Source: Thermoleophilaceae bacterium (GTDB lineage Bacteria; Actinomycetota; Thermoleophilia; Solirubrobacterales; Thermoleophilaceae). From it: DNA of 64,000 bases. Under the pieces are notes generated by a model. That model did no database searches. It had not been told where the DNA came from and was given only the letters and a program-made list of their open reading frames with translations. The translations under genes and the position numbers were made by a program. Shown one piece after another: positions 1-64,000 of this stretch. The stretch covers positions 78,780 to 142,779 of the forward strand of contig JAUJNZ010000005.1 in assembly GCA_030447905.1 (NCBI GenBank), read 5' to 3'. Within the stretch, counting starts at the first letter, position 1; every line of letters begins with the position of its first letter.

Positions 1-2073
1 GCGCCGCGCCGCCCTGCGTGAAAGCGAGCGGGCGGCGGAAGCGGCCCGCGCCGAGCGGCGCGACGCCGAGCGCGCGGCGGAGGCGGCGCGGACGCGGGCG
101 GCGGCCGCGGGCGCGGAGCTCGCCTCGGCCAACGCGTTCCTGCGCGCCGCGGGCGGCGCTTCCGGCGGCGGGGGACGTCCGCTGGTCGACGACCTCGGCG
201 TCGAGTCCGGCTACGAGCTGGCCTTGGCCGCGGCGCTCGGTCCGCGGCTGCGGGCCGAGGTGGTGGACGATCTGGCCGCGGGCGAGGCCGTGCTCGAGCG
301 CGCGGGTCGCGACGGCGCGAGTGCCCTCGTCGCCGGAGCGGAGTCCGGCTCTCCCTCGGCGCGTGCGGGCGGCGACCCTCCGGCCCCGCGCGCGGAGCGA
401 CTGCTCGACCGCGTGCGCCCCGCGCCCGGCCGCCACCGCCTGGCCACCCGGCTGCTCGGCGAAGTCTGGGTGCTCGACGACCTGTTAGACCTGCCCCCCG
501 TTTCGACGGGATCGCGGTCACCCGCCGCGGACGCGTGCTCGACGGCCGCCTCGGCGAGCTGCGCCAGGCGCCGGCCGGGGGAGAGGAGCGCGTGCTCGAG
601 GAGCGCAATCGCCGCGAGCGGCTCGTGGCCGCCTCGGAGCAGGCGGTGACCGCCGAGGGCGGAGCACGCGCGGAGGCCGAGCGCATGCACGAGCGCGTCG
701 CCGACGCCGACGGGGCGCGCGAAGCGGCCGAGTCGGGCCTCCGGGCCGCCGCCCGCGATGCCGACGAGTCCGCCGAGACCGTCCGCCGCCTGGCCGAGCG
801 GGCTCGCCGCCGCAGCGAATCTCCGGCCGAGGGCCCCGGTGCGGTTCGCCGCGCGCAGCTCGAGGCCGAGCTGGGCGCCGAGCGCCGCCTGGCCGAGCGC
901 GCGGAGCGCGAGCGCGCCGAGCGCGCCGGGCGGCGTGCTCGGCTCGCGGCGCGAATCGAGCGCGACTCGGCGCTGGCCACCGCAGCCGAGCGAGCCGCCG
1001 CGGCTCTCGCGGCCGCCGAGGCGACGGTCGCCGCCCGGCGCACGGACCTCGCCGACGAGCTCGAGGCCGGGGCCGCGCTCGGCGAGCGGACCGCCGCCGA
1101 GTTGCGCCAATGCGCCCGCGAGGAGGCCGATCTCCAGGTGCGCCTGCGGGCCGCCGCCGAGGTCATGACCGCCACGGAGGTCCGCGCCGAGCGCGCCCGC
1201 GACCACGCCGGGGAGCGAGCGCAGGAGCTCGCCGGCATCCTCGCCCGGCTCGAACGGAGGGACGAGGCCGCTGCCCCGCCACCCGAGCCGCTGGGTCCCG
1301 AGCGCCGCGCCGAGCTCGAGGCCCGCATCGAGCGCCTCGCCCGCCGCCGCGAGACCCTCGGGCCGGTCAACCCGCTCGCCGAGGAGGCCTACGCCGAGGC
1401 GCTCGCCCACGTCGAGGAGCTCGAATCCCAGCGCCGGGACCTCGAGAGCGCGCTCTCAGAGCTCGAGGCCCTGATCCGGGACATCGACCGCCGCATCGGC
1501 GAGAGCTTCGAGTCGACCTTCGCCGCGGCGGCGCGCAACTTCGAAGAGCTCGCCGCGCACCTGTTCCCCGGCGGGCGGGGGCGGCTGCGCCTGGTCCGGC
1601 CCGACGGTGGTGGCTCGGAGGCGGCGGCGATCGAGGAGCCCGGCGAAGAACCTGCGGCCCGCGAGGACGAGGGTCCCCCGACCCGCGAGGAGCCGGGCGT
1701 CGAGGTCGAGGTCACGCCCGCCGGCAAGGCCACCCGCCGCCTGTCGCTCCTCTCCGGAGGCGAGAAGTCGCTGGTCGCGCTCGCCTTTCTGTTCGCCGTG
1801 TTCCTCGCCCGCCCGTGCCCGTTCTACATCCTCGACGAGGTCGAGGCCGCGCTCGACGATCTCAACATCGACCGCTTCCTCGAGCTCCTGCGCCGCTACT
1901 CCGACCGTGCGCAGTTCATCGTCGTCACCCACCAGCGGCGCACGATGGACGCCGCCGACCGCGTCTACGGGGTGAGCATGGGCGCAGACGGAGTGTCGAA
2001 GGTCGTCTCGCGGCGGCTGCGGGGACACAGCGCGCAAGAGCCAGGCGGCGCGGCCGAGGCCGAAGCCGCCTGA
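1..2073 (+). CDS. smc: Chromosome segregation protein SMC, C-terminal part, with an internal frameshift
   Basis: SMC is the ATPase core of bacterial condensin. The gene enters from the left edge. Reading frame 2 carries coiled coil rich in Glu/Arg/Ala and then the hinge, up to WVLDDLLDLPP near 499. The protein continues in frame 1 with FDGIAVTRRGRVLDGRLGEL, the second coiled coil, and the ATPase head with signature LSLLSGGEKSLVALAF and Walker B FYILDEVEAALDD. One G missing from the CCCCCCG run at 494-500 would join the frames as PPGFDG. The stop codon overlaps the ftsY start by one base (TGATG). Because SMC is normally essential, the shift is more likely a sequence error than gene death; this is inference. 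Confidence 0.9.
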
Positions 2074-3077
2074 TGGCGCGCACCTGGCGGGAGCTGTTCG
2101 TCCTCCCGGAGGAGGCCGAGAGGTCGATCCCCGAAGACGGGGCCTCCGAGCCCGATCCCGAGCGCCCTGGCGGCTTCTTCCGTCGGCTGCGCGAGAACCT
2201 GCGCAAGAGCCGGGAGGCCCTCGGCGCCGAGCTCGAGGCCTCGGTCCTCCAGCGCCTCGACGACGAGGCCTTCGAGCGACTCGAGGAGACGCTGATCTAC
2301 GCCGACGTCGGCGCCCAGACCACGGCCTCGATCGTCGAGCGCCTCGAGAGCGAGGCGGGCGCCGGCGAGCTCGCCGGCGGCGACGACCTGACCCGCCGCC
2401 TGCGCGAGCTGCTCGCCGACGCCGCCCGCGTGGGCGACGACCGCATCGACCTGCGGCCCAACCCGACGGTGATCCTCTGCATCGGGGTCAACGGCACCGG
2501 CAAGACGACCACGATCGGCAAGCTCGCCTGGCACCTCTCGCAGGAGCTCGGCCGCTCGGTGCTCCTCGCCGCGGGCGACACCTTCCGCGCCGCCGCGGTC
2601 GAGCAGCTCGGGACCTGGGCCGAGCGGGCCGGCGCCGACTTCGTCCGCGCGGCCCAGGGCTCAGACCCCGGCGCCGTGGCCTACGACGCCGTCGAGGCGG
2701 CTCGCGCTCGCGAACACGACGTCGTCGTCGTCGACACCGCCGGGCGCCTTCACACCCAGTCGCACCTGATGGAGGAGCTCTCGAAGGTTCGCCGGGTGAT
2801 CGAGAAGCAGCTCCCGGGCGCCCCCCACGAGACGCTGCTCACGATCGACGCGACGACCGGCCAGAACGGCCTCCGCCAGGCCATGCTGTTCCGGGAGGCC
2901 GTCGAGGTCAGCGGCATCGTCCTCACCAAGCTCGACGGCACCGCCAAGGGCGGGATCGCCCTCGCCATCGCCCAGGAGCTCGGCGTGCCGGTCAAGCTTA
3001 TCGGGATCGGTGAGGCGATCGAGGACCTGCGTCCGTTCGACCCCGACGACTTCGCCCGGGCCCTCCTCGAGAGCTGA
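2073..3077 (+). CDS. ftsY: Signal recognition particle receptor FtsY
   Basis: FtsY is the membrane-associated SRP receptor GTPase that docks ribosomes translating membrane proteins. The 334-residue product has a short acidic N-terminal region, a helical N domain (about residues 30-110), and the NG GTPase domain with P-loop GVNGTGKTTTIGKLA, DTFRAAAVEQL, DTAGRLHTQ and TKLDGTAKGG. The ATG overlaps the smc stop by one base, so the two are translationally coupled, an arrangement common in Gram-positive bacteria. An 11-bp GC hairpin follows about 20 bases after the stop. The gene looks intact and the call is secure. Confidence 0.97.
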   Translation: MARTWRELFVLPEEAERSIPEDGASEPDPERPGGFFRRLRENLRKSREALGAELEASVLQRLDDEAFERLEETLIYADVGAQTTASIVERLESEAGAGELAGGDDLTRRLRELLADAARVGDDRIDLRPNPTVILCIGVNGTGKTTTIGKLAWHLSQELGRSVLLAAGDTFRAAAVEQLGTWAERAGADFVRAAQGSDPGAVAYDAVEAARAREHDVVVVDTAGRLHTQSHLMEELSKVRRVIEKQLPGAPHETLLTIDATTGQNGLRQAMLFREAVEVSGIVLTKLDGTAKGGIALAIAQELGVPVKLIGIGEAIEDLRPFDPDDFARALLES

Positions 3078-3095
3078 GCGGGCCGCGTAGGCGGG

Positions 3096-3128
3096 GCGAG
3101 CGGCGACCCTCTCGACCTCGCCGCTCGC
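3096..3128 (+). terminator. Hairpin downstream of ftsY
   Basis: Perfect 11-bp inverted repeat GCGAGCGGCGA (3096-3106) and TCGCCGCTCGC (3118-3128) with an 11-base loop, starting 18 bases after the ftsY stop. There is no T-run, as is common for high-GC actinobacterial terminators, so the role as transcription terminator is inferred from position and stability. Confidence 0.55.
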
Positions 3129-3203
3129 GTGGGTCGGGAGGCCGCGCGGGCGGTGACCTGGTCGCCGACCCGGAGGTGAAATGAGCCGTGGCAACATCTC
3201 GGC

Positions 3204-4400
3204 GTGCGAGAGATCGACGTCGCGGAGCGCCGAGCCCGGCTGGCCCGTCGGCACAGCCTGGCACCGGGCCATCGGGCGGGTGACGTGGTGGACGCGACCA
3301 GGAGCATGGTCGCCCTCCACGGGACCGATCCCGCGACCGTCTACCTGTCCGCCTGGGCGCGCGTCGACGGCATGGCGGTGGCCGACATGGAGCAAGCCCT
3401 GTACGTCGACCGCTCGCTGGTCAAGCACCTGGCGATGCGCCGAACCCTGTTCGTCCTACCGCGGGAGGCCCTGGGCTTCGTCCAGGCGGGCGCAAGCGAT
3501 CGGGTCGCCGACGCCGAGCGGCGCAGACTCATGCGCGACGTCGAGAAGGCGGGGCTGCACCGCGCCGGCGAGCGCTGGCTGTCCGAGGCCTCGAGGCACG
3601 TGCTGGCGGCGCTCTCCGACGGTCGGGAGGCCACCTCGTCGGAGCTGCGCGACGAGATCCCGCTGCTCGCGGGCTCAATCACCTACGGCGAGGGGAAGTC
3701 CTGGGGTGGGCAGGTGCCGGTGGGTCCCCGGGTGCTGACCACCCTCGCCGCGGCCGGGCAGATCGTGCGGGCTTCGAACGACGGGGCGTGGACGGTTTCT
3801 CGCCCGCGATGGGCCTCGACGAGGTCGTGGCTGGGGGAGGAGATCGCGGCACCCCCGCAGGTGGAGGGAGTAGCCCAGCTGGTCGAGCGGTGGCTGCGCG
3901 TCTTCGGGCCGGGGACGGTGGCCGACATCAAGTGGTGGCTCGGCTCGACCGTGGGGGCCGTGAGAAGAGCGCTCGGCGACCTGGACGCGGTCGAGGTCGA
4001 TCTCGACGGGCAGACCGGATACCTGTTGTCCGACGACCTGGAGGTGACCGATCCGGTCGAGCCGTGGGCCGCGCTCCTGCCGTCGCTCGATCCGACCACC
4101 ATGGGCTGGGCCGAGCGGGGCTGGTACCTCGGCCCGTACAAGGACCAGCTGTTCGACACCAACGGCAACGCCGGGGCGACGGCGTGGTGGGACGGGCGGA
4201 TCGTGGGCGGCTGGCGCCAGAGCCATGCCGGTGAGGTCGTACTCCAGGTGCTCGAGGACGTCGGCTCGGAGGAACTGCGTGCGCTCGAGCAAGAGGCGGG
4301 GCGCCTGACGGACTGGTTGGGGGGCACTCTTGTGCTGCCCAGGTTCCCCTCGCCGCTGTCGAAGGTTCGCGCGGACACGGGCGACCTGGTCCCGGAGTAA
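3204..4400 (+). CDS. Winged-helix DNA-binding domain protein (HTH_42/AlkZ-like family)
   Basis: This 398-residue protein starts at a GTG at 3204. The N-terminal part (MREIDVAERRARLARRHSL, then STMVALHGTDPAT-type sequence and WARVDGM) is the typical beginning of the winged-helix DNA-binding family PF06224, whose best studied members AlkZ and YcaQ are DNA glycosylases that unhook crosslinks. The middle and C-terminal part keep the family pattern (WLGEEI, WLRVFGPGTVADIKWWLG, ALLPSLDPTTMGW, GRIVGGW). I could not place the catalytic QxQ/QxD motif of AlkZ with certainty, so the enzymatic role is not claimed. It stands alone between the ftsY hairpin and the acetyltransferase gene. Confidence 0.85.
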   Translation: MREIDVAERRARLARRHSLAPGHRAGDVVDATRSMVALHGTDPATVYLSAWARVDGMAVADMEQALYVDRSLVKHLAMRRTLFVLPREALGFVQAGASDRVADAERRRLMRDVEKAGLHRAGERWLSEASRHVLAALSDGREATSSELRDEIPLLAGSITYGEGKSWGGQVPVGPRVLTTLAAAGQIVRASNDGAWTVSRPRWASTRSWLGEEIAAPPQVEGVAQLVERWLRVFGPGTVADIKWWLGSTVGAVRRALGDLDAVEVDLDGQTGYLLSDDLEVTDPVEPWAALLPSLDPTTMGWAERGWYLGPYKDQLFDTNGNAGATAWWDGRIVGGWRQSHAGEVVLQVLEDVGSEELRALEQEAGRLTDWLGGTLVLPRFPSPLSKVRADTGDLVPE

Positions 4401-4481
4401 CCCTGGATGAGGCCAAAACGACGCCCGCCCGGTGAACGCCATCGCGATCCGAGGGGAATTCACAGTGCCTCACCCGGCCGC

Positions 4482-5015
4482 ATGGTCGAGGTCCATACCG
4501 CGCACACCGCCGAGCTCGGTACCGCGGCCCTCGAGGCGGCGCGCGCCCTCCTCGACGCGGTCTTCGAAGGAGACATGAGCGATCACGACTGGGAGCACGC
4601 CCTGGGCGGGGTGCATGCCCTCGTCTGGGAGGGAGACGAGGTCGTCGGGCACGCGTCCGTAGTCCAGCGGCGGCTCCTGCACGGCGGGCGGGCGCTGCGC
4701 GCGGGGTACGTCGAGGGCGTCGGCGTGCGCGCAGACCGCCGGCTGCGCGGGTTCGGTGCGGCCATGATGGATGCGCTCGAGGGAGTGGTGCGCGGCGCGT
4801 ACGAGCTGGGCGCGCTGGGTGCCACAGACGAGGCTGCGGACTTCTACGCGGCGCGTGGTTGGGACTTGTGGCTGGGGACGACCTCGGCGATCACACCGAC
4901 CGGGATCACGCCCACCGAGGAGGTAGACGGGTGTGTTTACGTCCTTCCCGTGGCGGCTCCGCTGGACCTATCAGGTGAGCTGGCCTGCGACTGGCGCGAC
5001 GGCGACCTGTGGTGA
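4482..5015 (+). CDS. Aminoglycoside 2'-N-acetyltransferase, AAC(2')-I family
   Basis: GNAT-fold enzyme of 177 residues. AAC(2')-I enzymes transfer acetyl from acetyl-CoA to the 2' amino group of aminoglycosides such as gentamicin; chromosomal copies are typical of mycobacteria, where a housekeeping role is also debated. The family signature is easily read: DWEHALGGVHALVWEGDEVV, HASVVQRRLLHGG, LRAGYVEGVGVRADRRLRGFG (acetyl-CoA loop), YELGALGATDEAADFYAARGW and the end ELACDWRDGDLW. The ATG at 4482 gives the usual family length; an upstream start at 4407 would add 25 unconserved residues. The family assignment is strong from recall of the mycobacterial AAC(2')-Ic; actual resistance is inference. 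Confidence 0.88.
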   Translation: MVEVHTAHTAELGTAALEAARALLDAVFEGDMSDHDWEHALGGVHALVWEGDEVVGHASVVQRRLLHGGRALRAGYVEGVGVRADRRLRGFGAAMMDALEGVVRGAYELGALGATDEAADFYAARGWDLWLGTTSAITPTGITPTEEVDGCVYVLPVAAPLDLSGELACDWRDGDLW

Positions 5016-5108
5016 GCTGGATCAGCTGACCAAGCCGCTGAGTGCGGGGGTAAGGCGATGCCCGGATTGACGGGTTCTCTCTCCGGTAGAGCGGGGTAAC
5101 ACGCGCAA

Positions 5109-5988
5109 ATGCCCGGACGGCCACCGACCGAGACCTGGGAGGAGGGGGTCGATGAGGGCGAACGGCGCCTCGGACGCGGCTGGACGGCGCTGGCCGCCAC
5201 GGGGTTCGCAGGCGGACTCGACATCCTCTTCGGGGTCCTCGCCCTCGTCGTCGTCACCGGCGCGCTCACCGCCGTCTTACCAGAGGACACCGCGCACGTG
5301 CTCGCTTCTGTGGCCCTCGGCGTGGGCTTCGTCCTCATCGTCATCGGTCGTGCCGAGCTCTTCACCGAGAACTTCCTGATCCCCGTCGGTACGGTCTTCG
5401 CCGGTCGCTCGTCGGTGGCCAGCCTCCTGCGCATGTGGGGAGTGTCGCTCGTTGGTAACTTCGCAGGCATCGCCGCTTTCGGGGCGCTGCTCTCGATCGT
5501 CGGCGTGCTCGAGAGCCCGACTCTCAATGCGGTGGGACGGCGGCCGACACGCTCGGTGACCGCGCCATGGTGGCGTCGCTGGTCAGCGCGATCGTCGCCG
5601 GTACGATCATGACCCTCTTTACCTGGGTCGTCGCCGCGTCCGATGGGACGACGGCCAGGATCCTCGCCTCGTTCACCATCGGGTTCATCCTTGCGGCGCC
5701 CAGCCTCAACCACGCGGTGGTGGGTTTCGCTGAGATGAGCTTCGGCATCTTCGCCGGCACGGCCCACTCGGAGTGGGGGGACCTCGCGCGCACCGTCGGC
5801 CTTGCGATCGCCGGCAATCTCATCGGCGGCATCGGTCTCGTTTTCAGCACCCGCCTCGCTCAGGTCCGGGGAGATCCCCGGAGCGAGTCCGGGAGGCGTG
5901 CAGCCCAGAAGCAGAACACGACTGGCGCGCCCAGGCGGCTACGGCTGACGGTGGGGCGCAGGAGCAGAGGGAGCGGGCCGAAGTGTAG
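5109..5988 (+). pseudogene. Formate/nitrite transporter (FNT) family protein, frameshifted
   Basis: Membrane channel of the FNT family, which carries formate, nitrite or related small anions. Frame 3 from the ATG at 5109 encodes an acidic N-terminus and four hydrophobic segments (ALAATGFAGGLDILFGVLAL; VALGVGFVLIVIGRAELFTE; LLRMWGVSLVGNFAGIAAFG). After TLNAVG near 5536 the protein continues in frame 2 as TAADTLGDRAMVASLVSAIV with the remaining helices (FTIGFILAAPSLNHAVVGF; VGLAIAGNLIGGIGLVFSTR). Restoring one base after GTGGG at 5534-5536 joins them. Beyond about 5875 the hydrophilic tail looks more protein-like in a third frame, which stops at 5986-5988, so a second shift is possible and the true end is uncertain. 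Confidence 0.75.
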
Positions 5989-6030
5989 GCGGGGGAGCGC
6001 ATCGCCATCGAACTCGAGACTGAATGGGAC

Positions 6031-6693
6031 TTACTCAACTCCCTTCTCGCGGAGCTCTCGATGGGCCGCCTCGGACTTCTCGAGTTTCTCGAGGCCCATG
6101 GCGCGCAGGACCTCGGGCGTCTTTGAGAACTGAATATCGGCGTACTCGACGATCTGGAGGTGGTTGCCCCACGGGTCGCGGAAGTCGCGCCCCCTAGCGG
6201 GGAGTACCTCTGCGCCGGCGGCGTCGAGCGCCCGCCGCGTCGCCTCCTTGTCGTCGACGACCAGCCCGACGTGGCGCTCTTCGTCGGGAGCCTGTCGGCG
6301 GCCGGCCGAGAGGGCGAGGAACTGGTCGCCCATGTCGAGGAAGGCCATCTGGTCGCCGATGCGGCCGCGCAGCTCGAACTCGAAGACGGCGCCGTAGAAC
6401 TCGAGTGCCTCGTCGAGGTCGCTGACTTCGAGCGCGACGTGGTTTATCCCGATGAGGCGCGCATCCCCTATCTTGCCCGCCGAGGTCGTCGCGGCGATCG
6501 ACGGGTCAGGCGGTGGGGTCGCAAAGCCGTTCCCCTGATCGATGACGGTGGCGCGGACCTTCTCAGGCGACATCTCGACCTCGCCGCTGACCTGGCCCTC
6601 GCCGTGGCGGATGGCATTGGAGACGAGCTCGGAGACCAGCAGTCGGGTCTTCGCCGCGAGCGTGGGCGGAACCTCTCCTTCGAGCTCGACCAA
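6031..6693 (-). CDS. Fusion of a truncated HATPase (RsbW-like) with a VOC/glyoxalase domain
   Basis: Residues 1-70 match the front half of anti-sigma/regulatory histidine-kinase-type ATPases: LLVSELVSNAIRHG (N box, ATP/Mg binding) and VIDQGNGF (G1-like box). The ATP lid and the following GGxGLxLV region are missing. From residue 80 the sequence is a complete vicinal-oxygen-chelate domain (LIGINHVALEVSDLDEALEFY, RHVGLVVDD, FRDPWGNHLQIVEYADIQF). The start is a TTG; coding-like sequence (LPSRLDAPRRARAA) extends further upstream to a stop at 6748-6750, so the original start may have been lost by an indel. Whether this is a real fusion protein or two genes joined by deletion cannot be settled here. 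The ATPase half is unlikely to bind ATP normally. Confidence 0.7.
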   Translation of the reverse strand: MVELEGEVPPTLAAKTRLLVSELVSNAIRHGEGQVSGEVEMSPEKVRATVIDQGNGFATPPPDPSIAATTSAGKIGDARLIGINHVALEVSDLDEALEFYGAVFEFELRGRIGDQMAFLDMGDQFLALSAGRRQAPDEERHVGLVVDDKEATRRALDAAGAEVLPARGRDFRDPWGNHLQIVEYADIQFSKTPEVLRAMGLEKLEKSEAAHRELREKGVE

Positions 6694-6826
6694 GGCGGCG
6701 CGGGCCCTGCGCGGTGCGTCGAGGCGGCTGGGTAGAGAAAGCTCAGGTCATCGGATCGTCGCTTGTCGAGGGGCCACTCGAATGCGCTCCCGCCCGGGTT
6801 ACCCTCTTGGGGACCGGAGTCCTTAG

Positions 6827-6844
6827 CATGACAGCTATGTCATG
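6827..6844. promoter_or_regulatory. Perfect palindrome upstream of the winged-helix regulator, candidate operator
   Basis: CATGACA-GCTA-TGTCATG is a perfect 7-bp inverted repeat with a 4-base spacer, 33 bases ahead of the GTG start at 6878. The position between divergent genes and the symmetry suggest a binding site for a dimeric regulator, probably the adjacent winged-helix protein (autoregulation). Inference only. Confidence 0.5.
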
Positions 6845-6877
6845 GCGGGTGCGGCGAGCAGTCGCTATCTTCGGCAC

Positions 6878-7194
6878 GTGGCCGACTGGACGTTCATCAC
6901 CAACCACGCCGCTGCCCTCCTCTGCATCGCCGAGGCCCCCGAGTCGACCCTGCGTGAGATCGGCGACTGCGTTGGAGTGAGAGAGCGGACGGCCCATCGA
7001 TCGTCTCCGACCTGGTCGAGGAGGGCTACGTGATCCGGGAGCGGAGAGGGTCGCGCAACGCGTATCAGATCAGGGCCGAGCCTCCGATGCGCCACCAGCT
7101 CGTGCGCGGCCACAACGTCGGTACCCTCCTCGCCCTTCTCGAGCCGCGAGCGAGGGAGGAGTCGGGCGGAGAAGAGCAGGCCCAAGCGAGCTGA
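6878..7194 (+). pseudogene. Winged-helix (MarR-like) transcriptional regulator, frameshifted
   Basis: Small DNA-binding regulator of about 105 residues. The GTG at 6878 gives the usual family start MADWTFITNHAAALLCIAE, followed by the helix-turn-helix LREIGDCVGVRERTAHR. The frame then breaks; the next frame continues IVSDLVEEGYVIRERRGSRN (recognition helix and wing), RHQLVRGHNVGTLLALLEP and ends at TGA 7192-7194. One base missing between 6999 and 7000 (CATCG|ATCGTC) restores the family pattern RIVSDLVEEGY. An earlier in-frame ATG at 6842 lies inside the upstream palindrome and is less likely. Target genes are unknown. Confidence 0.72.
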
Positions 7195-7214
7195 CGGGGC
7201 GGTAGCGTCTAGGC

Positions 7215-8096
7215 GTGAGCCGCGTCGCGATCGCCGTGCACGGTGGAGCCGGCCGACGCCGGCCGGGCGGGGCTTGCGAGCGAGAGATCCACGCCGCCCT
7301 CCTCCGCGCCCTCGAGGGTGGGCGCAGCGCGCTCGAGGCCGGTCGGCCCGCGCTTGACGCCGTCGTCGCCGCCGTAACTGTGCTCGAGGAGGAGGAGTTG
7401 TTCAACGCCGCCCGGGGATCCGTGCTCACGGAGGCGGGCACGGTCGAGATGGACGCCGCCGTCATGCGCGGCGAGGATCGGGCGCTCGGCGCTGTCGCCG
7501 CGGTTCGTAGCGTCCGTCAACCGATCAAGCTCGCTCGCCTCGTGCTCGATCGGGGGCGCGAGGCGATTCTGTGCGGCGAGTCGGCCGAGGCCCTCGCCGA
7601 CGCCAACGGGCTCGAGCTCGTGGCCGAGGAGGAGGACCTGATCACCGAGCACCGGCGCCAAGGCTGGCGCCGTGGCTCGGGGTCTGCCTCCCACGGTACG
7701 GTCGGCGCTGTGGCTTTGGACCGAAGCGGCGGCCTCGCGGCCGCCACCTCGACCGGTGGGCGCGCCGGCCAATCCGCCGGTCGCATCGGCGACACCCCGC
7801 TCCCCGGTGCGGGCACTTGGGCGGACTCGGGAACCGGTGCCGTCTCGTGCACCGGCGACGGAGAGGCGATCCTCCGGGCGGCGTGTGCCCACGAGGTCCA
7901 CGTCCGCCTCCGCGAGGGCCGCTCGCTGGCCGAGGCGGCCGAGGCCGCCGTCTTCGAGGAGCTTGCGCGCTTCGGCGGCGATGGCGGCCTGATCGCCGTC
8001 GACGCCCAGGGCAATCTCGCGATGCCGTTCAGCACCGAGGCGATGAGCCGAGGCTGGTGGACCGCGAAGGGATCGACGCATACGGCGATCGCGTAA
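7215..8096 (+). CDS. iaaA: Isoaspartyl peptidase / type III L-asparaginase
   Basis: Ntn-hydrolase of 293 residues that cleaves isoaspartyl dipeptides and asparagine after autoproteolysis into two subunits. The start VAIAVHGGAGRRRPGG is the family N-terminus, ELFNAARGSVLTEAGTVEMDAA is the conserved substrate-loop region, and GSASHGTVGAVALD holds the cleavage site with the catalytic Thr (about residue 161). GGRAGQSAGRIGDTPLPGAGTWAD follows as expected in the beta subunit. It starts with GTG 20 bases after the upstream regulator stop. The C-terminal subunit is slightly shorter than in E. coli IaaA; otherwise it seems intact. Confidence 0.92.
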   Translation: MSRVAIAVHGGAGRRRPGGACEREIHAALLRALEGGRSALEAGRPALDAVVAAVTVLEEEELFNAARGSVLTEAGTVEMDAAVMRGEDRALGAVAAVRSVRQPIKLARLVLDRGREAILCGESAEALADANGLELVAEEEDLITEHRRQGWRRGSGSASHGTVGAVALDRSGGLAAATSTGGRAGQSAGRIGDTPLPGAGTWADSGTGAVSCTGDGEAILRAACAHEVHVRLREGRSLAEAAEAAVFEELARFGGDGGLIAVDAQGNLAMPFSTEAMSRGWWTAKGSTHTAIA

Positions 8097-8133
8097 GCCG
8101 CCTGGTCCGGAAGGAACCGGTCCGCCGGGCGCC

Positions 8134-9177
8134 CTAGCCTCCGAGCTCTGCAAACAGCCAGTCGAAGTTCGGCGGATCGCGACGCTCGGGCGACCGCTCG
8201 AGCAGCCCATGAACGATCAGCGGCAAGGCGATCGTGGCGTCGCAGTAGCACACGGCATGTTCCCCGCAGGGGTGGATCTTCCCCCAGCTGACCGCCTCCT
8301 CGAGACTCGCGCCGGAGAGCCCGCCCCACTGGGGCGAGTCGGTAGTGATCTGGATCGCGTAGCGGTGCGGGCGGGGATCGTCGCCGCCCCGGCCGAGGTC
8401 GGCCATCACCGACACGAGCTGGACCGTGTCCTTGGGGGCGCCACCGCCGAGGTAGATCACCGAGCTGTGGCGCTCGCCCTCACCGATTGCTCCGAGCTGA
8501 ACGAAGTCGCGCAGCTGGTCGAGGCAGACCCCCGCGCCTCGCTCTTTGGCCAGCAGGTATGCGGCGACGCCGTACGCACTGTCGGGCAGCCCGGGCGAGA
8601 AGACCGGCACCCCGCAGCGGTATGCGGTGCTCGTGATCGAGTCGATGCCGCGCTCCGCTTGGTGGCGCCCGAAGAGATGAAGGAACTCCGCCGAGGAGTA
8701 GGGGCGCTGTCCGTCCAAAGTGGCCATGAACTCGAGGAGAAAGCGCTCGAGCTCGCGGTACTCGAGCTCGTCCGCGTAAACGTCGTAGTAGCGGTCGATG
8801 CGGTGCTCGAGGAGCTCGGCGTCGGCGCTTCTGGGATCGCCTTGGTAGTACGAGTAGCCAAGGCCCTCGAACACGTCCTCGGACACGTTCGCACCGGTCG
8901 AGACGAGCACGTCGACGAACCTGTTCTCGACCAGCCACTGGACCAGCTTCCACTGACCGGTAGTGCTCATCGAGCCCGAGTACCCAAGGAAGATCGTGTT
9001 GCCGCGCTCGGCGATCATGCGGTCGAGGATGTCCAGGCAGCCGGCGAGTGAGCGGCCCTGGAACCCCGTGCGCCCCATAGCCTCGAGCAGCTCCGAGACG
9101 CCGCGAGGGCGCACGTCCATGGTCTCGAGCTTTCGGTCGAGGTGCCGGGACCTGCGCACGGCGTCGTCGCGGGTCAC
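8134..9177 (-). CDS. Deoxyhypusine synthase family protein
   Basis: NAD-dependent aminobutyl transferase family. In eukaryotes and archaea the enzyme moves the aminobutyl group of spermidine onto eIF5A/aIF5A; bacteria lack that substrate, and bacterial members are thought to act on free polyamines, for example forming homospermidine. The 347-residue sequence shows TIFLGYSGSMSTTGQW (NAD binding), LVSTGANVSEDVFE, GVPVFSPGLPDS, VIYLGGGAPKDTVQ and EEAVSWGKI, which contains the Lys that forms the enzyme-substrate imine. It lies 21 bases downstream of agmatinase on the same strand, which supports a polyamine role. The exact acceptor cannot be deduced. Confidence 0.92.
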   Translation of the reverse strand: MTRDDAVRRSRHLDRKLETMDVRPRGVSELLEAMGRTGFQGRSLAGCLDILDRMIAERGNTIFLGYSGSMSTTGQWKLVQWLVENRFVDVLVSTGANVSEDVFEGLGYSYYQGDPRSADAELLEHRIDRYYDVYADELEYRELERFLLEFMATLDGQRPYSSAEFLHLFGRHQAERGIDSITSTAYRCGVPVFSPGLPDSAYGVAAYLLAKERGAGVCLDQLRDFVQLGAIGEGERHSSVIYLGGGAPKDTVQLVSVMADLGRGGDDPRPHRYAIQITTDSPQWGGLSGASLEEAVSWGKIHPCGEHAVCYCDATIALPLIVHGLLERSPERRDPPNFDWLFAELGG

Positions 9178-9198
9178 GTCCGCCGCTCCCCTACCACG

Positions 9199-10137
9199 CT
9201 AGCCGGCGCGAAAGCCGGCACTCGCGACCGGCGTGCCGGCTCCTCCTTCGGCGTACCGGCCGGCCTGGAGAAGCACCTCCCGCAAAATCTTCGCCCCGGC
9301 CACGGCCGTGATGCCCGAGGGGTCGAGGGCCGGCGCGACCTCTACGACATCGACCGCGACGAGCGGGGTCTCCGCGAGGCCGCGCAGGAAGCCGATCAGA
9401 TCTCCGAAGCGGGGGCCGCCGGGCTCGGGGCAGCCCGTGCCGGGGGCGACGGCGGGGTCGAGGACATCGATGTCGATGCTCAGATAGACGGGTCGATCGC
9501 CAAGCCCGGAAGCCCCGTTCGGTGGAAGCGACAAATCCGTCCTGCACCACGCGCAACGCTCGTGCGCCAACTGCCACTCCTCGCGGGCACCCGAGCGGAC
9601 ACCGACCTGGAGGATGTCTTCGAAGCCGTGTTCCTCGCCGGCGTGGTAGAGCCAGCTCGCGTGCGTGACCGCCTGGCCCCCGTACTCCGGCCGGATGTCG
9701 AGGTGCGCATCGACGTGCAGGAGGAGCGCGTCCGGATGACGCCGCTTGATCGCCCGGTATCCCGCCAGGGAGAGCGTGTGCTCGCCTCCGATCATGACCG
9801 CCAGCCGGGCAGCCGATGCCGCCTCCTCCATCGCGGCGGTGACCGCGGCAAGAGCCTCCTCCATGGGTAGGCCTTCGAGGACGAGATCGCCGAGGTCGGC
9901 GACCTCGATGTCCTCGAGGTCGGAGTCGAGCGCCGGGCTGTAGGTCTCGAGCGACTCCGACATCTCCCGCACCGCCCTCGGCCCGCCCGCCGCCCCTGGC
10001 CGAAAGCTCGCCGTCGCATCCAGCGGCGCGCCGAACGCCGCCGCGTGCGCGCGGCCGCCCACCGAAGTGCCCGGCATGCGAGCAAGGGCGGTCGTGAAGG
10101 GCGTGGCCACGGGCCGGAAGGCGGGCGAGACGGTCAA
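9199..10137 (-). CDS. speB: Agmatinase (ureohydrolase family)
   Basis: Mn-dependent ureohydrolase, 312 residues, expected to convert agmatine to putrescine and urea. Metal-binding motifs are all present: MIGGEHTLSLAGY, LHVDAHLDIRPEY and SIDIDVLDPAVAPGTGCPEPGG. The front half (PFTTALARMPGTSVGGRAHAAAFGAPLDA) is the usual ureohydrolase start. It heads a two-gene unit with the deoxyhypusine synthase homologue, so putrescine production feeds aminobutyl transfer. Related guanidino-acid hydrolases share the fold, so agmatine specificity is inferred from the neighbour. Confidence 0.9.
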   Translation of the reverse strand: MTVSPAFRPVATPFTTALARMPGTSVGGRAHAAAFGAPLDATASFRPGAAGGPRAVREMSESLETYSPALDSDLEDIEVADLGDLVLEGLPMEEALAAVTAAMEEAASAARLAVMIGGEHTLSLAGYRAIKRRHPDALLLHVDAHLDIRPEYGGQAVTHASWLYHAGEEHGFEDILQVGVRSGAREEWQLAHERCAWCRTDLSLPPNGASGLGDRPVYLSIDIDVLDPAVAPGTGCPEPGGPRFGDLIGFLRGLAETPLVAVDVVEVAPALDPSGITAVAGAKILREVLLQAGRYAEGGAGTPVASAGFRAG

Positions 10138-10295
10138 GGAGGAGCACTCACCCCGGGCGGCGAGTCACACCCGAGGGCCATGACCTGATCGACTCGCTCA
10201 TCGGAATGGCCCTTTCTACCACGAGGGGAGCGTCGGCTGGCTGTCCGCGGGCCCGCTCCGCGCGCGGATGGTGTCGGCCTAGCCTCGCGGTGCCC

Positions 10296-10478
10296 TCACG
10301 CGCGCTCGGCCACGCGCTCCTCCGAGCGGTCCTCTTCCTCGCGCCCGGTGAGGGCGCCCTTGAATTCGCGCATGCCCTTGCCGACGGAGCGCCCGAACTC
10401 CGGCAGCCTGCGCGGTCCGAGGACGACGAGCGCGATCACGAGCACGACGATGATCTCGAGCGGTCCGATGTTCGGCAT
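10296..10478 (-). CDS. tatA: Sec-independent translocase TatA
   Basis: Pore-forming subunit of the twin-arginine translocase. The 60-residue protein has one N-terminal membrane helix (MPNIGPLEIIVVLVIALVVL) followed by the diagnostic hinge GPRRLPEFGRSVGKGMREFK and a charged tail. The ATG at 10478 is chosen because it begins exactly at the helix and is preceded by a strong AGGAGG site 6 bases upstream. Nearby Tat substrates include PhoX (11625-13211) and the broken PhoX-like protein. Confidence 0.95.
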   Translation of the reverse strand: MPNIGPLEIIVVLVIALVVLGPRRLPEFGRSVGKGMREFKGALTGREEEDRSEERVAERA

Positions 10479-10613
10479 TGGTGGCCTCCTGTCAGCGCTA
10501 GCGTCCTTCGCTCGCTTCGGGTCGAGACCATAGTCACGAGCGGCGCGCGTCTTGTGCCCGCCTGTGACCGGCACGGCGCGCCGGTGAGCTGGCGCGGCCC
10601 GGCGCCCAGGAAC

Positions 10614-11570
10614 TCAGAGCGTCGAATCGAGGGGCCGCCGCCCGATCAACAGGGCATACGAGCAGGAGACCGTGACGGCCCCGGACTCCTCTGGCCCACG
10701 CTCGGCGACCAGGCGGAGCATCTCGCTGCGGAACTCATCGACGCGGTCGGGTTGGGCGAGTCGCGCCCGGCCCAGGGGGCCCGCCGGCGACGACACGACG
10801 CGCCATAGCTCGTCGCCGTCCTCGAACTCGAGAGGTAGCGTCTCGTCGAGCACCTGCAGGTCCTCAAGGCCGAACAGGTGTAGGTACGCGGTCTCGTAAC
10901 GGCCCCAGCGCTCCGGACGCTGGGCCTTTGCGGGCCAGCCGGCCGCCTCACGGCCGAGGGCGATGGCGCGGCCGATGAAACCGAGGGGAACCGGTGCCGC
11001 AAGCGCAACCGTCCCTCCCGGCCGGCAGACGCGGGTGAGCTCCGCGACCGCTCGGTCGACACGCGGCGCCCAGATCACCCCGAAGGAGGAGAGCACCGCG
11101 TCAAACTCGCCGTCGGCGAAGGGAAGCTCCTCGACATCGGCCTCGTGCCACCCGACTGCGAGGCCTTCGGCGTCGGTTCGAGCCCGTCCCCGCTCCACCA
11201 TTGCGGGCGTCAGGTCGCACGCCTGGGTGGCGACGCCGCGCCGCGCCAGCGCCGACGCCACGTTTCCGTCGCCGGCGCCGACGTCGAGCGCCCGCTGGTC
11301 GCGCCTGACTCCGGCCGCGATGACCAGCCGCTCGGCCACCGGCTCGAGTCGTTGCAGAAACGGTCGGGGGTCGCCCGCCCCCCAGGCCTCGCGGAGGTCT
11401 CGCCTGAGCCGCTCGGCCTCGGCGCGTGGGTCGGCGGCCGCAGGCGGCGAGGCATCCTCGCCGGTGAGGTGCTCGAGCCGCTCGAGGCGGTCGCGGGCCA
11501 GGCGGCCGAGGCCGGCGCCGAAGAGGGCACGGCGCGACAGCCCGCGCTCGTTCGCTGCCTTGGGGGCCAT
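10614..11570 (-). CDS. Class I SAM-dependent methyltransferase
   Basis: Methyltransferase of 318 residues with SAM-binding motif I ALDVGAGDGNVASALARRG (about residues 93-111), acidic residue after motif II (QACDLTPAMVERGR), motif EADVEELPFADGEFDAVLSSFG and LTRVCRPGGTVALAAP. The first 50 residues are unusual: NERGLSRRALFGAGLGRLAR looks like a Tat motif but lacks a hydrophobic stretch, so export is doubtful. The acceptor substrate is unknown. The gene sits between tatA and phoX on the same strand but with clear gaps, so co-transcription is not shown. Confidence 0.85.
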   Translation of the reverse strand: MAPKAANERGLSRRALFGAGLGRLARDRLERLEHLTGEDASPPAAADPRAEAERLRRDLREAWGAGDPRPFLQRLEPVAERLVIAAGVRRDQRALDVGAGDGNVASALARRGVATQACDLTPAMVERGRARTDAEGLAVGWHEADVEELPFADGEFDAVLSSFGVIWAPRVDRAVAELTRVCRPGGTVALAAPVPLGFIGRAIALGREAAGWPAKAQRPERWGRYETAYLHLFGLEDLQVLDETLPLEFEDGDELWRVVSSPAGPLGRARLAQPDRVDEFRSEMLRLVAERGPEESGAVTVSCSYALLIGRRPLDSTL

Positions 11571-11624
11571 GGGGGGAGCGGTAGAGGGCGCGGACCACCA
11601 AGCTCGCGCCCTCTACCCCGACCA

Positions 11625-13211
11625 CTACTGGGTCGTCGTGGGTCCGTTGCCGCGGCGGCTGTTGCCGAAGCGCTTCTCGAACGGCCCGTAGATCGCGTAG
11701 GTGACCGCCGCTCGCGGGTCCACGGGGCCTTCCATCGGCGTCTCGGGGAGACCCTCGATCCCGCGCTCGCCCTGCTGGTTGACGTAGAGCGTCTGGCGGT
11801 CGGGGTCGAAGACCGCGCCGCAGAACTCGCTGTCGTTCGTCAAAGCCTCGGCGAAGTCGTAGATCTCGCCGTCCTGGGTGAGGCCGCGGATGAACTGCTC
11901 GCCTGGGCTGTCCTCGCAGAGGAAGATGTCCCCCGTCTGCTGGACGATCGTGATGTTGTCGGGGTTCTCGAGCTGCTGGCGGTTCGTCGAGACGAAGACG
12001 AGCGTCAGGACGTCGCGGCCCTCGTCGTACTTCCAGACCTGCCCGAGGTTCTGCGGGCCGCCGGTGGTGCAGTCGAAGAAGATGCTTTCCCCCTGTCCCT
12101 CGGCGCCCTCGACCCAGATGCCCTCCATCCGGTCGAAGAAGCCGGCACCCTGATCCTGGGCCTGGATGCGGGTCGGGATGAAGCCCGGCACGCGGTCGCG
12201 GCGGTTGTCGGTGTCGTCTGCGTGGTCGGGATCTTCGACGACCACCCACTCGATCGGGAAGCTGGCCCCGGGGGTGGTCACCGTGTCGAAGTTGAAGTTC
12301 GGCACGCCCTTGACCATGGCCGCCTGCAGGACCCCGGTGGTCTCGGCCAGGCTGCCGGACTGGCCGACACGCTCGTCCAGGACGTAGCGGTAGAAGCAGG
12401 CGCCGATCATGCCCCGCACCGGGTCCGTCTGGGGGCTGCGATCCTCGGTCTGGTAGAGGATGCCCGCCCGCCAGGTGGTCGCCTCGTGGACGAAGCGCCC
12501 CGCGGCGCGGATCGGCACCGCCTCGACGGGGCCATCACTCATCGCGTCGACCTCGAAGTTGTAGCCGTGCTGCTGGGTCGTCGTGCTGTTGGGGCTCGTC
12601 GGACCCTTGACGACCTCCTCGCAGGTGATCCACTTCTTGAACGGGACCTCGCCACCGGCGCAGTTCGTCGAGGTGCCGCCGATGATGTTGAACTTGTCGA
12701 CGACCTGGTACTCGTACAGCTGCTGACCGGTGGCCGGATCGCGGCCGAGCTTGCGGCGCTCGACGACGAGCTTCGTGCAACCGCCGACCGTCGCCGGGTC
12801 ATAAGGCTTCGGCACGGTGACGGGAATCTCGCCCGGCCGCTCGCGGTTTTCGTGGTTGCGGATAAGGATCGTCCGGTCCCCGCGACCCTGGCCAGCGCGG
12901 CTGCGTCCGACGTCGGGAAAGGCGCCCATGGCATCGAAGATGCCCGGCGTCAGGTTGCCATCGCGCTGGAGCAGGCCCTGGCGGTCGATGACCTGGTAGT
13001 TGAACTCGGCCGGCAGGGCGAGGATGTTGTCCACGCCCTCCGTTCCTCCGACCGGCGGCTTGGGCACAAGCGGACCGTAGCCCGTCGTCTCCGGGCGAGC
13101 TTGGCCCTGGGCCGTGCGCGCCGCGAGCGCGCTGAGCCCGCCACTCGCCACCACGCCTCCGCCCACCGCCCCGCTGCGCCGAAGGAAGGACCTGCGGTCC
13201 ATGATCGCCAT
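11625..13211 (-). CDS. phoX: PhoX-family alkaline phosphatase (DUF839), Tat-exported
   Basis: Secreted calcium/iron-dependent phosphatase family that releases phosphate from organic esters. The product of 528 residues begins with a Tat signal (MDRRSFLRRSGAVGGGVVAS...LAA) and then TTGYGPLVPKPPVGG. Family blocks follow: ILIRNHENRERPGE, GGTSTNCAGGEVPFKKWITC EE, GRFVHEATTWRAG, EGIWVEGAEGQ and FLCEDSPGEQFIRGL. The ATG at 13211 is preceded by AGGAGGT with 8-base spacing. About 120 bases upstream lies a three-unit PHO box, so phosphate-starvation control by a PhoP-type regulator is likely. Intact, in contrast to the second PhoX-like gene at 17.7-19.2 kb. Confidence 0.92.
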   Translation of the reverse strand: MAIMDRRSFLRRSGAVGGGVVASGGLSALAARTAQGQARPETTGYGPLVPKPPVGGTEGVDNILALPAEFNYQVIDRQGLLQRDGNLTPGIFDAMGAFPDVGRSRAGQGRGDRTILIRNHENRERPGEIPVTVPKPYDPATVGGCTKLVVERRKLGRDPATGQQLYEYQVVDKFNIIGGTSTNCAGGEVPFKKWITCEEVVKGPTSPNSTTTQQHGYNFEVDAMSDGPVEAVPIRAAGRFVHEATTWRAGILYQTEDRSPQTDPVRGMIGACFYRYVLDERVGQSGSLAETTGVLQAAMVKGVPNFNFDTVTTPGASFPIEWVVVEDPDHADDTDNRRDRVPGFIPTRIQAQDQGAGFFDRMEGIWVEGAEGQGESIFFDCTTGGPQNLGQVWKYDEGRDVLTLVFVSTNRQQLENPDNITIVQQTGDIFLCEDSPGEQFIRGLTQDGEIYDFAEALTNDSEFCGAVFDPDRQTLYVNQQGERGIEGLPETPMEGPVDPRAAVTYAIYGPFEKRFGNSRRGNGPTTTQ

Positions 13212-13329
13212 GTTTCGTGACCTCCTGGCGGCCTCCACGCGAGCGGCCACCGTCGAATTAGGGCGGGAACACCTGTCCTCGCTCCCCGTGCACGGCGAGG
13301 TTGCCCGTGGACGGCGCGACGCCGTAAAG

Positions 13330-13361
13330 GTCGTGTGAACCTGCGGTGAACCTCGGGTGAC
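13330..13361 (-). promoter_or_regulatory. PHO box (PhoP-type direct repeats) upstream of phoX
   Basis: On the minus strand three consecutive 11-bp units can be read: CGTCACCCGAG, GTTCACCGCAG and GTTCACACGAC. They share TCAC at the same register and match the GTTCACC direct-repeat units of Streptomyces PhoP sites. The site is oriented toward phoX and lies about 120 bases before its start codon, where it could overlap the -35 region. Confidence 0.75.
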
Positions 13362-13412
13362 GGCCTCGAAGGACGCCCTCCCCGGCCGGCGCGCGAGGAG
13401 GCCGCTCGGCAG

Positions 13413-14512
13413 CTACCCGGCGACGACGGCGTGCCGAGTCGCGGGTTGGACCTCGACCACCGCTCCGTCGCCGGCGATCGCGACTCGCAGCACGGCGGTC
13501 CCCGAGTCGGTCACCACGGCACGCGCGTGCGCGACCGTTGCGGGGATGTCGTCGGACGAGACCCCGCACGCCTCGAGAAAACGCGCGAGACTGTGGTCGT
13601 GCGTCATGGCGTCGATCTCGAGCTCCTCGACCTGCCCGCCGTCGCCCGCGGCACGCTCACCCGTCGAGAAGACGCAGGTGGCCATGTCGTCACAGGCATC
13701 GTCTGCCTCGGCCCGGACGGCGTCGATGAGCGACTGTGCGGCTGTGCGGGGCTCGAGGCCGGTCAACAGCTCGGCGAGGCGATCGCGGCCCAAGAGCGTG
13801 CCGTCCGATCGTGCCTCGACGAGGCCGTCGGTGTAGAGGCACACGGCACACCCGGCGGGAAGCCGGATCGTCGTCTGCCGACGCCCGGTCGGCAGGAGGC
13901 CGATCCCGATCGGTGGCGAGGAGAGCTCGGTGACGGGCTCGTGCTCGACCGGCCCCAACAGGATCGGCGGAGGGTGGCCGGCGCTCGCGTAGGTGAGGGC
14001 CCCGCTCGAAGGCTCGTAGGTGGCGACCACCACGGTCACGAACTCGTCGCCGAGCTCGTCTCCGATCGCTTGGTCGGTCAGCCCGAGTACCTCGCGTGGC
14101 TCGAGGCCCGCCTCCAGGTAGGCGCGGAGCGTGTAGTGCACGAGGGTCGTGCGGGAGAGCGCCTCGCGGCCGTGACCCGAGACGTCGCCGACGATGAAGG
14201 CGATGCGATCGTCGTCGAGCTCGAAGGCGTCGTAGAAGTCGCCTCCGGCGGCCAGCCCGGCGGCGGGGCGGTAGGCCACCGAAACCGGCAGGCCTCCGAC
14301 TCGATCGGGCAGCCGGGGAAGAAGCGCGGTTTGGAGGAGACCGACGTCCTCGAGCAGCGCCTCGCGCTGGCGTCTGAGCCGCCTTGCCCGGGTGCGCGAG
14401 AGTGAGTAGGCCGCGCCCAGCACCAGCGCGAGGGCTCCAAGGACGGCGACGACGAACTTGACCCAGAGGGGGACGCGCCCGACAGCTCAGGAAGTTCCTG
14501 AAGCTGCTCCAC
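13413..14512 (-). CDS. SpoIIE/RsbU-type PP2C phosphatase with N-terminal membrane segment, frameshifted near the start
   Basis: Ser/Thr phosphatase of the partner-switching type. The part from 14423 to 13413 encodes LRRQREALLEDVGLLQTALL, the PP2C blocks AAGGDFYDAFELDDDRIAF, VGDVSGHGREAL, YASAGHPPPILL, LYTDGLVEAR and the metal-binding DDACDDMATCVF, then about 80 extra residues. Upstream, the coding frame continues as a membrane helix (WVKFVVAVLGALALVLGAAY) to a stop, while another frame from a GTG at 14512 gives MEQLQELPELSG. One base missing after GGG at about 14478-14480 would join them as ELSGRVPLWVKF. The phosphorylated partner is not visible nearby. Confidence 0.85.
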
Positions 14513-14570
14513 CTCGTTCCGCGCTTGCTTCCGAGCGCTCGCGCCGGTTGGCGAGAGCAGCCGCCGACGC

Positions 14571-14840
14571 CTAGGCAGCGTACCTCGCCGCGCTGCGCGC
14601 CCTCGCCTTGGCCGCCTCCACCTCGCGATCCTTTGGTGGCGCCGTCGTCACGAGCTCGCTCAAAAGCTCGGCCGAGGCCTGGGCAACGGCGTCGACGGCA
14701 CGCTCGAACGCGAGCGCATTGGCTCGCGACGGCTTGGTGAAGCCGCTTATCTTGCGGACGTACTGAAGCGCGGCTGAGCGGACCTCCTCCTCGGTCGTCG
14801 GGGGCTCGAGGTTATGGAGGTTGCGAATGTTGCGACACAT
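14571..14840 (-). CDS. DUF2277 domain-containing protein
   Basis: Small protein of 89 residues beginning MCRNIRNLHNLEPPTTEEEV and continuing ALQYVRKISGFTKPSRAN, which is the signature of the uncharacterised DUF2277 family common in actinobacteria and plants. The C-terminal 40 residues are helical and basic. Its biochemical role is unknown. It is followed at 14.5 kb by the SpoIIE-type gene on the same strand, whose coding-like upstream sequence runs into this gene's stop. Confidence 0.9.
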   Translation of the reverse strand: MCRNIRNLHNLEPPTTEEEVRSAALQYVRKISGFTKPSRANALAFERAVDAVAQASAELLSELVTTAPPKDREVEAAKARARSAARYAA

Positions 14841-14910
14841 CCCGACCAGGTTAGCCCCTGAGCAGGCTGCTCGATCCGGGAGCGCCTCCCGATCGGGCGC
14901 TTGACCTCAA

Positions 14911-15815
14911 GTGCAGTCGAGGTTGCATGGATTGCGGCCATGCTCTTTCGAAACAGCAGACCCGCCGCCCGTTCGCTCAGCTGCCGCGCCCGGCACGTCG
15001 GCGCTTCAGATCGTCGAGCTCCTCAAGCGCTATCCCACTGGCACCGAGGCGCTGCGCGGTGTGTCCCTCGAGATCGGGGTCGGCGCGTGGGCCGCAAGGA
15101 GCTCTCGCGGGCCCGCCGCCAGACCGTCGGCGCGCCTCTGCTCGAGACGTTCCTCTTCATCTCGGTCTTCGGCGCTGCCCTCGGCTCGAGGATCAACGAG
15201 CTCCACGGCTTCGACTACGTCGTGTTCATCGTTCCCGGCCTGATCCTGATGGCCTGGGCGATCAACGCCTTCTCCAACAACTCCTCCTCGATCCTTCAGC
15301 AGAAGTTCCAGCGTGCGATCGACGACCAGCTCTCCTCGCCCGCTTCCGCTCTCGAGCTGCTCCTCGCCTTCTCGCTCGGCGGCTTTCTGCGGGAAATGAT
15401 CATCGCCCTGCTGACCTTCAGCGCCGCTTCGGCGCTCGTAGACATCCCGGCCGAGCACGCGTTTGTGCTGCTACCCGCGCTCTTTCTCGTGGGCTTCTTC
15501 TTCGCCCAGCTCGGCGTGCTCGTCGGCGTGCGGGCCGAGCAGTTCGACGACGTCTCCTTCGCCCAGACCTTCGTGCTCCAGCCCCTGATCTTCCTGGGCG
15601 GCGTCTTCTACTCGGCGGCCCTGCTGCCCGAGCCGTTTCAGACCCTGACCCAGTTCAACCCGGTCTACTACATGATCGCGCTCGTGCGCTACGGCTTTCT
15701 CGGATACTCCGAGGCGAACGTCGCGGTCTCGCTCACCCTCCTGTCCGCCGCCACCCTGGGCCTGTTTGCGGTCAACCACCGGCTTTTCGCGAGGGGCTAC
15801 CGGCTGCGGGCCTGA
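14911..15815 (+). pseudogene. Collapsed ABC-2 exporter: ATPase N-terminus joined to permease
   Basis: Frame 1 carries the start of an ABC ATPase, ALQIVELLKRYPTGTEALRG VSLEIG, which should lead to the P-loop but ends within a few residues of 15080. Immediately afterwards frame 3 carries an ABC-2 permease lacking only its first dozen residues: RARRQTVGAPLLETFLFISV, then six hydrophobic segments (YVVFIVPGLILMAWAINAF; LLPALFLVGFFFAQLGVLVG; VLQPLIFLGGVFYSAALLP) to ARGYRLRA. A GTG at 15087 could start a permease of 242 residues. A deletion of roughly one ATPase gene (about 0.8-0.9 kb) explains the arrangement. Without its ATPase the permease is probably non-functional unless another ATPase serves it. 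Confidence 0.75.
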
Positions 15816-16033
15816 CGAGACGCGTGACGCCCGAACGCGGAGACGACTTCGCCGGCGTCACCCCGGCTTTGGAGAGGCATCCGATCGCCGTCACCAGCAA
15901 GGCCGGATGACGCGGCCGCGAGGTGATCGCAGCGCCGATGCCGGGCGAGCCAGGTCATGAGGTTGCCGGTGCTTGAAAAACCCTCGCGCGGGTAGCCCGC
16001 TGGTAAACCACACCCAACCCCAGGAGGTGCTCC

Positions 16034-16267
16034 ATGGCGGAAGCAGGGCAGAGCGGCCAGGCTTACGACAAGAACTACAACCTCATCACCGTGCTTAAGC
16101 AGTCCCTCGAGAACGTGTGGTCGCTCTCCAGCTACATCGACGATGCGAACGGTGAGAACGACGAGGAGCTCGCCTCGCTCCTCGAGCAGATGAGGTCGCA
16201 CAACGAGGAGGGGGCGCGTCACGCGAAGGCGATGCTGGTCGAGCGACTGAGGGGCGAGACCGAGTAG
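16034..16267 (+). CDS. Small conserved helical protein of unknown function
   Basis: 77 residues, acidic, mostly helical: AYDKNYNLITVLKQSLENVW, SSYIDDANGENDEELASLLE, then HNEEGARHAKAMLVERLRG. The pattern (a helix of small hydrophobics, E/D spacing, EExxRH) resembles small ferritin-like or stress-related proteins seen in actinobacteria, but I cannot name a family. It has a strong AGGAGG ribosome site 7 bases before the ATG and a 14-bp terminator hairpin right behind, so it is a well-expressed single-gene unit. A GCTT-N14-GGGTAG element at 15971-15994 resembles SigB/SigF-type stress promoters; this is weak evidence. Confidence 0.8.
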   Translation: MAEAGQSGQAYDKNYNLITVLKQSLENVWSLSSYIDDANGENDEELASLLEQMRSHNEEGARHAKAMLVERLRGETE

Positions 16268-16292
16268 AAGGCATCCGCTAGGTCCACGGACA

Positions 16293-16325
16293 GCCACCCG
16301 CCGCCTGGAGAAGGCGGCGGGTGGC
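16293..16325 (+). terminator. Strong hairpin terminator
   Basis: Perfect 14-bp inverted repeat, GCCACCCGCCGCCT (16293-16306) and AGGCGGCGGGTGGC (16312-16325), loop GGAGA, starting 25 bases after the stop of the small protein gene. The following CTCTCCTTG is only weakly T-rich. Confidence 0.75.
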
Positions 16326-16537
16326 CTCTCCTTGCCCCCATCGTCTCCCTAAGGCCTGAGACCGTGCCGCCTTCGCGCGAGTAAGCATGGGGGACGCCCG
16401 AATGCCAGGGCGGAGACCCGTCCGGCGATCCGCGTCCGAGCGCGGACGCGGTAGCGTGCGCGGCTTGTGGTGGATGGGAGCGGCGATCGGCGAGAAGGGC
16501 CACCGGCCGGGAGCCGTACCTTGAGGAGAGGCGATAG

Positions 16538-17644
16538 GTGAAGGCGACCGTCACCGGTGCCACCGGCTTCCTCGGCGCCCACGTCGCACGACTGTTGGAC
16601 GAGCGCGGAGACGAGCTCCGCGTGGTGTACCGCAACCCGGCCAAGCTCGACCTGCTCGCCGGCATCGAGTTCAAGCGCTCAAAGGCAGATGCGCTCGACT
16701 TCGAGGCCATGCGCAAGGCGCTGCGAGGGTCGGACGTGCTCTTTCACGCCGCGGGCTACGTCGGCTCGAGCCCGGCCGAGCTTGTCTGGGACATGAATGC
16801 CCGCGCCCCGCGCGTCGCCGTGGAGGCCGCGGCGGCCGAGGGCGTCGGCCGCGTGGTGATCACCTCGACGATCTCCGCTGTCGGCACCGCGTCGAACGGT
16901 CCCGCGGATGAGACCACCCATTACCCGGAGAACTGGCTCGGGCTTCTCTATCCCGACTCGAAGCGCCAGGGGGAGCGGGAGGCGCTCGAGGCGGGGGAGC
17001 GGCTGGGCATCGAGGTCGTCGTCGTCAACCCCGGCTACGTCCTCGGGGTCCCGGTCGACCGCTCGCAGCCGGGCGAGACCTCGACGCAGACGGTCGGGAA
17101 CTACCTCCGTGGAAGGCTTCCCGCGGTGATCGACGCGCCGATGAACTTCGTCGATGTGTCGGACGTCGCGGCCGGTCACCTTCTCGCGGCCGAGCGCGGG
17201 CGACCCGGCGAGCGCTACATCCTCGGTGGCGAGAACCGGACGTGGCCGTGCTTCATAGACCGGCTCGGAGACATCTCGGAGGTCCATCACCCGGTGTTCG
17301 TCCTCCCCGGCGAGGTAGCCGTGGCCGCGCGCGTGCGCGAGACCCTCGCCCTACCCGGCCTCATCTCGGCCCAGGGCTACGAGCTCATGGCCCAGGACTG
17401 GCGCTTCAGCTCGGCCAAGGCCGAGCGAGAGCTCGGCTTTTCGGCGCGCCCGCTCGACGAGACGCTCGGCGCGACGATCGAGTGGTACCTCGATCTGATC
17501 GAGTCCGGCGCCTTCGAGGGAGAGGTCGGATCCCGCCTGGCCACCGTGTCATCGGTACTTGGCATGGCGCACCAGCTGCGGCTCCTCACCGGATTGCGCG
17601 TCGCTCAGGCCCTTACCCGCCGCCAGCTGATCGCGGGTCTATGA
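16538..17644 (+). CDS. NAD-dependent epimerase/dehydratase (extended SDR)
   Basis: Extended short-chain dehydrogenase of 368 residues. The Rossmann motif TGATGFLGAHVARLL is at the N-terminus, LFHAAGYVG and ITSTISAVGTAS follow, and the active site is YPDSKRQGE (YxxxK type). PMNFVDVSDVAAGHLLAAE is typical of the HpnA/dihydroflavonol-reductase-like branch. The GTG at 16538 is preceded by GAGGAG. The substrate is unknown. An extended SDR (CerR) is the third enzyme of bacterial ceramide synthesis, and the SPT and ceramide synthase candidates lie 21 kb away, but nothing here specifically identifies this gene as CerR. Confidence 0.85.
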   Translation: MKATVTGATGFLGAHVARLLDERGDELRVVYRNPAKLDLLAGIEFKRSKADALDFEAMRKALRGSDVLFHAAGYVGSSPAELVWDMNARAPRVAVEAAAAEGVGRVVITSTISAVGTASNGPADETTHYPENWLGLLYPDSKRQGEREALEAGERLGIEVVVVNPGYVLGVPVDRSQPGETSTQTVGNYLRGRLPAVIDAPMNFVDVSDVAAGHLLAAERGRPGERYILGGENRTWPCFIDRLGDISEVHHPVFVLPGEVAVAARVRETLALPGLISAQGYELMAQDWRFSSAKAERELGFSARPLDETLGATIEWYLDLIESGAFEGEVGSRLATVSSVLGMAHQLRLLTGLRVAQALTRRQLIAGL

Positions 17645-17732
17645 CGCGAGACGTTCGCCTCATGCTGTCACCCAGCCCTCGAGAGGGAGCCTGGTCATTA
17701 CTGGCGCGGTCCGCGGGGGCCCCGACACCCGC

Positions 17733-19221
17733 TCAGTCGAGCGGTAGGCCGAACCGTCCGTAGGCCGCGGCCTCGAGCATTCCGATCCCCCGGCGCGCAG
17801 CGGCTTCGCGCAGTTCCCCCGAGACGAGGGATCCGAGCTCCCGCGGCGGCGTTGACCGAGCCATTCGGGCTCGGCCGGCCGCGCCTGCGGACTCGAACGG
17901 ACCCGACACCGCGATCGTTATCCCCGGCTCGTACACGTTCAGGAAGAAGGTCTGGCCGTCAGCCGAAAAGCATGGCCCCGCGAGTTCGGACTCGCCCCCG
18001 CGGTAGCTTGCGAACGCGTAGGTCTTTCCCTCCGGGCTGATCCCCACCACTCGGTTACGTCCCTCCCCCGAGTCCTCGGCGAACCAGACGTCCCCCCACG
18101 GGGCGACTACCACGTTGTCGGGCGCCTTCATCCGACCCGGCTGCCGGGGCTCGAGGAACAGCTCGAGCGTGTTCGGCCCGGGGCGGTAGCGAAACATCTG
18201 ACCGAGCCCGCGCTCCCCGCCGGCCGTGTCCGAGAACCAAGCTCGCCGCCCGCGAAGTCCGCGCCCTCGAGCCGGTTGAAACTCACCGCGCCCCGCTCCA
18301 GGGCGCTGTCGTGGGCGTCCTCGGATCGACGTCCTTCCACGCCACCTCGACCTCTTGCCGCCGCTCGAGCCCGCCGGGGCGCGCGCTGTCGCGCTCCTCG
18401 AGAGCGAGCGCCTGCAGGCGCCCACCCCGCTGCAGCGCCCCGGCGCGGCGGCTGCGGTCGGCGGGTAAGAACCGGTAGAGGAAGCTCTCGAGCCGGGGGG
18501 ACTGCTGCTCGTCGCGGACGACCCCACCGCGCGCCGCGTCCTCGGAGGTAGACGACCCCGGTCCGCGGGTCGATCGCGACCGCCTCGTGCGAGAAGGAGC
18601 CCATCGCGCGGATCGGCTCGCGGCTGAGGACCCCTCGTCTTCGCCGGGCACGACCTCGAACACGTACCCGTGGTCCTCCGTGAGGTCCTCCTCGCAGGTC
18701 AGCCAGGTTCCCCACGGCGTCCGGCCGCCGGCGCAGTTGAGTCGACTGCCCGAGGAGGTCACCGACTCCCGGAGCTTGCGGCGGTCGGGCCCGAGGACGA
18801 TCGCGGTCGTGCCACCGGGCTCGGAGCGGGCGTACGGCCGGCGCCCTTCGACGGCTGAGCCCTCGCCTCCGGAGCCCTCGAGCTCATGGTTGCGCACGAG
18901 GATGGTCGTGGCGCCGCCGCCCGCAAAGGCGGCCATGCCGTCGTGCTTTCCCGGCACCCGACCGCCGCCTGACAAGCGGTCGCCGGCCTCGGAGAGGATC
19001 CGGTAGCCGAAACCGCGCGGGAGGTCGAGCAGCCCTTGTCGATCGGGGACGAGTGCCCCGTAGCCGGTCGGGCGCCGGCGCGGAGGCTGCTCGAGGCCGG
19101 CGCAGCCGGCGAGCGCCGACGGCCCGAGGACCCCGGCCCCGGCGACGACCGCACCGCGGCCAAGGATCTCCCGCCGCGAGTAGCGCCGCGGGCGGCGATC
19201 GCCCGCCCCCGCGCCGCTCAC
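17733..19221 (-). pseudogene. Second PhoX-like (DUF839) protein, broken by four frameshifts
   Basis: The GTG start at 19221 overlaps the YihY stop (GTGA). The first part has a Tat signal and lipobox-like end (RRYSRREILGRGAVVAGAGV...LAGCAG), TGYGALVPDRQGLLDLPRGF, TTILVRNHELEG, LNCAGGRTPWGTWLTCEED. The frame is lost near 18632 (one G missing), regained near 18545 (TEDAARGG region), lost near 18324 (WKDVDPR then EDAHDSALERG), and lost again near 18242, after which WFSDTAGGERGLGQMFRYRP and VVAPWGDVWFAEDSGEGRN continue to the stop at 17733. All pieces together give a full-length PhoX-like protein of about 495 residues. Several are single missing bases in GC runs, so sequence error and decay are both possible. 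Confidence 0.75.
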
Positions 19222-20162
19222 GTGTTCCCCCGCCGTCGCAAGGTCGCGCGCGCCCGCTCCCGCGCGCGACCCACGATCCGCCCGCACTCCTCGTCGGACG
19301 GCAGCCTCGACCACTCCGAGGCGAACTCGGCGCCGAAGACGAGCACGTTCGAGGCGCCGAAGAAGAACAGGAGCAGCGCCATGAGCGCCCCGAGCGACCC
19401 GTATAGGGCGCCGAAGTCGGCGAGGTGGTCGAAGTAGAGCTCGAGCGCGCCCTTGAGGACGACGAGCAGCGCCGCGGCCACCAGGGCGCCCGGCCAGATC
19501 TCGCGCACCTTGGGCCGCTCGACCGGGAGAACGCGATAGAGGAACAGGATCACGAGCGCGGTGAAGACGAAGGGGATCAGGTCCCCGAGGGCGTCGAGGA
19601 GGGCGGCGGTGAGGGTGAACCCCGCCTCGCCACGGTCGGCGAGGGCGGCCGCCCGGCGCGGGACGGTCACCGACAGCGAGACGGCGAGCGTCAGCGTCCC
19701 GCCGACCACGAGCACGAGGTCGATGAGCTTGCGGCGCACGAGGGGCGGGTTCACCTCGATGTCCCACGCCGTGTTGATCGCCTTGCGCAGCGCGCTCATG
19801 ATGCCGCTGGCCGCGGCGACGAGCAGCAGGACCGACACGAAGCCGAGGCGCCCGGCGCCCGCGAGCGACTCGGAGATCGTGCGCTCGAGCAGAGCACGGT
19901 CGGACTCGTCGGCGAGCGGGATGTACTCGAACAGCGTGTCGATCACCCGGCCGCGGACATCGGCGGTCTCGAAGACGATTCCGAACGAGCCGACCAGGAG
20001 CAGCGCCAGCGGGATCGACGAGAGCGCGGCGAAGAAGGCGATCTCCGCCGCGGGCCGATGCGCTCGATCGTCGACGAACTCGACCATCGCCCGCCAGCTC
20101 GTGAGCAGCACGCGGTCGAGAAGCCGACCGGCGCGACGGCGGGCGCCGGTACTTCGGGTCAT
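19218..20162 (-). CDS. YihY/BrkB family membrane protein
   Basis: Integral membrane protein of 314 residues with about six helices: IAFFAALSSIPLALLLVGSF, GFVSVLLLVAAASGIMSALR, LIDLVLVVGGTLTLAVSLSV, LIPFVFTALVILFLYRVLP, WPGALVAAALLVVLKGALEL and LGALMALLLFFFGASNVLVF. The pattern AEIAFFAALSSIP and the YGSLGALMALLLFF...GAEF region are typical of the YihY family (once misannotated as ribonuclease BN). Function in the envelope is not established. It is translationally coupled to the broken PhoX-like gene downstream. Confidence 0.9.
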   Translation of the reverse strand: MTRSTGARRRAGRLLDRVLLTSWRAMVEFVDDRAHRPAAEIAFFAALSSIPLALLLVGSFGIVFETADVRGRVIDTLFEYIPLADESDRALLERTISESLAGAGRLGFVSVLLLVAAASGIMSALRKAINTAWDIEVNPPLVRRKLIDLVLVVGGTLTLAVSLSVTVPRRAAALADRGEAGFTLTAALLDALGDLIPFVFTALVILFLYRVLPVERPKVREIWPGALVAAALLVVLKGALELYFDHLADFGALYGSLGALMALLLFFFGASNVLVFGAEFASEWSRLPSDEECGRIVGRARERARATLRRRGNT

Positions 20163-20193
20163 CCGAGCGAGTCGAGCACCGTCGGCTCTCGCG

Positions 20194-21279
20194 CTAGGGC
20201 TGGCCCTCGACTGCTCCGGGCACGCCCGTGTTGGTCGAGTACTTGGGTTGCAGCCGCACCTCGGGCCGGATGTGGTGCACGGCCTGCGCCACGGCCACCG
20301 CCGACTCGGCGAAACCCGTCGCGATCAGCTTCAGCTTGCCGTCGAAGGTCGTGATGTCGCCGGCGGCCCAGACGCCGTCCATCGACGTCCGCATGACCGG
20401 GTCGACGACGATCGCCCCCTTGTGGATTTCGAGCGGCCACTCCTTGAGCGGCCCGAGGGCGGTCTTGAAGCCGAGCTGGAGGAGGATCGCGTCGCACTCG
20501 ACCTCGACGACGTCGTCCTCGTTCTCGGAGTGGGAGAGGGTGACCCGCTCGACGGCGCCGTTACCGGCCACCTCGCGCACCTGGTAGGGGGTGCGCAGGT
20601 CGACCTTGCCGGCGGCCGCGGCCTCCTCGATCTCCCTGACGGTCACCTCGTGGGCGCGAAAGCCCTCGCGGCGGTGGACGAGCGTGATCGCCTCGGCGGT
20701 GTCGAGCAGGTTGATCGTCCAATCGCAGGCCGAGTCGCCGCCGCCGATGATCACGACGCGCTTGCCCGCGAAGGCGGCCTTCTCGCCGACCAGGTAGTGG
20801 GCGCCCCGGCCCTCCCAGGGCTCCATGTCGTAGCCCGGGAGCTTCTTGGGCTCGAAGGCGCCGTGGCCGCCGGCGATGATGACCGTGCGCGTGAGGAGGT
20901 CGCCGCGGTCGGTCTTCAGGCGGAGGATCCGGCGATCGGGGTCGTCGGGATCGGGCTCGTACTCGACGGTCTCGGCGGTCGTCTCGAGGTGGACGGGCAC
21001 GTCGAACTGCTCGAGTGCCTGGCGGCGAAGCTGCTCGACGAGGTCCTTGGCGAGCACGCGCGGGTAGCCGGGCACGTCGAAGATCCACTTCTCGGGGTAG
21101 AGGGTCGTGAGCTGGCCGCCGAGGTCGGGCAGCGAGTCGATGATGCGGCAGCTCGCCTCGCGCATGCCGGCCCAGAAGGCGGTGATCAGGCCGACCGGGC
21201 CGGCGCCGATGACCGTGATGTCGCGGACCTCTGGGTCGAGGTCGACTGGGGGAGCGGAGCCGTTGGTGCCGTCGGTCAT
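20194..21279 (-). CDS. Ferredoxin/flavodoxin-NADP+ reductase, thioredoxin-reductase-like type
   Basis: Flavoprotein of 361 residues with FAD motif ITVIGAGPVGLITAFWAGMR, substrate-side DSLPDLGGQLTTLYPEKWIF, NADP motif VVIIGGGDSACDWTINLLD and the C-terminal FAD motif GVWAAGDITTFDGKLKLIATGF. The redox CxxC of thioredoxin reductase is absent (only the Cys in GDSACDW remains), which points to the YumC-type ferredoxin-NADP+ reductase. It is 9 bases downstream of hemQ, suggesting that it supplies reductant or redox balance to haem synthesis or other ferredoxin enzymes; this link is inferred. Confidence 0.9.
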   Translation of the reverse strand: MTDGTNGSAPPVDLDPEVRDITVIGAGPVGLITAFWAGMREASCRIIDSLPDLGGQLTTLYPEKWIFDVPGYPRVLAKDLVEQLRRQALEQFDVPVHLETTAETVEYEPDPDDPDRRILRLKTDRGDLLTRTVIIAGGHGAFEPKKLPGYDMEPWEGRGAHYLVGEKAAFAGKRVVIIGGGDSACDWTINLLDTAEAITLVHRREGFRAHEVTVREIEEAAAAGKVDLRTPYQVREVAGNGAVERVTLSHSENEDDVVEVECDAILLQLGFKTALGPLKEWPLEIHKGAIVVDPVMRTSMDGVWAAGDITTFDGKLKLIATGFAESAVAVAQAVHHIRPEVRLQPKYSTNTGVPGAVEGQP

Positions 21280-21287
21280 GGAGTGGT

Positions 21288-21995
21288 CTAGGTCAGGGTC
21301 GGGGTAACCGCCACGGCCTCGCCGTCGAGCGCCGCGAGCGCCCGCTCCACCGAGGCCGATATGCAGGTGAAGATAGGTGTCTCTGACTCGGTGTAGGCGC
21401 TCGACTCGGTGCCGCGGAGCTCGTGCACCAGATCGAGGAACTCACCGGGGTCGTCGGCGTCGAAGGAGACGAGGAACTCCTGGTCGTCGAGACCATAGCT
21501 GTAGGCGGTGTTGATCTCGATCGTCGGGTGGCGACGACCCACGTCGATGTGCCCGCGCATGATCCGCATCCGCTCCTCCGCGGGCAGGAGGTACCACTCG
21601 CGTTTCTTCCACATCGGATAGACGATGTGAAAGCGGCTCTCAGAGCCCTGGCGGGGAGCGAGCGGCGAGGTCTCCTCCGGCGGCGTGTACGGGGACGGCT
21701 TGGTCATGGCCAGGTAGGAGTACGGAATGGTGGCCCAGCGCATCAGCCCGCTCTGGTTGAGCACGACGTGGAGGTCGTGGATCGCGTCGAGGCTGGGGGA
21801 CACCGTGCGGACCATGAGGTCGGCGTCGCCGCGCGTGCCCACGAGCGAGTACGTCTTGAGGAAGCCGTCCTCGGCGAAGTCGAGGCAGGCGGCGGCGAAC
21901 TCGCGCTTGTCCTCGGCTCGGTCCTCGGTGGCCCGGCGGCGCCACGCGGAGTCGAGCTTCAGGAAGGTGAGCTTGACGAAGTTGCGCTCGGCCAC
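21288..21995 (-). CDS. hemQ: Coproheme decarboxylase HemQ (chlorite dismutase family)
   Basis: HemQ completes haem b synthesis in Gram-positive bacteria by decarboxylating coprohaem. The sequence VAERNFVKLTFLKLD starts the family; FAEDGFLKTYSLVGTRGDAD, YSYLAMTKPSPYT, the conserved YPMWKKREWYLLP and MRGHIDVGRRHP (haem-side His region) and NTAYSYGLDDQEFLVSFDAD follow. A GTG at 21995 was chosen over an upstream TTG at 22019 because it starts at the conserved part. It forms a pair with the downstream flavin reductase on the same strand. Other haem genes are outside the window. Confidence 0.9.
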   Translation of the reverse strand: MAERNFVKLTFLKLDSAWRRRATEDRAEDKREFAAACLDFAEDGFLKTYSLVGTRGDADLMVRTVSPSLDAIHDLHVVLNQSGLMRWATIPYSYLAMTKPSPYTPPEETSPLAPRQGSESRFHIVYPMWKKREWYLLPAEERMRIMRGHIDVGRRHPTIEINTAYSYGLDDQEFLVSFDADDPGEFLDLVHELRGTESSAYTESETPIFTCISASVERALAALDGEAVAVTPTLT

Positions 21996-22127
21996 GGCTC
22001 GAATTCTGGCGCATGGCAAGCCGGTGGTCGCGGCGGCCCCCTACGCCACTCGTACAAGGACCCGAGTCGAAATCTTCGACGCCGGTAGGTACGAGCCCCC
22101 GGCGCGCACGGGCACCATGACGGCACG

Positions 22128-23039
22128 ATGGCCTTCAGGTCAAAGAAAAGTCACCGGGTGCCGGCGATCGCCACCGTCGCCGCCCCGTTCGAGCGCGACC
22201 TCGACGCGTGCTTCGAGCGGATCGAGCGACACGTGGGCGCCGCCCGCGCCCGCGGAGCCGAGCTCGTGGTCTTCCCGGAGTGCACGCTCGGGGGCTACAC
22301 GCTCGAGCCTCGCCCCGGAGAGGTGCGGCTGCTCGAGTCTCCGCCGGCACTGCGTCTCGACGGTCCGGAGGTCGCGCGCCTCGCGGAGCTCGCCGGGCCG
22401 ACCGTGCTGTGCCTCGGCCTCACCGAGGAGGCGTCCGGCGGTCCCTACTCGACGGGCGTCTGCGTCAGCGGAGACGGTGTGCTGGGGGCCCAGCGCAAGG
22501 TTCACGTTCCGCCGGCCGAGTCGTTCTGCTACCGCCCCGGGGAGGGCTTCGCCGCCTTCGACACGCCGTTCGGTCGCATCGGCATGTTGCTCTGCTACGA
22601 CAAGCTCTTCCCCGAGGCCGCCCGGGCGCTCGCCCTCGACGGCGCCGAGACCATCGTCGCGCCGGCCGCCTGGCCGGTCTGCCGCAGGGGGGCGGCGCGG
22701 CTCGTCGTCCGTGACGTCCAGACCCGCCAGTTCAACCTGGTCGACCGCGCGCGCGCGGTCGAGAACCAGGTGGTGTGGGTGACGGCCAACCAGACCGGAT
22801 CCTTCGGCGGGCTGCGCTTCCTCGGGCAGGCCAAGGTCGTCGACCCACGCGGGCGCGTGCTCGCGCGGACCCGCGCGCGCGAAGGACTGGCGGTCGCCTC
22901 GGTCGATCCCGTCACGGCCGTGCGCGACGCTCGCTCACGGCTCTGCCACCTCGAGGCGCGCCGCCCGCGGGCCTACGAGGTCGGCGCCGAGGCCATCGGC
23001 GGTTTGGCTCCGTCCCCGGCCGGGTACGCTTACAACTAA
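22128..23039 (+). CDS. Carbon-nitrogen hydrolase (nitrilase superfamily)
   Basis: 303-residue amidase-fold protein with the catalytic triad Glu (VVFPECTLGGYTLEP), Lys (GAQRKVHVPPAE) and Cys (RIGMLLCYDKLFPE). The preceding start region MAFRSKKSHRVPAIATVAAP is basic. Members hydrolyse amides, nitriles or N-carbamyl compounds; which one cannot be told here. It ends 2 bases before asnB, so the two are almost certainly co-transcribed, which hints at ammonia or amide handling shared with AsnB. Confidence 0.88.
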   Translation: MAFRSKKSHRVPAIATVAAPFERDLDACFERIERHVGAARARGAELVVFPECTLGGYTLEPRPGEVRLLESPPALRLDGPEVARLAELAGPTVLCLGLTEEASGGPYSTGVCVSGDGVLGAQRKVHVPPAESFCYRPGEGFAAFDTPFGRIGMLLCYDKLFPEAARALALDGAETIVAPAAWPVCRRGAARLVVRDVQTRQFNLVDRARAVENQVVWVTANQTGSFGGLRFLGQAKVVDPRGRVLARTRAREGLAVASVDPVTAVRDARSRLCHLEARRPRAYEVGAEAIGGLAPSPAGYAYN

Positions 23040-23041
23040 CG

Positions 23042-24568
23042 ATGTGTGGAATAAGCGCCGCCTACGGCGACCCAGACCCCGAGGCGGGGCGGCGCATGCG
23101 GGACCGGCTCACCCACCGTGGTCCCGACGACATCGGGGAGGTGTGCGTCGGCGACAGCTGGCTCGGCCAGACCCGCCTTTCGATCGTCGACGTGACCGGC
23201 GGGCGTCAGCCGTTGCGCAACAACTCGGGCAACCTGTGGCTCGTCGGCAACGGCGAGGTCTACAACCACGAGGAGGTTCGCGCCGACCTCGTCACCGACT
23301 CGTTCCGCACGTGCTCCGACAACGAGGTCGCCCTCCACCTGCTCGAGCAGCGCGGTCCCGACGCCCTCGGCGAGCTGCACGGCATGTACGCCTTCCTCGC
23401 CGCCAGCGAGAACGGCACCTTCGTCGCCGTCCGCGACCCGGTGGGGATCAAGCCGCTCTACTGGGCGCGCCGCAACGGCAGCGTCCGGTTCGCCTCGGAG
23501 ATGCGCGCGTTCGACCCCGAATGGCAGCGATACGTCGAGGCCTTCCCTCCCGGTCACTTCTGGACGCCGGAGCGCGGCCTCGTGCGCTTCGCCGCCGCGG
23601 TCCCCGAGGCAGGGCACGATCAGCTGCCGGGGCCGTCCGAGCCCGGCGCCCCCGTGCCCGAGTACATCCTGCGCAGGACCCGAGCGAAGTTGATCGACTC
23701 GGTCGAGCGTCAGATGATGGGCGACGTGCCCGTCGGGGTCTTCCTGTCGGGCGGACTCGACTCGAGCCTCGTCGCCGCCATCGCCGCGCCGTACCTCGAG
23801 CGCCGCGGCGAGCGGCTCAAGACCTTTGCCGTCGGCCTGGAGGACAGCGCCGACCTCGCCGCCGCGCGCCAAGTCGCGGAGTTCCTCGACACCGAGCACC
23901 ACGAGCGCGTCTACACGGCCGACGAGGCGCTCGAGGCCCTGCCGGCCGTCGTGCGCACCATCGAGTCGTACGACCCCTCGCTCGTGCGCAGCGCCGTGCC
24001 CAACTACCTGCTCGCCGAGATGACGGCCCAGCACGTCAAGGTCGTCCTGACCGGCGAGGGGGCCGATGAGATCTTCGCCGGCTATGAGTACCTGGCCGAT
24101 ATCTCCGACGACGCCGAGCTCGAGCGCGAGATCGTGCGCATGATCGAGGGCCTTCACAACCTCAACCTCCAGCGCTGTGACCGGGTCACCATGGCCCACG
24201 GCCTCGAGGCTCGCGTTCCCTTCCTCGAGCGCGACGTGATCGACCTGGGCCTCCAACTCCCCGCCGGTTGGAAGCTCTCGGGCGACGACCAGCCCGAAAA
24301 GCGCCTCCTGCGCCAGGCCTTCGAGGGCTGGCTGCCCCACCAGTTCCTGTGGCGCGACAAGTCCCAGTTCGGCGACGGCAGCGGCGCTGCCTCGGTGCTC
24401 CAGAGCGCGGTCGAGGAGGCCGTGTCCGAGGCCGAGTTCGAGCGCGAGCGCGCCGAGGTCGAGCCCGAGCTGCGAACGCGCGAGGAGGCGGGCTACTACC
24501 GCATCTTCCGGGAGCACCTGCGGGGAGTGCGGCCGCTGCAGACGCTCGGGCGGTTCGCGACGGCCTAG
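23042..24568 (+). CDS. asnB: Asparagine synthetase (glutamine-hydrolysing)
   Basis: 508 residues. The glutaminase domain begins with the nucleophile at position 2 (MCGISAAYGDP), then HRGPDDIGE, LGQTRLSIVD, NGEVYNHEEV and DPVGIKPLYWA. The synthetase domain carries the PP-loop GVFLSGGLDSSLVAAI, VLTGEGADEIFAGYEY and ARVPFLERDVIDLGL. It converts aspartate, ATP and glutamine to asparagine. The start is only 2 bases after the nitrilase-family gene. Length is somewhat shorter than E. coli AsnB but typical for the actinobacterial short form. Confidence 0.93.
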   Translation: MCGISAAYGDPDPEAGRRMRDRLTHRGPDDIGEVCVGDSWLGQTRLSIVDVTGGRQPLRNNSGNLWLVGNGEVYNHEEVRADLVTDSFRTCSDNEVALHLLEQRGPDALGELHGMYAFLAASENGTFVAVRDPVGIKPLYWARRNGSVRFASEMRAFDPEWQRYVEAFPPGHFWTPERGLVRFAAAVPEAGHDQLPGPSEPGAPVPEYILRRTRAKLIDSVERQMMGDVPVGVFLSGGLDSSLVAAIAAPYLERRGERLKTFAVGLEDSADLAAARQVAEFLDTEHHERVYTADEALEALPAVVRTIESYDPSLVRSAVPNYLLAEMTAQHVKVVLTGEGADEIFAGYEYLADISDDAELEREIVRMIEGLHNLNLQRCDRVTMAHGLEARVPFLERDVIDLGLQLPAGWKLSGDDQPEKRLLRQAFEGWLPHQFLWRDKSQFGDGSGAASVLQSAVEEAVSEAEFERERAEVEPELRTREEAGYYRIFREHLRGVRPLQTLGRFATA

Positions 24569-24620
24569 AGCCTACGGACTACCGAAAGAGCGTCCGTTCG
24601 GGCGCCTAGCCTCAGCTGCA

Positions 24621-25490
24621 GTGGAGCTCGATCGCGACCGGGTCCTGCTCGGCGAGAATCTCGAGGTGCTGCCGGGCCTACCGTCCGGCGCCTTCCAGCT
24701 CGTATACCTCGACCCGCCGTTCAACACCGGCGGATTGCAGACCCGGCGGTCAATCGAGGTTTCCCCCGACCCCGACGGCGACCGGATCGGCTTCGGCGGC
24801 CGCCGCTATCGGTCTCGCCTCTTGGGTGAGTCCTCCTACCGCGACTGCTTCGAGGACTACCTCTCCTTCCTCGAGCCCCGCCTCGAGCACGCGCACCGAG
24901 TCCTGGGCGCATCCGGGACGCTCTACTTTCACATCGACTACCGCGAGGCCCACCGCTGCAAGCTCCTGCTCGACGAGGTCTTCGGGCGGGACTGCTTTCT
25001 CAACGAGATCATCTGGGCCTACGACTACGGGGCGCGCTCGAAGCGCCGGTGGCCGGCCAAGCACGACACGATCCTGGTCTACGTCAAGGACCCGAAGCGC
25101 TACCACTTCGACAGCGAGGCGGTCGATCGGGAGCCGTATATGGCGCCTGGCCTGGTGACCGCCGAGAAAGCCGCGCGCGGCAAGCTCCCGGTCGACGTAT
25201 GGTGGCACACGATCGTCCCGACCAACGGCCGCGAGAAGACCGGCTATCCGACCCAGAAGCCGGAGGGCATCGTACGCCGGATGGTGGCCGCCAGCACGCG
25301 ACCGGGCGACTGGTGCCTCGACTTCTTCGCGGGATCGGGGACGCTGGGGGCGGTGGCGGCGGCGCTGGGGCGGCGGTATGTCCTCGTCGACAGCAACCCC
25401 GAGGCGGTGGAGGTGATGCGGCGACGGCTCGGTTACGCGTCCGGGACTGAAGGGTCAGACGCGAGCGCGGCGGGCAGCCTGTTCGAGTAG
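24621..25490 (+). CDS. DNA methyltransferase (N6-adenine or N4-cytosine), orphan
   Basis: 289 residues with catalytic motif IV near the N-terminus (LVYLDPPFNTGGLQT), a central recognition part (HFDSEAV...WWHTIVPTNGREKTGYPTQKP) and SAM-binding motif I near the C-terminus (CLDFFAGSGTLGAVAAALGR). The order IV-TRD-I is that of beta-class enzymes such as CcrM. No restriction endonuclease lies beside it: neighbours are asnB and an M15 peptidase. A housekeeping or epigenetic methyltransferase is therefore more likely than half of a restriction system. The GTG start at 24621 follows asnB by 52 bases. Confidence 0.88.
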   Translation: MELDRDRVLLGENLEVLPGLPSGAFQLVYLDPPFNTGGLQTRRSIEVSPDPDGDRIGFGGRRYRSRLLGESSYRDCFEDYLSFLEPRLEHAHRVLGASGTLYFHIDYREAHRCKLLLDEVFGRDCFLNEIIWAYDYGARSKRRWPAKHDTILVYVKDPKRYHFDSEAVDREPYMAPGLVTAEKAARGKLPVDVWWHTIVPTNGREKTGYPTQKPEGIVRRMVAASTRPGDWCLDFFAGSGTLGAVAAALGRRYVLVDSNPEAVEVMRRRLGYASGTEGSDASAAGSLFE

Positions 25491-25578
25491 CCCTCTGGCC
25501 GTTCGAGCGTGCCCGTGGTTCGAAGCCGGGGATGAATCCTCCCTGAAGCCGATGTGGCGATCGAAGACCGACGGCAAC

Positions 25579-26811
25579 TCAGGCCCCGGCGCTCATCTCT
25601 TCGCCCACGTACTCGAAGTGCATGGCGTCCGGCGTCGGCCAACGCCCGCCCCACGCGAAGCCGTTTCGCTCCATGACCTCTACGAGGCGCCGATCTTGAG
25701 TCGAGCGGTCGCCGTAGGGATTGGCCGCGGCGTTCAGGTCGATCGCGATGCCCCAGGCGTGGCGCGAGACCGCTCCCGTGGTGGGAATGTCCTTGGGCGT
25801 GTAGCACCCCGCATAGTCGCCCCGGTCGACGAGCCGCTCGAGTCCGCGACGCTCGAGCTCGCGCAGCGCCCGTCGCAGCGCGGGGATCATCTCCCGATGG
25901 CAGCTCACCGCGCCGAGGATCGGCACCGAGGCGCCGACGACATTGCGCCTCTTCCAGCCCGGCTCGACGACCACCGCGTCGCCGCGGTCGAGGCGCACGG
26001 CGAACTCGCCGAAGCGGTCCTTGAGGGCCGCGGGGGCAAGAATCTGCAGGAACCTCGGCCAGGGCGGGCGGCCGAGATCGCGTACGCGCAGCTCGGGACC
26101 GCCGACTTCCTCCAGCGCGGCCACGAGCCGACCCGGGTCGCCGGCGTAGGGCACGAGCGCCCAGCGCCGCTTTGCACCTAGGCGCGTGCCCTCGCGCGCG
26201 TCGACCACGATCTCGGCCCGGCGGACGCGCCCGTCGTCGACGACCCCGACCACTCGCAGCGAGCGTCCCTCCGCGAGCTGGATCCGTCCGCCGCGTCCGA
26301 GCCGGCGCAGGCGAGCTGAGGTACGGGTGAGAAGCGCCTCGCCGCGGCCGAGCCCGCGCACTGGGGCACGTGCACCGGCGCGGAGCAGCGGCGCGTACGT
26401 TCGCGGCTCGACCGCGGCGAGCTCGAGCGGGATGCCGAAGCCGGGCGGCGGGGAGTCGACGAGCCTGCCGGCGGCGCTGTGGCTGCGGCGCAGAGCGACG
26501 CGCCCGGCGAGCCCAACGCTCACGCCGGCGCCCGCGAGGGCGCGGGCGCGGCGCAGGACGGGACCGGGCAGCTCGCCGATGCGGCGCACGAGCAGGACAG
26601 GCGGTGGGGGACCTTCGCGGCTCCCGCCCGTGGGGGCGGGGACTCCTCCGCGGCTACCGGAGGGTAGATCACCGAGCCGCCCGACCGGCTCACCCCCGTC
26701 GCCGGTTAGGGCAGCCAGCGCCACCAGGGCGCCGGCCCCGAGGACGGCGAGGGCGATGGCGGCCGCCACGAGCCCGCGGCGAGAGCTACGGGGCGCGAGC
26801 GGGGGCCTCAC
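25579..26811 (-). CDS. Membrane-anchored M15 (VanY-type) D-Ala-D-Ala carboxypeptidase-like protein
   Basis: 410 residues. An N-terminal membrane anchor (GLVAAAIALAVLGAGALVALAALTG) leads to a long region without a recognised domain (residues 40-280), then an M15 zinc-peptidase domain: VPILGAVSCHREMIPALRRALRELE, CYTPKDIPTTGAVSRHAWGIAIDLNAAANPYG and a terminal PDAMHFEYVG. The His/Asp/His set of SRHAWGIAIDLN and MHFEY are zinc ligands. It probably trims peptidoglycan peptides outside the membrane. The middle region contains VRDLG, YAGDPGRLVAALEEVG and may be a separate substrate or sporulation-like domain; I do not recognise it. Confidence 0.85.
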   Translation of the reverse strand: MRPPLAPRSSRRGLVAAAIALAVLGAGALVALAALTGDGGEPVGRLGDLPSGSRGGVPAPTGGSREGPPPPVLLVRRIGELPGPVLRRARALAGAGVSVGLAGRVALRRSHSAAGRLVDSPPPGFGIPLELAAVEPRTYAPLLRAGARAPVRGLGRGEALLTRTSARLRRLGRGGRIQLAEGRSLRVVGVVDDGRVRRAEIVVDAREGTRLGAKRRWALVPYAGDPGRLVAALEEVGGPELRVRDLGRPPWPRFLQILAPAALKDRFGEFAVRLDRGDAVVVEPGWKRRNVVGASVPILGAVSCHREMIPALRRALRELERRGLERLVDRGDYAGCYTPKDIPTTGAVSRHAWGIAIDLNAAANPYGDRSTQDRRLVEVMERNGFAWGGRWPTPDAMHFEYVGEEMSAGA

Positions 26812-26844
26812 GGCACCGACGATAGCCCCGGGGCCGGGCTCGAT

Positions 26845-29800
26845 CTACTCTGCGGCCGGCTCCTCGGCGGACTCGCCCGCGCGTGCGCCCGGATCGCCTC
26901 CGTTGCCGCTCCCCCGCGGATCGCTTCCGTTCGGGCTCGCGCGTGGATCAGCCCGGTCGGAGGGCCGGGGGTCGTTCTCCTCCACCGCCTCCTCCCGCGA
27001 CTCCTCGTAGGTCTCGGCGTCGTCGTCGAAGAACACCGCGCCGTCGGTCACCCGGTGACCCGCGCGCCGGCGCGGGTCGGTGATGATCTGGTCGGGCGAG
27101 CCCTCGGCCGGCAGCCGACCCGATTTCATCCCGAAGTACACGGCCTGGGGATGGTGGGCCACTATGGCCACCGTCGACTGCTCCGGCTCGACGGCGTAGC
27201 CGCCGGTCAGAGACAGACCGATCGACGGCGCGTCGAGCAGCCGGAAGACCTTCTCGTGCTCGGCCTGATCGGGGCACGCGGGGTAGCCCCACGACCAGCG
27301 CCGGCCCTGATCGGCACCGATCCCGAGCGCGCGGCGGACCTCGGAGTGAAGCCACTCGGCCATGCCCTCCGCGACTTGGACGCCGAGGCCGTGGGTGAAT
27401 AGCTGCTCGGCGAACTCGCCATCGCGTTCGAGGCGCGCCATCACCTCGGTGACCTCGGAGCCGGCGGTCACGGTCTGCAGCGCGACCACGTCACGCTCGC
27501 CGCTCGACAGCGGGCGGTAGAAGTCGGCGATGCACAGCCGGTCGTGGCGCGGCTGGCGCGGGAAGACGAGGCGATCCAGCTCGCGTTCGCCCGCCGGATC
27601 GGCCGGGTCGAACACGATCAGCTCGTTGCCCTCCGAGGCGCACGGGAAGTAGCCGAGCACCGCGCGGGGTTGCAGGTAGTCCTGCTCGCGCCACATGCGC
27701 TCGAGCCGCGGGCGGAAATCGTCCTCGAGCAGGCGCCGCCACTGCTCGCCCTTTACCCCGCGCCCGCCCCAGTGGAGCTTGAACAGCACGTGCAGGTCGA
27801 GGTGGGCGAACACGTCGTCGAGGTCGACGTCGATCTCCCGTACGCCCCAGAACGGCGGCTCGGGCACGGGCACGTCGACGCGCGCGCCCGATCGCACGGA
27901 GTCGTCGTCGGTCGGCAGCTCCTCGGGCTCGGGACCGCCCTCGCGTAGCTCCCGCGCCTCTTCGCGGATGCGCTCTACGAGCGTCTCGCGCGCGTCTCCC
28001 TCGACGAGCTGGTCCATGACCCCCAGGCCCTCGAACGCGTCCTTGCAGTAGAAGACGCCCGGCTCGTAGATCTCCTCGGAGTCGGTTCCGCCCGGATAGA
28101 GGATCCGCCGGCTGAAGTTGCGGTTGATCGCCGCGCCGCCCACGAGCACCGGGTACTCGAGTCCCTCCTGTTGCAACTCCTGCACGCACGCCGGCATCTG
28201 CTTCGAGGTCGAGACCAGCAGGGCCGATAGGCCGATCGCGGTGGCGTCGTGCTCCTGTGCGGCGTCGATGATCGTCCCGATCGGCACCTGCTTGCCGAGG
28301 TCGACGACCGTGTAGCCGTTGTTGGTGAGGATCGTGTTGACGAGCGACTTGCCGATGTCGTGCACGTCGCCGAACACGGTCGCGAGCACCACCGTGCCCT
28401 TCGTGTAGCCCTCGATACGGTCGAGGTAGTTCTCGAGCCGGGCGACCGCGCGCTTCATGACCTCGGCCGACTGGAGCACGAACGGCAGGATCAGCTCGCC
28501 GGCGCCGAACTTGTCGCCGACTTCCTTCATGGCGGGCAGAAGCACGTCGTTCAGCGTCGGCACCGCGCCGATCTTCTCCACGGCGAGGTCGATCTGATCC
28601 TCGACGTCGGCTTTCTTGCGCCGCAGGATGTGCCAGTGCAGCGCCTCCTCCGGCTCCATGTCGGCGGTCGGGTCGGCGGCCTCGGCGGCCTCGTCCTCGC
28701 CCTTCTCCTCGAAGTGGGCGATGAACTGCTCGAGCGCGTCCTCGCGGCGGTTGAAGACGAGGTCGTCGGCGAGGCCTCGCTCCTGGTCTGAGATCTCGCC
28801 GTAGGGCGTGATGTGGTTGGGGTTGACCATCGCCAGGTCGAGCCCGGCCTCGACGCAGTGGTGCAGGAACACGGAGTTCAGGACCGCGCGGGCCGGAGGC
28901 GAGACGCCGAAGGAGACGTTCGAGACCCCGAGCGAGGTCTTCACGCCCGGCAGCTCGGCCTTGATGCGGCGGATGCCCTCGATGGTCGCGACCGCCGACG
29001 GCCGCCATTCCTCGTCGCCGGTGGTGAGCGTGAAGGTGAGCGCGTCGAAGATCAGCGCCTCGGGGTCGAGCCCGTGCTCGTCGCAGGCGATGCCGCGGAT
29101 CCGCTCGGCGACCTCGACCTTGCGGTCGGCGGTCTTGGCCATCCCGACCTCGTCGATGGTGAGCGCGATGAGCGCCGCGCCGTGCGCCTTCGCCAGAGGA
29201 ATGACGCCGTCGGCCTTGTCGCGTCCGGCTTCGAGGTTGATCGAGTTGACGATCGCCCGCCCGGGGATCTGCTCGAGCGCGGCCTGGATCACGTCGGGCT
29301 CGGTCGAGTCGATCTGGATCGGCGGGGGCTGGGAGAGCGAGATCCGCTTGACGGTCTCGCGCATCTGCTCGGCCTCGTCCTGGCGCTCGGTGAGCGCGAC
29401 GCAGACGTCGAGCACATGGGCGCCGCCCTCGACCTGGTCCTCGGCCACGAGCACGAGGCCGTCGTAGTCGTCTGCGAGCAGCATCTCCTTGGCCTTGCGC
29501 GAGCCCTGCGAGTTGACCCGCTCGCCGACCATCGAAGGCCGCGGCTCCTGGACGAGCGGCGTCGCCGCCATCATCGAGGACACGTGCGGCGCCCAGGCGT
29601 TGGCGGGGCGGGGCTCGAGCTCGCGGCCGCCCACGCGCTCGACGATCGCCTCGATGTGGGCAGGAGTCGTGCCGCAGCAGCCGCCCACGATTCCCACCCC
29701 GAAGCGCTCGACGAACTCCTTCAGCGTGTCGGCGAGCGGCTCGGGCTCCTCGGGGAAGATCGTCTCGCCGTTGGGCCCCTGATGGGGAATCCCTGCGTTC

Positions 29801-30546
29801 GGGATGCAGGAGATCGGCAGCGGCGAGAACTCGCCGAGGAAACGGATCGCGTCGCGCATGTCCTCGGGGCCGGTCGAGCAATTGAGCCCGAGGGCGTCGA
29901 CGCCGAGCGCGCCGAGGGTGGTGAGCACCGCGCCGATGTCGGTCCCGAGCAGCATCTTGCCGCCGTTGGGGAGCAGGGAGACCTGCGTCTGGATGGGTAC
30001 GGAGCGGCCGGCGTGCTCGAAGGCGTCGCGGGCGCCGAACACCGCCGCCTTGACCTCGAGGATGTCCTGCGCGGTCTCGATCAGGATCAGGTCGACGCCG
30101 CCCTCGACGAGACCGCGGCACTGCTCGGCGAAGATCTCGCGCAGCTTCCCGAAGGAGATGTTCCCGAGCGTCGGGTCGTCGGAGGCGGGGAGCATCCCGG
30201 TCGGGCCGACGGAGCCGGCCACGAAGCGCTCCTCGCCCGCGCCGGCGCGGGCGAGCTCGGCGGCGCGGCGGTTGATCTCGAGGGTACGGTCGCCGAGACC
30301 CCACTCGTCGAGCTTCAGGCTGCTGGCCTGGAAGGTGTCGGTCTGGACGACCTGGGCGCCGGCCGCGACCATCGAATCGTGCACGCCCTGGACCACGTCG
30401 GGGCGGTGGAGGACGAGCGCCTCGTGGCACTTGCCGGGCAGGCCGCCGTAGTCCTCGGAGGTCAGGTCGAACTGCTCGAGGGTGGCGCCCATTCCGCCGT
30501 CGTAGACGACGACGTGGGAGCGGATGGCCGTGAGATAGTCGCGCAT
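26845..30546 (-). CDS. metH: Cobalamin-dependent methionine synthase
   Basis: 1233 residues carrying all four MetH modules in order. The homocysteine domain has DGGMGATLEQFDL, LNCSTGPEDM (about 221) and GGCCGTTPAHI (about 285), giving the three zinc Cys. The pterin domain has QIDSTEPDVIQAAL and NSINLEAGRDKADGV. The B12 domain has the cobalt-ligand motif DVHDIGKSLVNTIL (about 726). The activation domain ends with RRWSWGYPACPDQ and GGYAVEPEQSTVAIVAHHPQ. The ATG at 30546 starts exactly at the homocysteine domain. The last 60 residues form an acidic Gly/Asp/Pro-rich tail not usual for MetH. No metF or cobalamin riboswitch was found nearby. Confidence 0.96.
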   Translation of the reverse strand: MRDYLTAIRSHVVVYDGGMGATLEQFDLTSEDYGGLPGKCHEALVLHRPDVVQGVHDSMVAAGAQVVQTDTFQASSLKLDEWGLGDRTLEINRRAAELARAGAGEERFVAGSVGPTGMLPASDDPTLGNISFGKLREIFAEQCRGLVEGGVDLILIETAQDILEVKAAVFGARDAFEHAGRSVPIQTQVSLLPNGGKMLLGTDIGAVLTTLGALGVDALGLNCSTGPEDMRDAIRFLGEFSPLPISCIPNAGIPHQGPNGETIFPEEPEPLADTLKEFVERFGVGIVGGCCGTTPAHIEAIVERVGGRELEPRPANAWAPHVSSMMAATPLVQEPRPSMVGERVNSQGSRKAKEMLLADDYDGLVLVAEDQVEGGAHVLDVCVALTERQDEAEQMRETVKRISLSQPPPIQIDSTEPDVIQAALEQIPGRAIVNSINLEAGRDKADGVIPLAKAHGAALIALTIDEVGMAKTADRKVEVAERIRGIACDEHGLDPEALIFDALTFTLTTGDEEWRPSAVATIEGIRRIKAELPGVKTSLGVSNVSFGVSPPARAVLNSVFLHHCVEAGLDLAMVNPNHITPYGEISDQERGLADDLVFNRREDALEQFIAHFEEKGEDEAAEAADPTADMEPEEALHWHILRRKKADVEDQIDLAVEKIGAVPTLNDVLLPAMKEVGDKFGAGELILPFVLQSAEVMKRAVARLENYLDRIEGYTKGTVVLATVFGDVHDIGKSLVNTILTNNGYTVVDLGKQVPIGTIIDAAQEHDATAIGLSALLVSTSKQMPACVQELQQEGLEYPVLVGGAAINRNFSRRILYPGGTDSEEIYEPGVFYCKDAFEGLGVMDQLVEGDARETLVERIREEARELREGGPEPEELPTDDDSVRSGARVDVPVPEPPFWGVREIDVDLDDVFAHLDLHVLFKLHWGGRGVKGEQWRRLLEDDFRPRLERMWREQDYLQPRAVLGYFPCASEGNELIVFDPADPAGERELDRLVFPRQPRHDRLCIADFYRPLSSGERDVVALQTVTAGSEVTEVMARLERDGEFAEQLFTHGLGVQVAEGMAEWLHSEVRRALGIGADQGRRWSWGYPACPDQAEHEKVFRLLDAPSIGLSLTGGYAVEPEQSTVAIVAHHPQAVYFGMKSGRLPAEGSPDQIITDPRRRAGHRVTDGAVFFDDDAETYEESREEAVEENDPRPSDRADPRASPNGSDPRGSGNGGDPGARAGESAEEPAAE

Positions 30547-30646
30547 GAGCGGCGGATAAGGGTACAGGGGAGGTGCCGCTGTCGTCTGATCTCGTCGATT
30601 GCGTCGCGCCCGGATGGCGGGCTCGGTCTGGCAGGCTTCGGGGTCC

Positions 30647-31447
30647 ATGCGCTCGACCCGGCGCCTCGCTGCGCTCACCGTTCTTCTGGGGGCCGGCGCG
30701 GGCGCGGCCATCGCGCTGGCCGCCGTCTTGCCGCGCGCGGACCGGGCCGACTTCGAGCTGATCCCGGTCAACCCCGGCGGCCCGGTCGGCTTGGCCCATC
30801 TCGAGCAGGACGGGAAGCGGTTGCGCGGACGGATCGCAGTTTGGGGTCTCGGGCCGGGCAGCCGTCACCTCGCGCACCTGAGCGGCCCAAACGCCGCCTG
30901 CCGGCCCGAAGCTCGACAGGTGCGTCGCCGCGCCCTGGTCCTTCCCGAGCTCGTCGCCGACCCCAACGGCGTGGCCTTCGCGCGCGTCGACTCCACCGTG
31001 CCCGAGGACGTCGTCCGGTCTGGCTACTACTTGATGGTCTACTCGGGGCCGCGCTCGGTACGCGGTAACGCCCGCGTCGCCTGCGGCGACGTGTTCGGCG
31101 CGGGCCGCATCGCGCCGGCGGCGCTGGCGAGCGTCGGGCCGGGAGCCGGCCTTCGCGCGCGGGTCTCGACGCTCGTCCAGCTCCGCAACGGCCGCCCCAT
31201 CGGTGGGCCCCAGCAGATCGTCGCACGCGCCGGGGACCGCGTCGCGATCGCCGTCCGCTCGGGTCTGCCCGACGAGGTCGAGGTCGGCGGGCTCGGATTG
31301 ACCCACCAGGTCGGCCCGGGCACGATCGCCCGATTCAGCCTCGTCGCCCCTCGGCCGGGGCGCTACCCGCTGCGCGCCCGGACCGGGGGATCCGAGCCCG
31401 TGGCCACCCTGCTCGTGCGCAAGGACGAGGGCCGGTTACCGCGCTGA
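30647..31447 (+). CDS. Secreted or membrane-anchored protein of unknown function
   Basis: 266 residues with an N-terminal signal/anchor MRSTRRLAALTVLLGAGAGA AIALAAVLP. The first domain (HLEQDGKRLRGRIAVWGLGPGSRHL) resembles CHRD- or superoxide-dismutase-like beta sandwiches that describe how a molecule changes with dose; the second (VRSGLPDEVEVGGLGLTHQVGPGTIARF...RPGRYPLRA) looks like a cupredoxin-like fold but lacks clear copper ligands. Function unknown. It starts divergently from metH with only 100 bases between starts. Confidence 0.7.
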   Translation: MRSTRRLAALTVLLGAGAGAAIALAAVLPRADRADFELIPVNPGGPVGLAHLEQDGKRLRGRIAVWGLGPGSRHLAHLSGPNAACRPEARQVRRRALVLPELVADPNGVAFARVDSTVPEDVVRSGYYLMVYSGPRSVRGNARVACGDVFGAGRIAPAALASVGPGAGLRARVSTLVQLRNGRPIGGPQQIVARAGDRVAIAVRSGLPDEVEVGGLGLTHQVGPGTIARFSLVAPRPGRYPLRARTGGSEPVATLLVRKDEGRLPR

Positions 31448-31536
31448 CCGAAGGGGCGCGGCTCCTTGACGCCGAGGTCCCCACCCGAGCCCCAAAGCGC
31501 TGAGGAGGCAGCCGCCTGACGACTCGGTGGGGGCAT

Positions 31537-31552
31537 GTTTCGGCTTTGTTTC
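31537..31552. promoter_or_regulatory. GlnR-like half sites upstream of amt
   Basis: GTTTC-N6-GTTTC, which on the other strand is GAAAC-N6-GAAAC. Actinomycete GlnR boxes are built from GTnAC and GAAAC half sites with the same n6 spacing. The location 139 bases before the amt-glnB-glnA operon fits nitrogen control. No glnR gene is in the window, so this is a candidate only. Confidence 0.4.
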
Positions 31553-31580
31553 GCCGCTCTGGCACGGACCCCGGTCGAAT

Positions 31581-31600
31581 CTTTCTCCACGTGGACAAAG
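31581..31600. promoter_or_regulatory. 20-bp palindrome upstream of amt, candidate operator
   Basis: CTTTCTCCAC/GTGGACAAAG forms an inverted repeat with 9 of 10 pairs matching and a perfect core TCCACGTGGA, 91 bases before the amt start. It is the most symmetric element in the upstream region and suggests binding of a dimeric regulator. Confidence 0.45.
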
Positions 31601-31690
31601 AACTCCGCCGGGAGCGCTCCTATCGTCTCGCGCGACCCGGTTTCCAGCGCTCGTCGGGCCGGCCCGGCGATACAAGGAGGACTTCCCCAG

Positions 31691-33187
31691 ATGAGACCCA
31701 GCTTCTTGCGAGCTCTCGTGCTCGCCGTGCTCGCGCTAGTGGCGCTGCCGGCGGTCGCGGTCGCCCAGGACAAGCCCTCGCTTACCCAGACGGTGGTCGA
31801 GCTCAACACGGCCTGGGTGATGGTCGCCGCCATCCTCGTCATGTTCATGCAGGCGGGCTTCGCCTTTCTCGAGATCGGCTTTTCCCGCGCCAAGAACGCC
31901 GGCGCCGGGGTGGCCAAGATCCTGACCAACTTCTCGATCGCGGCGATCGCCTACTGGGCGGTCGGCTTCGCGCTCGCCTTCGGCGGCTCGGGGCTCATAG
32001 CGGGGACGGAGGGCTTCTTCCTCGACGTCAGCAGCGACCCGACGAAGGCGGCGTCGCAGATCCCGCTGCTCGAGACCTACACGATCGCCCCGTCGGCGCT
32101 GCTCTTCTTCCAGTTCGTCTTCTGCGCGGTGTCGCTGGCGATCGTCTGGGGGACCACGCTCGAGCGCATCAAGTACAGCGCCTACATCATCTACGCGATC
32201 ATCTTCGCCGCGGTCATATACCCGGTGCTCTCGCACTGGATCTTCGGCGGCGGGTGGCTGCAGGTCAACTTCGGCATGCAGGACTTCGCCGGCTCGACCG
32301 TCGTCCACCTGATCGGCGCCACGGGAGCCTTAGCGGCCCTGCTCCTGCTCGGGCCTCGGCGCGGCAAGTTCGGTCCGGACGGACGGCCTCGCGCGATCCC
32401 GGGCCACTCGATGCCTTTGGTCGGGCTCGGCGTGCTGATCCTCTGGCTCGGCTGGTTCGGGTTCAACCCCGGCTCGACGCTTGGCGCCGCCGACGGTCGC
32501 TTCGCCGAGGTGGCGCTCGTGACCAACCTGGCGGCCGCGGCCGGCGTGATCGGGGCGGTGCTGACGATCTACGCCCTCCAGCGCACGATCGACATCGGCA
32601 TGGCCGGCAACGGCGCCATCGCCGGGCTCGTCGGCATCACCGCCCCGTCGGGATACGTCGAGTTCTGGGCGGCGCCGATCATCGGTCTAGTCGCCGGTGT
32701 GATCGTGGTCGTCGGCGTGCTCGCCATCGACAAGAAGCTCGACGACCCGGTCGGAGCGCTTTCGGCGCACGGGCTGGCGGGCATCTGGGGCACGCTGGCC
32801 TGCGGGCTGTTCACGTCCCCGCGGCTCGCCGAGCTCAACGCCGTCGGAGATCCCGGGCTGTTCTACTCAGGTAGCTTCGGCCAGCTCGGCGCCCAGGCGC
32901 TCGGTGTCGCCGCGGCCTTCCTCGTCGTGTTCAGCGTCTCCTTTGCGGTCTTCTACGTGATCAAGAAGACGATCGGCCTGCGGGTCACGGCCGAGCAGGA
33001 GGACGCCGGGCTCGACATCGTCGAGCACGGGATGTACGGCTACCCCGAGCAGTTCATTCCCCTGCCCGAGATGGGTGCCGCGTCGTCCGGTCCACTCGCG
33101 CGGCCGTCGCTCGGTGCCACCGGCTCGCCGGCGACTGCGGCCACCAGCCGCAGTACCACCTCGCGCACCGGAGAGGTGCCGGCATGA
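31691..33187 (+). CDS. amt: Ammonium transporter
   Basis: 498 residues. An N-terminal signal peptide (LVLAVLALVALPAVAVAQ) precedes LNTAWVMVAAILVMFMQAGF, the standard Amt start, and about eleven helices. Conserved elements are AFLEIGFSRAKNAGAGVAKI, DFAGSTVVHLIGATGAL, GWFGFNPGSTLGA and GALSAHGLAGIWGTL, with the twin pore His in HLIGA and SAHGLAG. The ATG at 31691 is preceded by AAGGAGG. The start of glnB overlaps its stop by four bases, the usual arrangement in which P-II plugs the transporter when nitrogen is plentiful. Confidence 0.95.
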   Translation: MRPSFLRALVLAVLALVALPAVAVAQDKPSLTQTVVELNTAWVMVAAILVMFMQAGFAFLEIGFSRAKNAGAGVAKILTNFSIAAIAYWAVGFALAFGGSGLIAGTEGFFLDVSSDPTKAASQIPLLETYTIAPSALLFFQFVFCAVSLAIVWGTTLERIKYSAYIIYAIIFAAVIYPVLSHWIFGGGWLQVNFGMQDFAGSTVVHLIGATGALAALLLLGPRRGKFGPDGRPRAIPGHSMPLVGLGVLILWLGWFGFNPGSTLGAADGRFAEVALVTNLAAAAGVIGAVLTIYALQRTIDIGMAGNGAIAGLVGITAPSGYVEFWAAPIIGLVAGVIVVVGVLAIDKKLDDPVGALSAHGLAGIWGTLACGLFTSPRLAELNAVGDPGLFYSGSFGQLGAQALGVAAAFLVVFSVSFAVFYVIKKTIGLRVTAEQEDAGLDIVEHGMYGYPEQFIPLPEMGAASSGPLARPSLGATGSPATAATSRSTTSRTGEVPA

Positions 33188-33552
33188 AGCTGATCATGGC
33201 CTACATCCGGCCCGAGGCCTTCGAGCCGATCCGCGAGGATCTGCTGGCGGCCGGCTTCCCGAGCCTCTCGATCGACGAGGTCAAGGGCTCGGGTCGCCAG
33301 CGCGGGATGACCGAGCGCTATCGCGGCTCTCAGCTCACGATCAACCTCCGGCCCAAGCTCAAGCTCGAATGCGTGGTAGAAAGCGAGCAGGTCTCGCTCG
33401 TCACGGAGACCATCCTGCGCCACGCGAGGACCGGCGACGTCGGCGACGGAAAGATCTTCGTTCTTCCCGTCGAGCAGGCGATCCGCGTCCGCACCGGCGA
33501 GTCGGGGCAGGAGGTCCTGCAAGCCCACGAGAGTGAAGAGGTTCCAGCCTGA
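33184..33552 (+). CDS. glnB: P-II nitrogen regulatory protein lacking the usual modified tyrosine
   Basis: 122 residues of P-II type: MKLIMAYIRPEAFEPIREDL, SIDEVKGSGRQRGMTERYRG and the B-loop RTGDVGDGKIFVLPVEQAIR. P-II binds ATP/ADP and 2-oxoglutarate and controls Amt and other targets. In the T-loop, RYRGSQLTINL keeps Tyr46 and Ser49 but has Leu where Tyr51, the site of uridylylation or adenylylation, normally stands. Control by GlnD-type modification of Tyr51 is therefore not possible. The gene overlaps amt by 4 bases and glnA by 1 base. Confidence 0.93.
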   Translation: MKLIMAYIRPEAFEPIREDLLAAGFPSLSIDEVKGSGRQRGMTERYRGSQLTINLRPKLKLECVVESEQVSLVTETILRHARTGDVGDGKIFVLPVEQAIRVRTGESGQEVLQAHESEEVPA

Positions 33553-34901
33553 TGGCAACGATAGAGGCCAGGGAGCGCCGCGGGGACCCGGACGAGGTCC
33601 TGCGGCGCCTCCGTGACGAGAAGATCGAGTTCGTGCGCTTCTGGTTCACGGACGTGCTGGGAGGGCTCAAGTCCTTCGCGATCCCCTCGGAGGAGCTCGA
33701 AGGCGTCTTCCAGAAGGGCAAGGGATTCGACGGATCGTCGATCGAGGGCTTCAACGAGATCCACGAGTCGGACATGAACGCCATGCCCGACGCCTCGACC
33801 TTCGCCGTCCTGCCCTGGCGCAAGGAGCACGCGGTCGGGCGGATGTACTGCGACATCCTCAACCCCGACGGCTCGCCCTACGAGGGGGATCCCCGTTATG
33901 TCATGCGCCGGGCTCTCGACCGCATGCAGGAGATGGGCTTCGACACGTTCAACCTCGGTCCCGAGTGCGAGTTCTTCCTGTTCAAGGACGACCAGGGGAC
34001 CGAGGTGCTCGACAAGGGCGGCTACTTCGACCTGACCACGCTCGACGTGGCCTCCGACTTCCGCCGGGACGTCTTCTTCACCCTGAGGGAGCTCGGGATC
34101 TCTGTCGAGTACCAGCACCACGAGGTGGGCCCCTCCCAGCACGAGATCGACATGCGCTTCGCCGAAGGGCTGACCATGTGCGATCACGTGATGACCTACA
34201 AGGCGGCGGTCAAGGAGGTGGCGATGGCCCACGGCTACTACGCCACCTTCATGCCCAAGCCGCTGTTCGGGGAGAACGGCTCGGGGATGCACACCCACAT
34301 GTCGCTGTTCAAGGGCGACCAGAACGCCTTCTTCGACGGCGACGACGAGTGGTTCCTCTCCGATGTGGCCAAGCAATTCATCGCCGGCCTGCTCATGCAC
34401 GCGCGTGAGATCTCGGCGCTGTTCGCGCCGCTGGTCAACTCGTACAAGAGGCTCGTGCCCGGATACGAGGCGCCGGTCTACATGGCGTGGTCGCGGCGGA
34501 ACCGCTCGGCGCTCGTTCGGGTGCCGATGTACGAGCCGGGCGAGGAGAGGGCGACGCGGGCGGAGCTCCGCTGTCCCGACCCCTCGTGTAACCCCTACCT
34601 CGCCTTCGCGGCGATGCTCCATGCCGGGCTCGAGGGCCTCGAGCGGGGCTACGATCTCCCCGCACCGATGGAGCGCAACCTCTACGACATGTCCGAGGCC
34701 GAGCGCGAGGAGAACATCATCGGCAGCCTTCCGAAGTCGCTCGGCGAGGCGATCGAGGAGATGGAGAACTCTCCGCTCGTCCGCAAGGCGCTCGGCGACC
34801 ACGTCTTCGAGAACTACATCGCCCTCAAGAGAGAGGAGTGGAACGACTACAGGGTGCAGGTGACGCCCTGGGAGTTCGACCGCTACTTGGCGACCACCTG
34901 A
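33552..34901 (+). CDS. glnA: Glutamine synthetase, type I
   Basis: 449 residues. It makes glutamine from glutamate, ammonia and ATP. Key blocks: FTDVLGGLKSFAIP, KGFDGSSIEGFNEI, LGPECEFFLF, HEVGPSQHEIDMRF, FGENGSGMHTHMSL, APVYMAWSRRNRSALVRVP and ELRCPDPSCNPYLAF. The region RNLYDMSEAEREENI lacks the NLYDLPPEE context of adenylylated enzymes, so it is of the alpha, non-adenylylated type. The start overlaps the glnB stop by one base (TGATG). A 13-bp hairpin 36 bases after the stop probably ends the operon. Confidence 0.96.
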   Translation: MATIEARERRGDPDEVLRRLRDEKIEFVRFWFTDVLGGLKSFAIPSEELEGVFQKGKGFDGSSIEGFNEIHESDMNAMPDASTFAVLPWRKEHAVGRMYCDILNPDGSPYEGDPRYVMRRALDRMQEMGFDTFNLGPECEFFLFKDDQGTEVLDKGGYFDLTTLDVASDFRRDVFFTLRELGISVEYQHHEVGPSQHEIDMRFAEGLTMCDHVMTYKAAVKEVAMAHGYYATFMPKPLFGENGSGMHTHMSLFKGDQNAFFDGDDEWFLSDVAKQFIAGLLMHAREISALFAPLVNSYKRLVPGYEAPVYMAWSRRNRSALVRVPMYEPGEERATRAELRCPDPSCNPYLAFAAMLHAGLEGLERGYDLPAPMERNLYDMSEAEREENIIGSLPKSLGEAIEEMENSPLVRKALGDHVFENYIALKREEWNDYRVQVTPWEFDRYLATT

Positions 34902-34937
34902 GCGGGGACCCGGCCGGACGGGCCGAAGACGCGCGCC

Positions 34938-34972
34938 GCGGCCGGCGCCCTCGGAGGGTGGGCGCCGGCCGC
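34938..34972 (+). terminator. Hairpin at the end of the amt-glnB-glnA operon
   Basis: Perfect 13-bp repeat GCGGCCGGCGCCC (34938-34950) and GGGCGCCGGCCGC (34960-34972) with a 9-base loop. It stands between glnA and the small zinc-ribbon-like gene. No T-run follows, so partial readthrough is possible. Confidence 0.65.
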
Positions 34973-34980
34973 CCGGTGGC

Positions 34981-35136
34981 CTGTGCGACTCCTGCCGCCA
35001 CCAGCGGCTCGTGGGTACCACGCGCGGCTCGGAGTTCTCGTTGTGCGAGCGCTCGCGCTCAGAGCCCGAGTACCCGCGCTATCCCCGGGTCCCGGTGCCC
35101 TCGTGCTCGGGCTATCAGCCGGGGCAGGGTGGTTGA
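34981..35136 (+). CDS. Very small Cys-rich (zinc-ribbon-like) protein
   Basis: 51 residues read from a CTG codon: LCDSCRHQRLVGTTRGSEFS, then LCERSRSEPEYPRYPRVPV and PSCSGYQP. Four Cys in a CxxC...C...C pattern and the YPRYPRVPV core look like the small conserved proteins that often begin MCxxCRHARVV in related actinobacteria; this family resemblance is from memory. No ATG or GTG is in frame; a single missing C in GTGGCCTG at 34976-34983 would give the start MALCDSC. It sits just behind the glnA hairpin. Function unknown; zinc binding is inferred. Confidence 0.55.
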   Translation: MCDSCRHQRLVGTTRGSEFSLCERSRSEPEYPRYPRVPVPSCSGYQPGQGG

Positions 35137-35179
35137 CGCCGGTCCCGGTGCCGCAGCGGTAGGTACCCCTTCTGCGAAG

Positions 35180-35362
35180 ATGCCTCGCATGGGAATCGCA
35201 GCCGACGTCCGCACACAACTCTCTGGCCTCTTACGCGACGAGTCTGGGACGACGGACGCGGCCCAGCGCTTCCAGGCCGCCATAACCCTGCTCTCCGAAC
35301 ACGCTCAGGAGCTTGAAGACCGAGTGGCGCAGCTCGAGCGCGAAGCGACGAAGCGCGAATAG
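35180..35362 (+). CDS. Small coiled-coil protein, hypothetical
   Basis: 60 residues from an ATG at 35180 (another at 35189): MGIAADVRTQLSGLLRDESG, AAQRFQAAITLLSEHAQE and a coiled-coil end LEDRVAQLEREATKRE. The heptad-like composition and acidic-basic alternation are protein-like, but no ribosome site is obvious and no family is recognised. Moderate to low confidence that it is expressed. Confidence 0.4.
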   Translation: MPRMGIAADVRTQLSGLLRDESGTTDAAQRFQAAITLLSEHAQELEDRVAQLEREATKRE

Positions 35363-35795
35363 CGTTCACCGGCTTTCGGGTTCGAGCCAAGGGCCGGACT
35401 CGCGATGCACGCTGACGGAGGTTTTGGGCGACTATGGGGCCGGTGAGCCGGCTACCAGGGGTCGTCCTTACCACCGTGGTGTCGGTAGTGTGGGTGCGCC
35501 GAGCGATCCCGGCCGTTCTCTCGGCGGGGCTCCTACTGACATGGACCTCTCCGTCAAGGTACCCGGCTCGGTTTGGTGGATCTCCCCTCGGCCTCGAGCA
35601 ACGGATGACCCTGGACAGCGACGGTCGATCAGACTGACATTCGCGGGTCGGGACCGCATGACCGGTAACCGTCGGGAGCTGCCTCCGACTAGGAACGCGG
35701 GTCACCGCCGAGAGGCGGCGCCGCATAGTAGGGCCGAGGGTTCTCCTTGCGGTCGGGCGCATCCGCTGCTCGAGACCGAGGGGTCCTTCCATCGC
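35363..35795. other. Stretch without a recognised gene, next to the IS110 element
   Basis: No reading frame in this segment has a recognisable protein pattern, and no RNA gene is evident. It probably contains the right end of the IS110 element, whose boundary I cannot define because this family lacks terminal inverted repeats. Confidence 0.4.
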
Positions 35796-36894
35796 TCAGC
35801 TCCTCCTGAGCGGCTGGGCGGTCGCAGTCGCCCACACGAAGCCCGAGAGCTCGCGAGCGACCGCGACGACGATCTTCTGGCGCGGCTTGCCGCGCCCTTG
35901 CATCCGGCGCCAGCGCCGACTCAGCCGCTGCTGACAGCGCCAGGCGCGCTCGACCGCGAGGGGGTCCTGGCCGCGCTGGCGGCGGGCGAGCTCGGCCCCC
36001 ACCTGCGGGCGGGCGCGCTGGTTCCAGGCCGCCTCGACAAGCAGTCGGCGCAGATGCGAGTTGCCGGCCTTGGTGATCGACCCTTGCCTGCGACTGTCGC
36101 CCGAGGAGCGCTCGGAAGGGACGAGGCCCACGTAGGCCATGAACTCCTCGGCGGAGCCGAAGCGGTCGAAGTCGCCGACCTCCACCGCGATCGCGAGCGC
36201 GGTCAGGGTGTCGATCCCGCGCAGGCAGCGGAGGCGGCCGACGAGGGCTCGCCACGGCTCCGCTTGCGCGAGTGCCGCGATCTCTCGCTCGAGCACCTCG
36301 ATGCGGCGGTCGACCAGGTCGAGCGCGTGCGGGTAGGTCTCGAAGGTGAGCTGCTGGGCGGGTCGCTCGAAGCTCTGGGCGCCGAGCCAGGCGCGGCGGG
36401 TGATCCCCCACGACTTGCCGGGGATCCTGGCGCCGTTGCGCAGCATGAACTTCGACATCCGGTGGCGGTCGCGCATGCGATCGAGCCGGGCGTCCTCGCG
36501 CGCGCGGATCAGGTCGCGAGCTGCCTCGCGCTCCGGGCGAGGGCACCTCGATCGGTTGGAGCAGTCCCGAGGCGTAGAGGCGGGCGAGCTGGCGCGCGTC
36601 GCGGCGGTCGGTCTTCACCCGGTCGCCTGGGCGCCTCGGCACGAGCGCCGGCGCGACCACCTCACAGGCGATCCCGCGCTCTCGCAGGTGGCGGTGGAGG
36701 CCGAACCCGGTCGGCCCGGCCTCATAGCAGGCGCGGACACCAGGCCAGCGGGCGAGCGTGCTCGCCACCGCCTCGTTGTCGGTCGGGAGAGTGCGCTCCT
36801 CGACGAGCTCGTCGCCTCGCACCGCGGCGAGTACGACCGTCGAGGCGTGGACGTCCAAGCCCACGGTTACCGTTGCGCTCCTAGGATCAGGCAT
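35796..36894 (-). mobile_element. IS110-family transposase, frameshifted
   Basis: The transposase begins at 36894 with the RuvC-like DEDD domain: VTVGLDVHAST (first Asp), RACYEAGPTGFGLHRHL (Glu) and VKTDRRDARQLARLYASGLL (two Asp). After PIEVPSP near 36536 the frame changes; the next frame continues EREAARDLIRAR, MRDRHRMSKFMLRNG, and the Transposase_20 domain LRCLRGIDTLTALAIAVEVG DF, FMAYVGLVPSERSSGDS, RQGSITKAGNSHLRRLLVEAA with its conserved Ser. One extra C in CCC at 36535-36537 explains the shift. Total length is about 365 residues, normal for the family. It is either inactivated or misread. Confidence 0.85.
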
Positions 36895-37040
36895 GGTCGG
36901 CGACTTCCGTATGTGGCTCTACCGGGCCCATCCCGGCAACCCACGCAGATGCGCAGGCGCCGACCAACTTCGTTGAGCGACCGGACGGCGCCACACGCGC
37001 CGGTCCATCCTGTCTAGTAGTTGGAGTCGGTCGCCCTTTT
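36895..37040 (-). ncRNA. Candidate bridge-RNA region of the IS110 element
   Basis: IS110-type elements encode a structured bridge RNA in the non-coding left end ahead of the transposase. Here the segment directly upstream of the transposase start has no gene and contains a stable stem-loop at 36979-37005 (GACCGGCGC loop GTGTG then GCGCC...CCGGTC on the minus strand) and a small CAAC-GAA-GTTG hairpin. No guide-target matching was possible by eye, so this is a positional inference. Confidence 0.35.
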
Positions 37041-37504
37041 CGATCCGGGAACGAGCTGTCCTCCCTCGTTTACCGGGTACGTCACCCCCCCTCGGTGTCG
37101 CGGCCCTCTTACTCCCCGTCCGCTACTCGGTAACGGAGAAGGGCCTCTCCTCGTGGCGCGTCGTCATAGCCACCACGGTCTTTATCGAATTCGTCATGGT
37201 CCTTTCCATCGGGCCATGCCTGGACGGGCAATGAGGCGAACGCCAACCCGCCCTACCCTAAGGTGGAAATAGAGGATGATCCGTCGACGTAGCCGTTCAG
37301 CGGAGGTCGAGGGGTAGTCCGATGCCCTTGTCGGCATCGCGTGGATCACCCTCAACGGCGTCTTCGGCCCATCTGCAGGACGGTGCTCACACCACGGCTC
37401 GGGCGGACCTCGAGGGCGTTAGCCGCTCACACCAACGCCACTCGAGAACTCCGCCAGCCTCGACCCCGTCCGGAGCGCTGCGATCCGCCGGCGTCAGGCA
37501 GCCC
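37041..37504. other. Gene-poor, less GC-rich stretch
   Basis: No convincing gene. The part 37150-37285 has visibly more A and T than its surroundings and includes one hydrophobic frame (WRVVIATTVFIEFVMVLSIG, stop at about 37232) that could be the remnant of a membrane protein. The rest shows only short frames without family resemblance. The composition suggests foreign or decayed DNA beside the insertion sequence. Confidence 0.4.
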
Positions 37505-37876
37505 TCAGATCGTCGTGGCGTGGGAGTCGGCCCGGCCCCCCGGCGCGCGCTCGGCCTGCCCCGAGTTCCCTGAGGGCGCGGCCTCGAGCACGGCGGCCAG
37601 AACTTCTCGCTGGCGGTCGGTGAGCGTGTCGAGCTGCTTGTTCTCGCTTAGCCCGACCGATACGAGCAGGCGCCGGCAGCGCGCGGCACCCCAGCGGCGC
37701 TGACTGCGCAGGAGATCGCCGATCTCCATGCTCGCGGCCTCCCAGGGAGGGTCGAGGACCACGGCGGCCGCGCTCACCGTCCCGGCGGCGACTCGGCGCT
37801 TGAGCTCGGCGCGGGCGAGGCGGACGCGATTGGCCTGCCTCAGCGCCTGGAGCTGCTGGGTCTGGTCGTCGGCCAT
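37505..37876 (-). CDS. Actinobacterial integration host factor (mIHF/sIHF)-like protein
   Basis: 123 residues from ATG 37876 (another in-frame ATG at 37891). The pattern RQANRVRLARAELKRRVAAG, then IGDLLRSQRRWGAARCRRLL and LTDRQREVLAAVL corresponds to the helix, helix-two-turn-helix and C-terminal GLxxRQR region of mycobacterial and streptomycete IHF, a nucleoid protein that bends DNA. It is a divergent paralogue (Cys in ARCRR, unusual DPPWEAASM insert). It neighbours the IS110 remnant region but shows no direct link to it. Confidence 0.75.
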   Translation of the reverse strand: MADDQTQQLQALRQANRVRLARAELKRRVAAGTVSAAAVVLDPPWEAASMEIGDLLRSQRRWGAARCRRLLVSVGLSENKQLDTLTDRQREVLAAVLEAAPSGNSGQAERAPGGRADSHATTI

Positions 37877-38112
37877 GGCGGTGCTGAGCATTCGTTGGTT
37901 CCCCCGGGACTCATATGTTCGGACGTGAATGACCGAGCCGCTCGCAGAAGCCCCTCCGGCGGCCCTTCCCCAGGCCGGGTCGCCCGCTTCGGAGCACACG
38001 GCCGCTGATAGAGGTCGGGGACGTTATGACCATCGGTCCCCGCCCGTCAACACCGACTCCGGCGGTCCGCGCGCTCGGAGCGCGGTTTTCGGTAGATCGC
38101 TTCCCTGCCTCC

Positions 38113-39363
38113 TCAGGGGGGTGGCGAAGCGGGGTTCTCGCGGGCGCGCTCGAACACCGCGAGCGCTCGGTCGAGGTGGGCGGGCTCGTGGGTCGCCATG
38201 ACGCTCGTGCGCAGCAACGCGCCGCCTCTGGGCACCGCGGGATAGAGGGCCACGTTCGTGTAGACCCCCGCGTCGTAGAGCGCCTTCCAGAGCAGAACGG
38301 CCTGCCAGTCGTCTCCGACAACGACAGGGACGATCGGGGTTACGAGCGGCTCTCCGGAGGGCCCGGCCGTGGGCTCGACGACCTCGAAGCCGAGCTCCGA
38401 CAGTCCCCGGTGCAGGTAGCGCGCGTTGTCGAGGAGGCGCGCAAAAAGCTCGCGCCCCTCCGCCGAGCGGCAGATGCGCACGGCCTCGAGCGCCGCTCCG
38501 ATCGCCGCCGGCACGGCGGCCGCTGTGAACAGAAAGGCTCGCGCCTGGACCCGCAGGAAGTCGATCACCTCCGCGGGACCGGCGATGAAGCCGCCACAGC
38601 TCGCGATCGACTTCGAGAAAGTGCCCATGCGGAGGTCGACCTCGTCCTCGACCGCGAAGGTTTCGCAGGCGCCCGCGCCGCGCCGGCCGAGCACGCCGAC
38701 GCCGTGGGCCTCGTCGACCAGGAGCCGCGCGCCGTGGGCGCGGCAGAGCTCGGCGACCCGAGCGACGTCGCAGACGTCGCCCTCCATCGAAAATACGCCG
38801 TCCACCACGCACAGGACTCCGCCGCCGTCGCCGGCGGCCCGCTCGAGCATGGTCTCGAGCCGGTCGAGGCGCTTGTGGCGGAAGGGGCGCACCCGGGCGC
38901 GCGACATGGCGACGCCGTCGAGTATCGAGGCGTGGTCGCCCGAGTCGCAGATCACGGTGTCGCCGGGCTCGAGCAGCGTGCTCAGGCAGCCGACGTTGGC
39001 CTGGTAGCCGGTGGTGAACACGAGCGCGTCGCCGGTGCCCATCCACTCGGAGATTTCGCGCTCTAGCTCTGAGTGCAGCGGCACGGTACCGTTCAAAAGC
39101 CGCGAGCCGGTGAGGGCGGTGCCGTAGCGCTCGAGGGCTTCGGCGGCGGCTCGCTTGACCCGGGGATCGCGGGTCAGGCCGAGGTAGTTGTTCGAGCCGA
39201 GCATGATCCGCTCGCGCCCCTCCATCGCGACGACCGGCCCGGCCTCGCCCTCGAGCAGGCGGAAGTAGGGGAGCAGGTCGTGCTCGCGCGCGGCGGCGAG
39301 CTGCTCGACGCGCTCGTGGCCCCGCGCCTTGGCGAAGAGGTCGATGGCGGCGGGGGAGGTCAT
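38113..39363 (-). CDS. Alpha-oxoamine synthase, serine palmitoyltransferase-like
   Basis: PLP enzyme of 416 residues. Alpha-oxoamine synthases condense an amino acid with an acyl-CoA. Blocks: RIMLGSNNYLGLTRDPRVK, YGTALTGSRLLNGTVPLHSE, DALVFTTGYQANVG, LLVDEAHGVGVLG and the PLP-Lys motif RMGTFSKSIASCGGFIAG. The GTFSKSxAS form of the Lys motif is that of bacterial serine palmitoyltransferase, whereas KBL and BioF usually have TxGKAxG. The gene stands back-to-back with a ceramide-synthase-like acyltransferase, 38 bases between starts. Role in long-chain base formation is a strong inference; a KBL-like activity remains possible. Confidence 0.8.
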   Translation of the reverse strand: MTSPAAIDLFAKARGHERVEQLAAAREHDLLPYFRLLEGEAGPVVAMEGRERIMLGSNNYLGLTRDPRVKRAAAEALERYGTALTGSRLLNGTVPLHSELEREISEWMGTGDALVFTTGYQANVGCLSTLLEPGDTVICDSGDHASILDGVAMSRARVRPFRHKRLDRLETMLERAAGDGGGVLCVVDGVFSMEGDVCDVARVAELCRAHGARLLVDEAHGVGVLGRRGAGACETFAVEDEVDLRMGTFSKSIASCGGFIAGPAEVIDFLRVQARAFLFTAAAVPAAIGAALEAVRICRSAEGRELFARLLDNARYLHRGLSELGFEVVEPTAGPSGEPLVTPIVPVVVGDDWQAVLLWKALYDAGVYTNVALYPAVPRGGALLRTSVMATHEPAHLDRALAVFERARENPASPPP

Positions 39364-39401
39364 CGCGGGGAGGCCGGCGCGCTTCGGTAGGGTGCCGCGC
39401 C

Positions 39402-40523
39402 GTGTCGCTCGAGGTCAGGCCGGTCCGCTCGCGGGCGCAGCTCACGACCTTCATCAAGCTGCCGTGGCGGATCTATCGTACCGGCGACCCCTGGGTCGCG
39501 CCACTTATCTCCGAGCGCCGGCGCTACCTCGACCGCTCCCGCAACCCGTGGTTCGAGCGCGGCGAGGCCGAGTACTTCGTGGCCTGGCGCGGCGGCTCGC
39601 CGGTCGGGCGGATCACGGCCCAGGTGGATCGGGCGTTCAACGACTTCCACTCGAGCGCCTGGGGATGGTTCGGCTTCTTCGAGTGCGTCGACGAGCCCGA
39701 GGCGGCGCGCGCGCTCCTCGACACCGCGGAGGCGTGGCTGCGCGAGCGGCGGTGCGATCGCATGGTCGGACCGGCGAGCCTGACCATGAACGACGAGGCG
39801 GGCATCCTGATCGAGGGACACGAGCGACAGCCGATCATCCAGCAGCCCTGGCACCATCCCTACTACCGGACGCTGCTCGAGGATGCGGACCTCGAGAAGG
39901 CGATGGACCTCCTGATCTGGGAGGAGTACCTCGACGACTACGACCCCATGCCGATCCTGTTCGAGCTCCACAAGAAGCTCGAGCCCGAGCACGGGATCAC
40001 CATCCGCAACATGCGCCGGCGCGACCTCGCCGCCGAGGTCCGCCGCTTCGTCGAGATCTACAACGCGGCCTGGAGCGAGAACTGGGGATTCGTCCCGATC
40101 ACCGAGCGCGAGCTCGAGCACGCCGTCGAGGAGGCGAAGGCGATCATCGACGAGGACTGGCTGTTCGTGGCCGAGAAGGACGGCGAGGCGGTCGGCGCTG
40201 CCCTCACCTTCCCCGACTTCAACCAGGTGCTCGCTCGCCTCGACGGGCGCCTGCTGCCCTTCGGGTGGCTCAAGGTCCTGCCCGCCCGTCGCCGGATCGA
40301 CCGCGTGCGGGTCGGGTTCCTGGGCGTCAAGCCCGAGTACCAGCACACCGGCGTCGCCGCGGGGCTCTACGTCGAGAACTTCAGGATGGCGGAGCGAAAG
40401 CCCCAGCCGGGCGGGGAGATGGGCTGGATCCTCGAGAGCAACACCGCGATGAACCGGGGGATGGAGGCGATGGGCGCCCGGGTCATCAAGCGCCTGCGGA
40501 TGTACGAGCGGTTCCTCCGATAG
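39402..40523 (+). CDS. GNAT-type acyltransferase of the bacterial ceramide synthase/YghO family
   Basis: 373 residues. The opening FIKLPWRIYRTGDPWVAPL, RNPWFERGEAEYFVAWRGG, VGPASLTMNDEAGILIEG and QQPWHHPYY match the YghO/BcerS family of double-GNAT proteins. In Caulobacter the member bCerS acylates the long-chain base during ceramide formation. The second half contains ENWGFVPIT, FPDFNQVLARLDGRLLPFGW and the acetyl-CoA-type loop VRVGFLGVKPEYQHTGVAAGL. Divergent pairing with a serine palmitoyltransferase-like gene supports a sphingolipid role; the E. coli YghO shows that the family alone is not proof. Confidence 0.8.
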   Translation: MSLEVRPVRSRAQLTTFIKLPWRIYRTGDPWVAPLISERRRYLDRSRNPWFERGEAEYFVAWRGGSPVGRITAQVDRAFNDFHSSAWGWFGFFECVDEPEAARALLDTAEAWLRERRCDRMVGPASLTMNDEAGILIEGHERQPIIQQPWHHPYYRTLLEDADLEKAMDLLIWEEYLDDYDPMPILFELHKKLEPEHGITIRNMRRRDLAAEVRRFVEIYNAAWSENWGFVPITERELEHAVEEAKAIIDEDWLFVAEKDGEAVGAALTFPDFNQVLARLDGRLLPFGWLKVLPARRRIDRVRVGFLGVKPEYQHTGVAAGLYVENFRMAERKPQPGGEMGWILESNTAMNRGMEAMGARVIKRLRMYERFLR

Positions 40524-40542
40524 GAGGAGTAGAGTCTCGGCG

Positions 40543-40869
40543 GTGACCGAGCATGGGCAAGGCGAGGAGGTCGGCGCTCGAGAGGAGCGCCATCTGCCCG
40601 TCCCGGCGGGTAAAGCTCAACCCGCCCGCGGAGAAGTGGTCGACCCGCCGCAGAGCTCGCTCGAGCGGCTCGCCTCCGGCCCGCTCGGCGGCCCGATGCT
40701 GGCGGCCGCGGGCGGCCTGTTCGTCGGGCTGGTCACCTTCATCGCCGGGCGGGTCCTGCGCGGCCCGGGTGGCCGGAGGATCGTCGCTCGGCGGCGACGC
40801 CGCGCGATCGAGCGCCAGATCGAGAGCTCGCGCTCCTTTCTGGTCGACGTTCACACGTTGAGGCGGTAG
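40543..40869 (+). CDS. Small membrane protein, hypothetical
   Basis: 108 residues from a GTG 19 bases after the acyltransferase gene. The first 45 residues are hydrophilic; then one hydrophobic segment GGPMLAAAGGLFVGLVTFIA is followed by a strongly basic stretch GRRIVARRRRRAIERQIE. No family recognised. Its position directly behind the ceramide-synthase-like gene, same strand, suggests co-transcription. GGAGGAG lies about 14 bases upstream of the start. Confidence 0.55.
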   Translation: MTEHGQGEEVGAREERHLPVPAGKAQPARGEVVDPPQSSLERLASGPLGGPMLAAAGGLFVGLVTFIAGRVLRGPGGRRIVARRRRRAIERQIESSRSFLVDVHTLRR

Positions 40870-40961
40870 TGGCTGCCGCCGGAGGGTCGGCCGCGGATCG
40901 GCGCGCTCGAGCTTCCGCCGGGGTCCGCCGCGTCTGCACCGGCTGAGGACGAACCGCCCCC

Positions 40962-41945
40962 GTGGCCGGTCCGTTCGCTTCTCCGCGCGCCGGTCGGCGG
41001 CCGGGCGCGACCGTGCTCGAGCTCGACGTATCTCCCCGGGGCCCGTACCGCCTGCCCCGGGCGGGGGGCGACGGGGTGATGCGCCGCCGCGAGGGCACCC
41101 TCGTGCGGCTGCTGCACGTCGACGACGAGCCGGCGGTGGTCCAGGCCCGGCCTCTGAGCTCAGCGGTTCGCCTGCGCGCCGAGGCGCCGAGCCGGGCGAG
41201 CGCCGCCCGGGCCGCCGAGCGGATGCGGTTCGCCCTGGGGCTCGACCACGACCTGCGCCCCTTCCAACGTCGCTTCGCCCGGGACAGGCTGCTCGGCCCG
41301 GTGATCCGCCGGAGGCCCTGGCTTCGCCCCTGGCGTTCAGCCGAGCCCTTCCAGGCCCTCGCCTGGGCGATCTGCGAGCAGCTCATCGAGTCGCAGCGCG
41401 CGACCGTCATCCAGCGCCGGCTCGTATGGCGCTACGGGCGGGCCAGCGGCTGCGGAGACCTGCGCGACGTTCCCTCGGCGGCGGCGCTGGCGGCGCGGGC
41501 GCCCGCCGAGCTCGAGGCCTGCGGGCTCGCCGGATCGCGGTCCATCGCCCTGCGCCGGGCCGCGCGGGCGGTGGCGGGGGGCTATCTCGACCTCGACGGC
41601 GTCGACGGCCACGAGGTCGCCTGGCGGCGCCTGCGCACGATTCCGGCGATCGGGTCCTGGACCTGCGAGAAGCTTGCCTTCCACGGGCAGGGCCGCGACG
41701 ACCAGCTTCCGGCCGGGGATCTCGCCTACATCAAGCTCGTCGGCCACCTCGCCGGGCTCGGGCGGCGCGCGAGCGAGGACGAGGTGCGCACGTTCTTCGC
41801 TCCCTACGGGGAGCATGCGGCGCTCGCGGGCTTGTACCTCGTGGCGGGGGGCCTCGGGGTGGCCGCACTGCCACCGGCGGCGAGCGCGGCTCGGCCGGGA
41901 CCTTGGCCCGGAACTGCGTACGACCAGCGGCCGCCGGGGCCGTGA
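40962..41945 (+). CDS. AlkA-type DNA-3-methyladenine glycosylase (HhH-GPD)
   Basis: 327 residues. Central AEPFQALAWAICEQLIESQRA begins the HhH-GPD fold, the helix-hairpin-helix is RLRTIPAIGSWTCEKLAFHG, and the catalytic Asp is in LPAGDLAYIKLVGHLAGLG. It removes alkylated bases from DNA. The first 90 residues form the AlkA-type N-terminal domain but with low similarity. The last 40 residues are Pro/Ala-rich. Neighbours give no functional link. Confidence 0.85.
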   Translation: MAGPFASPRAGRRPGATVLELDVSPRGPYRLPRAGGDGVMRRREGTLVRLLHVDDEPAVVQARPLSSAVRLRAEAPSRASAARAAERMRFALGLDHDLRPFQRRFARDRLLGPVIRRRPWLRPWRSAEPFQALAWAICEQLIESQRATVIQRRLVWRYGRASGCGDLRDVPSAAALAARAPAELEACGLAGSRSIALRRAARAVAGGYLDLDGVDGHEVAWRRLRTIPAIGSWTCEKLAFHGQGRDDQLPAGDLAYIKLVGHLAGLGRRASEDEVRTFFAPYGEHAALAGLYLVAGGLGVAALPPAASAARPGPWPGTAYDQRPPGP

Positions 41946-41967
41946 CCGCGCGCCGAGCCCGAGCGAC

Positions 41968-42978
41968 CTACAACCCCTCGCCCCGCAAGAGCTCGTTGGT
42001 GAAGGCTCGCCCCTCGCCGGGCTCGGCCCGCAGCAGCCCGTTGCGGCGCATCCAGGCCGTGAAGGCCTGCCACTCCCGCGGCGTCTGCCAGCCGAAGGGC
42101 TTGCCGCGCGGAGGCATGAAGAAGGGGAGCGTCACGTCGACCACGGCGCGCTGGAGGCGAGGATCGAGGTCGGGGTTCGCGTCCAGGAGCCCGCGCAGGC
42201 CGGCTTGGGGGTTGCGTTCGAGGTCTCGAGCTCCACGCCCCACCGCGGCGATGAAGCGACGGACGCGCCCGCGAGCGTCTGAATCCTCGAGGCGCTGGGC
42301 GCTCGTCACGAACACGAGCTCGTCGTAGGTCGGAACGCCAGCCTCGTCGACGCGGATTATCCGGGGATCGCGCCTGCGCTGGCGCAGCTCGACGCCCTCG
42401 TAGTTGAAGAACGCGCCGAGCACGGCGTCGACGCGGCGGGTGAGCAGGGCGGGCGTGAGGTTGAAGCCGACGTCCTGAGTCTCGACGCTCCTCGGGTCGA
42501 CCCCGGCCTCGGCGAGGATCGTCCGCAGGAACGCGGCCTGGTAGTCGATTCCCGCGGTCCCGACGCGCTTGCCGCGCAGGTCCCGGGGACCGCGCACGCC
42601 GGCGCGCGGAAGCGAGATGATCGAGGTCAGCGGCCGCTGGACGAGCGCGCCGACCGAGGTCACCGCGGCACCGCCGTCGCGGGCGCGCAGGACCTGGGGC
42701 TCATAGGAGATGGCGAGGTCGACGCGGCCGGCGGCGGCCTGGGCGATCGGGGCGGAGGGATCGCTCGGGGCGCGGATCCGGACGTCGAGGCCGACGTCTC
42801 GAAAGTGGCCGTTGGCCTGGGCGGCGTAGATCGGGGCGTGATCGGCGTTCGGGAAGTAGTCGAGCAGAAGCTCGAAGGGCTCCGAGCGAACCGGACCGGT
42901 CTGCTCCTGCTTCTCGCCACAGCCGGCCAGCGTGGCCAGGGCCCCAGCGACGGCGACCAGCGCGGCGAGCGCCCTCAC
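41968..42978 (-). CDS. thiY: Thiamine-precursor ABC transporter, substrate-binding lipoprotein
   Basis: 336 residues, NMT1/THI5-like family. The signal MRALAALVAVAGALATLAGC ends in a lipobox (LAGC). FELLLDYFPNADHAPIYAAQ, NGHFRDVGLDVRI, RDLRGKRVGTAGIDYQAAFL and LTRRVDAVLGAFFNYEGVEL are characteristic of ThiY-type binding proteins for hydroxymethylpyrimidine compounds. The GTG start overlaps the permease stop (GTGA). As third gene behind a TPP riboswitch it most likely binds a thiamine pyrimidine precursor; the ligand is inferred. Confidence 0.9.
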   Translation of the reverse strand: MRALAALVAVAGALATLAGCGEKQEQTGPVRSEPFELLLDYFPNADHAPIYAAQANGHFRDVGLDVRIRAPSDPSAPIAQAAAGRVDLAISYEPQVLRARDGGAAVTSVGALVQRPLTSIISLPRAGVRGPRDLRGKRVGTAGIDYQAAFLRTILAEAGVDPRSVETQDVGFNLTPALLTRRVDAVLGAFFNYEGVELRQRRRDPRIIRVDEAGVPTYDELVFVTSAQRLEDSDARGRVRRFIAAVGRGARDLERNPQAGLRGLLDANPDLDPRLQRAVVDVTLPFFMPPRGKPFGWQTPREWQAFTAWMRRNGLLRAEPGEGRAFTNELLRGEGL

Positions 42979-43739
42979 GCTTCCGCGTCCTCCGTCCGCC
43001 TCCACGGCACCGCGAGGCGCTCGGCGAGCCCGGCGAGCAGGAACAGGCCGACCGCCATCAGCGTGAGCAGGACGATTCCGGCGTAGACACGCGGGGTCTG
43101 CAGTTGGTTGTTGGCGAGCAGGACGAGCCGCCCGAGGCCCTCGTCGGCGCCTGCCCACTCCCCGAACACCGCGCCGATCACCGACACCGTGGCGGCCACG
43201 CGCAGGCCGCTGAAGAAGGACGGGAGCGCCGCCGGGAGCTCGACTCGCCGCAGCGTGGCAAGGCGCGAGGCGCCGAGGCTGCGCATCAGCTTGAGCAGGT
43301 CGGGCTCGACGGAGCGCAGCCCGTCGAGGAGGTTCACCGTCACCGGGAAGAAGCAGATCAGCGCAACGATGGCGAGCTTCGGCGCGAGACCGTAGTCGAA
43401 GGCGAGCACGAACAGAGGGGCCAGCACGACGACCGGGATGGCCTGCGACGCCACGAGCACGGGATAGGCCGCGCGGCGCAGCGGCCGCACGAGGTGCATG
43501 CCCACGGCCGCGATGGCGCCGAAGACGACCGCGAGGGCGAGCCCGAGGACGACCTCGAGCAGGGTCACGAGCGCCCCGTCTAGCAGCAGGGGAAGGTCGT
43601 CGGCGAGCGCGGCGACGGTCTCGGTCGGCGAGGCGAGCGTCAGGTCGTCGACGGCCGCCAGGCTGGCAACCGCCTGCCACGCGGCGACCCCGGTGGCAAG
43701 CAGCAGGGCGGGAGGAAGCAGGCGACGAGCAGCGGTCAT
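42975..43739 (-). CDS. thiX: Thiamine-precursor ABC transporter, permease
   Basis: 254-residue inner-membrane permease of the BPD type with about six helices (LLPPALLLATGVAAWQAVAS; VVLGLALAVVFGAIAAVGM; YAGIVLLTLMAVGLFLLAGL) and the ATPase-contact loop RSLGASRLATLRRVELPAALP (EAA-like). It overlaps the ATPase gene by 4 bases and the binding-protein gene by 4 bases. Third component of the riboswitch-controlled transporter. Confidence 0.9.
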   Translation of the reverse strand: MTAARRLLPPALLLATGVAAWQAVASLAAVDDLTLASPTETVAALADDLPLLLDGALVTLLEVVLGLALAVVFGAIAAVGMHLVRPLRRAAYPVLVASQAIPVVVLAPLFVLAFDYGLAPKLAIVALICFFPVTVNLLDGLRSVEPDLLKLMRSLGASRLATLRRVELPAALPSFFSGLRVAATVSVIGAVFGEWAGADEGLGRLVLLANNQLQTPRVYAGIVLLTLMAVGLFLLAGLAERLAVPWRRTEDAEA

Positions 43740-44560
43740 GGACGCGGCGGCTCGAGGGCCGCGAGAGCCTGCTCCTCGAGCGCGGTGAAGGCGGGATCAG
43801 TGACGGTCTCGCGCCGCGGGCGGGGGGACTCGGACGGCACAGCCAGCTCGGCGACCAGGCGCCCGGGCCGCGGGGAGAGCACGGCGACGCGGGTGCCCAG
43901 GTAGAGCGCCTCGCGGACGTCGTGGGTTACGAGCACCACCGTGCGCGGCTCGGCGGCCAGCGCCTCCGCGAGCCACTCCTGCATGGCCGCTCGGGTGATC
44001 GAGTCGAGCGCCCCGAAGGGCTCGTCGAGCAGCAGCACCGGCCGTCCGGCGAGCAGCGTGCGCAGAAAGGCGATGCGCTGGCGCATGCCGCCGGAGAGCT
44101 CGGCGGGGAGCGCGCCGGCGAACTCGGCGAGCCCGAAGCGCTCGAACAGGGGCAGGGCGCGTCGACGCGCGGCGGCCGCGGGCACGCCCTGGACCTCGAG
44201 CGCGAGCGCTGCGTTGGCGAGGGCGCTGCGCCAGGGGAGCAGGAGGTCGCGCTGGGGCATGTAGGCACAGGCGGCGAGGCGGCCCTCGCGCGAGCTGGTG
44301 CCGCCCGCGGCGAGCGAACCCTCGTCGGGGTCCCCGAGGCCGGCGAGCAGCTCGAGCAGCGTCGACTTCCCGCACCCCGAGGGCCCGACGACCGCCAGCA
44401 CCTCGCCGTCGGCGGCGGAGAGATCGAGGCCGCGTAGAGCCACCACCTCGTCCCCCCGCGACGAGCGGAAACGGCGCGTCACCCCCCGCAGCTCGACCCC
44501 GACGCTCTCCTCGGTCGGCTGCGGCTCCGTCGCGGCAGCTCTGAGCTGCGTGGTCGCCAT
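43736..44560 (-). CDS. thiZ: Thiamine-precursor ABC transporter, ATP-binding protein
   Basis: 274 residues with Walker A VVGPSGCGKSTLLELLAGLG, Q-loop CAYMPQRDLLLPW, signature LSGGMRQRIAFLRTLL, Walker B VLLLDEPFGALDS and switch His VLVTHDVREALYL. The ATG at 44560 was chosen over an earlier one because it follows GGAGGGAG, which lies at the 3' edge of the TPP riboswitch. First gene of the transporter operon. Confidence 0.92.
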   Translation of the reverse strand: MATTQLRAAATEPQPTEESVGVELRGVTRRFRSSRGDEVVALRGLDLSAADGEVLAVVGPSGCGKSTLLELLAGLGDPDEGSLAAGGTSSREGRLAACAYMPQRDLLLPWRSALANAALALEVQGVPAAAARRRALPLFERFGLAEFAGALPAELSGGMRQRIAFLRTLLAGRPVLLLDEPFGALDSITRAAMQEWLAEALAAEPRTVVLVTHDVREALYLGTRVAVLSPRPGRLVAELAVPSESPRPRRETVTDPAFTALEEQALAALEPPRP

Positions 44561-44563
44561 GGC

Positions 44564-44668
44564 GCTCCCTCCGCGGGCATTACCCCACAGGTTCGAAGGG
44601 TCGGCGCCGGGCGACATCGCGTCGTGGGCGCCCTCTCAGCCCGCTTTCCCGCGAGCCCCCCTGTGTCG
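44564..44668 (-). promoter_or_regulatory. TPP (THI-box) riboswitch
   Basis: On the minus strand the conserved elements occur in order: ACAGGGGGGCTC, GCGGGCTGAGAGGGCG, GACCCTTCGAACCTGT, GGGGTAATGCCCGCGGAGGGA. These are the GCUGAGA, ACCC..UGAACCUG and UAAUGCC signatures of TPP sensors. The 3' end contains the ribosome binding site of the ATPase gene, so ligand binding would hide it and stop translation. Confidence 0.93.
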
Positions 44669-44775
44669 ACTTGATGGGCCCAGTCTAACCAAGCAGGCAG
44701 CGGCTTGCGCCGCCGTTTTTCGGCGCCGGTCCCCGGGTAGCTGCCGCGAGGACTCGCCCGACCGAGAGGAACACC

Positions 44776-45726
44776 ATGAAGGCCGTCGTCTTCCACGCCG
44801 TCGAAGACATTCGCCTCGACGACGTCCCCGACCCCCGGATCGAGGAGCCGAGCGACGCGGTCGTCCGGCTCACGGCGAGCGCGATCTGCGACACCGACCT
44901 CCACTTCGTGCCCGGGACGATGGCCGGGATGAAGGAGGGGACGATCCTCGGCCACTAGGGCGTGGGCATCGTCGAGGACGTCGGCCCGGATGTGCGCAAC
45001 CTGCGCCCCGGCGACCGCGTGGTCGTGGGCTCGACGATCGGCTGCGGGTTCTGCTCATATTGCCGGGCCGGCTACTACGCCCAGTGCGACACGACCGAGC
45101 CGGCCGGGGGGCAGCGCCTTCTTCGGCGGCCCGGAGGCGGCCGGCGCTTACGACGGGATGCACGCCGAGGCGGTGCGCGTCCCCTTCGGCGGGGTGAACT
45201 GCGTGCGCCTCCCCGACGACGACGACTCCCCGACGACCAGGCGATCATGATCTCCGACGTCTTCCCCACCGGCTACTTCGGGGCGAAGCTGGCCGGGTCA
45301 GCCGGGGCGACACCGTCTGCGTCCTGGGCGCCGGCCCGGTGGGGATCTTCTCGCGCCCAGACCGCGCCCCAGACCAACGCCCAGGGCGATCTCTGGCATC
45401 CGGGATGGCGCCCCGTCGATGGCCCTGCGCTGGGCGGTGCGTAGCGTCGCCAAGGCCGGGACGATCGGGGTCATCGGTGTCTACCCGCCGCATGTAGCGG
45501 CGTTTCCGATCGGCGAGGCGATGCAGAAGAACCTGACGCTGCGGATGGGCAACTGCAACCACCGCCGCTACATACCCGAGCTCATCGATCTCGTGCGAGC
45601 CGGAGTGGTCGACCCCGACCGGGTGCTGACCCAGCGCGCCGGGGCCACGTCGGCGATCGACGCCTACGAGCACTTCGACCGCCGCGAGTCCGATGGACGA
45701 AGGTCGAGCTCGAGCCGGTGGGCTAG
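44776..45726 (+). pseudogene. Zinc-dependent alcohol dehydrogenase, decayed
   Basis: The start MKAVVFHAVEDIRLDDVPDP, the catalytic Cys ASAICDTDLHFVPGTMAGMK and TILGH are followed by TAG at 44956-44958 exactly where the conserved Glu of GHEGVG belongs. The same frame resumes GVGIVEDVGPDVRNLRPGD and the structural-zinc loop CGFCSYCRAGYYAQCD, then shifts (FFGGPEAAGAYDGMHAEAVR), shifts again (DQAIMISDVFPTGYFGAKLA), again (GDTVCVLGAGPVGIF, the NAD motif), and after a missing middle of about 70 residues ends with WAVRSVAKAGTIGVIGVYPP and a last shift before VELEPVG. Several independent lesions make real decay likely. Confidence 0.85.
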
Positions 45727-45787
45727 CCGAGAGCCGCATCGTCGCTCGGAGCCGCGTGATGCCGCGCGGACGGTCACCCGAGACGCA

Positions 45788-47266
45788 TCAAGCGGGCCCC
45801 GATCTCGCGTCGGTCAACGCGTTCACGAACGCCTCGAGCTGGCGGGTCGACCAGCACTCGTACACTCCGTCGCAGAAAGGCTCGTACGCTCGCATCACCG
45901 AGTCGCCGTAGTTCCAGTAGAGCTTGGGCTCGGGGTTGATCCAGAACGTACGCCCGGCTCGCTCGGCCACGCGCCCGAAGGCGGCGGCGTGGGGCTCGCG
46001 GCCGTTGGTGCGCGCGTCGCCGAGCACGATGACCGTCGAGCGGGGATCGAGGTCGTCGACGACCTCGGCGAGGAACTCGAGCCAGACGCGGCCGTAGTCG
46101 GTGTAACCCGAGACGTCGGCCACGCCGGCGTCGCTCGCGATCGCCCGCGAGACCGCCGCGAACGACCGCTCGCGGGCGAACAGGTCGGTGACCTCCGAGA
46201 TGCGCTCGACGAACACGAACGAGCGCAGCTTGCCGAAGGCGTCGTGGAGGGCGTGGAGGACGGACAGGAAGAAGACGCTCGCGCTCGTGACGCTCGTCGA
46301 CACGTCGCATAGGAGGTAGAGCTCGGGGCGGCGCGGCCGCCGCGGGCGGTGGCGCAGCCGCAGGGGCACGCCGCCGGTCTCGAGCGAGGCCCGCACGGTC
46401 CGGCGCACGTCGACGACCTCGGCGCGCCGGCGCCCGCGCGTCTCGTGCCCCTGGGTGGCGAGGCGGCGCTTGAGCCGGGCGGCCACCCGGTGCACCGCGG
46501 CCAGGTCCTGCAGCGGGGCGCTCGGCAGCGCGCGGTCGAGCTCGCGCAGGGGCCGCGCGGGAGGGAGGGACCGCGTGCGCTCGACGGAGTCGCGCTCGAG
46601 CTCGCGCCGCAGGTGGCGCTCGAACTCGCGCAGGCCCTCGGTGGGGACCGTATCGCGGTCGGCTTCGCCCTCCGGCGGCTCTGTGCTGCCCCCGCCCCTG
46701 AGGCCGAGCGAGCGGCGGATGCGCTGGATGTCGACGCCAATCACCCCCGATCCCTCGCCCTGGCGGCCGAGCGCCGCGATCGAGAGCCGGGCGAGGTCGC
46801 GCATCTCGCCGTCCGAGCCGGCGCGTAGCGCGGCGCGAACCACCTCGCGCAGCGAGTCGAAGTCGATCGCCTCCGGGTCGCCGTCCTCCGAGAAGCGCCG
46901 CTCGGCAAGGCCCTTCTCGACCCTCTCGCGCTCCACCGCGCGGAAGAAGAAGCGCTCGAACAGGGCCTCGAAGACCCGCCGGTCCTCCTGCGACTTGGCG
47001 AGCGTGGCCGCGAGCGCCTCCCGAAAGGCCCGCTGATCGGTCCAGCTCACCTCGCCCAGCGCGCCGAAGGCGTCGAGCAGCTCCGAGGTCCCGATCGCGA
47101 CGCCCTCGCGGCGCAGCTCGTCGCCGAGCTCGAGCAGGCGGGCATCGAACCCCGGCGGGCCCTGACGGGGAGGCAGGCCGCCATACAGCCGTCCGGGAAG
47201 CGACCCGGCGGCTCGTCCGCCGCCCGCGCCGCGGTCAGGCGCTTCGGCGCGCTTCGCGGATCCCAC
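45788..47266 (-). CDS. VWA-domain protein, CoxE-like
   Basis: 492 residues. An N-terminal helical part (LLELGDELRREGVAIGTSEL) typical of CoxE-like proteins, a charged middle, and a C-terminal von Willebrand A domain with the MIDAS motif YLLCDVSTSVTSASVFFLSV and VIVLGDARTNG. These proteins act with MoxR ATPases as metal-insertion or remodelling chaperones, for example in CO dehydrogenase maturation. It overlaps the MoxR gene by 32 bases. The partner enzyme is not in the window. The GTG at 47266 is uncertain; a later start is possible. Confidence 0.85.
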   Translation of the reverse strand: MGSAKRAEAPDRGAGGGRAAGSLPGRLYGGLPPRQGPPGFDARLLELGDELRREGVAIGTSELLDAFGALGEVSWTDQRAFREALAATLAKSQEDRRVFEALFERFFFRAVERERVEKGLAERRFSEDGDPEAIDFDSLREVVRAALRAGSDGEMRDLARLSIAALGRQGEGSGVIGVDIQRIRRSLGLRGGGSTEPPEGEADRDTVPTEGLREFERHLRRELERDSVERTRSLPPARPLRELDRALPSAPLQDLAAVHRVAARLKRRLATQGHETRGRRRAEVVDVRRTVRASLETGGVPLRLRHRPRRPRRPELYLLCDVSTSVTSASVFFLSVLHALHDAFGKLRSFVFVERISEVTDLFARERSFAAVSRAIASDAGVADVSGYTDYGRVWLEFLAEVVDDLDPRSTVIVLGDARTNGREPHAAAFGRVAERAGRTFWINPEPKLYWNYGDSVMRAYEPFCDGVYECWSTRQLEAFVNALTDARSGPA

Positions 47267-48137
47267 CGGGGGCGAGCTTGACGCCGACGCGCTCGGCGAC
47301 GAGATCGAGGTCGGTGCGGTGCTTGACGATGATGCTCAGGGTGCGCTCGAACACGCCGGCGTCGAGCTCCTCGGCGCCGAGCAGCAGCAGCGCCCGCGCC
47401 CAGTCGATCGACTCGGCGATCGACGGCGGCTTCTTGAGGTCGAGGGCGCGGACCATGTGGACGACCTCGATCAGTCGCCGGGCCGTGGTCTCTGAGATCT
47501 CCGGCGCGTGCAGGCGGACGATCTCGAGCTCGCGCTCGGCGTCGGGATAGTCGAGCCACAGGTAGAGGCAGCGGCGCTTGAGCGCCTCGGTGAGCTCGCG
47601 CGAGTTGTTCGACGTCAGAAGGACGAGCGGGTGCGAACGCGCCTCGACGACCCCGAGCTCGGGGATCGACACCTGGAAGTCCGACAGGACCTCGAGCAGC
47701 ATGGCCTCGAACTCCTGGTCGGTCTTGTCGATCTCGTCGATCAGCAGGACCACGGGCTCGGGCGTCGAGATGGCCTCGAGCAGCGGCCGCGAGAGCAGGA
47801 ACTCCTCGCCGAAGATGTCGTCGTGAACGCGCTCCCAGCCCGCGTCGGGTGCCTCGGTCTGGATGCGCAGGAGCTGCTTGCGGTAGTTCCACTCGTACAG
47901 CGCCTTGGCCTCGTCGAGGCCCTCGTAGCACTGTAGGCGCACGAGCCTGCGCTCGGTGGCGCGGGCGAGGGCCTTGGCGAGCTCGGTCTTGCCCACTCCC
48001 GCCGGCCCCTCGACCAACACCGGCTTTCCGAGCCGGGTGGCCAGGTAGGTGACGAGCGCGGCGGAGTCGCCCGCCAGGTAGCCGACCTCGCCGAGGCGGG
48101 CGGCCATCGCCTCGGCGCTAGAGATCGGTACGGTCAC
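47235..48137 (-). CDS. MoxR-family AAA ATPase
   Basis: 300 residues. Walker A VLVEGPAGVGKTELAKALA, Walker B PVVLLIDEIDKTDQEFEAML, sensor-1 HPLVLLTSNNSRELTEALKRR and a C-terminal lid domain. FGEEFLLSRPLLEAIS is the usual MoxR insert. The GTG at 48137 gives the conserved start VTVPISSAEAMAARLGEVGY. It is followed in overlap by the VWA protein, with which it presumably forms a remodelling pair. Confidence 0.9.
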   Translation of the reverse strand: MTVPISSAEAMAARLGEVGYLAGDSAALVTYLATRLGKPVLVEGPAGVGKTELAKALARATERRLVRLQCYEGLDEAKALYEWNYRKQLLRIQTEAPDAGWERVHDDIFGEEFLLSRPLLEAISTPEPVVLLIDEIDKTDQEFEAMLLEVLSDFQVSIPELGVVEARSHPLVLLTSNNSRELTEALKRRCLYLWLDYPDAERELEIVRLHAPEISETTARRLIEVVHMVRALDLKKPPSIAESIDWARALLLLGAEELDAGVFERTLSIIVKHRTDLDLVAERVGVKLAPGGIREARRSA

Positions 48138-48298
48138 CGCTTCAGGGTACTTCGCCACTCGTCTTGCCCGGCCCCGAACTACCGCCCGGCTTTTTCGGCG
48201 ACACATCGAAAGGCGACGCTGGAGCCTTCCGCGAGCACCGTGGACGCACATCCGAGCCGAGATCCGGCCCGCGTGCAGCCTCCCCTATTCTCCGCCCG

Positions 48299-49384
48299 AT
48301 GAGTGCGCAGGTGACCTCAGGTCTCGAGGGCGTCGTGGCCTTTTCCACCGCGATCGCCGAGCCCGACAAGGAGGGCGGCGCGCTTCGCTACCGGGGCGTC
48401 GACATCGACGACCTAGTCGGGAAGGTGCCGTTCGAGCACGTGTGGGGCCTCCTGGTCGATACGACCTTCGAGCCGGGCCTGTCTCCCGCCGAGCCCTTCG
48501 AGCTGCCCGTCCCGCGCACGGGCGACCCGCGCGTTGACGCCCAGTCAGCGCTCGCCCAGCTCGCGCCCCGCTGGGGCCTCCGCCAGCTGCTCGACTCCGG
48601 CGACGAAGAAGCCCGCGACGACCTCGCCCGTGCCTCGGTCATGACGCTCTCCTTCGTCGCTCAGTCGGCGCGCGGCGACGCGCTCCCGCCCGTGCCGCAG
48701 TCGCGGATCGACACCGCAGACTCGATCCCCGAGCGCTTTCTCACCCGCTGGCGCGGCGAGGCCGACCCCGACCACGTCAAGGCCCTCGACGCCTACTGGA
48801 TCTCGGCCGCCGAGCACGGGATGAACGCCTCGACCTTTACCGCCCGCGTCGTGGCTTCGACCGGGGCCGACGTGGCGGCGTGCCTCTCCGCTGCGGTGGG
48901 AGCCCTGTCGGGGCCGTTGCACGGCGGCGCTCCCTCCCGGGTGCTCAAGATGCTGGATGAGGTCGAGGCGACCGGGGACGCGGAGGGCTGGGTCCGCGAC
49001 GCGCTCGACCGTGGCGAGCGCCTAATGGGGTTCGGCCACCGCATCTACCGCGCCGAGGACCCGAGAGCGCGGGTCCTGCGCCGCGCCGCGCGGGAGCTGG
49101 GCTCGCCTCGCTTCGAGGTCGCCGAGGAGCTCGAGCGCGCCGCCCTGGCCGAGCTGCGGGCCCGGCGCCCCGACCGGGTGCTCGCCACCAACGTCGAGTT
49201 CTGGTCGGCGGTCGTGCTCGACATGGCCGCCGTCCCGCCCGACATGTTCACCTCGATGTTCATCTGCGCGCGGGTGGCCGGGTGGGCGGCGCACATCCTC
49301 GAGCAGAAGCGCGAGGGACGGCTCGTCCGGCCGACCGCCCGGTACGTGGGACCGGCGCCGCGGGAGCTGGCGGCGGTCGCCTGA
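48299..49384 (+). CDS. Citrate synthase family protein
   Basis: 361 residues, type II citrate synthase fold. Catalytic elements: SAAEHGMNASTFTARVVAST (first His), GALSGPLHGGAPSRVLKM, GERLMGFGHRIYRAEDPRAR (second His) and, in FWSAVVLDMAAVPPDMFTSM, the region of the catalytic Asp. YRGVDIDDLVG is the family N-terminus. The enzyme condenses oxaloacetate with acetyl-CoA; 2-methylcitrate synthase is an alternative that sequence by eye cannot exclude. The ATG at 48299 starts divergently from the MoxR gene with 161 bases between. Confidence 0.9.
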   Translation: MSAQVTSGLEGVVAFSTAIAEPDKEGGALRYRGVDIDDLVGKVPFEHVWGLLVDTTFEPGLSPAEPFELPVPRTGDPRVDAQSALAQLAPRWGLRQLLDSGDEEARDDLARASVMTLSFVAQSARGDALPPVPQSRIDTADSIPERFLTRWRGEADPDHVKALDAYWISAAEHGMNASTFTARVVASTGADVAACLSAAVGALSGPLHGGAPSRVLKMLDEVEATGDAEGWVRDALDRGERLMGFGHRIYRAEDPRARVLRRAARELGSPRFEVAEELERAALAELRARRPDRVLATNVEFWSAVVLDMAAVPPDMFTSMFICARVAGWAAHILEQKREGRLVRPTARYVGPAPRELAAVA

Positions 49385-49473
49385 ACGACGGCCAGCGCGG
49401 CGGCAAGCGCCTAAGCCACCCCACGAGGACACACCCCTGGCGGCCCGCCCGGAGCCGAGTCCGAGCGCGCGCC

Positions 49474-49851
49474 TCACAGGGGCTGCCGGCCGGCATGCCC
49501 CGCGTCGAGCTCGTGCCAGAAGCCGATCTCCTCCTCACCCTCCTCCCAGCACAGGTAGATCTCGCGGTCGTCGCGGACGGCCGGAAAGTCGACGAGCCCC
49601 CGATCCAGGTCGCGCAGCACTATCTCCATGTTCTGAAGCTCCCGCAGCGCCGACTGGAGGCCGAGGAAGCCTCCGGAGACCACGGTCCCGGGCGCTCCGC
49701 CGCCGTTGGTGGGCGTCGCCTCGCTCAGCGCGGCGCGGGCCTCCTCATCGGTGAGGCGCGCGTGCGAGGAGCGCAGCCGGTCGAGGCGCTCGCTTACCCA
49801 GCCGAGAGCGGCGTTGGCCTGCGCGACGCTGTAGTGGCGCTCGTGCTTCAC
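49474..49851 (-). CDS. DUF2203 domain-containing protein
   Basis: 125 residues: HYSVAQANAALGWVSERLDR, then GFLGLQSALRELQNMEIVLRD and GLVDFPAVRDDREIYLCWEE, EIGFWHELDAG. This is the DUF2203 pattern (a helical front followed by G-x-VDFPA and W-H-x-LDxG), of unknown function. Last gene of a six-gene overlapping operon; its start overlaps the preceding stop by 4 bases. Confidence 0.9.
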   Translation of the reverse strand: MKHERHYSVAQANAALGWVSERLDRLRSSHARLTDEEARAALSEATPTNGGGAPGTVVSGGFLGLQSALRELQNMEIVLRDLDRGLVDFPAVRDDREIYLCWEEGEEEIGFWHELDAGHAGRQPL

Positions 49852-50084
49852 TCCGACGTCGAGCCGCCGCCCGCGAGGCGGTCGCGCGTCGTCGCGATTC
49901 GCTCCTCGAGAGTACGGCGCAGCTCGTCGTCGGCGACGCTCGGGTCGGCAGCCAGATCGAGTGCGCCCTGGTAGGTGAGCAGGGCCTCGTCGAGCGACTC
50001 CGGGCTGCCGCTCTCGAGCAGCTCGTCGCCGCGCAGCAGGAGCACGCGCACCCGATCGACCGGATCGACGCCGGCGCCGCTCAT
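49848..50084 (-). CDS. Small helical protein, hypothetical
   Basis: 78 residues, acidic and helical: VDRVRVLLLRGDELLESGSP, EALLTYQGALDLAADPSVAD, LRRTLEERIATTRDRLAGGG. The two helices around YQGALDLA resemble a single TPR-like unit. Start and stop overlap both neighbours by four bases (ATGA), so it is translated as part of the operon. Function unknown. Confidence 0.7.
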   Translation of the reverse strand: MSGAGVDPVDRVRVLLLRGDELLESGSPESLDEALLTYQGALDLAADPSVADDELRRTLEERIATTRDRLAGGGSTSE

Positions 50085-50572
50085 GCCGTGGCCGGGGCGG
50101 TCGGTCGCCGCGACTCGCCCGCCGCCTCCCTCAGGCGCTCCTCGACGAGCGCCGCGTCGGCGTCTGGGACCGCGCGCAGCTGCCCCTGGAAGGCGAGCCG
50201 CCAGTGCTCGGCCGGCCACTTGCGGACGTGCTCGAGACGCGCCGCCAGCTCGACCGCGGGCACGAAGGAACCCTCGTCGAGGACGAGCTCCGGCGCGGCT
50301 GGGAAGCGCCAGGGATAGTCGTCGGCTCTACCCGGCTTGCCCGGCCAGATCCGCGTACGCTCCTCGTACAGCTCTCCGACGATGCGAGCGACAGCGCCGA
50401 ACGCCTGCAAGCCGGTGACGTAGAAGACGATCCGGTCGCCGGGCTCGAGCTGCTCGGCGAGGCGCCGGTGGCGCTCCTTGAGCCCCACGACCTCGAAGCC
50501 GTGCTCGCGGCTCGCGCGGAAGTTGTCGAGGGAGCCAGTGAGGATCCAGGACTGGGGTCGGCGCTCGGTCAC
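50081..50572 (-). CDS. EVE-domain protein
   Basis: 163 residues: SWILTGSLDNFRASREHGF, RLAEQLEPGDRIVFYVTGLQ, FGAVARIVGELYEERTRIWP and YPWRFPAAPELVLDEGSFVP are the EVE/PUA-like fold, known to bind modified nucleobases in DNA or RNA. EVE proteins are often linked to restriction or RNA-modification systems, but here the neighbours are a permease and small unknown proteins. It overlaps both flanking genes by 4 bases. Confidence 0.88.
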   Translation of the reverse strand: MTERRPQSWILTGSLDNFRASREHGFEVVGLKERHRRLAEQLEPGDRIVFYVTGLQAFGAVARIVGELYEERTRIWPGKPGRADDYPWRFPAAPELVLDEGSFVPAVELAARLEHVRKWPAEHWRLAFQGQLRAVPDADAALVEERLREAAGESRRPTAPATA

Positions 50573-51987
50573 TCCGGCGGGAGGTTAGTCGTCCCGGCGG
50601 CCCCGCCGGCGCCGGGGGCGTCGGCGGGCTCCACCTCGGTGGCCCGGCGGTTCACGAGCCACAGGGCGAGTCCGAGCACGAGGAAGGCGGCCGCCCGCAG
50701 GAAATCGTCGCCCTCGCGCTGGGTGAGCAGGCCGACGGAGGTCAGCACGGCGAGCACGGGCAGCGCCCGCGGCACGGTGAAGTGGTCGTGGTCCACCCGT
50801 TCGCGCCGCAGCACGAGCACCGCCACGTTGACGAAGACGAACGCGAACAGCAGGAGCGTCACCGTCGTGCTCGCCAGGTCCTCGGTCTCACCGGTGGCGA
50901 TCAACAACATCGCGAGGACCGTCGTGAAGACGATCGCCACCCAGGGCGTGCGCCGGCGCTCGTCGACGCGGCCAAAGGCGCCCGGCAGGACGCGCTCGCG
51001 CGCCATGCCGTAGAGGATTCGCGAGGCCATGATCATGTTGATCAGCGCCCCGTTGGCCAGCGCGAACAGGGCTATCGCCGAGAACACGCGATCCGGGATG
51101 CCCGAGAGCGGCCCGACCTGCACGACCTCGAGCAGCGGGCTGGACGAGCCGGCGAGGCGCTCGGTCGGGACGACCATCGCCGCCGTGAAGGTTACGAGCA
51201 GGTAGAGCACGCCGGCCACCGCCAGCCCCCCGAAGAGGGCGAGCGGGTAGGCGCGCCGCGGCTCGACCACCTCCTCCGCCACGTTGGCCGAGTCCTCGAA
51301 GCCGATCAGCGCGAAGAACGAGAGCGCCGCCCCCGCGAGGATGAGGCCCGGGACCGTGCCGCCCGGCTTGAACTCGAGCGCCCGGGCCGGCTCCCCGGTG
51401 CCGCTCGCGACGGCCACCACGCCGATGACCACGATCAGCAGTAGGCCGAGCACCTCGACCGCGGTGAACGCCACGTTGATGCGCACCGACTCGACGATCC
51501 CGCGGTAGTTGACCAGCGCCACGAGCCCGATGAAGACGAGGGCCACGACCAGCACCGGCAGCTCGACGAAGGCGCCCAGGTAGTCCCCGCCGAAGCCCCG
51601 CGCGAGCGTGCTCGCCGAGGCGATCCCCGAGGCCATGACCGCGAAGGTGACGAGGAAGGTAAGCACAGGCACGCCGAAGGCGCGGTTGACGTAGTAGGCG
51701 GCGCCGCCCGAACGCGGGTACTTGGTGGTGAGCTCGGCGTAGGCGCCGGCGGTCAGGATCGCCAGCACGAGGGCCAGCGCGAAGGCGGTCCAGATCGCTC
51801 CGCCCACCTCCGCGCCGACCTCGCCGACGAGGGTGTAGATCCCGGCTCCGAGCATGTCCCCGACGATGAAGACGAGCAGCATCGGCCGCGAGATGCCGCG
51901 GCGCAGGGAGGTCGCGGACTCGGCGTCTGCGCCTGGGGGACGGGGCGCCGGCCCGACGGGAGTGGTTCTGCCCCCTCCAAGCTCCAT
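50569..51987 (-). CDS. APC-family amino acid permease
   Basis: 472 residues, twelve to fourteen membrane helices. Family start RPMLLVFIVGDMLGAGIYTL VGE, then AYAELTTKYPRSGGAAYYVN, IGFEDSANVAEEVVEPRRAY and MIMASRILYGMARERVLPGA. It is expected to import an amino acid or related amine by proton symport; substrate unknown. It directly abuts the 174-residue unknown gene (no gap) and overlaps the EVE gene by 4 bases. Confidence 0.9.
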   Translation of the reverse strand: MELGGGRTTPVGPAPRPPGADAESATSLRRGISRPMLLVFIVGDMLGAGIYTLVGEVGAEVGGAIWTAFALALVLAILTAGAYAELTTKYPRSGGAAYYVNRAFGVPVLTFLVTFAVMASGIASASTLARGFGGDYLGAFVELPVLVVALVFIGLVALVNYRGIVESVRINVAFTAVEVLGLLLIVVIGVVAVASGTGEPARALEFKPGGTVPGLILAGAALSFFALIGFEDSANVAEEVVEPRRAYPLALFGGLAVAGVLYLLVTFTAAMVVPTERLAGSSSPLLEVVQVGPLSGIPDRVFSAIALFALANGALINMIMASRILYGMARERVLPGAFGRVDERRRTPWVAIVFTTVLAMLLIATGETEDLASTTVTLLLFAFVFVNVAVLVLRRERVDHDHFTVPRALPVLAVLTSVGLLTQREGDDFLRAAAFLVLGLALWLVNRRATEVEPADAPGAGGAAGTTNLPPE

Positions 51988-52512
51988 CTAGTCGATCGGG
52001 ATGTCCTCGACCTCGGCCTCGGCCGGCCCGCGATCGAGGCGCTCGAGGTACCAGTCGATCAGCGCGCGGAGCGTGAGCAGGAGCTCGCGCAGGAGCGCGG
52101 TGAGCTGATCGGAGAGCTCGCGCGGGACCATGGTGCGCAGGCTCTCGACGGCGAGGAGCAGGGCCGACAGGTCGGGAAGGGAAGGGCGCGGCCGCGGCGC
52201 CCCGGCGCCGGTCTCTTCCTCGGCCTGCTCGAGGCGGACCCACGGCGACTCCCCGGCGCCCGTCAGTGGCTCGTCGCCGAACGCAGTTGCGGGGGCGCTC
52301 CGAGCGCCTGGGGCGCCTCGGTCGCGTCGGCCTGGGCGATCGGGGGCGCGCCAGGGCGCGCGCGGGGCACCCGGAGCGCTTCGGCGCCCGCGGGCTCCGT
52401 TGTCGCTCTGGCTCCGGGCAGTCACGCGCCCCGCTCGGCGGCGCGGGGGATCCGCGTCACGGCGGCCAGGGCGGTCGCCCTCAGCCGGCCCGGTCGGCCC
52501 CGACCCGCTCAT
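51988..52512 (-). CDS. Hypothetical protein with conserved helical C-terminus
   Basis: 174 residues. The first 100 are Pro/Arg/Gly-rich and probably disordered. The last 60 are strongly helical: LPDLSALLLAVESLRTMVPR and TALLRELLLTLRALIDWYLE, followed by an acidic end. It overlaps the end of the ArsA-type gene by 32 bases and abuts the permease. The amphipathic helices might be a client or adaptor of the ATPase; this is speculation. Confidence 0.65.
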   Translation of the reverse strand: MSGSGPTGPAEGDRPGRRDADPPRRRAGRVTARSQSDNGARGRRSAPGAPRAPWRAPDRPGRRDRGAPGARSAPATAFGDEPLTGAGESPWVRLEQAEEETGAGAPRPRPSLPDLSALLLAVESLRTMVPRELSDQLTALLRELLLTLRALIDWYLERLDRGPAEAEVEDIPID

Positions 52513-53704
52513 CGCCCCGCTCGAAGTGCACCTCGAGCGTCCCCTCCTGGAAGCTCGCCGCCCGCGGGCGGTGCGCCGCCATCGTCGCGGGGAGCATGAT
52601 CGTTCGCTTGTGCGCCCCGACCCGCACGACGACCTCGAGCCCGATCTTCTTCAGGTCGATATCCGCCTTCGAGACGTTCGGAAGCGGCAGCCGCAGTGTC
52701 GCCGTTCCGTTCTCGGAGACGAGCTCGCGCGAGACCTCCGCATGCAGCACGTCCCAGGGCTCGCCGGGCACCGCCTGGGCCTCGCCGCTCGGGAACAGCT
52801 CCCCCGCCAGGCGGTCGAGCATCTCGGGTCCCGCGACCTCTCGCTCGAGGTGCGGAGCCACCAGGACCGGCACCGGCGCAAAGGCCGAGCGCACGAGCTC
52901 CATCTGCTCCCGCTGGGCCGCGCGCCACGGTCCGAAGTACCCCTCGGCCGCCTCCTCGGGAAGAACGCGGTTCACGACCACCGCGTCGGTCAGATAGCCG
53001 TACAGGTTGAGATAGGTGAAGGTGCGCATCGACTCCTTCACGACCATCCGCTCGGGGTTCATAACGAGCCGCACCGTCGTCGCCGAGCGGTCGCGCAGGA
53101 TGGCGTTCATGCCCACGAGGCTTTCGACCAGTCGCTGAACGTCGTCGAAGACGGCGTCGCTCGGCATCGGGATGTCGAGCAGCCCGCGGGCGAACGGCCG
53201 CGCCGCGGCGACCAGTCGCCGCTCCCAGGGAAAGACCTTCTCGAGCCACCAGCTCGCGACGTCGGGGAAGGAGAGGAGGCGCAGCGTCTCTCCGGTCGGG
53301 GCGCAGTCGACGACGATCGCCTCGAAGTCCTCCTGCTCGTGGTGGCGCTTGATCTCGAGCAGGGAGAACAGCTCGTCCATCCCGGGCGGCACGGTCAGCT
53401 CGTCGGCGGAGATCGGGTCGACGCCACGCTCGGCGAGCAGGTCGCCCATCCAGTCCCGCACGGCCTCCCAGTGGCGCTCCATCTCCTCTTGGGCCTGAAC
53501 CTCCTGGCCCCACAGGTTGTCGCCGCACCGAGTGGGCGAGCTCCCGAGGCCGAGCTCGAGCGAGTCGGAGAGGGAGTGCGCGGGATCGGTGGAGACGACG
53601 AGCGTGCGCAGGCCGGCCGCCGCACACCGTCGGGCGGTGGCGGCGGCGACGCTCGTCTTGCCGACGCCCCCTTTGCCGGTGTAGAGGATCGTCCGCGGCG
53701 CCAT
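52481..53704 (-). CDS. ArsA/Get3-type ATPase with C-terminal HSP20-like domain
   Basis: 407 residues. Deviant P-loop TILYTGKGGVGKTSVAAATA, switch I VVSTDPAHSLSDSLELGLGS, switch II IVVDCAPTGETLRLLSFPD and MNPERMVVKESMRTFTYLNL (A-loop region). A single ATPase unit as in Get3, not the duplicated ArsA. The last 80 residues (ELVSENGTATLRLPLPNVSK, VGAHKRTIMLPATMA) form a small beta domain as in ArsA_HSP20. It heads the six-gene operon 53704-49474. Without arsenic genes nearby, a role in membrane-protein targeting or chaperoning is more likely than arsenite export. Confidence 0.88.
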   Translation of the reverse strand: MAPRTILYTGKGGVGKTSVAAATARRCAAAGLRTLVVSTDPAHSLSDSLELGLGSSPTRCGDNLWGQEVQAQEEMERHWEAVRDWMGDLLAERGVDPISADELTVPPGMDELFSLLEIKRHHEQEDFEAIVVDCAPTGETLRLLSFPDVASWWLEKVFPWERRLVAAARPFARGLLDIPMPSDAVFDDVQRLVESLVGMNAILRDRSATTVRLVMNPERMVVKESMRTFTYLNLYGYLTDAVVVNRVLPEEAAEGYFGPWRAAQREQMELVRSAFAPVPVLVAPHLEREVAGPEMLDRLAGELFPSGEAQAVPGEPWDVLHAEVSRELVSENGTATLRLPLPNVSKADIDLKKIGLEVVVRVGAHKRTIMLPATMAAHRPRAASFQEGTLEVHFERGDERVGADRAG

Positions 53705-53811
53705 CGCGGGTCATCGTACCGGCGCGTATCAGAGGCCGGTGCGCGCTGGTTTGGGCGAGCGACCTGCCCAGGAGCAGGAGCTTCCACGCTCGCGAGATAA
53801 CCTCACCGCCC

Positions 53812-54777
53812 GTGAATGCGCTCAAGGGTCGCCTCGGCCTGGTCGTCGCAGCGGTCGCGGCGATCGCCGTGGTGCTCGCGATCGTGCTGCTCGCCTCTGG
53901 CGATGACGAGGCCACGGAGCTGCTCGACCGCGCCTTCAGCCAGCCCATCGAAAGCGCCGACGTCGCGCTCGACGCGAGCGCTCAGGTCAAGGGCGTCCAG
54001 GGGCTGGAGCAGCCGATCCGCCTCCAGGTCCGCGGCCCCTACCGCACCGGCGGCGACCGCCGGGTCCCGAGCGTCGACTTGGCGGTTAACGTCTCGGCCT
54101 CCGGACAGAGCCTCTCGGGAGGACTCGTTTCGACGGGAGGCAACGCGTTCGTCGAGTTGATGGGGCAGGCCTACGAGGTCGGCGAGCAGACGGTGGTCCG
54201 GGCCAACCAGCAGATCGCCGCGGGCGCGAGCCGCCAGCGCGGCCTCGCCGACCTCGGCATCGATCCGCGCCGCTGGCTCGAGGATCCCGACATCGAGGGA
54301 GAGGAGCAGGTCGCCGGCACCGCGACCACGCACGTCAACGCCGGGCTCGACGTCGGGCGTATGCTCGAAGACCTGAACACGCTTCAACAGCGGGCGAGCG
54401 GCCAGGTCGGCGGCCTCGCGCCGCGGCAGCTCAGCGCCGAGCAGCGCGAGCGGATCGAGCGCATCGTCGAGGACCCGGAGTTCGACGTCTTCGTCGGCAA
54501 GGCCGATAACAAGGTCCGCCGGCTCGCGACCGCGGTCGAGCTCGACGTTCCCGAGGAGGATCGGCAGGCGGCCGGCGGAGCCGAGAGCGGCGAGATCTCG
54601 CTCTCGATCGAGTTCTCGAACGTGGGCTCTCCGAAGCCGATCACCCCGCCTAAGCGCACGCGCCCGATCCGGGATCTGACCACCCAGCTGCTGCAGCTCC
54701 TCGGCGGGGCGGCCGGAGCCCCGGGGGCGGGGGCGCCGGGCGGGGCGCTGCCGGCACCGGGCGGGGCCCAGCGGTAG
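53812..54777 (+). CDS. Membrane-anchored exported protein, hypothetical
   Basis: 321 residues from a GTG. One N-terminal helix (LGLVVAAVAAIAVVLAIVLL) then a large extracellular domain: SADVALDASAQVKGVQGLEQ, SASGQSLSGGLVSTGGNAFV, LGIDPRRWLEDPDIEGEEQV AG. The layout (helix, beta-rich body measuring a property of a polymer or lipid) resembles LppX/LprG-type lipid carriers, but there is no lipobox Cys and no certain homology. The last 40 residues are Gly/Pro/Ala-rich. Confidence 0.65.
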   Translation: MNALKGRLGLVVAAVAAIAVVLAIVLLASGDDEATELLDRAFSQPIESADVALDASAQVKGVQGLEQPIRLQVRGPYRTGGDRRVPSVDLAVNVSASGQSLSGGLVSTGGNAFVELMGQAYEVGEQTVVRANQQIAAGASRQRGLADLGIDPRRWLEDPDIEGEEQVAGTATTHVNAGLDVGRMLEDLNTLQQRASGQVGGLAPRQLSAEQRERIERIVEDPEFDVFVGKADNKVRRLATAVELDVPEEDRQAAGGAESGEISLSIEFSNVGSPKPITPPKRTRPIRDLTTQLLQLLGGAAGAPGAGAPGGALPAPGGAQR

Positions 54778-54823
54778 TGGGAGGGTGGCGGACCGGTCGG
54801 CGCGACCGGACGCCCGGTCGAGG

Positions 54824-55807
54824 CTAAGCTGCGGCCGGCTCGACGTCGAAGTCGCGCGCGTAGAGCTCCTGCACCCGCGCGAGCTCCTCGTCGGTCAGGT
54901 CGGGCGCCGTCGAGGCCGCGGCGAACTCCTCGAGCTCGGCGAAGCTCGTCACGGTCGGGACGACGTTGGCGATCCCCGGCTGGGCGAGGATGAACCTGAG
55001 CGCGGCCTGGGTCATCGTCCGCTCGCCCTCGATCACGAGAAAGCGCAGGCGATCGATCTTCTGGAGGCCCTCGACCAGCCACGACCGGGGGCGGTGGCGG
55101 CGATGGTCGGTCGGTCCGAAGGTCGTGTCGAGCGTGTACTTGTCCTCGAGCAGGCCGCTCGAGGTGGGAACGCGAGCCATGATCCCCGCGCCCGTCCTCT
55201 GAGCGGTCGCCAGGAGCTCTGAGCCAGGCTTCTGCTCGAGCAGGTTGTAGACGGTCTGGAGGGCCGCGATCCCGCGGGTCTCGAGCGCGCGCAAGCCCTC
55301 CTCGCGCCAGCCGATCGCCGGTCCCAGGGCGACGCCGAAGTGGCGCAGCTTGCCCTCATCGCGCAGGGCCTCGAGCTCGGCGAAGAGGTCGTCGCGGGCG
55401 ATCGCGACCATGCGGGGGTTGTGGAGCTGGAGCAGGTCGACGTGGTCGGTGCCGAGGCGGCGCAGGCTCGCCTCGAGGGCCCGGCGCACGTGCTCCGGCG
55501 ACCAGTCAGACGGGCGTTCGCCCTCCGAGTGGACCCGCCGGCCCTCGTCGAGGACGTAGCCGAACTTGGTGGAGATCTGGATCGCGTCGCGATCGGCGCC
55601 CGCGAGCGCGCGGCCGACGAGCTCCTCGTTGCGTCCCTGGGCGTAGGCGTCACCCGTGTCGAAGAAGGTGATCCCGAGCTCGAGCGCGCGGGCGATCAGC
55701 CGATCCGGGTCGTCGGTCTCGCCCCACCAGTTCGAGCCGAGCGCCCAGGTGCCAAAGGCGATCTCCGAGGTCTCGAGGCCGGTCGTGCCGAAGATCCGCT
55801 GGCGCAT
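54824..55807 (-). CDS. Aldo/keto reductase
   Basis: 327 residues, AKR fold. Start MRQRIFGTTGLETSEIAFGT, catalytic residues in FFDTGDAYAQGRNEELVGRA (Asp, Tyr), ISTKFGYVLD (Lys) and DLLQLHNPR (His), and NVVPTVTSFAELEE near the C-terminus. It reduces an aldehyde or ketone with NADPH; substrate unknown. The ATG at 55807 gives the conserved start; the longer frame upstream has no family similarity. Confidence 0.9.
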   Translation of the reverse strand: MRQRIFGTTGLETSEIAFGTWALGSNWWGETDDPDRLIARALELGITFFDTGDAYAQGRNEELVGRALAGADRDAIQISTKFGYVLDEGRRVHSEGERPSDWSPEHVRRALEASLRRLGTDHVDLLQLHNPRMVAIARDDLFAELEALRDEGKLRHFGVALGPAIGWREEGLRALETRGIAALQTVYNLLEQKPGSELLATAQRTGAGIMARVPTSSGLLEDKYTLDTTFGPTDHRRHRPRSWLVEGLQKIDRLRFLVIEGERTMTQAALRFILAQPGIANVVPTVTSFAELEEFAAASTAPDLTDEELARVQELYARDFDVEPAAA

Positions 55808-55874
55808 CGCGCGGTGCAGTCTAGTCGTGGCCCCGGGGGGAGAGCGTGACCGCCCTCTAGGGTTGACCGGAGCA

Positions 55875-56906
55875 ATGAGCCACTCGCTCCTCGCCTGGTT
55901 TGCCCTGGTCGCCGCCCTCGTCGTCTTCCTGTGGCTCGACCTCAAGCTCTTCGCGCGCGGCCGCGAGCCCCGCTATCGCGAGGCGGCGATCTGGTCGCTC
56001 GGCTGGGTGGGGCTCGCCCTCGTAACGGCGGGAATCCTGTGGCTCGCCTCCGGCGGCGAGGACGCCCTGCTCTACACGACGGTCTACGTAATCGAGCGCT
56101 CGCTGTCGCTCGACAACCTGGTGGTCTTCCTGATGCTCTTCGCCTACTTCGGGGTGGCGAGCGAAAACCGCGCGCGCCTGCTGTTCTGGGGCATCGCCGC
56201 GGCGCTCGTCCTCCGCGGCCTCGCCATCCTCGGCGGCGTCACGCTGATCGAGGCGTTCGCGCCGGCCCTCTACGTGCTCGGTGCGGCTCTCCTGTGGCTT
56301 GCCTACCGCATGTTCCGCGGCGTGGCCGAGAACGTCGAGCCCGAGCGAAACCCGCTCGTCCGCGCCGTCCGCCGCCTCTACCCGGTGGCGACGGAGGCCC
56401 GGGAGGGTCGGTGGTTCGTGCGCGTCGACGGGCGCCGGCACGTGACGCCGATCTTTCTCTGCCTCGTGGCGATCGTCTTCGCCGATCTGGCCTTTGCCAT
56501 CGACTCGATTCCCGCCGCGTTCGCAATCACCCGCGACGCCTACCTGATCTGGATGGGGAACGTCTTCGCTCTGCTCGGCCTGCGGGCGCTGTTCGTACTC
56601 GTCGACGGCCTCGTGCGACGCTTTCGCTACCTCGACCAGACCGTGGCGGTGGTGCTCGGCTTCGTGGGGGTGAAGCTTCTGATCGAAAGCTTTGTGAAGA
56701 TCCCGCCGCTGCCGAGCTTGGCCGTGGTGGCCGGCCTCTTCGCGCTCGGGATCGGCGCCTCGCTCGTGGGCGATCGGCGCGCGGGCGAGACGGCCCACGG
56801 GCGGGAAGAGCCGCCCGACGACGCGGGTCCTGAGCTCCCCGGGGGTTCCGACGAGGGGATGGGCTCGGCGGCGCCGGCCGAGCCGGCGGGCTCGGCGATC
56901 CGCTAG
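55875..56906 (+). CDS. TerC-family membrane protein
   Basis: 343 residues, about eight helices. Signature VIERSLSLDNLVVFLMLFAY and DLAFAIDSIPAAFAITRDAY are the two conserved TerC blocks with the acidic residues that bind metal. The family includes tellurite-resistance TerC and manganese exporters such as YceF/MeeF that metalate secreted enzymes. The C-terminal 70 residues are hydrophilic. Sixty-seven bases separate it from the divergent aldo/keto reductase; no yybP-ykoY riboswitch fits there. Confidence 0.9.
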   Translation: MSHSLLAWFALVAALVVFLWLDLKLFARGREPRYREAAIWSLGWVGLALVTAGILWLASGGEDALLYTTVYVIERSLSLDNLVVFLMLFAYFGVASENRARLLFWGIAAALVLRGLAILGGVTLIEAFAPALYVLGAALLWLAYRMFRGVAENVEPERNPLVRAVRRLYPVATEAREGRWFVRVDGRRHVTPIFLCLVAIVFADLAFAIDSIPAAFAITRDAYLIWMGNVFALLGLRALFVLVDGLVRRFRYLDQTVAVVLGFVGVKLLIESFVKIPPLPSLAVVAGLFALGIGASLVGDRRAGETAHGREEPPDDAGPELPGGSDEGMGSAAPAEPAGSAIR

Positions 56907-57002
56907 GTGGCGGCCGGCTTGGCGGCCGGAGGACAGCGCGGGCGACCTGCTCCGACCTGGCGCCTCGCCGCGCTCACCGGTCGGATCGGCGCCTAGCCGG
57001 CC

Positions 57003-57332
57003 CTACCGCTCCTCGAGGTCCTCGAGCACCTCGGGGTCGCCGTCGACCTCCCCGGACTCCGGCTCTTCGGCGGCCACGCCAGCCCGCCGCCCGGACTCGC
57101 TGCCGTAGCGAGCTTGGAAGGTCTCGAGCAGCTCGTCGCGCTTGGGCTCGTCAACCGGTACCTCGTCGGAGACGAGCACCCAGTCGGCGCCCTCGAAGTC
57201 CTCCATGTTGAAGATCTCCGAGTCGATCGACTGCGAGTCGTCGACGACCACCAGCACCTCGGTCTGGGGGTTCAGGTAGGTACCCGGGCGGTTGACGAGC
57301 TCCTCGAGCTCGAAGCGGCGTCCATCGGCCAT
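57003..57332 (-). CDS. Acidic conserved hypothetical protein
   Basis: 109 residues: ELEELVNRPGTYLNPQTEVL VVVDDSQSID, then EIFNMEDFEGADWVLVSDEV, and an acidic, Gly-rich end. The TYxNPQTEVLVVVDDS core is protein-like and the ATG at 57332 follows a clean break in coding potential. Family unknown to me; possibly a small alpha/beta protein. Standalone gene. Confidence 0.7.
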   Translation of the reverse strand: MADGRRFELEELVNRPGTYLNPQTEVLVVVDDSQSIDSEIFNMEDFEGADWVLVSDEVPVDEPKRDELLETFQARYGSESGRRAGVAAEEPESGEVDGDPEVLEDLEER

Positions 57333-57637
57333 GGCGGTATCTATACCCGATCGCTCGCGCGTAAACGCTGATCGGACGCAGGTTGGGAGCGCCTGGAAGT
57401 CGTGCTCGTCGGAGGCCAGGTCGCCCTGCGACGGGTACCGGCCGCCCGTGTGGGCGGCGACGACCGGGCGCGCTCCTGGCGAGGCGTCGGGTGCGGAGAG
57501 GGGGCACCCCCTCGTCGTGTCCCCCGCGCGCTTCGAAGCCGACGATCCGCTAACCTCGCTCCCGAGTTTGACTGACTGATCAATCGGCTGTGCGCATCCG
57601 TCAGCGTGCGCCGCCCCGAGCAAGGAGTTGGACAGAC
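57333..57637. other. Intergenic region ahead of the acyl-CoA dehydrogenase with a candidate operator
   Basis: 305 bases without a recognised gene. At 57567-57588 TTTGACTGACTGATCAATCGG C contains an imperfect palindrome GACTGATCAATC; TTGACT could also be a -35 element. TetR-type regulators of fatty-acid genes often use such sites, but none is encoded here. A GAGTTGGACAG stretch with AAGGAG leads to the GTG start. Confidence 0.4.
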
Positions 57638-58801
57638 GTGGACTTCACCCTCACCGACGAGCAGAAGGACCTGCGCGAGCTCGCACACGACTTCGCCGTC
57701 AAGGAGATTCGCCCCGTGGCCTGGGAGTACGACCGCGAGTCGACCTGGCCCGAGGAGATCGTCCACAAGGCATGGGAAGTCGGGCTCATGAACACCCACA
57801 TTCCCGAGGAGTACGGCGGGCCGGGCCTCGACTACCTGAGCGGCTGCCTGATCGAGGAGGAGATGGGGTGGGGGTGCTCCGGCATCGGCACGTCGCTGAT
57901 GTGCAACGGGCTCGCGCTGGCGCCGGTGGTGCTCGGCGGCTCGGAGGAGGTAAGGCGCCACTACCTCGGCATGCTCACCGAGGAGCCGAGGCTCGCCTCG
58001 TTCTGCCTCACCGAGCCCGACGCCGGCTCGGACGTGTCGGGGATGCGCACGACCGCCGTGCGCAAGGGCTCGGGGTACGTGATCAACGGCACCAAGACCT
58101 TCATCACCAATGGCTCCCACGCCGACTGGTACACCGTCTACGCCAAGACCGACACCGACGCCGGCCACAAGGGCATCTCGGCGTTCGTCGTCCCGCGCGA
58201 GGCCGGCGTCACCGTCGACAAGAAGGAGGACAAGCTCGGCCAGCGCGCCTCCGACACGGCGATGATCTCCTTCAACGACGTCGAGATTCCGGCCGAGAAC
58301 CTGCTCGGCGAGGAGAACAAGGGCTTCAAGCTCGCGATGATGACCCTCGACCGCACGCGGCCGGGCGTCGCCGCGATGGCCGTGGGGATCGGCCGCGCCG
58401 CGATGGAGTTCGCCGCCGACTACTCCAAGGAGCGCGTCCAGTTCGGTGTGCCGATCGCCATGCACCAGGCGATCCAGTTCATGATCGCCGACATGGCCAC
58501 CAAGGTCGAGGCCGCGCGCCTGCTCGTCTGGCAGTCGGGCGCCCTGCTCGACCAGGACAAGCGCAACACCCTCGCCTGCTCGCACGCCAAGCGCTTCGCC
58601 GCCGACTCGGCGATGGAGATCGCCACCGACGCGGTCCAGGTCTACGGGGGCTACGGCTTCATCAAGGACTACCCGGTCGAGAAGCTCATGCGCGACGCCA
58701 AGATCATGCAGCTGTACGAGGGCACGTCCCAGATCCAGCGGCTCGTCATCGCCCGCGAGGTGCTCATGCCGCGGCGGGTCGCCGAGCCGGCGACCGCCTA
58801 G
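57638..58801 (+). CDS. Acyl-CoA dehydrogenase
   Basis: 387 residues. It catalyses the first, FAD-dependent step of beta-oxidation. Blocks: FAVKEIRPVAWEYDRESTWP, ASFCLTEPDAGSDVSGMRTT, GYVINGTKTFITNGSHADWY, VYGGYGFIKDYPVEKLMRDA and the catalytic Glu in IMQLYEGTSQIQRLVIAREV. The GTG at 57638 follows AAGGAG. First gene of the fatty-acid cluster. Confidence 0.93.
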   Translation: MDFTLTDEQKDLRELAHDFAVKEIRPVAWEYDRESTWPEEIVHKAWEVGLMNTHIPEEYGGPGLDYLSGCLIEEEMGWGCSGIGTSLMCNGLALAPVVLGGSEEVRRHYLGMLTEEPRLASFCLTEPDAGSDVSGMRTTAVRKGSGYVINGTKTFITNGSHADWYTVYAKTDTDAGHKGISAFVVPREAGVTVDKKEDKLGQRASDTAMISFNDVEIPAENLLGEENKGFKLAMMTLDRTRPGVAAMAVGIGRAAMEFAADYSKERVQFGVPIAMHQAIQFMIADMATKVEAARLLVWQSGALLDQDKRNTLACSHAKRFAADSAMEIATDAVQVYGGYGFIKDYPVEKLMRDAKIMQLYEGTSQIQRLVIAREVLMPRRVAEPATA

Positions 58802-58887
58802 GCCCGCGGGGCCGCTGCCGCCCGCGGCGGTCGGCGCGAGGAGGATCGAGGCGAGAAGTTCCTGCCTGGGCGCGGTCCTCTGTCACG

Positions 58888-59445
58888 ATGGACGCGATGC
58901 CCCAGTCCCGCAAGAGCGCGCGCTCCGAACGTGCCTCGGTCCCCGCCCACGGGAGCGCCCGCGGGGCCCGGGCGCGCCGGGCGCCGTCGCAGGTCCCCGA
59001 CCGCGATGCGGCCACCCGGGAGGCGATCGCCCAGGCGAGCCGGCTGGGCGAGGCGGAGGAGGCCGCCGCGGGGCGCCAGGCCCGCGGACGCCCTGGCGAT
59101 CCCTTCACCGGCGAGCTGCGCCGGCGCGAGGTCCTCCCCCTGCTCGTGCTGCACATGATCAGCGACAACCCCTCCTACGGCAACCAGCTCATGGAGTGGA
59201 TCTCGGCCATGACCGAGGGCGTCCTGTCGGTCAACCCGAACACCATGTACCCGCTCCTGCGCTCGCTCGAGTCCCGGGAGCTGATCGAGGGCAACTGGGA
59301 GCATCCCGAGCGCCGCAGCCGGCGCTACTACTCGATCACCCCCGAGGGGCGCGCCGAGTACGAGCGGCTCGTCGTCGAGGTGCGGCCGTTCCTCGACTCG
59401 GTGGCCCGTTCGATCGGAGAGATCGTGCGCGAGGTCTACGGATGA
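58888..59445 (+). CDS. PadR-family transcriptional regulator
   Basis: 185 residues. After a charged, low-complexity N-terminus (about 75 residues) comes the PadR winged-helix: LVLHMISDNPSYGNQLMEWI, SVNPNTMYPLLRSLESRELI and WEHPERRSRRYYSITPEGRA, followed by a dimerisation helix. Positioned between the acyl-CoA dehydrogenase and the hydroxyacyl-CoA dehydrogenase, it may control this cluster. The start (58888 or 58897) is uncertain. Confidence 0.85.
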   Translation: MDAMPQSRKSARSERASVPAHGSARGARARRAPSQVPDRDAATREAIAQASRLGEAEEAAAGRQARGRPGDPFTGELRRREVLPLLVLHMISDNPSYGNQLMEWISAMTEGVLSVNPNTMYPLLRSLESRELIEGNWEHPERRSRRYYSITPEGRAEYERLVVEVRPFLDSVARSIGEIVREVYG

Positions 59446-59641
59446 CCCGGCGCGGCGCGGGCGGCTCCCTCGACGGATGACCGGCGGTCCGCGCGCGCTT
59501 GCCTTCGACGCGGTGCCTGAGGGCGACCGGTAGCCTGTCGGCCCGCGTCGTGGCCGCTGCGCGCCGGCTGGCGACGGGCGTGATCCGCCCTCGCCGACGC
59601 ACGTGCCGAGCGCGACGCCGAACCCCGAGACAAGGAGCAGC

Positions 59642-60520
59642 GTGTTCGTAACCAAAGCCGCCGTCGTCGGCGCCGGGACCATGGGCGGCGAGATCGCCCA
59701 GACGATCGCCGCCGCCGGGTTTCCCGTGGTACTCAAGGACGTCGAGCAGCGGTTCGTCGACCAGGGGCTCGACAAGGCCCGCGAGGTCACGCGGGGCCAG
59801 CTCGGCCGCCAGGTCGACAGGGGCCGCCTCAGCGAGGAGCAGGCCGACGAGCGAGCCGAGGCGACCGTCGGGCTGATCGACGGCACGACCGAGTACGACG
59901 GCTTCGGCGACGTCGACTTCGTGGTCGAGGCGGTTCCCGAGCGGATCGACCTCAAGCGGAGCGTGTTCGGCGAGCTCGACGCGGTCATCCCGGGCCACGC
60001 GATCCTCGCCTCCAACACCTCTTCGCTGTCGATCGCGGAGATGGGTCACGCCACGAGCCGTCCCGACAAGGTCGTCGGCTTTCACTACTTCTACCCGGCC
60101 TCGGTGATGCGGCTGATCGAGGTCATCGCCGGCGAGGGGACGACCTCCGAGGAGACCATGTCTGCGACGGCCAACTTCGCGCAGTCGATCCGCAAGCAGC
60201 CGATCCGCTGCCGCGAGGTGCCGGGGTTCGTGGTCAACCGCGTCCTGTTGTCGGCGATCTCGGAGATCTGGAAGGTGCAGGAGGAGGAGGGCGTCGACCC
60301 TCAGGAGGTCGACAAGATCGTCTCCGAGTCGGGGGCCGCGCCGATGGGCCCCTTCTACCTCACCGATCTGCTTGGGCTCGACACCGTCCTGCACGTCGCC
60401 GAGCACCTGAACGAAAGCTACGGCGAGCGCTTCCACGTGTCGCCGAAGATGAAGGACCTCGTCCAGGCCGGCGATCTCGGCCAGAAGACCGGGAGGGGCT
60501 TCTATGACCACTCAGGCTGA
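59642..60520 (+). CDS. 3-hydroxyacyl-CoA dehydrogenase
   Basis: 292 residues. NAD-binding motif AAVVGAGTMGGEIAQTIAAA, then FVVEAVPERIDLKRSVFGEL, ILASNTSSLSIAEMG and the catalytic His region VVGFHYFYPASVMRLIEVI. The C-terminal dehydrogenase domain is GFVVNRVLLSAISEIWKVQE ... LTDLLGLDTVLHVAEHLN. The GTG at 59642 is preceded by AAGGAG. It overlaps the next gene by 17 bases, and the two together contain the modules of a FadB-type protein in a different order. Confidence 0.9.
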   Translation: MFVTKAAVVGAGTMGGEIAQTIAAAGFPVVLKDVEQRFVDQGLDKAREVTRGQLGRQVDRGRLSEEQADERAEATVGLIDGTTEYDGFGDVDFVVEAVPERIDLKRSVFGELDAVIPGHAILASNTSSLSIAEMGHATSRPDKVVGFHYFYPASVMRLIEVIAGEGTTSEETMSATANFAQSIRKQPIRCREVPGFVVNRVLLSAISEIWKVQEEEGVDPQEVDKIVSESGAAPMGPFYLTDLLGLDTVLHVAEHLNESYGERFHVSPKMKDLVQAGDLGQKTGRGFYDHSG

Positions 60521-61595
60521 CACCGCCAGGGACACCATCGTCGAGCGCTTCCAGCTCAAGGCCCTCGTCGAGTCGTGCCTGGTGATCGAGGAGGACGTGG
60601 CCGGGATCAAGGACATCGACATCGGCATGATGACCGGCGCGGGGATCATGCCGGGTCCGCTCGCGCGCGCCGACGAGCAGGGACTCGACGAGGTGCTCGC
60701 GTCGCTCGAGCGGGCGCGCTCGGAGTGGGGAGAGGGTTTCGCGCCTCCGCTCGTGCTGCGCCGGCTCGTCGGCCAGGGCCGCCTCGGGCGCAAGAGCGGC
60801 CAGGGCTTCTTTCCCTACCCCCAGCCCGAGTCCGAGCGGGAGACGATCCAGCTCGAGGAGCGCGACGGCGTGGCCATCGTATGGCTCAATCGTCCGCCTA
60901 CCAACCCGATCTCCCCCCGGGTCCTCGCCGAGCTGGGCGAGGTCTGGAGCGACCTCGACGGGCACAAGCGCGCGGTCGTCATCACCTCCTCCACCCCCTT
61001 TGCCTTCTCGGCGGGCGCCGACATCAAGGAGTTCCAGCGGGCCGCCGGCGAGAACCAGGAGGACCTTCTCGACACCGGCCACCGCCTGATGCGCTCGATG
61101 GAGCGGTCCTCGACGGTCACCATCGCGGCGGTGAACGGCGTCGCCTTCGGCGGCGGCTGCGAGCTCGCGATGGGCTGCGACTTCCGCGTGGCCGCTCGCT
61201 CGGCGACCTTCGGGCAACCCGAGATCAACCTCGGCATCATGCCCGGCCTCGGTGGCACCCAGCGGCTGCCCCGGCTCGTGGGAGAGGGTAAGGCGCTCGA
61301 GATGAACCTCACGGGAGAGCCGATCCCCGCGGAGGAGGCGCTGCGGGCCGGGCTCGTCAACCAGGTCGTCCCCGACCACGAGCTGTTCGACACGGCGCTC
61401 TCCTGGGCTCGCAAGCTGTCCGATCAGCCTCCGCTGGCCATCGAGCGGATCAAGACGGTCTCCCACCAGGGAGGTCTCGACGAGGGTCTCGGCCTCGAGC
61501 GCGAAGGCTTCGTTGAGATCTTCGCCTCCGAGGACGGCCGCGAGGGCATCTCGGCCTTCCTCGAGAAGCGCACGCCGAGGTTCAGGGGCCGATGA
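60504..61595 (+). CDS. 3-hydroxyacyl-CoA dehydrogenase C-terminal domain fused to enoyl-CoA hydratase
   Basis: 363 residues. Residues 1-110 are a second 3HCDH C-terminal domain (LVESCLVIEEDVAGIKDIDI GMMTGAGIMPGPL, RRLVGQGRLGRKSGQGFF). From residue 115 a crotonase domain follows: VAIVWLNRPPTNPISPRVLA, PFAFSAGADIKEFQRA, VNGVAFGGGCELAMGCDFRV and FGQPEINLGIMPGLGGTQRL, including the catalytic Glu pair. In FadB the order is crotonase first and the two 3HCDH domains last; here it is split and reversed. The ATG lies inside the previous gene. Confidence 0.9.
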   Translation: MTTQADTARDTIVERFQLKALVESCLVIEEDVAGIKDIDIGMMTGAGIMPGPLARADEQGLDEVLASLERARSEWGEGFAPPLVLRRLVGQGRLGRKSGQGFFPYPQPESERETIQLEERDGVAIVWLNRPPTNPISPRVLAELGEVWSDLDGHKRAVVITSSTPFAFSAGADIKEFQRAAGENQEDLLDTGHRLMRSMERSSTVTIAAVNGVAFGGGCELAMGCDFRVAARSATFGQPEINLGIMPGLGGTQRLPRLVGEGKALEMNLTGEPIPAEEALRAGLVNQVVPDHELFDTALSWARKLSDQPPLAIERIKTVSHQGGLDEGLGLEREGFVEIFASEDGREGISAFLEKRTPRFRGR

Positions 61596-62446
61596 GCGAG
61601 GAGGCCGGCCCGGGGGCGGTCGCGGCGACGGGCGTGGCCGCCGGTACCGGCGCCCCAGCGGGTGCGCGGGCGAGCGGCCGCGCGCCGGACGCCTCCAACG
61701 AGGACGGGCCGTACCGCCTGGCGGAGCTTCTGCGGAAGTCCGAGCGGGCTGTCGTCCTGACGGGCGCCGGAGTATCGGTGCCCTCGGGCATACCCGACTT
61801 TCGCTCACCGGGCGTCGGACTGTGGGCGAACGTCGACCCGATGGAGGTCGCGACGATCGACGCGTTCCGCCGCGACCCAGACCGCTTCTGGCGCTTCTAC
61901 GGCGACCGCTTCGCGTCGTTGCACGACCGCGAGCCCAACCCCGCCCACGAGGTGATCGCCGAGCTCGAGCGGCGCGGGCTCGTGCGTGGCGTGATCACCC
62001 AGAACGTCGACCGCCTCCACCGCAGGGCGGGCACGCAGCGACTGGTCGAGATCCACGGATCGATCGAGTGGAGCGTGTGCCTGCGCTGCGGCGGTCGCGT
62101 CGGGCTCGAGCGGGTGCTCGAGCTCCTCGGCCAAGGGAAGGGACCGCCGGAGTGCGATGCCTGCCTCGAGCCGCTCAAGCCCGACGTCGTCCTGTTCGGC
62201 GAGCTGCTTCGGCGCGAGGCCACCGAGGAGGCCTTTTCGCTCGCTTCGAGCGCCGACCTCATGCTGTGCGTCGGGTCCTCGCTCGAGGTGTTCCCGGTGG
62301 CGTCCCTGCCCGGGGTCACGCGCGACGCAAATGGCCGCCTCGCGATCGTCACCCAGGGCTCGACTCCCTACGACGGCGATGCTGCCGTCAGGCTCTCGGG
62401 CGACGTGGTCTCAGAGCTCGAGGCGGTGATGTCGGCGCTGGACTGA
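61592..62446 (+). CDS. SIR2-family NAD-dependent deacylase
   Basis: 284 residues. Sirtuin motifs: VVLTGAGVSVPSGIPDFRSP, VITQNVDRLHRRAGTQRLVE IHG (catalytic His) and zinc Cys pairs CLRC and CDAC, with LCVGSSLEVFPVASLP near the end. It removes acyl groups from lysines using NAD. It overlaps the preceding hydratase gene by 4 bases, so deacylation is probably coupled to acyl-CoA metabolism. The N-terminal 35 residues are Gly/Ala-rich and not conserved. Confidence 0.93.
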   Translation: MSEEAGPGAVAATGVAAGTGAPAGARASGRAPDASNEDGPYRLAELLRKSERAVVLTGAGVSVPSGIPDFRSPGVGLWANVDPMEVATIDAFRRDPDRFWRFYGDRFASLHDREPNPAHEVIAELERRGLVRGVITQNVDRLHRRAGTQRLVEIHGSIEWSVCLRCGGRVGLERVLELLGQGKGPPECDACLEPLKPDVVLFGELLRREATEEAFSLASSADLMLCVGSSLEVFPVASLPGVTRDANGRLAIVTQGSTPYDGDAAVRLSGDVVSELEAVMSALD

Positions 62447-62489
62447 GCGTCTTCGGGCTCGGTCTGCGAAGCCGGGATCGGCGCCCGGG

Positions 62490-62675
62490 TCAGTCGTGGG
62501 AGCGGGCGAGATGCCTCAGGGCCGGCTTCGTACCGTCCACCTCGCGGCCGTTGATCCACACGCGCCCGCCCGGACGGAGCTCGGTCTCGAGCCGGCGGCG
62601 TGCCGCCATGGTCAGAGCGATCGCGCGGCGACGCTCGTGGCGGCTCGGCATGCGCGTGACGGTTGAGGACTCCAT
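62490..62675 (-). CDS. Small basic protein, hypothetical
   Basis: 61 residues from an ATG at 62675: PSRHERRRAIALTMAARRRLE and ELRPGGRVWINGREVDGTKP. The helical basic front and a short beta hairpin are protein-like, and GGAGAAG lies about 11 bases ahead. Family unknown. A longer start at 62708 is possible. Confidence 0.5.
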   Translation of the reverse strand: MESSTVTRMPSRHERRRAIALTMAARRRLETELRPGGRVWINGREVDGTKPALRHLARSHD

Positions 62676-62973
62676 TTCTTGATCTTCTCCATTCGACGAC
62701 CGCGCCACCTATGGCCGCAGGGCCATGATTCTCGCCGGCCAGCCTCGCCGTGTGTCCCGTATGCGAGGACACTACGGCCGCGAGCTAAGGGAGGCGTGAA
62801 CGGGCGGTAAAGAGTGGCCAAAGAATGAGGAACTCGCCACGCGTGCGGGGAGTCGAGATCGGGAGTCGGGCACCTCGCCACGGCACCGCTCCCGCTCAGC
62901 GATCGTCGCCAGCCCCACACCGCGGTGAAGCGGCCTTCGGCGAGCCGACCGCTCGCCGGCGTTACCGCCGCCC
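62676..62973. other. Intergenic stretch
   Basis: 298 bases without a recognised gene. It contains an inverted repeat TGTGTCC-N8-GGACACA-like element near 62751-62772 that may belong to the promoter of the small basic protein gene. Nothing else is evident. Confidence 0.4.
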
Positions 62974-64000
62974 CTACTCGCCGTGGGAGCGACCGCCGCG
63001 TCGCCGCGCGGGCAGCGAGCTCTTCGACGGGCGGCGGGACACGGAGGGGTTATCGATGGAGCCGAGCCGCTTGACCAGCTTGTACCAGTCGTCGCGCTTG
63101 AGGACCGGCGACCCCACGCCAGGCCGTCCGCGCCCGCCCGCACGACGGAAGCCGATGTGGAGGTGGTCGGCGTGATCGGCCATCTTGAGCGTCGGGCCGC
63201 CGATGTCGAACAGCGAGATGAGCTGTTGCGGCTTCATCGTCCCCGTCAGCAGCATCAGCCGCTTGATCGCCTGATAGGTCGGCCCGCCCCTCTGCTGGTT
63301 GCCGAGCACCGGCTGGCCGTTCCACCGCGAGATGTCGACCGCGTCGCCGGAGGAGTGGGCGGATACGTTGCCCGAGGTCGTGTAGTAGGAGTGACCGCAG
63401 CGCAGCGAGTTGACCGTGGGCCTGAGCCCGACCTCGGCGAGGTAGGCCAGTGTGGCGAGGACCTGCCGGCTTACCAGCCCCTTCGCGATGTCTTTGCGCC
63501 CGCAGGAGTAGATGTCGATGCGGTCGTCGCCGAGAACCCGCTTCTGCAGCAGGGGCTTGGCCATCAGGAGGATCTGGCCCACGGAGGTACCCCCTCGCAG
63601 GACGTTCTTGCCCGAGGCCCGATAGATCGCCGTGGCCTCGAGCAGCTTCCACCCGTCGAGCAGCGGCTTGGGATCGATCTTCGGCGCGCCCTTCCCCGCC
63701 GGGCGGACGGCGAAGGAAAGGTGCGGATCCTTGCCCTCGTCATCGCCGACGCGGCCGAGGATGGTGTCGCCCATCACCCGGGAGCCCTTGCGCAGCGGCG
63801 CGAGGCGGAAGTCGTTGGAGTTGAAGCCGCGTGTGTTCAGGAAGTAGCCCTCGAGCGACGCGGGGGTACCAGGGGACGCGAGCGGGTCGCCGCGGTAGGC
63901 GGCGAGCTGAGCCGCCCCGCCGGCCGCAAGGGCTTTCGGGCGGTTGGGATGGGCGAACAGGCGCTCCTTCACCACCGGCTCCTCCTGGAAGCGGGACCCG
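62974..64000 (-). CDS. Peptidoglycan-hydrolase-type protein with M23- and M15-like parts, C-terminal portion
   Basis: The frame is open through the right edge (GSRFQEEPVVKERLFAHPNR), so the gene is partial at its N-terminus. Residues after that include SRVMGDTILGRVGDDEGKDP HLSF, like the end of an M23 (LytM) metallopeptidase domain (xPHLxFxxRPAG), and then SYYTTSGNVSAHSSGDAVDI with DHADHLHIGF, an M15/DD-carboxypeptidase-like HxxxxxD...H set. The C-terminus is basic. It probably cuts cell-wall peptides outside the membrane. The combination of two peptidase modules is reported as seen; the missing N-terminus prevents a full description. Confidence 0.75.
   Translation of the reverse strand, partial: GSRFQEEPVVKERLFAHPNRPKALAAGGAAQLAAYRGDPLASPGTPASLEGYFLNTRGFNSNDFRLAPLRKGSRVMGDTILGRVGDDEGKDPHLSFAVRPAGKGAPKIDPKPLLDGWKLLEATAIYRASGKNVLRGGTSVGQILLMAKPLLQKRVLGDDRIDIYSCGRKDIAKGLVSRQVLATLAYLAEVGLRPTVNSLRCGHSYYTTSGNVSAHSSGDAVDISRWNGQPVLGNQQRGGPTYQAIKRLMLLTGTMKPQQLISLFDIGGPTLKMADHADHLHIGFRRAGGRGRPGVGSPVLKRDDWYKLVKRLGSIDNPSVSRRPSKSSLPARRRGGRSHGE

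What the first reader, a model, noticed from the sequence alone, without database searches (positions are those of the whole stretch)
35796..37040. IS110 element with a possible bridge RNA
The non-coding segment before the transposase start has a stable stem-loop and no gene, in the place where IS110 elements encode the RNA that chooses target and donor. The transposase is one base out of frame.
Basis: inference. Interest (0 to 1): 0.5.

Follow-up and report, generated by a model that had tools for sequence, protein, structure and literature searches.

The report
RNA-guided insertion sequence, guide downstream
This is a broken jumping gene of a recently understood kind whose own RNA tells it where to insert; that guide RNA lies behind the transposase gene, and the hairpin seen in front of the gene is more likely a brake on its translation.

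Summary
The finding is an IS110-family element, but of the IS1111 group, at about 35536-37015 on the minus strand. The given coordinates miss about 260 bases of right end. The transposase frame break is real.

The bridge RNA (seekRNA) is not in front of the transposase but behind it, at 35748-35614. A covariance model built without the window or its three closest relatives finds it there (94.6 bits). Guide-target covariation is strong: in 54 loci the first three right-flank bases pair with the RNA in 82, 85 and 90% of loci (expected 25, 26, 38%). In that register the window's guide pairs with 4 bases of its own flank and no other of 53 flanks does as well. The RNA also carries copies of both element ends.

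The upstream segment shows no target-guide signal. It is a conserved mRNA leader: a covarying helix abuts the start codon (8 bp or more in 22 of 40 relatives, 11% of cross pairs). Occlusion of the ribosome-binding site is the likely role; ISPpu9 is a precedent. I found no description of such a leader for the IS1111 group in the searches named. The copy is single in its genome and probably inactive.

The parts
35536..37015 (-). Whole element, both AG cores counted (AG at 37014-37015 and 35536-35537)
   Evidence: Edges shared with relatives; edge motifs fixed by identical copies in other genomes; window edges, letters checked. That the core is AG is inferred.
37002..37008 (-). Left subterminal inverted repeat ATGGACC
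35541..35547 (-). Right subterminal inverted repeat GGTCCAT
36895..36965 (-). Structured mRNA leader; P1 helix GGTCGGCG (36965-36958) with CGCCGACC (36902-36895), which touches the start codon
   Evidence: Helix covariation in 40 leaders; letters checked
36530..36894 (-). Transposase N-terminal part, first frame, with the motifs LDVH, YEAGP and KTDRRDA that I take for the DEDD residues
   Evidence: catalytic labels from family knowledge
35796..36530 (-). Transposase C-terminal part in another frame, with GLVPSERSSG
   Evidence: matches the GL-P----S(t)G motif given for IS1111 in PMC11187229 section 6
35614..35748 (-). Bridge RNA / seekRNA core
   Evidence: Model R1 hit, 94.6 bits, E 1.3e-23, model built without the window clade
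35727..35733 (-). Right-target guide CCCTACT; CCTA pairs with right flank TAGG, the last CT with the core AG
35689..35693 (-). Left-target guide CCTAG, sense copy of the left junction
   Evidence: in the window CTAG agrees and the base before it does not
35661..35666 (-). Donor guide region antisense to the left end (ACCGGT)
35634..35640 (-). Donor guide ATGTCAG, copy of the right terminus
35552..35557 (-). TTGACG, possible -35 half of a circle-junction promoter (with CAGGAT at 37012-37007 as -10, 17 bases apart in a circle)
   Evidence: Letters checked; promoter role inferred from PMC11187229 and PMC11208160

Best explanation
An IS1111-group element of the IS110 family, single in its genome and broken in its transposase. 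Its right end encodes a bridge RNA (seekRNA). [quoted passage not shown] The recombinase would use these pairings to join a circular form of the element to its target around a shared AG. The segment before the transposase is the mRNA leader; its P1 helix next to the start codon probably hides the ribosome-binding site and keeps transposase low. Shown by sequence: ends, frame break, place and structure of the RNA, covariation of RNA with targets and donor ends, covariation of P1. Inferred: that the RNA is made and used, that the core is AG, that P1 lowers translation, that this copy is inactive.
For: Right end conserved beyond the transposase to 35536. RNA-flank covariation: one diagonal at z 13.5 against a background of sd 0.83 over 3914 diagonals; longest match own 5.32 against other 3.79 in 59 loci, 0 of 20000 shuffles; 39 of 54 loci match 3 bases or more in fixed register against 4.8% of cross pairs. 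Structure: 96.4% of cells paired against 80.8% shuffled, 53 double changes against 14.7, 0 of 500 each; slid versions 23-52% paired. Independent model R1 finds the RNA in the window, L036, L037 and L007 and behind the transposase in 10 of 10 further loci not used to build it. Subterminal repeats: own 7.46 against 5.46 in 28 elements, 0 of 10000. Leader P1.
Against: No RNA was seen; all is comparison. The window's own guide match is short: in the unanchored test 3 other flanks of 58 match the window RNA as well; it stands out only in the register that picked from the same data. Its left guide agrees in CTAG but not in the base before. The donor signals are weaker (z 3.5-5.1). Four of the five measures were never reached by shuffles, but further pair types were in 29 of 500. 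In 6 plasmid relatives the own guide-flank match is best in 3 (7 bases), tied in 2 and beaten in 1 (5 bases). Folding energy is not unusual (z -0.86, 39 of 200). P1 of 7 bp or more at the start is missing in 14 of 40 leaders. The exact empty site was not found.
Confidence: 0.92

Rival explanations
1. One reading: IS110 group proper, with the bridge RNA in the left end before the transposase.
For: The left segment is non-coding, conserved and structured.
Against: No target signal in the leader in four tests; model R1 and all guide covariation lie in the right end; long right end, subterminal repeats and GL-P----SG motif are IS1111 traits.
Confidence: 0.03
2. Both ends encode guide parts: the right-end RNA aims, and the left leader is a relic or second guide for the donor.
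For: PMC11187229 (section 6) counts 26 elements with two longer non-coding regions; the leader is conserved in many loci.
Against: Leader helices change sequence freely and lie against the start codon, which fits control of translation better; no flank signal. Donor matches of the leader were not tested apart from its own end.
Confidence: 0.05
3. The frame break is programmed frameshifting, not damage.
For: The catalytic and SG motifs survive on both sides of the break.
Against: The relative L037 is one open frame, and L036 is broken at another place, residue 65-66 of the L037 protein. Decay or an assembly error fits better; I cannot tell these apart.
Confidence: 0.03
4. The leader is conserved for a reason other than translation, for example binding of the recombinase or protection of the mRNA.
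For: A conserved inner motif G(C/T)GG(G/T)TT ... AGAGCC(G/A)C with one pair changing together in 13 of 13 leaders that hold both motifs, of 40.
Against: It does not explain why the outer helix ends 0-2 nt before the start codon. Both roles can hold together.
Confidence: 0.25

Closest known systems
IS1111-group elements with seekRNA (ISEc11, ISPa11, ISKpn4; PMC11187229)
   Same: DEDD/SG transposase, subterminal repeats, long non-coding region behind the transposase, top-strand match 5' of the bottom-strand match (sections 6 and 9 read).
   Different: This copy is frame-broken; its RNA and movement are untested; I did not compare it with those named sequences themselves.
IS621 and the IS110 group bridge RNA (PMC11208160)
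   Same: An RNA with separate target and donor matches, the core dinucleotide inside the pairings, and a circle-junction promoter described there.
   Different: There the RNA is in the left end and the strand order is reversed; the transposase is only remotely alike (IS621, 8wt6, phmmer E 2e-6).
ISPpu9 tnp leader (PMC8450116)
   Same: 5'-UTR of an IS110-family transposase mRNA folds over the ribosome-binding site; weakening the fold raised a reporter 26-fold there (passage seen).
   Different: IS110/IS492 branch, start at +245, with an antisense RNA; no evidence that the structures are homologous.

Membership tests
IS1111 group of the IS110 family | DEDD transposase with PF02371 and GL-P----S(t)G motif | tested here: met
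   split over two frames
IS1111 group of the IS110 family | Subterminal inverted repeats of 7-17 bp | tested here: met
   7 bp in the window; own longer than cross pairs in 28 elements. It is at the lower limit.
IS1111 group of the IS110 family | Longer non-coding region and RNA behind the transposase | tested here: met
   About 260 bases behind against about 121 before; RNA at 35748-35614
IS1111 group of the IS110 family | RNA with top-strand target match 5' of bottom-strand match | tested here: met
   for the set; right guide for the window
IS1111 group of the IS110 family | Circular intermediate, RNA bound to transposase, guided insertion | not testable with these tools
   Needs experiments
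IS110 group proper | Bridge RNA in the left end | tested here: not met
Leader that hides the ribosome-binding site (as in ISPpu9) | Conserved helix over the start region | tested here: met
   22 of 40 leaders with 8 bp or more ending within 2 nt of the start; 8 bp in the window; 4 of 6 plasmid relatives at the annotated start by strict count
Leader that hides the ribosome-binding site (as in ISPpu9) | The fold lowers translation | not testable with these tools
   Needs reporter fusions

The most novel reading that the evidence does not exclude
IS1111-group elements of several phyla share a cis-acting leader RNA in which a fast-changing but paired helix covers the transposase start and a conserved inner motif is read by some factor, perhaps the recombinase itself. 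Such elements would carry two structured RNAs: one that aims and one that throttles. No Rfam 15 family matched the window's leader.
Probability: 0.4. Interest if true: 0.5.

Novelty: new member of a known kind. Interest (0 to 1): 0.3.

Why it matters
It puts the guide RNA of this element at the right end and reads target and donor guides from natural covariation alone, in a lineage where, as far as I saw, none had been worked out. Model R1 finds such RNAs in several phyla. If the leader is a brake, it would explain how these elements stay quiet and would matter to anyone expressing IS1111 recombinases as genome-editing tools.

Tried and rejected
Rfam: no family at gathering score in the window; one chance-level match at relaxed threshold in 35400-37200. 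Single-sequence folding: not unusual for either segment. RNAalifold on the MAFFT leader alignment A3 gave no pairs; I replaced it by direct helix counts. Empty site: the joined flanks matched no other genome of 30; in same-genus G002 the whole stretch 35142-37458 is replaced by 56 bases, so the exact empty site stays unknown. Further copies in the own genome: only short matches of 38-176 bases and one weak R1 hit of 21.7 bits, E 0.011, not followed. Programmed frameshifting: see rivals.

Rows dropped before counts. Duplicate fetches of the same element were removed by hand. L038, L039, L049, L058, L066 and L079 (right edge uncertain) and the loci whose right edge my pattern missed were left out of the covariation set: 54 loci with 48 distinct RNAs, 35 of them with a left end. 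One search had 59 loci and still held L038, L049, L058, L066 and L079. L014, L042, L087 and L111 were left out of left-end sets. Start codons for the 40 leaders were picked by script; 5 of the 40 are not in frame with the start extrapolated from the alignment. Model R1 used 41 RNAs and omitted the window, L036, L037, L007, L050 and L083. Of 2879 plasmid records with a match I fetched 6 of the 25 listed. The first covariation script was spoiled by missing values and was repeated.

Full report
What is there. On the minus strand, ATG 36894 opens an IS110-family transposase whose N-terminal (PF01548, under its cut-off) and C-terminal (PF02371) parts lie in different frames, with the break near 36530. 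NCBIfam matches both parts, each under its cut-off, to 'IS110 family RNA-guided transposase'. The element is single in its 2.58-Mb, 25-contig genome; three other PF02371 matches there are elsewhere and weaker. Nearest relatives by DNA: L036 (76% over 1494 columns), L007 (77%, left part missing), L037 (70%) and L008 (74%, left part only). L037 has an open frame that holds all 363 residues of its transposase; L036 is broken at another place.

Ends. L036, L037 and L008 begin at window 37015-37017. Beyond the transposase stop, similarity reaches window 35536 in L036 and L007 and 35609 in L037; L042, L043, L046 and L047, whose transposases are 40-47% identical to that of L037, share parts of this end at 71-78% DNA identity. 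Identical copies in single genomes show the same edge motifs: 5 in G370, 4 in G294, 3 in OY282380. The window's edges are CTAGACAGGATGGACC on the left and TTGACGGAGAGGTCCATGTCAG on the right. The subterminal repeat is 7 bp; in 28 elements own repeats are longer than cross pairs (7.46 against 5.46; 0 of 10000 shuffles; 23 of 28 have 7 bp or more).

Guide RNA. The longest antisense match between right-end RNA and right flank is 5.32 on average for own pairs and 3.79 for others (59 loci; 0 of 20000 shuffles). Column by column in 54 loci (48 distinct RNAs) one diagonal stands out at z 13.5, background sd 0.83: flank bases 1 to 5 pair in 82, 85, 90, 51 and 41% of loci, expected 25, 26, 38, 25 and 25%. 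In that register 39 of 54 loci match 3 bases or more (4.8% of cross pairs) and 22 of 54 match 4 or more (1.5%). The window matches 4, and none of 53 other flanks does as well. The register comes from the same data, and in the unanchored test 3 other flanks of 58 tie with the window's own. 3' of this guide lies a sense copy of the left junction (92% against 48% at position 0, 57% against 31% just outside; 35 loci), then a stretch antisense to the left end (79 and 83% against 43 and 40%), then a copy of the right terminus whose variable base agrees in 77% against 47%. For example the window, L036 and L037 have ATGTCAG in both places and L007 has ATATCAG in both. The order, top-strand match before bottom-strand match, is that reported for IS1111 (PMC11187229, section 9 read).

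Structure and independent test. RNAalifold gives two helices, 9 pairs. 96.4% of cells pair (shuffled 80.8%), with 53 double-change cells (shuffled 14.7), 0 of 500 shuffles each; further pair types are less special (29 of 500); versions slid by 1-3 columns pair 23-52%. Model R1, from 41 relatives without the window, L036, L037 and L007, hits the window once, at 35748-35614 (94.6 bits, E 1.3e-23), and also L037, L007 and L036. It hits 10 of 10 further loci behind the transposase, 22 to 105 bits, six of them plasmid records from Actinomycetota, Pseudomonadota and Bacillota. In those six the own guide-flank match is 7, 7, 7, 5, 5 and 5 bases: the three 7s beat every cross pair; of the 5s two tie and one is beaten by a cross pair.

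The upstream segment. It shows no target signal (four tests). It is a leader: the last 18 nt before the start pair with upstream leader better in their own leader than across leaders (score 21.85 against 16.28; 40 leaders; 0 of 5000). A helix of 8 bp or more that ends within 2 nt of the start is found in 22 of 40 leaders and 11% of cross pairs; 18 different octamers occur among the 26 helices of 7 bp or more. In the window it is 8 bp, GGTCGGCG with CGCCGACC, touching ATG. A strict count finds it at the annotated start in 4 of 6 plasmid relatives. An inner pair changes together (C-G 7, T-A 6) in the 13 of 40 leaders with both motifs. 14 of 40 leaders lack a P1 of 7 bp by this count, and folding energy gives no support.

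Target. The joined flanks read CTACTAGTAG, a palindrome, in a stretch without annotated gene that the same-genus genome G002 lacks.

Literature. Bridge RNA and its place in the two groups: PMC11208160 (abstract, sections 4, 6 and 12 read; other passages seen) and PMC11187229 (abstract, sections 6, 9 and 13 read; passages seen). A leader that hides the ribosome-binding site: PMC8450116 (abstract and passages seen), for ISPpu9. I found no report of such a leader in the IS1111 group; searches: IS1111 + Shine-Dalgarno, IS110 with leader and repression terms, IS1111 + untranslated region, IS110 family + ribosome binding site + secondary structure. Of those lists I opened only the papers named here, and most subscription papers are not held.

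Verdict.

Noticed in passing
35142-37458: Compared with same-genus G002 (locus L129), the whole 2.3-kb stretch around the element is replaced by 56 bases, so the element sits inside a lineage-specific insert.
   Followed up: partly
37505-37999 (minus strand): A 164-aa open frame with no Pfam match but 86% DNA identity in same-genus G002 and weaker matches in 4 more of 10 other genomes: probably a real gene of unknown function.
   Followed up: no
L013, L074, L093, L115 (right flanks): Elements in different genomes share nearly the same right flank (CTGTAGTTCCTAAC, CTGTAGTTCCTAGG, CTGTAAGTCCTAGG, CTGTAGTTCCTGAG): a recurrent target site.
   Followed up: no
G000:C19:35247-35388 (L132): Weak second match of the bridge RNA model in the own genome (21.7 bits, E 0.011), not beside the PF02371 matches.
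   Followed up: no
L037 transposase: It also matches the NCBIfam model of the TIGR-Tas endonuclease, far under its cut-off (29.1 of 100 bits).
   Followed up: no
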